In this document: positions 1-23,481 of the stretch, one piece after another | How the letters are laid out: every line of letters starts with the position of its first letter | How positions within the stretch are numbered: the first letter of the stretch is position 1 | IMG/VR virus record: IMGVR_UViG_3300035682_000195 | Location: 1 to 23,481 of that record | Length of the DNA stretch: 23,481 nt | Reading direction: 5' to 3' (one strand) | From: a virus | The notes under the pieces: generated by a model | What the model was told of the DNA's origin: nothing | Databases searched by the model: none | What the model saw: only the letters and a program-made list of their open reading frames with translations | Position numbers and translations under genes: made by a program

Positions 1-2
1 AC

Positions 3-473
3 AAGGCGACACAAGGTTACGGGTATTCTTACGCTGACCTTCCGAAAATCTTTGAGGTAATCAATCCGTTGCTAAAAAAACACGGACTTGGCTTTACTCA
101 AACCCTACACACCAAAGACGATGTTAATTACATTGCTACAATGGTATTCCATGTTGAATCAGGAGAGAGCTTAGAAAGCCTTGTTGCTATCCCTTATGTT
201 CAGCTTAAGGGTATGAATGACTTCCAGTCGTTTGGTTCAGGTGTGACCTACTACCGCAGGTATGCACTCAGCTCTGCACTTGGTTTAGTAACGGACAAAG
301 ACACGGACGCATCAGGTGAGCAAGTTAAAACTGAGAAGAAACTACCTGCCATTGACCAAAAGCGTTTCAGCGCAGCAGTACAAGCTATTGCCAAAGGTGA
401 GTATACCCGTGAAAAGCTCGAAGCATCGTTTGCTTTAACTGAAGGTCAAATTGATATGCTCAACGCACTATGA
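3..473 (+). CDS. ERF-family single-strand annealing protein (5' partial)
   Basis: The reading frame is open from the first bases of the window, so the true start lies upstream; the TTG at 69 is only an internal codon. The visible 156 residues match the core of ERF recombinases: an N-terminal ATQGYGYSYADLPKI block, a beta-rich centre with a VESGE turn, then the diagnostic FGSGVTYYRRYALSSALGL and a DKDTDA acidic tail. ERF proteins coat single-stranded DNA and anneal complementary strands during phage replication and recombination. The next gene, overlapping by 4 nt (ATGA), is an exonuclease that would produce the single strands, which supports the call. The C-terminal 45 residues are variable. 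Confident about family; N-terminus unseen. Confidence 0.9.
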   Translation, partial: KATQGYGYSYADLPKIFEVINPLLKKHGLGFTQTLHTKDDVNYIATMVFHVESGESLESLVAIPYVQLKGMNDFQSFGSGVTYYRRYALSSALGLVTDKDTDASGEQVKTEKKLPAIDQKRFSAAVQAIAKGEYTREKLEASFALTEGQIDMLNAL

Positions 474-1150
474 AAGCTCTCAAAATTCGGTGTTCTGCCA
501 TTGGTAAAATAATGGCAACACCTCGCTCTAAAAGCGAACTACTAAGCCAAACTGCTAAAACTTACATCCACGAACTTGTACTACAGGAGAAATACGGCAT
601 CCGTAAGGAGTTTTCAAGCCGTTACACGGACAAAGGCAACGCAGTTGAAGATGAGTCTATATCGTTAGTCAATGATGTCTTAGACGTTAAATTCATTTAC
701 AAGAATGAGGAGTATTTTGAGAACGATTATATCAAGGGAACACCTGACGTAAACACGGAGGATGTATTGCTTGACGTAAAAAGCTCTTGGGATGCTACTA
801 CGTTTCCGTTTTTTGATACCGAAATACCTAACAAAGACTATTTTTATCAGCTTCAAGGTTATATGTGGCTAACTGGTAAGCAGCAGGCAATGCTTTGTTA
901 CTGCCTTGTAGATACACCTATCGAAATGGTAGAGGACGAAATCCGCAGAGCGCATTGGAAACTGCACAAGATTGATGAGGACTTAGATTTGCGTGAGGAG
1001 GTTGAGAGTAAGCATCAGTTTTCACACATACCAAAGAACCGCAGAGTTAAAGTGTTCTATGTACAAAAAGACGAACAAGTAATTGAGCAGATAAAAGCTC
1101 GCATAGAAGACTGTAGATTGTATTATAATGCCTTAATCGAAATGCTATGA
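470..1150 (+). CDS. YqaJ/RecB-like PD-(D/E)XK exonuclease
   Basis: 226 aa. The PD-(D/E)XK nuclease core is visible: GNAVE (E60), IKGTPD (D93), LLDVKSS (D102 and K104) and the QLQGY helix (Q127, Y131), the QxxxY signature of the RecB/Cas4/YqaJ branch. Such enzymes degrade one strand of double-stranded DNA ends with two-metal catalysis and hand the exposed strand to the partner annealase. The start ATG overlaps the ERF stop by 4 nt, consistent with translational coupling. No iron-sulfur cysteine set is seen (only C8, C143, C145 and one late Cys), so Cas4 is unlikely. Length is typical for phage YqaJ-like nucleases. Confidence 0.88.
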   Translation: MKALKIRCSAIGKIMATPRSKSELLSQTAKTYIHELVLQEKYGIRKEFSSRYTDKGNAVEDESISLVNDVLDVKFIYKNEEYFENDYIKGTPDVNTEDVLLDVKSSWDATTFPFFDTEIPNKDYFYQLQGYMWLTGKQQAMLCYCLVDTPIEMVEDEIRRAHWKLHKIDEDLDLREEVESKHQFSHIPKNRRVKVFYVQKDEQVIEQIKARIEDCRLYYNALIEML

Positions 1151-1413
1151 ACCAAGAAGTAAAAGACCAAGTAGTTTTATCCGTGATGGCAAAGTACGCT
1201 GAACGCTCTGCAACTGGCATACGAAAATACGGAGTAACATTAGACCGAGAAGACCTGACTATCTTTGATTGGATAAACCACGCTCAGGAAGAAGCTATGG
1301 ACTTCACGTTGTATTTAGAGCGCATCCGTAAAGAGATAAGCCTTGAAAAAGTTAAGAGCTTCAGCGAAGGCTACCGAGAAGCAAGTAAAACACGAAAACA
1401 AGACGAACAATGA
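1147..1413 (+). CDS. Small helical phage protein, possibly MazG-like
   Basis: 88 aa, starting inside the exonuclease stop (ATGA). The middle holds a conserved-looking block, KYGVTLDREDLTIFDWINHA, followed by QEEAMDFTLYLERI, an amphipathic helix with the EExxD spacing seen in all-alpha NTP pyrophosphatases of the MazG type. The protein is shorter than a complete MazG domain and has only one such motif, so enzymatic activity is uncertain. The C-terminus is lysine-rich and charged. It lies in the replication/recombination module, where nucleotide-pool enzymes are common. Function is not established. Confidence 0.6.
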   Translation: MNQEVKDQVVLSVMAKYAERSATGIRKYGVTLDREDLTIFDWINHAQEEAMDFTLYLERIRKEISLEKVKSFSEGYREASKTRKQDEQ

Positions 1414-1508
1414 AACCTGAACACGAATATATGGCAGCAGTTGGCACAATGATACTCGTATCCACAATAGCAATTATCTTAGTAATCAATTTAATCTATA
1501 ATTTATAA
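1410..1508 (+). CDS. 32-aa single-pass membrane peptide
   Basis: A short frame begins at the ATGA overlap with the previous stop and ends TAATG, overlapping the next start by one base, so it fits the operon exactly. The peptide has a short polar head (MKPEHEY) followed by about 22 hydrophobic residues (from AAVGTM to INLIY), a clear single transmembrane helix. No function can be assigned. Tight junctions on both sides are the main argument that it is a real gene. Confidence 0.6.
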   Translation: MKPEHEYMAAVGTMILVSTIAIILVINLIYNL

Positions 1509-1741
1509 TGGAAAACAAAACAAACACAGGAGCAATCTTTAAGAATGACAAAAAGACGAATGATAAACAACCTGACTACAAAGGAAAGGTAAACGTAAAC
1601 GGCAAAGAAATGGAAGTAGCTCTTTGGGTAAAGCAAGGCAAGAACGGAAGTTTCTTCTCAGCATCATTTAGCGAGCCGTATGTAGCACCAATTGAACGTG
1701 CGCCAATCGGAGATAGTATTGATAACGACCTTCCTTTTTAA
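1508..1741 (+). CDS. Small beta-rich protein with an SSB-like acidic tip
   Basis: 77 aa. The N-terminal half (TGAIFKN, then QPDYKGKVNVNGKEMEVALW, then SFFSASFSEPY) reads like a compact beta-sheet domain resembling the DUF736-type small phage proteins. The protein ends IDNDLPF, which copies the C-terminal tip of single-stranded DNA binding proteins (consensus DDDIPF) that docks replication and repair enzymes. Its position with ERF and exonuclease genes fits a role in DNA metabolism. Whether the core binds single-stranded DNA is inference. No full OB-fold SSB is visible elsewhere in the window. Confidence 0.65.
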   Translation: MENKTNTGAIFKNDKKTNDKQPDYKGKVNVNGKEMEVALWVKQGKNGSFFSASFSEPYVAPIERAPIGDSIDNDLPF

Positions 1742-1742
1742 T

Positions 1743-1964
1743 ATGTACATTGACGATTTAACACTCCGAAAGCAGCTTTGTAGAATCTTGCTTGTAAAAA
1801 CACGAAACCAAATAGTCCAAGACATAAAAGCCAAAGGACTAAAGATGCACCAGTTTCAGCTCAACAACTTTCTACAAGGCAAAGACGTAACCTTATCAAC
1901 CTTACACAAGATAGATAACTACGTCAGCAGAGAGATTTACTTAAACAATTTAGAGCCACTTTAG
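1743..1964 (+). CDS. Small helix-turn-helix protein
   Basis: 73 aa. The ATG at 1743, one base after the previous stop, is preferred; an upstream TTG at 1692 would add 17 residues overlapping the previous gene. The segment from about residue 26 (IKAKGLKMHQFQLNNFL, then GKDVTLSTLHKIDNYV) resembles a minimal Cro/XRE-like helix-turn-helix: a pre-helix, a recognition-type helix ending NFLQG, then a supporting helix. It is the last gene before a terminator and lies just upstream of the sigma-factor promoter, a sensible place for a regulator. The specific target is unknown. The stop codon lies in the loop of the terminator hairpin. Confidence 0.55.
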   Translation: MYIDDLTLRKQLCRILLVKTRNQIVQDIKAKGLKMHQFQLNNFLQGKDVTLSTLHKIDNYVSREIYLNNLEPL

Positions 1965-1978
1965 CGAGTGGCTTTTTT
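1954..1978 (+). terminator. Rho-independent terminator
   Basis: A perfect 7-bp stem (AGCCACT at 1954-1960 with AGTGGCT at 1967-1973) around a 6-nt loop, followed by a run of six T (1973-1978). The upstream stop codon sits in the loop. It closes the recombination operon just before a promoter. Confidence 0.88.
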
Positions 1979-1985
1979 AATTTTA

Positions 1986-2015
1986 TTGCGTGATTAGAAT
2001 TTAGTCTTATATTTG
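1986..2015 (+). promoter_or_regulatory. Bacteroidota-type promoter for the sigma-like gene
   Basis: TTG at 1986-1988, a 19-nt spacer and TATATTTG at 2008-2015 match the Bacteroidota sigma-A consensus (-33 TTG, -7 TAnnTTTG). It lies directly after a terminator and 15 nt before the ATG at 2031, giving a short A/T-rich leader with no Shine-Dalgarno box. Confidence 0.8.
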
Positions 2016-2030
2016 TTTAGAATTTAACCA

Positions 2031-2558
2031 ATGGATGCACTCAAAATATTAGCAGACCACCACAAAGAATGGGTAAAGATAGTCCGTTCATTTGGAGAGC
2101 AAGACCTCGCAGAAGACGTTGTGCAGGATGTTTACCTGAGAATAGTCAAATACAACTACGAGGAAAAGATACTCAAAGACGGAAAACCAAACATTGCTTT
2201 AATGTGGATGATGCTTCGCAACCGAGCCTTTGAAATAAACAAAACAGGCAGCGTTCAGTTTCTATCATTAGACGAAGTACGAGGAGTTGCCGATGAAGAT
2301 TCCGAGTTAGATAAACACGAAGCACTTGAAAGACTACACATCAGGATACATGAGGAGATGGATAACTGGCATTGGTACGACTCCATGCTATTTAAAGTCT
2401 ATAAGGAAGGCAACGCATCAATGAGAGACATTGCTAAAGACTCAGGCATCTCACTTACCTCTATTTTTAACACGCTAAAAAATTGTAAGGAAAGATTGAA
2501 AGAGGAGGTAGGCGAGGACTACCAAGATTATACTAACCAAGATTTTGATTTAATATGA
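2031..2558 (+). CDS. Phage sigma-70-like RNA polymerase factor
   Basis: 175 aa. Residues 22-45 (GEQDLAEDVVQDVYLRIVKYNY) match sigma region 2.1-2.2, which contacts the core polymerase clamp; a WMMLRNRAFEIN helix follows in place of region 2.4. Residues 128-155 (NASMRDIAKDSGISLTS, then IFNTLKNCKERL) form a region-4-type helix-turn-helix. The size and two-domain plan are like ECF sigma factors, with an acidic linker between. It is the first gene after a promoter and stands upstream of packaging and structural genes, so it may redirect host polymerase to phage promoters. Target promoters cannot be read from this sequence. The acidic tail after residue 157 is unusual. Confidence 0.78.
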   Translation: MDALKILADHHKEWVKIVRSFGEQDLAEDVVQDVYLRIVKYNYEEKILKDGKPNIALMWMMLRNRAFEINKTGSVQFLSLDEVRGVADEDSELDKHEALERLHIRIHEEMDNWHWYDSMLFKVYKEGNASMRDIAKDSGISLTSIFNTLKNCKERLKEEVGEDYQDYTNQDFDLI

Positions 2559-2755
2559 CCTTTGCTGTTGGAGATATAATCAGAGATGTTGAAGATGGTG
2601 ATTGTTATTTTGAAGGTCAGGTAACCGAGATAGAAAAAAACGAAGTAACCAAGTACAAGCTACTGAAAATTGTTTGGAGCGGAGAAGAAGATAAAGAGTG
2701 CAAAGATTTAAATACTATAATAGAGCCACGATGGTGGTACATAACTAAAAGATAA
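2555..2755 (+). CDS. Small hypothetical protein
   Basis: 66 aa, translationally coupled to the sigma-like gene by an ATGA overlap. The sequence starts FAVGDIIRDVEDGD, continues with short alternating beta-type strands and ends EPRWWYITKR; it looks like a small SH3- or Tudor-like beta barrel, but that is only a pattern impression. No catalytic motif is visible. It lies in a run of three genes between the promoter and the ParB-like gene. Confidence 0.6.
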   Translation: MTFAVGDIIRDVEDGDCYFEGQVTEIEKNEVTKYKLLKIVWSGEEDKECKDLNTIIEPRWWYITKR

Positions 2756-2758
2756 ACA

Positions 2759-3130
2759 ATGGCAAAAACACGAACACCAAGAAAAGTACAAGGCTTAGGA
2801 GATACCATAGAGCAAATAACTGAAGCTACAGGTATCAAGAAACTCGTAGAATTTATAGCAGGAGAGGACTGCGGATGTGAAGAGCGCAAGCAGAAACTCA
2901 ACGAATGGTTTCCATACCGCAAACCTGAGTGCCTAACTGAAGAGGAATACAACTGGCTTACTGAAACACGAATCCTCGAAAAGGACACCTTCAAACCAAG
3001 CGAAGTAACAAGAGTAAGAGAAATCTACTCACGAGTAATGAAAGTGCGTTTAGAGCCAAGCTCATGCGCTTCCTGCTTCAGGGAGATAGTATTCAACCTA
3101 AGAAAGATTTACCAAGCATACGAAGCATAA
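2759..3130 (+). CDS. Conserved-looking Cys-containing phage protein
   Basis: 123 aa. The N-terminus is basic, then GLGDTIEQITEATGIKKLVEF leads into GEDCGCEERKQKLNEWFPY, followed by a second helical part and SSCASCFREIVFNL near the C-terminus. The CxC and CxxC pairs could bind a metal or form disulfides, which would make this a small zinc-type adaptor, but no known fold is recognised. The position between sigma-like and ParB-like genes suggests a role in DNA handling or regulation rather than structure; this is inference. Confidence 0.65.
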   Translation: MAKTRTPRKVQGLGDTIEQITEATGIKKLVEFIAGEDCGCEERKQKLNEWFPYRKPECLTEEEYNWLTETRILEKDTFKPSEVTRVREIYSRVMKVRLEPSSCASCFREIVFNLRKIYQAYEA

Positions 3131-3131
3131 C

Positions 3132-3728
3132 ATGAAAGTAGATAAAGTTAAAATCAGCGAGGTTAAGACCAACCCAAAGAACCCGAGACTAATCAAAGAC
3201 GATAAGTTTAAAAAGTTAGTCAAATCAATACAGGAGTTCCCTCAGATGCTTGAGCTACGTCCTATTGTAGTAGATGAGAACAACATTGTATTGGGCGGCA
3301 ATATGCGTTTAAAGGCGTGTAAGGAAGCTGGATTAAAAGAAGTGTTTATTGTAAAGGCTGAGAACCTAACCGAGCTGCAAAAAGACGAATTCATAGTAAA
3401 GGATAACGTAGGCTTTGGAGAATGGGACTGGGATATGTTAGCTAATGAATGGGATACTGAATTGTTAGACGAGTGGGGTTTAGATTTGCCTGTTATGTTG
3501 GATGCTGATGAGTTTGGAACTGAATTTAGTTTAGCAGATGGGGATAAGCCCCCATTTCAACAAATGACATTTACTTTAGCAGATGAGCAAGCTCAGCAAA
3601 TTAGAAATGCTATTGAAGATATCAAGCATACTGAGGAGTATAAGTATGCGGAAACAATGGGCAATGAAAACACGAATGGAAACGCACTTTATTTAATTGT
3701 AATGCAATGGGCAGAGCAAAAGAAATAA
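3132..3728 (+). CDS. ParB/Srx-like nuclease-domain protein
   Basis: 198 aa. The ParB N-terminal fold is visible: KVKISEVKTNPKNPR, an ELRPIVVDEN strand and LGGNMRLKACKEAG (55-67), the GxxR phosphate-binding box of ParB-like domains that in ParB binds CTP. No helix-turn-helix follows as in chromosomal ParB; instead there is an acidic WDWDMLANEW region and a helical C-terminal part. Stand-alone ParB-like proteins in phages often sit beside DNA methyltransferases. Here the 3' end overlaps a Mom-like modification gene by 22 nt, which suggests a shared role in DNA modification or site recognition. Confidence 0.8.
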   Translation: MKVDKVKISEVKTNPKNPRLIKDDKFKKLVKSIQEFPQMLELRPIVVDENNIVLGGNMRLKACKEAGLKEVFIVKAENLTELQKDEFIVKDNVGFGEWDWDMLANEWDTELLDEWGLDLPVMLDADEFGTEFSLADGDKPPFQQMTFTLADEQAQQIRNAIEDIKHTEEYKYAETMGNENTNGNALYLIVMQWAEQKK

Positions 3729-4444
3729 TAGTTAAGGTTATACCTTCAAAGATTGCAAACGATTTTGTTAAAAAGCATCATTACTCAGGTAAGGTAGTTC
3801 CTAATTCAACACTACACTTTGGTTGTTTTTTAGACAACAACTTGCACGGTGTTATGAGTTACGGTCCAAGCATAAATAAAAAAGGCACAATAAATTTAGT
3901 TGAAGGCACAGGATGGAATGAGTTTATAGAATTAAACCGTATGGCATTTGACGATTATTTACCAAAGTATAGCGAAAGCAGATGTATAGCAATTAGCATA
4001 AAGCTCATAAAAAAACACGCTCCTCAAATTAAATGGATAATAAGTTTTAGTGATGGTACTCAATGTGGAGATGGCACAATATATAGAGCAAGTGGTTTTA
4101 AACTTGCTGGAATTGCCGAGAACTCAGGTATATGTAAAATAAACGGAGAGACTGCCCATATCAAAAAGACATACGATATGGGATTGACCAGTTCTTTTTT
4201 GAAGAAAAGTGATATACCAAAATTAAAAAAGTTAGGATATGAAGTTGAATTATTAGTTGGATACCAATTAAAATATATTTACTTAATTGACAAAAATTGT
4301 AAACTAACAGTTCCTATTTTACCATTTAGTAAAATTGATGAAGCTGGAGCAGGTATGTATAAAGGAAAAAAAATAAGCCTCACTGAACGTAAGGCTTTGA
4401 GCGGTGAGGTCGATTCGAACGCCAACTTTAAACTGGATGCTTAA
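3707..4444 (+). CDS. Mom-like DNA-modification protein (GNAT fold)
   Basis: 245 aa. The sequence matches the Mom family: KKHHYSGKV near residue 24, a strand HFGCFLDNNLHGVMSYG, then ELNRMAFDDYLPKYSESR (75-92) and IISFSDGTQCGDGTIYRASG (111-130). Mom of phage Mu converts adenines to N6-methylcarbamoyl-adenine, which protects phage DNA from host restriction; the same chemistry here is inferred from family. Residues 232-245 are encoded opposite a tRNA-like gene and look like antisense read-through, so the functional protein may effectively end near KKISLTERKAL. The gene is more AT-rich than its neighbours, consistent with recent acquisition. Confidence 0.8.
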   Translation: MGRAKEIIVKVIPSKIANDFVKKHHYSGKVVPNSTLHFGCFLDNNLHGVMSYGPSINKKGTINLVEGTGWNEFIELNRMAFDDYLPKYSESRCIAISIKLIKKHAPQIKWIISFSDGTQCGDGTIYRASGFKLAGIAENSGICKINGETAHIKKTYDMGLTSSFLKKSDIPKLKKLGYEVELLVGYQLKYIYLIDKNCKLTVPILPFSKIDEAGAGMYKGKKISLTERKALSGEVDSNANFKLDA

Positions 4445-4469
4445 TGTGTTACCATTACACTACCACCGC
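4400..4469 (-). tRNA. tRNA-Gly(TCC)-like gene with atypical loops
   Basis: Read on the minus strand, a 7-bp acceptor stem GCGGTGG/TCACCGC (last pair G-T), a perfect 4-bp D stem GTGT/ACAC with loop AATGGTA, and a 5-bp anticodon stem TTAAG/TTTAA surround the loop CATCCAG. Read in register, the anticodon is TCC (glycine), but position 33 is A instead of the nearly universal T. The T loop TTCGAAT is canonical, yet the T stem pairs poorly unless one A is bulged. The discriminator base is T, as usual for bacterial tRNA-Gly, and no CCA is encoded. It overlaps the 3' end of the Mom-like gene antisense. It may be a functional divergent tRNA or a decaying one. Confidence 0.6.
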
Positions 4470-4473
4470 ACAA

Positions 4474-4502
4474 CAAATATACAAAAAACAATGAAAATAC
4501 AA
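4474..4502 (-). promoter_or_regulatory. Bacteroidota-type promoter for the antisense tRNA
   Basis: On the minus strand, TTG (4502-4500), an 18-nt spacer and TATATTTG (4481-4474) stand 4 nt before the tRNA 5' end, so transcription would start at or beside the mature end. The -33 box overlaps the first base of the terminase small-subunit start codon. Confidence 0.7.
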
Positions 4503-4834
4503 TGGATAAAGAAAAAAATTTAAAACATTGGCAAAAAGGCGAAAGCGGAAACCCTAACGGAAGACCAAAAGGAAGTAAGAATCGCAGTACGATAGCACGT
4601 CAATGGCTTGAGGTAAATCAAAACCTTAAAAACCCTTTGACTGGAGAAACTGAAACAATGTCTCAGGAGGATTTGATGACATTAGCGTTGATTAAAAAGG
4701 CTCGTGAGGGCGATGTAGCTGCGTACAAAGCATTGATGGACTCAGGCTATGGCGCACCGCTTCAGCAAGTAGAGCAAACAATAACCGAGTTACCACTATT
4801 TCCTGATGTACAAGAGGACAACAGCAACGAATAA
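4502..4834 (+). CDS. terS: Terminase small subunit (DUF5681-like)
   Basis: 110 aa. The N-terminus KHWQKGESGNPNGRPKGSKN is the basic signature of DUF5681-type phage proteins that precede large terminases, followed by a helical part around EDLMTLALIKKAREGDVAAYKALMD, which resembles the C-terminal oligomerisation half of small terminases. Small subunits recognise the packaging site and activate the large subunit. The gene overlaps the large terminase start by 29 nt in another frame. No separate helix-turn-helix is obvious, so the DNA contact may be through the basic N-terminal arm. Confidence 0.78.
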   Translation: MDKEKNLKHWQKGESGNPNGRPKGSKNRSTIARQWLEVNQNLKNPLTGETETMSQEDLMTLALIKKAREGDVAAYKALMDSGYGAPLQQVEQTITELPLFPDVQEDNSNE

Positions 4835-5966
4835 GGTACTTGGGTTAAAGAACCGTATCAAGATTGTACAAGGCGGAACCTCAGCTTCCAAGACGTACTC
4901 AATCCTTGCGGTGTTAATTGACAAGGCACTACGCAAAGACGGACTTGAAATAAGCATAGTAGCAGAAAGCATACCTCATCTAAGAAGGGGAGCATTAAAA
5001 GACTTTGTTAAAATACTAAAGTGGACAAACCGATTTAATGACCAACAATTAAACAAGTCGCTACTTACATACCAATTTAAAAACGGAAGCGTTGTAGAGT
5101 TCTTCTCCGCAGATGATGCATCTAAACTGCGTGGTGCGAGACGTGACATCCTGTACATTAACGAGTGCAATAACGTGACGTTTGAGGCTTACAATGAGCT
5201 TGCTATACGTACCAAGCGTGAGGTGTATTTGGACTTTAACCCTGCAAATGAGTTTTGGGTTCATAAGGAACTAAAAGACGAACCTGACACGGACTTTATA
5301 ATCTTAACCTACAAAGATAACGAGGCTTTAGATGAATCCATAGTCACACAAATAGAGAAGAACCGTGACAAAGCAGCTACGAGTTCCTATTGGGCAAATT
5401 GGTGGCGAGTGTATGGTCTTGGTGAGGTAGGTAGTCTTGAAGGAGTTGTGTTCAATAATTGGAAAGAGATAGACACCATACCAAAAGAAGCGAAGCTGAT
5501 AGGCATAGGATTGGACTTTGGGTACACGAATGACCCTACTGCAGCAATTGAGATTTACAATTATAACGGGACACGGATAATAAACGAACTTGTTTACCGA
5601 ACTGGCATGGTCAACTCAGACATCGCTAAGATACTTCCGTCAGGTGTTATTATTTACGCTGATTCAAGTGAGCCTAAGTCCATCGAAGAGATAAGACGTC
5701 AGGGCAAAACCATCAAAGGGGTTACCAAAGGAGCTGATTCGATTAATTACGGGATTGACGTAATGCAAAGGCAGGATTATTTAGTGACCAAGCAAAGCAC
5801 GAACCTCATCAAAGAACTCCGCTCCTATTGTTGGGATGTAGACAAGCAAGGTCAACGCATGAGAAAGCCGATAGACCACTACAATCACGCTATAGATGCG
5901 CTAAGATACCACGAGATGGAAGCACTCGGACTAAAATCAAACTATGGACAGTACGCAATCCGATGA
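4806..5966 (+). CDS. terL: Terminase large subunit (ATPase and nuclease)
   Basis: 386 aa. Packaging motor at the portal vertex. ATPase motifs: Walker A-like GGTSASKT (23-30), Walker B DILYINE (114-120, catalytic E120) and coupling motif YLDFNPA (141-147). RNase H-like nuclease motifs: GLDFGYTND (D237), YADSSEP (D286) and DHYNHAIDALRY (D357, D364). This plan is that of the PBSX/Terminase_3 branch, and the length is slightly compact. The ATG at 4806 lies within the small-subunit gene. The strongest functional assignment in the window. Confidence 0.95.
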   Translation: MYKRTTATNKVLGLKNRIKIVQGGTSASKTYSILAVLIDKALRKDGLEISIVAESIPHLRRGALKDFVKILKWTNRFNDQQLNKSLLTYQFKNGSVVEFFSADDASKLRGARRDILYINECNNVTFEAYNELAIRTKREVYLDFNPANEFWVHKELKDEPDTDFIILTYKDNEALDESIVTQIEKNRDKAATSSYWANWWRVYGLGEVGSLEGVVFNNWKEIDTIPKEAKLIGIGLDFGYTNDPTAAIEIYNYNGTRIINELVYRTGMVNSDIAKILPSGVIIYADSSEPKSIEEIRRQGKTIKGVTKGADSINYGIDVMQRQDYLVTKQSTNLIKELRSYCWDVDKQGQRMRKPIDHYNHAIDALRYHEMEALGLKSNYGQYAIR

Positions 5967-6129
5967 GCTACCTAAGATGATTAGAGTGGTAGAGCAGTAT
6001 ATTCAAGATACAACTGGCAAAAAAGTGCGCATTGTTTTCAACGATGTGTTCAACGTGAGGAGGCATACTCAAATGTTAGCTCAGGCTTATGCTTATGTGT
6101 TACAAAAAGACGAACAAAAAGTTAAATAA
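5944..6129 (+). CDS. Small hypothetical protein after terminase
   Basis: 61 aa, overlapping the terminase large subunit by 23 nt in another frame. The sequence (DELPKMIRVVEQYIQDTTG, then KKVRIVFNDVFNVRRHTQML) appears alpha/beta with a helical C-terminus and no motif I recognise. Downstream is the frameshifting gene after 2 nt. Real coding is supported by tight packing on both sides; function unknown. Confidence 0.55.
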   Translation: MDSTQSDELPKMIRVVEQYIQDTTGKKVRIVFNDVFNVRRHTQMLAQAYAYVLQKDEQKVK

Positions 6130-6131
6130 AT

Positions 6132-6887
6132 ATGGAAGTACAAATCAACGTACCATCAAACTTAAACGAGATACCTCTAAAGCACTATCAGGACTTTCTG
6201 AAGGTGCAGCAATCGTCTACTGACGAAGAGTTTGTAGCTCAAAAGATGGTAGAGATATTTTGTGGAATACGATTGACTGAGGTGGCTAAGATAAAGCTCA
6301 CTTCTTTGAATGAATTGATAGTACATTTCACTACACTTTTCAGCACTACTCCTAAATTCCAACCTACATTCAAGATTAAAGACGTTGAGTTTGGGTTTAT
6401 TCCTGAGTTGGAAGAAATCAGCTTTGGGGAGTATGTAGATTTAGACTCTCATTTGCAGAGTTGGGATAACTTTCATAAGGCAATGGCGGTGCTTTACCGA
6501 CCTATCAAAACACGAAAGAAAGACAAGTACGATATACACGACTACGACCCTAACATAGGAGCGCAGGACTTAATGAAATACGCACCCTTAGATGTTTGTA
6601 TCGCAGCATCGCTTTTTTTTTGGACTTTAGAAAGCGACTTACTTCAAGCTACCCTGAACTATTTGGAGAAGGAGATAGCGAAGCAGACGAACCTATCGCA
6701 GACTTTAGCGAAACAACTCAATTTAGCAAACGATGGGGATGGTATCAGTCACTTTATGCAATCGCTAAAGGAGACATCACAAAATATGACGAGGTTACCA
6801 AATCAAGACTTACTCGGTGTCTCACCTATCTCACGTTTGAGAAGCAAAAAAACGAAATTGAACAACGACAACTCCAAAGACAACTAA
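6132..6887 (+). CDS. Tail assembly chaperone-like protein, frame-0 product
   Basis: 251 aa. The N-terminal 160 residues are well structured (GFIPELEEISFGEYVDLD around 91-108, KAMAVLYRPIK around 117-127) and belong to a class of tail-region proteins in Bacteroidota phages. At codon 161 the mRNA reads through U9; the frame-0 product continues LFFWTLESDLLQATLNYLEKE and ends 88 codons later. A second frame opens at the same place (see the -1 extension). This organisation resembles gpG/gpGT tail chaperones that help load the tape measure, though the tape-measure gene lies 5.6 kb downstream rather than immediately next to it. The chaperone role is inferred; the protein family itself is not firmly named. 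Confidence 0.6.
   Translation: MEVQINVPSNLNEIPLKHYQDFLKVQQSSTDEEFVAQKMVEIFCGIRLTEVAKIKLTSLNELIVHFTTLFSTTPKFQPTFKIKDVEFGFIPELEEISFGEYVDLDSHLQSWDNFHKAMAVLYRPIKTRKKDKYDIHDYDPNIGAQDLMKYAPLDVCIAASLFFWTLESDLLQATLNYLEKEIAKQTNLSQTLAKQLNLANDGDGISHFMQSLKETSQNMTRLPNQDLLGVSPISRLRSKKTKLNNDNSKDN
6614..6620 (+). promoter_or_regulatory. Slippery heptamer T TTT TTT within a T9 run
   Basis: T9 runs from 6613 to 6621. In frame 0 the codons are CTT TTT TTT TGG, so T_TTT_TTT is an X_XXX_XXX -1 slippery site at which both tRNAs can re-pair. Transcriptional slippage on the T run would give the same fusion. No clear stimulatory hairpin was seen downstream. Confidence 0.55.
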
Positions 6888-6895
6888 GACGATGA
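6620..6895 (+). CDS. -1 frame extension of the tail chaperone-like gene
   Basis: In the -1 frame the sequence after the T9 run encodes about 91 residues: LDFRKRLTSSYPELFGEG, an acidic DSEADEPIADF linker and a well-formed FSKRWGWYQSLYAIAKGDIT block followed by a charged helix ending QRQLQRQLRR. There is no good start codon for independent translation; the ATG at 6596 reads out of frame inside the upstream domain. A fusion with the frame-0 N-terminal 163 residues would be about 254 aa. The TRP-rich block looks more protein-like than the alternative frame, so the fusion is probably a real product. A sequencing error in the T run (10 T) would make it the only product. Confidence 0.6.
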   Translation: MDFRKRLTSSYPELFGEGDSEADEPIADFSETTQFSKRWGWYQSLYAIAKGDITKYDEVTKSRLTRCLTYLTFEKQKNEIEQRQLQRQLRR

Positions 6896-7347
6896 CAGGA
6901 TTTTACGACATAACTACAAAACTTAAAAACCATTTCCTTGCAGATGCTATTGTAAACACGATAACTGAGGGCGATATTTTTGATGTGGATTTAAGCAAGC
7001 AAACAATCTTTCCGCTTGTACATATGATGGTCAATAACGCATCGTTTGAAACCAACGTGGTCAGGTTTAACATAAGCCTGATTGCAATGGACATCGTTGA
7101 CATCAGCAAGAAACCAACTACTGATATTTTTATCGGCAACTCAAACGAGCAAGACGTCCTCAATACCCAGTTAGAGGTGTTAAACCGAGTTTACGCTTTG
7201 ATGTTGCACGGCAATTTGTGGGATGATAAATATGTCGTTGACGGCAATCCTATATGCGAGCCGTTTACTGAGAGATTTGAGAACTACCTTGCAGGTTGGA
7301 CGATGACTTTTGATTTGTTGATTCCTAACGAAGTAACTATCTGCTAA
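6892..7347 (+). CDS. Probable tail terminator/completion protein
   Basis: 151 aa, start overlapping the -1 extension stop (ATGA). The sequence begins FYDITTKLKNHFLADAIVN, contains TEGDIFDVDLSKQTIFPL, NNASFETNVVRFNISLIAMD and a C-terminal GWTMTFDLLIPN strand. The size, the alternating strands and the position between terminase and tail genes fit a tail-terminator or neck protein that caps the tube and joins it to the head. Its specific role is inferred from context. Confidence 0.6.
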   Translation: MTGFYDITTKLKNHFLADAIVNTITEGDIFDVDLSKQTIFPLVHMMVNNASFETNVVRFNISLIAMDIVDISKKPTTDIFIGNSNEQDVLNTQLEVLNRVYALMLHGNLWDDKYVVDGNPICEPFTERFENYLAGWTMTFDLLIPNEVTIC

Positions 7348-8342
7348 TGCCACGCAAATTTACATTCACTACTCAGGTCTATGACAAAAAAACGGACTTC
7401 CCACAAACGGGAGACGTTGATGTCATTTACATTGATGCAAGTAAAAACCTTGCTTATAGATACGATGACTCTTATTATACTATCTCATCTGCTGAGGTAA
7501 ACATTTGGGGTGCAATGGGTAGCCTTTCAAAAGGCGGTGGAGGCGGAGGCGGTGCTTCATGGGGTTCAATCAACGGAACGCTATCAAACCAAACGGACTT
7601 AAACACGGCGCTATCTGCAAAGCAAAACACTTTGGTGTCAGGTACAAGCATTAAAACTATAAACTCAACTTCATTACTTGGCAGCGGAGATGTAGCAGTT
7701 CAACCTACCCTAACACTTACTACAACAGGAACAAGTGGTGCAGCTACTTTGGTGGGTGCTACTTTAAATATTCCGCAGTATAGCGGTGGTGGCGGTGGTG
7801 GCGGTGGTACGCACACTCCGTTTAAATTTAAAACAACTGTTTTAACTACGGGAGCAACAAGTGCGGCTTTAGTTGGAAGTACTTTGGGTAATTTTACAAT
7901 GGGTGCGAACAACATACATTGTTATCCGTACATTCCAAAATATTCATTTACTGCAAATGGTTTGTATTTGAATGTGCCAGTAGGGGTTGCTGGTAATTTA
8001 GGCAGAATTTTGATTTATCAAGATAACGACGGAGTGCCAACAACAAAACTATTTGAAAGCGCCAATCTTGACTTAGGAACAAACGGAATTAAAACAGCTG
8101 CAACAACATTTTCATTTGTAGCGGGTACAGTTTATTGGCTTGCTTTTCATTGTAATGCTGTACCAAGCGGAAGCATTAGCGGAATACCAGTTGCAAGTGC
8201 AATTAATTTCGCAATTCAATCAACATCACCAGTTACTGCGTTTACAAGAATTGTAACATTTGGAACAAGCTCACCTTCTCCATTAAACCCAACTTCAGCA
8301 AATAATTCAGTTTTGCCATTTATAGGAATAACCTCAGCTTAA
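7347..8342 (+). CDS. Tail fibre / receptor-binding protein with poly-Gly hinges
   Basis: 331 aa, starting TAATG after the previous gene. Three parts are visible: an N-terminal virion-attachment part (1-60), a first run of seven glycines (63-69), a shaft with the widespread fibre motif LVSGTSIKTINSTSLLGSGD (96-115), a second run of eight glycines (147-154), and a Thr/Ser/Gly-rich C-terminal adhesin domain (155-331). The C-terminal part is more AT-rich than the rest, which suggests domain exchange. Poly-Gly hinges flanking the shaft are typical of fibre adhesins that swap receptor domains. The receptor is unknown. Confidence 0.75.
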   Translation: MPRKFTFTTQVYDKKTDFPQTGDVDVIYIDASKNLAYRYDDSYYTISSAEVNIWGAMGSLSKGGGGGGGASWGSINGTLSNQTDLNTALSAKQNTLVSGTSIKTINSTSLLGSGDVAVQPTLTLTTTGTSGAATLVGATLNIPQYSGGGGGGGGTHTPFKFKTTVLTTGATSAALVGSTLGNFTMGANNIHCYPYIPKYSFTANGLYLNVPVGVAGNLGRILIYQDNDGVPTTKLFESANLDLGTNGIKTAATTFSFVAGTVYWLAFHCNAVPSGSISGIPVASAINFAIQSTSPVTAFTRIVTFGTSSPSPLNPTSANNSVLPFIGITSA

Positions 8343-8352
8343 AACTTTAACC

Positions 8353-8508
8353 ATGCCACAAGTAAGAAACGAAATTTACGACGACAACGGACTTGTAAGA
8401 GTAGAGTTTATAGAAGTAGACGAACCTACACCTGAAGAACTTATTGCCCAAAAGGAAGCAGAGTTATTAGCCGTATTTGAAGAACTCAAAAGATTAAAAG
8501 GTGAGTGA
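8353..8508 (+). CDS. 51-aa fibre-associated small protein
   Basis: A 51-codon frame begins 10 nt after the fibre stop and overlaps the next start by 8 nt. The peptide has a short beta-type N-terminus (QVRNEIYDDNGLVRVEFIEV), a DEPTPEE turn and a charged helix (LIAQKEAELLAVFEELKRL) that would form a coiled coil. Its place right behind a fibre gene suggests a fibre-assembly chaperone or a trimerisation partner; this is inference from position. Confidence 0.6.
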   Translation: MPQVRNEIYDDNGLVRVEFIEVDEPTPEELIAQKEAELLAVFEELKRLKGE

Positions 8509-9025
8509 TAAAGCTGAAATACAAAAGGAGTTAGAACGCTTTAGAGACTACGTTGTTAGTCAGTCAAGGCGTAACCTTTCGAGGCTGAAAAAGAACTCGT
8601 CTAAGAAGCTCTATCAATCTATCAAAGGTGATGTCAAAGCGATGCCTAACTCTATCTCTATTCAGTTCACAATGGAAGACTACGGAGTCTTTCAAGATGC
8701 AGGGGTGTCAGGAACCAAAAAGAAATACAACACACCGTACTCATACAAATCCAAGATGCCACCTCCGAAAGCATTTGACAAATGGATTGTGCGCAAAGGA
8801 TTATCTCCGAGAGACAAATCAGGTAAATTCAAGAGCCGTAAATCACTTGCCTTCTTAATTGCTCGCAGCGTGTTTAGAAATGGCATCAAGCCGAGTTTGT
8901 TTTTCACTAAACCATTTGAGGCAGCTTACAAAAGATTACCTGAGGAACTCGTAGAAAAATACGGAGTAGATGCTTTAAAATTATTCAACCAACAAATAGA
9001 CCAAATCATTAAACAAAATGGCTAA
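8501..9025 (+). CDS. Minor tail or head-tail joining protein
   Basis: 174 aa, with a GTG start at 8501; the next in-frame methionine is near residue 49, so GTG is preferred. Features are MEDYGVFQDAGVSG (59-72), a basic loop with RDKSGKFKSRKSLAFLIARS, and GIKPSLFFTKPFEAAYKRL. The basic, helix-rich profile and the order before large tail genes resemble HK97 gp10-like tail completion proteins, but sequence alone does not prove it. Confidence 0.6.
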   Translation: MSDKAEIQKELERFRDYVVSQSRRNLSRLKKNSSKKLYQSIKGDVKAMPNSISIQFTMEDYGVFQDAGVSGTKKKYNTPYSYKSKMPPPKAFDKWIVRKGLSPRDKSGKFKSRKSLAFLIARSVFRNGIKPSLFFTKPFEAAYKRLPEELVEKYGVDALKLFNQQIDQIIKQNG

Positions 9026-10067
9026 CATAAACGCAAGGAGTCCATACATCGTAACGATAAACGAATCAGGGCAAATAGAAACGAAATTAGAAATCTATCT
9101 TTGGAATGGAACTGGCTCAATGCCTGCCTCGCCTCAATACACGCTTTCTAAGCTCATTCCATCTTCAAACAATCCTGCAACATACTACGATGTATCTCCG
9201 TACATTAGAGAGTACATTTCACACGCAGCACTTCAAACTATCACAACAATAATTACCGCAACTCCGAGTGCGCAATGGTGCAATGTAGGCTTAAAGCTAT
9301 TCAAGAAAGTTACTACTTCGTTTATTCAGGTAGGTTCAACGCAAACTCATTTTGGTTTGGATGGCTACGGACTATATTTAGACGGAGCAAATCCTGCTCT
9401 TGGTAACTACTTACTTAGTCCTTCAACCTATACTTATAACTACGATTTCTCAGGTGAGTACGGATGGTTGACTTTGTACACAGGAAGCGGAAACTCGCTT
9501 AAATACACAGGTCTTACAACTGGTGTAACATCAACAACTTTATTGACTAACAACGTTTGGCGAGATGTACCAAGAGTGCGTTCTGCCTTTGGTGGTGAAG
9601 GTAACCTATTAGAGATAATTGACGGCTCTGCTAACGTGATTTACTCAGCTACGTTTGTACCTAAAGAGGAATGTAAATACACACCTGTTCAAATTGACTT
9701 TGTAAACAAGTTTGGAGCTTGGCAACGTGAGTGGTTTTTCAAAGCATCGTACAACGGATTGAGCGTTGAAAACACGGAGTATAATTTGATGCCTAACACA
9801 TACCCTGCCTACTCTCAATTGGAAGGTCAAAGAAAGGTCTTTAACGCTAACGGAAAGGAAACCATCCGAGTGAACACTGATTGGGTTTCGGAGAGCTTCA
9901 ATGAGGTCATTAAACAAATGATGTTAAGCGAGCGCATTTTGATTGACAAGAAACCTGCCAAGCTAAACACGAAATCCGTAGACTTAAAGAAATCTATCAA
10001 CTCATCTTTGATAAACTACGAGATGGAATTTGAATACGCATTTGACACTATCAACTCAGTATCCTAA
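9018..10067 (+). CDS. Structural tail or baseplate protein
   Basis: 349 aa. Beta-rich, with the first half composed of repeated Thr/Ser/Tyr strands and the C-terminal part carrying NANGKETIRVNTDWVSESFN followed by QMMLSERILID. There are no enzymatic motifs. It overlaps both neighbours (8 nt before, 1 nt after in TAATG) in a tail-gene run, so it is most likely a distal-tail or baseplate component. The exact role is unknown. Confidence 0.65.
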   Translation: MANINARSPYIVTINESGQIETKLEIYLWNGTGSMPASPQYTLSKLIPSSNNPATYYDVSPYIREYISHAALQTITTIITATPSAQWCNVGLKLFKKVTTSFIQVGSTQTHFGLDGYGLYLDGANPALGNYLLSPSTYTYNYDFSGEYGWLTLYTGSGNSLKYTGLTTGVTSTTLLTNNVWRDVPRVRSAFGGEGNLLEIIDGSANVIYSATFVPKEECKYTPVQIDFVNKFGAWQREWFFKASYNGLSVENTEYNLMPNTYPAYSQLEGQRKVFNANGKETIRVNTDWVSESFNEVIKQMMLSERILIDKKPAKLNTKSVDLKKSINSSLINYEMEFEYAFDTINSVS

Positions 10068-12337
10068 TGAATAGAAGCGTAACAATATACATCGAAGGGC
10101 AACGTATTGAACTCTTCAACGATGAGACTATCAACGTCACCTCATCAATCCAAAACGTTAAAGATTTATCCTTAACTTACACGGACTTCTCTCAGGGATT
10201 CACCGTGCCTGCAAGCGCACATAACAACGCTATCTTTGAGCATTGGTATCAATCGGATGTCAACGCAACTACTGACCCGAACCTACGCAAAGACGGATTC
10301 ATTGAGATAGACTTAGTAACCTTTCGCAAGGGCAAGATACAACTTGATGGCGCAGTAGTCTCTAACGGCAAACCAAGCGCATACAAAATCACTTTCTTTG
10401 GAGAGGGTGTAACGCTTAAAGATTTATTCGGAGAAGACTTGCTATCGGATTTGGACTATACGGCACTATCTCACAATTTTACCTCTGCTGAGGTTTTGGC
10501 ACGCATAACGAACACAACTAACCTTTACGATGTTAAGTATCCTCTAATCACGTCTAATCGCATTTGGGAGTATCAATCAAACTCAGTAAATGTACCTCCT
10601 CCAAACTGGTTAACATCTACGGTTACTAATAACGATATTCATAGCAATTCAGGAGGCATTGTTAAAACTGAACTATTCCCTGCGGTTAGGGTAACACGAA
10701 TCTTACAAGCTATTGCATCCAAATACGGGATAAGTTTTCAAGGCACGTTTTTAACGGATGAGCGATTTACAAAATTGTTCTTATGGTTCAAGGGCAAAGA
10801 GAGATTTATTAACATTTCAAGTCCGCAACTAATAGATTTCACAACCGTTACACCTACATTCACAACTTACGATTTAACAAGCTATGTAAACACGACTGAT
10901 AATAGCATTCATGTTCAGTACATAGACTCAAACATTATCAATCATATCATCCGTTTAAATGTAACTTCGGTTTCGTCTTCCGACCCTTACTATATTGACG
11001 TCTATCAAAACGGAAATTTGATGAACTCAATACAAGGAACAAGTGTACAATCATTTTTGCTTGATATTGTGCAAAGTGTAATTGGTTTGGATTCGGTTTA
11101 CACCTTTAAAATTCGTGGTGAAGGGGGTAACAATATAGCATTAAATATGCGATATGATGTTACTTATTTTGATAGTGGGAATTTATTTACTGACTATGTT
11201 GCGATTGCTTGCTCAAACGCAATTTACGCTTCTACAATAGACCTCTCAGCAAATGCTCCTCAAATGAAAGTTGGCGATTTCTTGAAAGGAATAATGCTGA
11301 TGTTCAACATGACTATTTACTCTATCAAAGACAACGAGTATTGGCTTGAACCTTTAGACGATTGGTATTCAAAAGGAGCAGTTGTTGATATTACTCAGCA
11401 CACCGATGTTACCACTATCGAAATGGAGCGAATGCCATTGTACAAAAAAATTCAGTTCAAGTTTGAGGATTCGGATTGCTTCTTGAATAAATACTTTAGT
11501 CAAACGTTTAATCGCAATTACGGAAATACAACTTATCAATATAATTACGATGGTGGCGAGTTTACAATTGACTTGCCTTTCGAGAACTTGCTGCAACAAA
11601 AATTTACAGGAACTAATTTGCAAGTAGGCTACTCGCTCAACGGAGAGTTTGCTCCATACATTCCAAAGCCAGTTCTTCTCTATCAATACACGAACAAAAC
11701 GTGCAATTTTAAGTACAAAAACGATGGAGGCGGTCACTCAACTGTCACGAGCTATACTCCATTTGGTCAAGACTTAGAATTTAACAACTCGGACGTTACT
11801 TTGAACTTTGCGCCTGAGACATCAACGCTTTTAGACTACCCAATCCAAAACACGCAGTTCAGTCAATACTACTTTAGCTATTTGTACAACCTTTACAACT
11901 TAAAGCAGCGATTGGTCAACGTAAAGACGAACCTACCTACAAGCCTGATTACAAACCTTCAGCTCAACGATAGATTGGTAATTAGAGACAAGCGTTACAT
12001 CATTAACGAAATGAACTCTAATTTAAATACAGGAGACGTAGACTTTCAGCTTATCTTAGATTTTAGACCTATTCTTAACTCTACAAATCCTACACCGCAA
12101 GTTAGCACGGCAGGTGGAGATGTAAACTATGCCGTCAATTTACCTAACGGAGTGTTTGATGCGACTTTATCCTGCGATAACGATGATGTAACATTTTCAG
12201 TAAATCCTGTAGAAAGCTCGCAGATTATTCAAATCGGCATTCCTGCAGGTTCAGCAGGCACGGTTTATACAATTCGCATTAATTATAGTTATATAAATGG
12301 TACAAGGAGTGGAGAATCTTTTAACATATTTCAATGA
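10067..12337 (+). CDS. Large tail hub/baseplate-like structural protein
   Basis: 756 aa, the largest protein in the window. The N-terminus (SVTIYIEGQRIELFNDETIN, then QNVKDLSLTYTDFSQGFTV) looks like a conserved tail domain; the middle is a long beta-rich region; the C-terminal 90 residues (from about STAGGDVNYAVNL) resemble an immunoglobulin-like module with DATLSCDNDDVTFSV. Position before the tape measure and size fit a baseplate hub or tail-tip protein; no lysozyme motif is seen. The C-terminal Ig-like part may be surface-exposed for host adhesion; this is inference. Confidence 0.65.
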   Translation: MNRSVTIYIEGQRIELFNDETINVTSSIQNVKDLSLTYTDFSQGFTVPASAHNNAIFEHWYQSDVNATTDPNLRKDGFIEIDLVTFRKGKIQLDGAVVSNGKPSAYKITFFGEGVTLKDLFGEDLLSDLDYTALSHNFTSAEVLARITNTTNLYDVKYPLITSNRIWEYQSNSVNVPPPNWLTSTVTNNDIHSNSGGIVKTELFPAVRVTRILQAIASKYGISFQGTFLTDERFTKLFLWFKGKERFINISSPQLIDFTTVTPTFTTYDLTSYVNTTDNSIHVQYIDSNIINHIIRLNVTSVSSSDPYYIDVYQNGNLMNSIQGTSVQSFLLDIVQSVIGLDSVYTFKIRGEGGNNIALNMRYDVTYFDSGNLFTDYVAIACSNAIYASTIDLSANAPQMKVGDFLKGIMLMFNMTIYSIKDNEYWLEPLDDWYSKGAVVDITQHTDVTTIEMERMPLYKKIQFKFEDSDCFLNKYFSQTFNRNYGNTTYQYNYDGGEFTIDLPFENLLQQKFTGTNLQVGYSLNGEFAPYIPKPVLLYQYTNKTCNFKYKNDGGGHSTVTSYTPFGQDLEFNNSDVTLNFAPETSTLLDYPIQNTQFSQYYFSYLYNLYNLKQRLVNVKTNLPTSLITNLQLNDRLVIRDKRYIINEMNSNLNTGDVDFQLILDFRPILNSTNPTPQVSTAGGDVNYAVNLPNGVFDATLSCDNDDVTFSVNPVESSQIIQIGIPAGSAGTVYTIRINYSYINGTRSGESFNIFQ

Positions 12338-12495
12338 TACAACAAATAATTACAATGCTGCAGTTAGATGATTTCTACGGAAACACGGAAACCATTGACA
12401 TCGCCAAAGGAAAATACAAGCTACACACGTCTCTGAAGAAAGGAATCAAACAAGCAAAACGAGAACTTATAAACAAACGAAATGGCAGAGGTTAA
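12334..12495 (+). CDS. 53-aa small protein before tape measure
   Basis: A 53-codon frame starts in an ATGA overlap with the large tail gene and ends 14 nt inside the tape-measure gene. The peptide is short and basic at its C-terminus (KKGIKQAKRELINKR). It spans an otherwise empty 144-nt gap exactly, which supports it as a gene. Function unknown; small proteins at this place sometimes assist tape-measure folding. Confidence 0.5.
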   Translation: MIQQIITMLQLDDFYGNTETIDIAKGKYKLHTSLKKGIKQAKRELINKRNGRG

Positions 12496-14251
12496 AAACA
12501 TACAAATAAACGTAGATACAAAACAAGCTACACAGGCGATGGATGACCTCGCCAAAGCTACTCACGATGTCTCTGCAAGTTTCGAGGAGGTCTATGGTGA
12601 CTTACAACCGCTCACCACTCGAATGGGCGAGGCTGAAGATAGGTTGTATGAGTTAGCTAACGCAGGACAAACGGCAACTCAGGAGTACAAAGATTTATTG
12701 ACCACCGTAGGTAACTATCGCAAGGTACAAATCCAAACGGATATGGCAGTTGATGCTGCTGCCAGTACGATGGCTAATAAGTTAGGTGGTGCGTTAGGTG
12801 GTGCTACGGCAGGATTCCAACTTGTGCAGGGTGCTATGGGTGCTTTTGGTGCTGAATCAGCTCAGGTAGAGGAGGCATTGCTCAAAGTACAATCTGCGAT
12901 GGCTATAGCTGATGGTGTGCGAGGATTCCGAGAGGCTATCCCATCTATCAAGGCATTTGGTTCGGCTATGAAAGCTGCTATCGGTTCAACTGGTATTGGC
13001 TTACTCGTTGTTGCGTTAGGTACTCTTGCTGCGTATTGGGATGACATTAAAGCGGCAGTAAGTGGAGTAAGTGATGAGCAATCAAGACTCAACGCAAAGA
13101 CGGATGCAAACGTACTTGCTCAACAAAAGAAATATGATGCTATCTCAGGTCAGGATAACATCCTAAAACTACAAGGCAAGTCCGAGCGTGACATCTTAAA
13201 GATAAAGCAAACGCAAATCCAAGCCGTAATCAAGGCAACGGAAGCTCAGTTAGTTCAGCAAGAAGCCACGAAGAAAGCGCAGGTAATGGCTGCAAGACGA
13301 AACCGAGACATCTTAGAAGGTATATTGATGTTCTTGACTGCTCCTCTTCAGCTACTCTTAAAGACGGTTGATAGCGTTGGTTCGGCATTAGGACAAGACT
13401 TCAACTTGCAGAAAGGCTTTAACAGGTCAATTTCCAATTTAGTATTCGATCCTGAAGAAACTGCAAAGGAAGCTGATAAGACGATTGAAGAAACAAAGAA
13501 CAAGTTAGCGCAACTTAAAAACGAAGCCGCAGGATTTACAATTGCTCTCAAAGAGATGGACAAGCCTGCCGAAAAGGTAGTAACTAAGTCTTCAAAAGAA
13601 GTAGTAAAGAAAGCTGAGGAAGAGGTGTCTATCCTAAAAGATTTTGAGGTTGAAAAAATTGATATCCGCAAAGCTACTTTAGACAAAACGTTAGAATTCC
13701 AAAAGTTAGAAAACGAAGGGCTAAAACAAGGATTAGATTTAAAATTAGAAATAGCTAAAGCAGAGAGGGAACTTAATAAGCAAAAGATTGCTGACATGAA
13801 TGAAGCCTTAGCAGCTACGGCATCTACTCTTGGTCAAGTTGCAGACTTATTTGGTAGAGAATCAGCAGCAGGTAAAGCAGCAGCTATCGCTCAGGCAACT
13901 ATTGACACTTATCTATCAGCTCAAAAGGCATATACTGCAACGGTAGGAGTTCCAATTGTAGGACCTGTACTTGCACCTATCAACGCAGGTTTGGCTATCG
14001 CTGCAGGTATTAAAAACATCAAAGCTATCGCAGCAGTTAAAACACCTGATGGTGGCGGTGGTGGTGGTGGTAACCTATCAAATAACTTTACGTCAGGCGC
14101 ACAAGCTCCATCGTTTAACGTGGTAGGCAACTCAGGTATGAATCAGCTTGCACAAATTCAGCAAACACCAATCCAAGCGTATGTAGTTTCAGGAGAGGTA
14201 ACATCAGCTCAGGCACTTGACCGCAACCGAGTCAAAAACGCAACATTGTAA
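12482..14251 (+). CDS. Tail tape-measure protein
   Basis: 589 aa. Mostly alpha-helical and Ala/Lys/Glu-rich with long coiled-coil stretches, a hydrophobic segment SAMKAAIGSTGIGLLVVALG (161-180) and a later Gly/Ala-rich helix pair around IAQATIDTYLSAQKAYTATVG. It determines tail length and is ejected ahead of DNA. At roughly 0.15 nm per residue the tail would be about 88 nm (inference). A short poly-Gly run near the C-terminus precedes a flexible NNFTSGAQAPSFNV tail. Placed among tail genes and preceded by a small ORF. Confidence 0.85.
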   Translation: MAEVKNIQINVDTKQATQAMDDLAKATHDVSASFEEVYGDLQPLTTRMGEAEDRLYELANAGQTATQEYKDLLTTVGNYRKVQIQTDMAVDAAASTMANKLGGALGGATAGFQLVQGAMGAFGAESAQVEEALLKVQSAMAIADGVRGFREAIPSIKAFGSAMKAAIGSTGIGLLVVALGTLAAYWDDIKAAVSGVSDEQSRLNAKTDANVLAQQKKYDAISGQDNILKLQGKSERDILKIKQTQIQAVIKATEAQLVQQEATKKAQVMAARRNRDILEGILMFLTAPLQLLLKTVDSVGSALGQDFNLQKGFNRSISNLVFDPEETAKEADKTIEETKNKLAQLKNEAAGFTIALKEMDKPAEKVVTKSSKEVVKKAEEEVSILKDFEVEKIDIRKATLDKTLEFQKLENEGLKQGLDLKLEIAKAERELNKQKIADMNEALAATASTLGQVADLFGRESAAGKAAAIAQATIDTYLSAQKAYTATVGVPIVGPVLAPINAGLAIAAGIKNIKAIAAVKTPDGGGGGGGNLSNNFTSGAQAPSFNVVGNSGMNQLAQIQQTPIQAYVVSGEVTSAQALDRNRVKNATL

Positions 14252-14271
14252 CAATTAAAAGTTGAATAGAT

Positions 14272-14847
14272 ATGAATATTATTGAACTCGTAATCGACCC
14301 TAAAGATTTACAAAGCGGAATTGATGCCGTGAGTGTTGTTGAATCTCCTGCCATTGAGGAAAACTTTATCGCCTTAGCAAAACACGAAGTAGAACTCAAA
14401 GAGGTAAGCTCTGAGAAGCGTATTCTAATGGGAGCTGCTTTAATACCTAACAAGAAAATCTATCGTGTAAACGCAAAGAAAGAGGAATACTACATCTACT
14501 TTTCGGAGGACACAGTACGTCAGGCAATGGAGTTGTTCTTCAAAAACGGCAACCAATCTAACGCAACCTACGAACACAAAGACGCAGTCAAAGGAATGAC
14601 TGTAGTAGAGTCTTGGTTGATTGAAGATGAGGTACACGATAAATCTAAAAAGTACGGCTTCAGCTTGCCAAAAGGAACTTGGATGATTTCTATGAAGGTA
14701 GATAACGATGAGGTATGGAATGACGTGAAAGCTGGCAAGGTTAAAGGCTTCTCAATTGAGGGTTACTTCGCTGACAAGTTAGAAATGTCTTTAGAGCAAC
14801 AAAAGAAAAATGAAATTATTGAACAACTTAAAGATTTACTAAAATAA
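14272..14847 (+). CDS. XkdF-type prohead protease
   Basis: 191 aa. The sequence matches XkdF-like phage serine proteases: SEKRILMGAALIPNKKIYR (47-65), FSEDTVRQAMELFF, TYEHK with candidate catalytic H102, and GFSIEGYF with candidate nucleophile S161. The protease would trim scaffold and capsid proteins during prohead maturation. It starts 20 nt after the tape measure and is followed by a coiled-coil protein. The catalytic assignment is by position in motifs, not by structure. Confidence 0.8.
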   Translation: MNIIELVIDPKDLQSGIDAVSVVESPAIEENFIALAKHEVELKEVSSEKRILMGAALIPNKKIYRVNAKKEEYYIYFSEDTVRQAMELFFKNGNQSNATYEHKDAVKGMTVVESWLIEDEVHDKSKKYGFSLPKGTWMISMKVDNDEVWNDVKAGKVKGFSIEGYFADKLEMSLEQQKKNEIIEQLKDLLK

Positions 14848-14852
14848 AAACA

Positions 14853-15209
14853 ATGAATAAAATACTAAACAAAATCGCTGACATGGAGCGTAACGCAGCG
14901 GAGATTCAAGAAGTACAATTAAGTTCTCATAAAGTAGAATTAGCATTGTTAGATGAGATACTTGATTTGAATAGAGAAGCAGGTTCATTGTTGTCTTTGC
15001 CAGTTATGAAAATTGCTGAACAATTATCAAAATCTATTGAACTAAATAAAAAAGGATTGGCACAAGCTGAAAAAGGTTTAAAAGCTGCTCAAGATTTAGG
15101 GGTTCAAGATGGAATCGATACTTTTAAAAGATGGGTAAAAAGTTGTACTGATGATATTAAACGTGCTGAAAAAGGTCAAAAAATTCTTGCTGATTTATCT
15201 AAAATTTAA
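14853..15209 (+). CDS. Coiled-coil hypothetical protein
   Basis: 118 aa, almost entirely helical with heptad-like Leu/Ile spacing (EVQLSSHKVELALLDEILDL, then AEQLSKSIELNKKGLAQAEK). It starts 5 nt after the protease and is more AT-rich than its neighbours. No domain recognised; a head-assembly helper is possible from its place between protease and scaffold. It could also be a moron. Confidence 0.6.
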   Translation: MNKILNKIADMERNAAEIQEVQLSSHKVELALLDEILDLNREAGSLLSLPVMKIAEQLSKSIELNKKGLAQAEKGLKAAQDLGVQDGIDTFKRWVKSCTDDIKRAEKGQKILADLSKI

Positions 15210-15213
15210 GATT

Positions 15214-15423
15214 ATGAAAGAAAAATTTAAAACACCAAGCAAGGCAAGTCCAAGAGCAGGTAGCAAAAGAGGCTGCCTATGTGAAGACGGAAAATACTCA
15301 ACTAAATGTTGTGATGGCAGTTTACAAGCTCAGGGCATCGGTAAAACTGCAGAGGTTAACGAGCCTGCTCCTACTCAAACTGAGGTGAACGGAGTGAGAA
15401 CTATCGTACGTCAAAACGGGTAG
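15214..15423 (+). CDS. Small Cys-rich protein
   Basis: 69 aa; the ATG at 15214, 4 nt after the previous stop, is preferred to an upstream overlapping start. Basic N-terminus, then RGCLCEDGKYSTKCCDGSLQ with four cysteines in a CxC...CC arrangement, then a flexible Pro/Thr tail. The pattern suggests a small metal-binding or disulfide knob. Its stop directly abuts the stop of the minus-strand HNH gene. Function unknown. Confidence 0.65.
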   Translation: MKEKFKTPSKASPRAGSKRGCLCEDGKYSTKCCDGSLQAQGIGKTAEVNEPAPTQTEVNGVRTIVRQNG

Positions 15424-16182
15424 TTACAAGGCAAGTTTACGTTGATGTTCAACGACCTTATTATTCTTACTGATATTATCAAAAGCCCACAACGGCTGAA
15501 AATTTGTATAGTGATTTAATTCTAAAGCCATTTCGTAAGAGGTGGCTTTACTTATTGGGTATATATGGTCTAAGTGCCATTTTCCGTAGTTATCCCAACT
15601 CATACCTGATTGAAACCTACGTTCAATATAATCTTTAAAAAAATCCCATTCGCAACCCAGTATCTTTGAGCTTTTACTACCTTTTTTGTAACCTTGATTG
15701 CGTAATGATAAATAGATTAATTGTCTTGCGTTTGTTACAAATCGAAATAAACTATCTTCTTTATATTTCTTTTTACAATACTGATTAGTTCTTTTTGTGG
15801 TACAAGTTTTGCAATCAATATGTATATTATCGTATTTATATATTCTATAGTCGCTGTATTCATTACAAACACGGCAAAAGTATTTTGGAATATGACGTTT
15901 AACTGCGTTTGAAATACATCTTTCATGGTAGTGCGTTAACTTTCCATATTGTTTAATATATTTCTTTTTGTAATGCAAATAGTAAGGCTTAATATCATTC
16001 TTACTCCACATTTCATTTTTCTTTGATGCTTTTGGCTCAAATAAATCTGCTTGTTTTGTCTCAAATAAATCTGCTTGTTTAGGAAAGATTATTGATGCAC
16101 ACAAACCATAGGTGTGTATAAATTTATTTACAATATCATCTTTTGGCTTGTATTGACCTACCTTTTTTCTCGTTCGTTTCAT
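15424..16182 (-). CDS. HNH endonuclease with twin clamp-binding-type motifs
   Basis: 252 aa from the ATG at 16182; an upstream in-frame ATG at 16242 would add a hydrophobic leader but has no support. The C-terminal HNH fold is clear: WHLDHIYPIS (202-211; H203, D205, H206), LNHYTNFQPLW and NISKNNKV. A zinc ribbon C103/C106 and C124/C127 precedes it. QADLF occurs at 36-40 and 44-48, in a perfect 24-nt tandem duplication. It is the only protein gene on the minus strand here and is AT-rich, so it is best read as a free-standing homing-type endonuclease inserted between head genes. Confidence 0.82.
   Translation of the reverse strand: MKRTRKKVGQYKPKDDIVNKFIHTYGLCASIIFPKQADLFETKQADLFEPKASKKNEMWSKNDIKPYYLHYKKKYIKQYGKLTHYHERCISNAVKRHIPKYFCRVCNEYSDYRIYKYDNIHIDCKTCTTKRTNQYCKKKYKEDSLFRFVTNARQLIYLSLRNQGYKKGSKSSKILGCEWDFFKDYIERRFQSGMSWDNYGKWHLDHIYPISKATSYEMALELNHYTNFQPLWAFDNISKNNKVVEHQRKLAL
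16036..16080. repeat. 24-nt tandem duplication inside the HNH gene
   Basis: A 21-nt word at 16036-16056 recurs identically at 16060-16080 with a 24-nt period. On the minus strand it encodes KQADLFET then KQADLFEP, duplicating a QADLF motif in the HNH protein. The reading frame is kept. Confidence 0.9.
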
Positions 16183-16205
16183 ACTCAAATATATTAAAAA
16201 TAAAA

Positions 16206-16213
16206 CAAAGATA
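16206..16213 (-). promoter_or_regulatory. Possible -7 box for the HNH gene
   Basis: TATCTTTG on the minus strand fits the Bacteroidota -7 consensus TAnnTTTG and lies 23 nt upstream of the HNH start codon. The nearest TTG is 26 nt further up, longer than the usual spacer, so the promoter is weak or partial. Confidence 0.35.
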
Positions 16214-16253
16214 CAAGCCGTTGGTTTTTTCTTTGTATACAATAACTAAACAA

Positions 16254-16856
16254 ATGAACGAAAAATCAATCTTAAACAAAGTCCGCACACTTTTAGGTTT
16301 AGAAGTGAAGTTGGAAACTATGCGTCTTTCGGATGGCGTATCTATGCTCGAAGCAGAAGTATTTGAAGCAGGACAACCTGTGTTTATCCTAACGGAAGAC
16401 GAACAACGTATCGCACTCCCAATCGGTGAGTATGAATTAGAGGATATGCGTGTTTTAGTAGTTATCGAAGAAGGTGTAATTGCCGATGTTCGTGAAGCTG
16501 CTGAACCTGAAGTAGAAGTAGAAGTAGAATCTCCTGAAGCTCCAATGGTAGAGGAAGAAGTTGAAGCTGCTACTGAAACTGCTCCACAAGCTAAAAAAAT
16601 CGTTGAGTCTATCGTTAAAGAGTCTTTCTTCAGCGAAATCGAAGCACTTAAAAAAGAGAACGAAGAATTGAAAGCACAACTCAATTTATCTACTGAAGTT
16701 GCAGAAGAAGTTGCACCAGTTGAATTAAGCGAAGAGCCTAAGCCGATTTCTTTCAATCCTGAAAACACACAAGCTACTGACGTATTCAAGTTTGCTTCTA
16801 AAAGAAATGCAACTACTATGGATAGCGTATTATCAAGAATTTCTAACATTAAATAA
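16254..16856 (+). CDS. Scaffold-like head assembly protein
   Basis: 200 aa from the ATG at 16254; an upstream extension opposite the HNH start is rejected. N-terminal beta-rich part (LGLEVKLETMRLSDG, then ILTEDEQRIALPIGEYELED), an acidic Pro/Glu/Val stretch (83-112), a coiled coil (113-145, SIVKESFFSEIEALKKENEE) and a C-terminal NATTMDSVLSRISNIK helix. Acidic, extended, coiled-coil proteins directly before the major capsid gene are typically scaffolds that guide prohead assembly and are removed by the protease. This is inferred from composition and position. Confidence 0.68.
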   Translation: MNEKSILNKVRTLLGLEVKLETMRLSDGVSMLEAEVFEAGQPVFILTEDEQRIALPIGEYELEDMRVLVVIEEGVIADVREAAEPEVEVEVESPEAPMVEEEVEAATETAPQAKKIVESIVKESFFSEIEALKKENEELKAQLNLSTEVAEEVAPVELSEEPKPISFNPENTQATDVFKFASKRNATTMDSVLSRISNIK

Positions 16857-16864
16857 TTAATAAA

Positions 16865-17815
16865 ATGAGTACTACAACCTCGATTACAACAACTTATGCT
16901 GGCGATTTTGCTGGCAAGTACATCGCAGCAGCTTTATTGTCTGCACCAACCTTAGACAAAGGTGGTATGACTATCATGCCTAACGTCAAATTTAAGCAAG
17001 TAATTAAGCGTGTGGCTACGGATGACATCATCGCTAACGCAACCTGCGACTTCGACCCTACAAGCACAATCACTTTGACTGAGCGTATTCTTCAACCTGA
17101 GTCTTTCCAAGTTAACTTACAACTTTGTAAAACTGACTTCCGTTCGGATTGGGATGCTATCCAAATGGGTTACTCTGCATTTGATACCCTTCCTAAATCT
17201 TTCGCTGATTTCCTTATCGCTCACGCTGCTGAGAAAGTTGCTGCAGGTATGGAAACTTCAATTTGGAGAGGTGTTAACGCAACTGCAGGTCAGTTCGCAG
17301 GTATCATGACACAATTGACTACTGATGCTAACCTTCCATCTGCACAAGAAGTTGCAGGTACTACAGTTACTGCTGCTAACGTAATTACCGAGCTTGGTAA
17401 AATTATCGATGCTTGCCCTGCTGCTCTTTACGGAAAAGAAGACTTGACACTTTACGTTTCTTCTAACATCTATCGTGCTTATGTTCGTGCATTGGGTGGC
17501 TTCGCTGCTTCAGGTGTAGGTGCTAATGGTTACGATAACAAAGGAACTAACCAACAACTTGGTGATGTTTACTTTGATGGTGTTCGTGTATTTATGGCTA
17601 ATGGTATGGCTTCTAACACTGCATTGCTTGCTCAAAAATCTAACCTTTACTTTGCAACTGGTCTTTTGAACGACATGAACGAAGTTAAAGTATTAGACAT
17701 GGGTGACCTTGATGGTTCGCAAAATGTTCGTGTAATCATGCGCTTTACTGCAGATGCTAAATACGGCTTTGCTTCCGACGTTGTTACTTACGGAATCACA
17801 AACTCTGCTAACTAA
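16865..17815 (+). CDS. Major capsid protein (HK97-like)
   Basis: 316 aa. Single domain with an N-terminal arm (TTTYAGDFAGKYIAAALL), a helical part (SFADFLIAHAAEKVAAGMET) and beta-rich P/A-type regions including GTNQQLGDVYFDGVRVFMANG. The order scaffold, capsid, tube-like gene and the well-adapted codon use (GCT, GGT, AAC) fit an abundant structural protein. The gene is followed by a strong terminator. The HK97 fold is inferred from context; no direct motif is unique to it. Confidence 0.8.
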   Translation: MSTTTSITTTYAGDFAGKYIAAALLSAPTLDKGGMTIMPNVKFKQVIKRVATDDIIANATCDFDPTSTITLTERILQPESFQVNLQLCKTDFRSDWDAIQMGYSAFDTLPKSFADFLIAHAAEKVAAGMETSIWRGVNATAGQFAGIMTQLTTDANLPSAQEVAGTTVTAANVITELGKIIDACPAALYGKEDLTLYVSSNIYRAYVRALGGFAASGVGANGYDNKGTNQQLGDVYFDGVRVFMANGMASNTALLAQKSNLYFATGLLNDMNEVKVLDMGDLDGSQNVRVIMRFTADAKYGFASDVVTYGITNSAN

Positions 17816-17837
17816 TCTTAGCTGAACTTAAATAATC

Positions 17838-17866
17838 GGGGAGGGGTATACGCTCCTCCCTTTTTT
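17838..17866 (+). terminator. Terminator after the capsid gene
   Basis: GGGAGGGG (17839-17846) pairs with CTCCTCCC (17853-17860) with one G-T pair around loop TATACG, followed by six T. The stem is GC-rich against an AT-rich background. Confidence 0.88.
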
Positions 17867-17888
17867 ATAACATTTAAAATCTAAAAAT

Positions 17889-18449
17889 ATGTCTTGTGAT
17901 TTAGCAAATGGTCGCTTAGAAGTATGTAAAGATGCCGTTGGTGGTATTGATGCAGTTTACTTCATTAACTACGGTGACTTCAACCCTGAAACTGACGTGA
18001 CTTATGTATCAAGTACCGATACTATTGATACTATCACGAACGTTACTTCCCTTTACAAATACGAACTCAAAGGAACAAACTCTTTCGAGCAAGTTGTAAC
18101 CTCTTCCCGTGAGAACGGAACTACATTCGTTGAGCAAACCTTAACAATGACTTTGAAAAAGCAAGATGCTACTACACACAAGTCGGTTAAATTGTTAGCT
18201 TACGGACGTCCTCACGTTGTTGTTCGCAACCGCAACAACCAATTCTTCCTTATGGGTCTTGAACATGGTGCTGAGTTGACTACTGCAAACGTGTCAAATG
18301 GTACTGCCATGGGTGACCTAAATGGTTATACCTTGACTTTCGTAGCCACCGAGACTCTACTCGCCAATCTTCTTGACTGCACAAATGAGGCAGGTCTTGC
18401 AGGTGGTGCAGGTGATGTATTTGGTTCAGCTACTATTGTAACTGCTTAA
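17889..18449 (+). CDS. Probable major tail tube protein
   Basis: 186 aa, between two terminators. Begins CDLANGRLEVCKDAVGGIDAVYF, continues with beta strands, a GTTFVEQTLTMTLKKQD strand and the C-terminal MGDLNGYTLTFVATE, a pattern typical of tube proteins with a beta-sandwich. The codon use matches the capsid gene, as expected for an abundant product. The tube role is by context and composition. Confidence 0.65.
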   Translation: MSCDLANGRLEVCKDAVGGIDAVYFINYGDFNPETDVTYVSSTDTIDTITNVTSLYKYELKGTNSFEQVVTSSRENGTTFVEQTLTMTLKKQDATTHKSVKLLAYGRPHVVVRNRNNQFFLMGLEHGAELTTANVSNGTAMGDLNGYTLTFVATETLLANLLDCTNEAGLAGGAGDVFGSATIVTA

Positions 18450-18472
18450 TCGTTTTCTTCATAGCGTGTGAG

Positions 18473-18497
18473 AAGGGTGGCTTTGGCTGCCCTTTTT
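18473..18497 (+). terminator. Terminator after the tail tube gene
   Basis: AAGGGTGGC (18473-18481) pairs with GCTGCCCTT (18486-18494), two G-T pairs included, around loop TTTG, followed by a T run to 18497. Confidence 0.8.
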
Positions 18498-18536
18498 GCA
18501 TTTAAAACAAATTGATGCCACAATAGTTACTTTAAT

Positions 18537-18866
18537 ATGATTGTACTAACTACATCAGGTCTGAGCCAAACTTTTGCTTGCATCCCAAGAGCTGCAGTAA
18601 ATACAATGATAATTACTGATGACCAAACAAACACACCAGTTACTGTACCTATTACATTAGTCACGGGTGGTGATTATGTTGTTTACATCAGCGCAATCTT
18701 TAATTTAAAAGAAGGTCATTTCTACGATTTAGAGCTACTTTTAAACGGGATAACAATGTATAAGGATAGAATCTTTTGTACTGACCAAAACATCGTAACA
18801 TTTTCCGTAAACAACGGAGAGTACACATCTAACACCACATCAAATACGTTCATAGTTTATGAGTAA
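18537..18866 (+). CDS. Small beta-rich protein before portal
   Basis: 109 aa, following the second terminator after a short leader and overlapping the portal start by 8 nt. Beta-rich (ITLVTGGDYVVYISAIF, then HFYDLELLLNGITMY), without known motifs. Possibly a head decoration or structural accessory protein, by position only. Confidence 0.6.
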   Translation: MIVLTTSGLSQTFACIPRAAVNTMIITDDQTNTPVTVPITLVTGGDYVVYISAIFNLKEGHFYDLELLLNGITMYKDRIFCTDQNIVTFSVNNGEYTSNTTSNTFIVYE

Positions 18867-20634
18867 CAACGTACACGTCTTAAATCTATCGGCATACACT
18901 ACTCCTGTCATTCAGGAGAGCAAGCGTGATGCTTGGGTAGATTACGGAGAAGACAACAATTACTATTCTTTCCTTTTGGATAGATACACGAACTCCACTA
19001 CCAATAACGCAATCATCAACAACATTTCACGTTTGGTTTACGGACGTGGCTTATCTGCGGTAGATGCTTCTCGTAAGCCTAATGAGTACGCTCAGGCTAT
19101 GGCTCTTTTCAATAAGGATTGTTTACGCAAAATTGCTATAGACCGCAAAATGCTTGGTCAGTTCGCCATCCAAGTACACTACAATGATAAGCACGATAGA
19201 ATCCTAAAGGCTTTCCATTTGCCTGTGAACTTGTTGCGTGCTGAGAAATGTAATAAAGACGGAGAAATCGAAGCCTACTACTACTCGGACGATTGGACTG
19301 ATGTAAAGAAATACCCACCTACAAGAATCCCTGCTTACGGATATTCTAAAGATAAGATTGAGATTTTATTCTCAAAGCCTTACGCAGTAGGTATGAAGTA
19401 CTATGCTTATCCTGACTATCAAGGTGCAGTACCTTACGCACTATTGGAAGAGGAGATAGCTGATTACTTAATCAACGAGGTTCAAAACGGATTCTCAGGT
19501 ACTAAGGTAGTTAACTTCAACAACGGAGTGCCTACTGAAGAGCAGCAATCTATCATCACAAACAAGGTATTAGGTAAGTTGACTGGCTCTAAAGGTCAGA
19601 AAGTAATCGTAGCGTTCAACGACAACATGGACACGAAAACTACGGTTGACGATTTGCCATTAAACGATGCTCCTGAACACTACACATATTTGAGCGAAGA
19701 GTGTATGCGCAAAATAATGCTCGGACACAACGTTACATCGCCACTACTTTTTGGTATTGCAGGTGCAAACGGATTTAGTTCAAACGCTGATGAGCTTCAG
19801 AACTCGTTTATCTTGTTCAACAACATGGTGATTAAACCGCTTCAGGATGAAATACTCGAAGCCTTAGACACTATCTTAGCTTACAACGGCATATCCCTTA
19901 ACTTATTCTTCAAGACGCTTAAACCGCTTGAATTTACGGATTTGGAGAACGCTCAAAACCAAGAGCAAGTAGCTGAAGAAACAGGAACTGAACTAAGCAA
20001 ACACAATCACCTGAGTGAAGACGTTGCAAAAGCGTTGATTGAACTCGGTGAAGAGCCTGAAGAAAATTGGCTTCTAATAGACGAATTCCCTGTAGACTAT
20101 GACTTGGATGACTCGGAGAATGAAATGCTCTCTAAAGACCTTAAAAAGAGCTTATTTTCAAAGTTAGTTGAGCTTGTAAGCACAGGCGATGCACGTCCTA
20201 ACATCACATCGAAACAAGACAAGGTAATTGACGGCATCAAATTTATCACTCGCTATGTTTACGAAGGTAAGACGGGTGGCAAGAGTGGCAAAGGCAGAGC
20301 GTTCTGTAATGCCATGATGGATGCTAAAAAAATCTATCGCAAAGAGGACATTCAAAAGATGAGCGGTCAACAAGTTAACGCAGGATTTGGTCCTCGTGGA
20401 GCTGCTACTTATGATATTTGGTTGTACAAAGGCGGTGCAAATTGTCACCATAGATGGAATAAACAAGTGTACGCAACTTTCTCAGGTAAAGCATTGAACG
20501 TAGGTAGCAAAGAATTAAAGCAAGTGGCAGTCCGTAAAGCTGAGAAATTAGGTTACGTTGTCAAGAATGAGGCTTTGGTTTCTACACGTCCTATTGACAC
20601 ACCAACAAGAGGCTACTTACCTAAAAACGATTAA
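18859..20634 (+). CDS. Portal protein with C-terminal extra domain
   Basis: 591 aa. Residues 1 to about 360 look like a phage portal: a stem region (NNISRLVYGRGL), an ECMRKIMLGHNVTSPLLFG segment and an NADELQNSFILFNNMVIKPL helix, the typical end of the portal core. After an acidic linker (about 365-425) comes a separate domain (about 465-545): RAFCNAMMDAKKIYRKEDI, then ATYDIWLYKGGANCHHRW with C483, C529, H530, H531. Portals form the dodecameric ring through which DNA is packaged. The fused domain is not named with confidence; its Cys/His set might bind metal or modify a partner. Confidence 0.8.
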   Translation: MSNNVHVLNLSAYTTPVIQESKRDAWVDYGEDNNYYSFLLDRYTNSTTNNAIINNISRLVYGRGLSAVDASRKPNEYAQAMALFNKDCLRKIAIDRKMLGQFAIQVHYNDKHDRILKAFHLPVNLLRAEKCNKDGEIEAYYYSDDWTDVKKYPPTRIPAYGYSKDKIEILFSKPYAVGMKYYAYPDYQGAVPYALLEEEIADYLINEVQNGFSGTKVVNFNNGVPTEEQQSIITNKVLGKLTGSKGQKVIVAFNDNMDTKTTVDDLPLNDAPEHYTYLSEECMRKIMLGHNVTSPLLFGIAGANGFSSNADELQNSFILFNNMVIKPLQDEILEALDTILAYNGISLNLFFKTLKPLEFTDLENAQNQEQVAEETGTELSKHNHLSEDVAKALIELGEEPEENWLLIDEFPVDYDLDDSENEMLSKDLKKSLFSKLVELVSTGDARPNITSKQDKVIDGIKFITRYVYEGKTGGKSGKGRAFCNAMMDAKKIYRKEDIQKMSGQQVNAGFGPRGAATYDIWLYKGGANCHHRWNKQVYATFSGKALNVGSKELKQVAVRKAEKLGYVVKNEALVSTRPIDTPTRGYLPKND

Positions 20635-20636
20635 TA

Positions 20637-21137
20637 ATGGCAACTGCACTACTTATAACAAGAGACGATTTAGTGAGGTTTACTGCGGTGAATGGCAACG
20701 TAGATACGGACAAATTCATTCAGTTCATTAAAATCGCTCAGGACATACATATTCAAAACTACTTAGGTACTAAGCTACTTGAAAAAATACAAACTTTAAT
20801 TGTAGCAGGTACGCTTACAGGTAACTATAAGACACTTACTGAGACGTATGTAAAGCCTATGCTGATACATTGGGCAATGGTTGAATACTTACCCTTCGCA
20901 GCTTACACAATTGCTAACAAAGGTGTCTATAAGCATTCGTCTGAGAACAGCGAAAACGTAGAGAAAAACGAAGTAGACTTCTTGATTGAGAAAGAACGTC
21001 AGATTGCGCAGCACTATACTGAAAGATTCATTGACTACATCTGCTTTAGAAACGACTTGTTTCCTGAGTACACGGCTAACTCAAATGGCGATATGTACCC
21101 TGATAGCTCAAATAATAGAATAAGCTGGTATCTATGA
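20637..21137 (+). CDS. Head-tail connector-type protein
   Basis: 166 aa, 3 nt after the portal stop. Helical: ITRDDLVRFTAVNGNVDTDK, then IKIAQDIHIQNYLGTKLLEK, a turn and VKPMLIHWAMVEYLPFAAY, a fold plan typical of connector (adaptor) proteins that sit on the portal. The order portal then connector supports this. The C-terminus is Asn-rich and flexible. Confidence 0.7.
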   Translation: MATALLITRDDLVRFTAVNGNVDTDKFIQFIKIAQDIHIQNYLGTKLLEKIQTLIVAGTLTGNYKTLTETYVKPMLIHWAMVEYLPFAAYTIANKGVYKHSSENSENVEKNEVDFLIEKERQIAQHYTERFIDYICFRNDLFPEYTANSNGDMYPDSSNNRISWYL

Positions 21138-21232
21138 GAACACGAACTAAGGTAGGAACTTACAAACCAAAAGAGGAGAACATTGAGAAACTCCGTGTTT
21201 TTCTAACTAAACTAAATAAAGATGGCAAATAG
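21134..21232 (+). CDS. 32-aa basic peptide
   Basis: Starts in an ATGA overlap with the connector stop and ends 11 nt inside the next gene. The peptide is basic (MRTRTKVGTYKPKEENIE, then a short helix). It fills an 84-nt gap with operon-type junctions, but it is short and unlike anything I can name. Confidence 0.45.
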   Translation: MRTRTKVGTYKPKEENIEKLRVFLTKLNKDGK

Positions 21233-22685
21233 CAACGGATGGGGAGATGGCGCAGCGAACAACGCAATAGGTTGGGGGCAAGGCGCAAACAACGCAATCG
21301 GATGGGGTGATTCTCACGCTAAATCTTGGGCAGGCTTAACTGACATTGCAGGCTTTGATAGTGCAGCGATTTCTTATTTTAACGCAACTGGCATTTCAGG
21401 AGCTACTCAGCAGGATGCAATTGACAACTTGATTAGAGGATTAAAAGACGATGGCATTTGGTCTAAAATGAAAGCGGTGTATCCGTTTGTTACTGATAAT
21501 AGAAACTTATTTAGTTATACGGAAGATTTCGGTAATGCTTTTTGGTTTAAAAATGCAGTTACAATAACTAATAATTCAATAACTGCTCCAAATGGAACTT
21601 TAACGGCTGACTCCATAGTTGAAAATACTGCTAATACTCAACATTATGTTGGTGTTGTATCAGGACTTACATTGACAGCTGTGCCATATACAATTTCAGC
21701 TTACTTTAAAAAAGCAAATAGAAATTGGGCTTCGGTTGGGTTGTTTAATGGTACTGATTCAAAATCTGCTTGGTTTGATTTAGATACAGGAACAATTGGA
21801 ACTGTTGATTCGGGAGCAACTGCAACAATAACTGATTCAGGTAATGGATGGTATCGCTGTAGTGTAACACGAACAATGGCAGCTGTATCAAATAACTTTG
21901 TAGCTTTTTCACCTCAAATATCTGATGGTTCTTCATCTCATTTAGGAAATGGTTTAGTAGGAGTTTATTGTTGGGGAGCGCAACTCGAACTCGGCTCTAC
22001 TGCTACAACCTACCAACCAATCACAACTACTCAGCAAGCATTCATAGCAAACCAATTCAAATACAACCTTGTCAATCCTGTAGATTCAGACGCTGCATTT
22101 AGACTTGTGTTTAACGGAGGATGGACGCATTCAAGTAACGGAGCTACTCCTAATGGAACTAATGGATGGGCAAATACATATTTACAACCATCTTCCGTGT
22201 TAACGCAAAATTCTACACACCTATCTTTCTATTCAAGAAGTAATATTTTAAATACATTTCAATTTGAAATCGGTAGTTTCACACTTCCATCAGGATTGGG
22301 TAGCTCGTCTTTTGGTATCTCTTATAATCTATCTCCAAATGGGCATATGAGAAATAGAATTTCAGCTTCAACTCCATCAACAGGTTTTATTCCAACTGAT
22401 TCAAGAGGTTTATTTACTTTAAATAGAACTTTGTCAACGCAACAAAAAGCGTATCAAAATGGAGTTCTTAAAGAAACTGCAAATGTTAATTCAGATGGAC
22501 TATCAATTCTTGAAATAGCAATAGGTGCAAATAGAACTGCTTTAACAGGTGGTTTCATCGTTGGCGATTATTCAGCTAAACAATGTGCATTCTCAACTAT
22601 CGGAAACGGACTTACCGACACCGAAGCAGCTAACCTATACACACGAGTTCAAGCATTCCAAACCGCATTAAATCGCCAAGTCTAA
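21222..22685 (+). CDS. Adhesin/spike-like structural protein with carbohydrate-binding modules
   Basis: 487 aa. N-terminal NAIGWG repeats (10-residue units, 1-35), a short domain (36-92), then a jelly-roll-like module (about 95-270; TEDFGNAFWFKNAVTITN, PYTISAYFKKANRNWASVG, GNGWYRCSVTRT) typical of carbohydrate-binding domains in phage proteins, and a C-terminal concanavalin-like part ending GNGLTDTEAANLYTRVQAFQ. Parts of the coding sequence are more AT-rich than the flanks, which suggests inserted modules. Likely a receptor-binding or capsid-decoration adhesin for surface glycans. Position between head connector and holin leaves both options open. Confidence 0.68.
   Translation: MANSNGWGDGAANNAIGWGQGANNAIGWGDSHAKSWAGLTDIAGFDSAAISYFNATGISGATQQDAIDNLIRGLKDDGIWSKMKAVYPFVTDNRNLFSYTEDFGNAFWFKNAVTITNNSITAPNGTLTADSIVENTANTQHYVGVVSGLTLTAVPYTISAYFKKANRNWASVGLFNGTDSKSAWFDLDTGTIGTVDSGATATITDSGNGWYRCSVTRTMAAVSNNFVAFSPQISDGSSSHLGNGLVGVYCWGAQLELGSTATTYQPITTTQQAFIANQFKYNLVNPVDSDAAFRLVFNGGWTHSSNGATPNGTNGWANTYLQPSSVLTQNSTHLSFYSRSNILNTFQFEIGSFTLPSGLGSSSFGISYNLSPNGHMRNRISASTPSTGFIPTDSRGLFTLNRTLSTQQKAYQNGVLKETANVNSDGLSILEIAIGANRTALTGGFIVGDYSAKQCAFSTIGNGLTDTEAANLYTRVQAFQTALNRQV
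21255..21308 (+). repeat. 30-nt repeat encoding NAIGWG units
   Basis: The word at 21255 recurs at 21285 with four or so substitutions and encodes ANNAIGWGQG then ANNAIGWGDS. It lies at the N-terminus of the adhesin-like protein, probably the virion-anchoring end. Confidence 0.7.
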
Positions 22686-22933
22686 TGAAATTAGCAGACA
22701 TCACAACCGAAGATATCACCACCTTAGTAGGACTTTTGACTGAGGTGCAAAAAGACGAATTAGTCGGAGTTTACTACTCTGCTGATTCAATTTACAACCC
22801 TATTCAAGATATAGACGATAACTGGATAATTTCAGTAGAGGAAATGATTTACACTTCAAATCCTGAAACTTTGTGGGTTAAAGACCTTGACTTAATCACA
22901 TACAAACCGAAACCAACTCCATCGCCATTCTAA
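22685..22933 (+). CDS. Small hypothetical protein after adhesin
   Basis: 82 aa, starting TAATG at the adhesin stop and ending TAATG. Acidic (DITTEDITTLVGLLTEVQKD, then an alpha/beta centre) with a Pro-rich tail ending KPKPTPSPF. Could assist the adhesin, by position only. Confidence 0.55.
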   Translation: MKLADITTEDITTLVGLLTEVQKDELVGVYYSADSIYNPIQDIDDNWIISVEEMIYTSNPETLWVKDLDLITYKPKPTPSPF

Positions 22934-23091
22934 TGAGACATAAAGATGCAATAGGTTCAATGTACTTCGTGTGTGGCTACGCTGCGTGTATGGCTATGAT
23001 ATTCGAAGGAGAACACGTTTACCACAAGTTACTCGCTGCGGCTTACGGCTTTTATCTAACATGGCATATAGTAAATCAATATGAAAACTAA
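22933..23091 (+). CDS. 52-aa small membrane protein before holin
   Basis: A 52-codon frame starts in TAATG and ends 11 nt inside the holin gene. Two hydrophobic segments (about 9-24, from SMYFVCGYAACMAMIF, and 33-47, from LLAAAYGFYLTW) indicate a small membrane protein. Position next to a holin suggests a lysis accessory such as an antiholin or spanin-like piece; this is inference. Confidence 0.55.
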   Translation: MRHKDAIGSMYFVCGYAACMAMIFEGEHVYHKLLAAAYGFYLTWHIVNQYEN

Positions 23092-23481
23092 ATCTCTTCT
23101 ACTTATTTCGATGGTATCCGTGTTAGCACCCGTCAAACCAATGGTCTTAATGGCAATTGCTACTATCGTCCTTGATATGTTCTTTGGTGTTTGGCGCAGC
23201 GTAAAGAAAAACGGATGGGCTTCAATACGTTCTCGCAGGCTTTCAAATACGATTTCTAAGAGCCTTTTGTATAGCGGTGCGATAGTATTTATCTTTCTAC
23301 TCGAAAAGTTCGTCCTGAGCGATTTATTAGCTTATTTCATCTCAGTAGATTTAGTGTTGACTAAAGCATTTACTGCGTTCTGCGTTTTCACGGAAGTTAA
23401 AAGCATCAACGAAAGCTATCACTCGGTTACTGGTATCAATGTTTGGGAAAAATTCATGCAGTTTGTCAAGCGTGGTAAAGA
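23081..23481 (+). CDS. Holin (3' partial, cut by window end)
   Basis: The frame from the ATG at 23081 is open to the end of the window (133 codons). It has the phage holin plan: LAPVKPMVLMAIATIVLDMF (first membrane segment), a basic loop with ISKSLLYSG, a second segment (AIVFIFLLEKFVLSDLLAYF) and a C-terminal SINESYHSVTGINVWEKF, a conserved ending. Holins make holes in the inner membrane to release endolysin at lysis. An endolysin may follow beyond the window. Confidence 0.78.
   Translation, partial: MKTKSLLLISMVSVLAPVKPMVLMAIATIVLDMFFGVWRSVKKNGWASIRSRRLSNTISKSLLYSGAIVFIFLLEKFVLSDLLAYFISVDLVLTKAFTAFCVFTEVKSINESYHSVTGINVWEKFMQFVKRGK

Follow-up and report, generated by a model that had tools for sequence, protein, structure and literature searches.

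Proteins that dock on the sliding clamp carry a short peptide of the form Q-phi-x-[L/M]-[F/L] or the hexameric Q-phi-x-[L/M]-x-[F/L], and the natural clamp motif of Pol III alpha is QADMF, with isoleucine tolerated at the last position (PMC11139829). IS transposases bind the beta clamp, usually through a C-terminal motif, Q-L-x-L-F (PMC4549789). That a sliding clamp can recruit an HNH nuclease is established in principle by the human enzyme ZRANB3, an HNH endonuclease which PCNA brings to forks (PMC5481773). A literature search, with most subscription journals outside its coverage, found no phage HNH nuclease recruited in this way. Here, we analyse a 23,481-base virus record (hereafter the window, meaning this whole stretch of DNA), which encodes a terminase, Mom-type DNA modification, a head protease and structural genes, together with an HNH endonuclease in which the pentapeptide QADLF occurs twice. 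We put the probability at roughly 70% that this is an ordinary free-standing mobile phage HNH gene with a recent, non-conserved duplication in a linker, and that clamp contact, if any, is likelier to be made by the C-terminal tail.

The HNH gene lies antisense between two phage genes, and its stop codon abuts that of the upstream one:

15214–15423, plus strand: upstream flanking phage gene, 69 aa, found in relatives whether or not they have the HNH gene
15424–16182, minus strand: HNH endonuclease gene, 252 aa, endonuclease VII-type (phrog_1035), ATG at 16182
16254–16856, plus strand: downstream flanking phage gene, 200 aa, followed closely by the gene at 16865–17815

From its position, the gene at 16865–17815 is taken as the major capsid gene. 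Elsewhere in the window, a ParB-N-domain gene is followed directly by a Mom-type DNA modification gene (3132–4444; Pfam Mom, E 9e-49).

Within the HNH gene, two conserved elements can be placed:

15802–15876, minus strand: C2C2 zinc ribbon (C103-x2-C106...C124-x2-C127)
15457–15579, minus strand: HNH catalytic core, W202 to K242 (D205-H206, H224, N227, N236)

An earlier reading of the sequence alone (the sequence-only reading) had called the protein an HNH enzyme with a zinc ribbon, and both parts of that description are borne out. All four ribbon cysteines are invariant in the seven closest relatives, and D205, H206, H224, N227 and N236 of the core, which reads WHLDHIYPIS...NHYTNFQPLWAFDNISKNNK, are invariant or nearly so across 70–74 relatives. 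Given these HNH residues and a profile match over residues 103–246 to phrog_1035 'endonuclease VII' (E 3e-10), we assign the protein to the endonuclease VII type; the Pfam HNH and NCBIfam profiles gave no match to it. AlphaFold2 produced a poor model from seven sequences (mean pLDDT 57.8) and a better one from 70 (mean pLDDT 69.3), in which the HNH core is still weak; the 70-sequence alignment leaves out four rows from named phage records. Foldseek and PDB sequence searches for a solved HNH fold returned no significant match, the query model being weak in the core. Many HNH relatives (L012–L081, L196–L298) have N-terminal halves built from helical repeats in tandem, for instance YRLNNKEKIKEYxKxY, whose number varies from one relative to another, and linker duplications are common in the family.

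The position of the gene is a variable one. Among 61 related viral loci with both flanking genes, two hold this HNH gene, three have no insert and 56 hold something else. The slot measures 57–60 nt in three of these loci and 350–700 nt in 54, and exceeds 1 kb in two that have no HNH gene; among the gaps examined, small ORFs occupy the larger ones. As a whole the slot (window 15424–16250, L087–L164) is a variable hot spot, with small ORFs of an MNTxKSVYNKLF family that are strongly diverged though the flanks are conserved, and the window gene at 14853–15209 may be a relative of these ORFs. The two slots above 1 kb (L104 and L122) contain other antisense ORFs of about 94–118 aa. Compared with the window, the HNH coding DNA of one close relative (L003) differs at nine aligned positions and by a 24-nt gap, with flanks that are 80–87% identical, and another (L005) shows the opposite pattern, with 82% identity across the HNH gene and 91–94% in the flanks. 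Such uncoupling of gene and flank identities is what a gene moving independently of its surroundings would leave behind. Two marks of a free-standing homing endonuclease are found here, a site left empty in close relatives and a history independent of the flanks, and homing, which they support indirectly, is the mechanism we infer. A search among named phages found no DNA-level relatives of the region.

The doubled motif lies in the N-terminal part of the protein:

16000–16107, minus strand: linker, residues 26–61, which the deeper AlphaFold2 model shows at low confidence and without secondary structure
16030–16077, minus strand: 24-nt tandem duplication, KQADLFET/KQADLFEP
16063–16077, minus strand: QADLF copy 1, residues 36–40
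16039–16053, minus strand: QADLF copy 2, residues 44–48

The translated ORF, in which the peptide bearing the motifs reads FPKQADLFETKQADLFEPK, confirms QADLF at both of the places claimed for it. What had been described as a perfect in-frame 24-nt tandem duplication is indeed a 24-nt tandem duplication, but its copies are identical at 23 of 24 positions. It is the top-scoring tandem repeat in the window (TRF score 95), and thus a genuine duplication rather than a chance resemblance. In the 70-sequence model residues 26–61 have a pLDDT below 50 and form no secondary structure, which suggests a disordered linker that probably leaves QADLF accessible, a requirement for any docking peptide, although low model confidence is no proof of disorder. 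The linker is also locally hypervariable: in the comparison with L003, five of the nine substitutions fall in 39 of 735 nt and four in the other 696 aligned nt (Fisher p 3.5e-5). This local hot spot may reflect selection, drift or allele exchange.

Both copies of QADLF are present in a relative whose protein is 98% identical (L002), and of the viral contigs searched for the doubled motif, that of L002 was the only one to carry it. Two sequences that are otherwise nearly identical to the window protein (L003 and L004, at 98% identity) have a single copy, reading QTDLL, and a third at 74% identity (L005) has QETLL at the site. Five relatives at 46–50% identity (L006 to L010) have no such motif there, and N-terminal searches found no further QADLF carriers. 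Of 67 full-length relatives, two contain Qxx[LM]F, against 1.6 expected from shuffled sequences, and the motif is therefore not enriched. We accordingly reject QADLF as a conserved motif; it is largely lost in homologues, an outcome that the sequence-only reading had named as refuting clamp docking. Given that the relatives mostly carry one copy or none, parsimony makes the duplication recent and derived from a single-copy state, and its confinement to the window phage and one near-identical relative rules out the doubled QADLF as a conserved docking device. A docking motif at this site may be under weak selection, since the four nearest sequences all keep Q-x-x-L-[F/L].

The sequence-only reading had gone further and proposed that the enzyme could be anchored to the host clamp by its two QADLF motifs and bind more avidly for having both. 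Part of its basis holds. QADLF fits the clamp motif and resembles DnaE of Bacteroidota, which has QVSLF, QQSLF or QIDMF in 14 genomes (the clamp motif of MutS was present in only one of two genomes), and the segment around it is predicted to be unstructured and accessible. Of the properties expected of a clamp client, a motif in an accessible segment is thus found in the predicted disordered linker, but conservation among homologues is not: the N-terminal motif is altered or lost in every relative but one, with no enrichment across the HNH family, and the C-terminal tail described below is present in 25 of 90 only. For a motif of five residues that is not retained in relatives, a fit by sequence is weak evidence of docking. 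Moreover, two motifs 8 residues apart would be too close to fill both pockets of the clamp dimer, and we consider such a tether very unlikely.

A second candidate for clamp contact is found at the other end of the protein:

15427–15444, minus strand: C-terminal tail QRKLAL-COOH, candidate clamp-binding hexapeptide, with counterparts in relatives' tails and predicted to be unpacked

The ending Q-x-x-[LM]-(x)-[LIF]-COOH is found in 25 of 90 representative relatives against 0.5 expected from shuffled tails. In the same phage loci, 27 of the 102 HNH ORFs have it, but only 4 of 718 ORFs of at least 120 aa outside the HNH family. These counts are inflated by common descent, and the pattern was noticed after the fact. 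Tails of the relatives include EKQLILI, EKQLILL, EKQLTLL, EKQLFLL, NGKQIKLL, NTQIKLI, NIQLKLI, HQRMLPF, HQMILPI and HQTKMPI. The strict published clamp definition covers four representatives only, and HQRKLAL of the window protein fits the motif only loosely. Of the four non-HNH ORFs with the ending, Pfam identifies two as DNA methyltransferases; the third is closely related in sequence to one of the two, and the last matches no Pfam family. Phage DNA methyltransferases of the C5 and N6/N4 types (L083, L053 and L075) have C-terminal tails of this kind, ending in TQLELL, NQLELL and NQQKLF, and a further protein (L063) has GQLKLF at its end. On the tree the tail comes and goes, its presence needing at least 12 changes, of which three are forced by starred branches. 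Measured from the NK anchor, the position of the Q varies by one residue with Q..L retained, and codon differences inside tail types are synonymous. Relatives that lack the tail stop directly after the core NK, hence it is dispensable for the fold; in the 70-sequence model residues 247–252 are unpacked and form no strand. In Flavobacteriaceae-group genomes, Pol IV ends in QLKFDF, QLKFEF or QLKLQF. An origin of the EKQLILI tail from the gene that normally precedes the insertion site was considered and is unsupported, as window gene 2555–2755 ends in WWYITKR (by eye).

These endings make the C-terminus a plausible clamp-binding tail, as judged from sequence. Tails of the form Q-phi-x-L-[L/I] or Q-x-x-[L/M]-[A/P]-[L/F/I] (here QRKLAL) may attach members of the HNH family to the host beta clamp in the manner of IS transposases and Pol IV, with QADLF as an accessory second site, a proposal that we regard as possible but doubtful. 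The excess of tails over shuffled endings and over other ORFs, where two of the four carriers are methyltransferases by Pfam and a third resembles one of them, argues for it, as do the repeated gain or loss, the Q..L kept through the one-residue shift with synonymous codon differences, and the predicted lack of packing. Its place at the extreme C-terminus is that of the Pol IV motif and of motifs in transposases (PMC4549789), and published definitions tolerate a last isoleucine and admit hexamers (PMC11139829). On the other hand, common descent inflates the counts, the strict definition fits few representatives, isoleucine or arginine at key positions makes for a weaker motif than the consensus, and about 70% of relatives have no tail. 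That the tail is a structural or protease-recognition element unrelated to the clamp has a somewhat less than even chance: hydrophobic residues are abundant and the HNH part of the model is low-confidence in places, but tail-less relatives are common and the model gives the tail no strand. The boldest version, a widespread phage HNH family whose exchangeable, Pol IV-mimicking clamp tail couples cutting or repair to replication and in which the doubled QADLF is a newly arisen second site, appears unlikely.

Under the preferred reading of an ordinary mobile gene, the protein would be a free-standing HNH nuclease with an endonuclease VII-type core and a zinc ribbon, encoded in a variable stretch that separates two genes of the structural region in a phage of Bacteroidota type. 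The nuclease would most likely cut competing phage DNA without the HNH gene, and the gene would then be copied in through recombinational repair. The doubled QADLF would have arisen as a recent 24-nt slippage duplication inside an unstructured, fast-changing linker, and any clamp contact in the family would more likely be made through the C-terminal tail. What is left of the clamp idea is a lead that concerns chiefly the tail, through which docking may take place. If there is no clamp binding, the locus holds a mobile HNH gene of the ordinary kind whose linker has been duplicated in part.

The closest described proteins are phage HNH nucleases of phrog_1035, for example those of Flavobacterium elemo phages and Pseudomonas phage JBD44, which are 43–54% identical to the window protein in the HNH core and, like it, are encoded by single stand-alone genes. 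They differ in an N-terminal half that is unlike that of the window protein and has no QADLF, and, unlike it, they are without the C-terminal tail. ZRANB3 resembles the window protein in being an HNH nuclease with two clamp motifs, candidate ones in the phage enzyme; in ZRANB3 they recruit and stimulate it. However, it is eukaryotic, contains an SNF2 ATPase and has motif binding established by experiment, and we claim no membership. IS transposases share with the window protein that they are mobile-element enzymes with a short, usually C-terminal motif (a candidate one in the HNH protein), but their binding is experimental and their catalytic fold unrelated. Pol IV of the Flavobacteriaceae group has Q-L-K-[F/L]-x-F at its extreme C-terminus, similar to HNH tails such as QLKLI or QRKLAL, although it is a polymerase whose motif is itself read from sequence. 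If the tails do bind the clamp, mobile phage nucleases would be added to the elements, such as transposases and Tn7 TnsE, that make use of the replication fork, and this would account for the way in which an HNH enzyme of weak specificity locates phage DNA that is being replicated.
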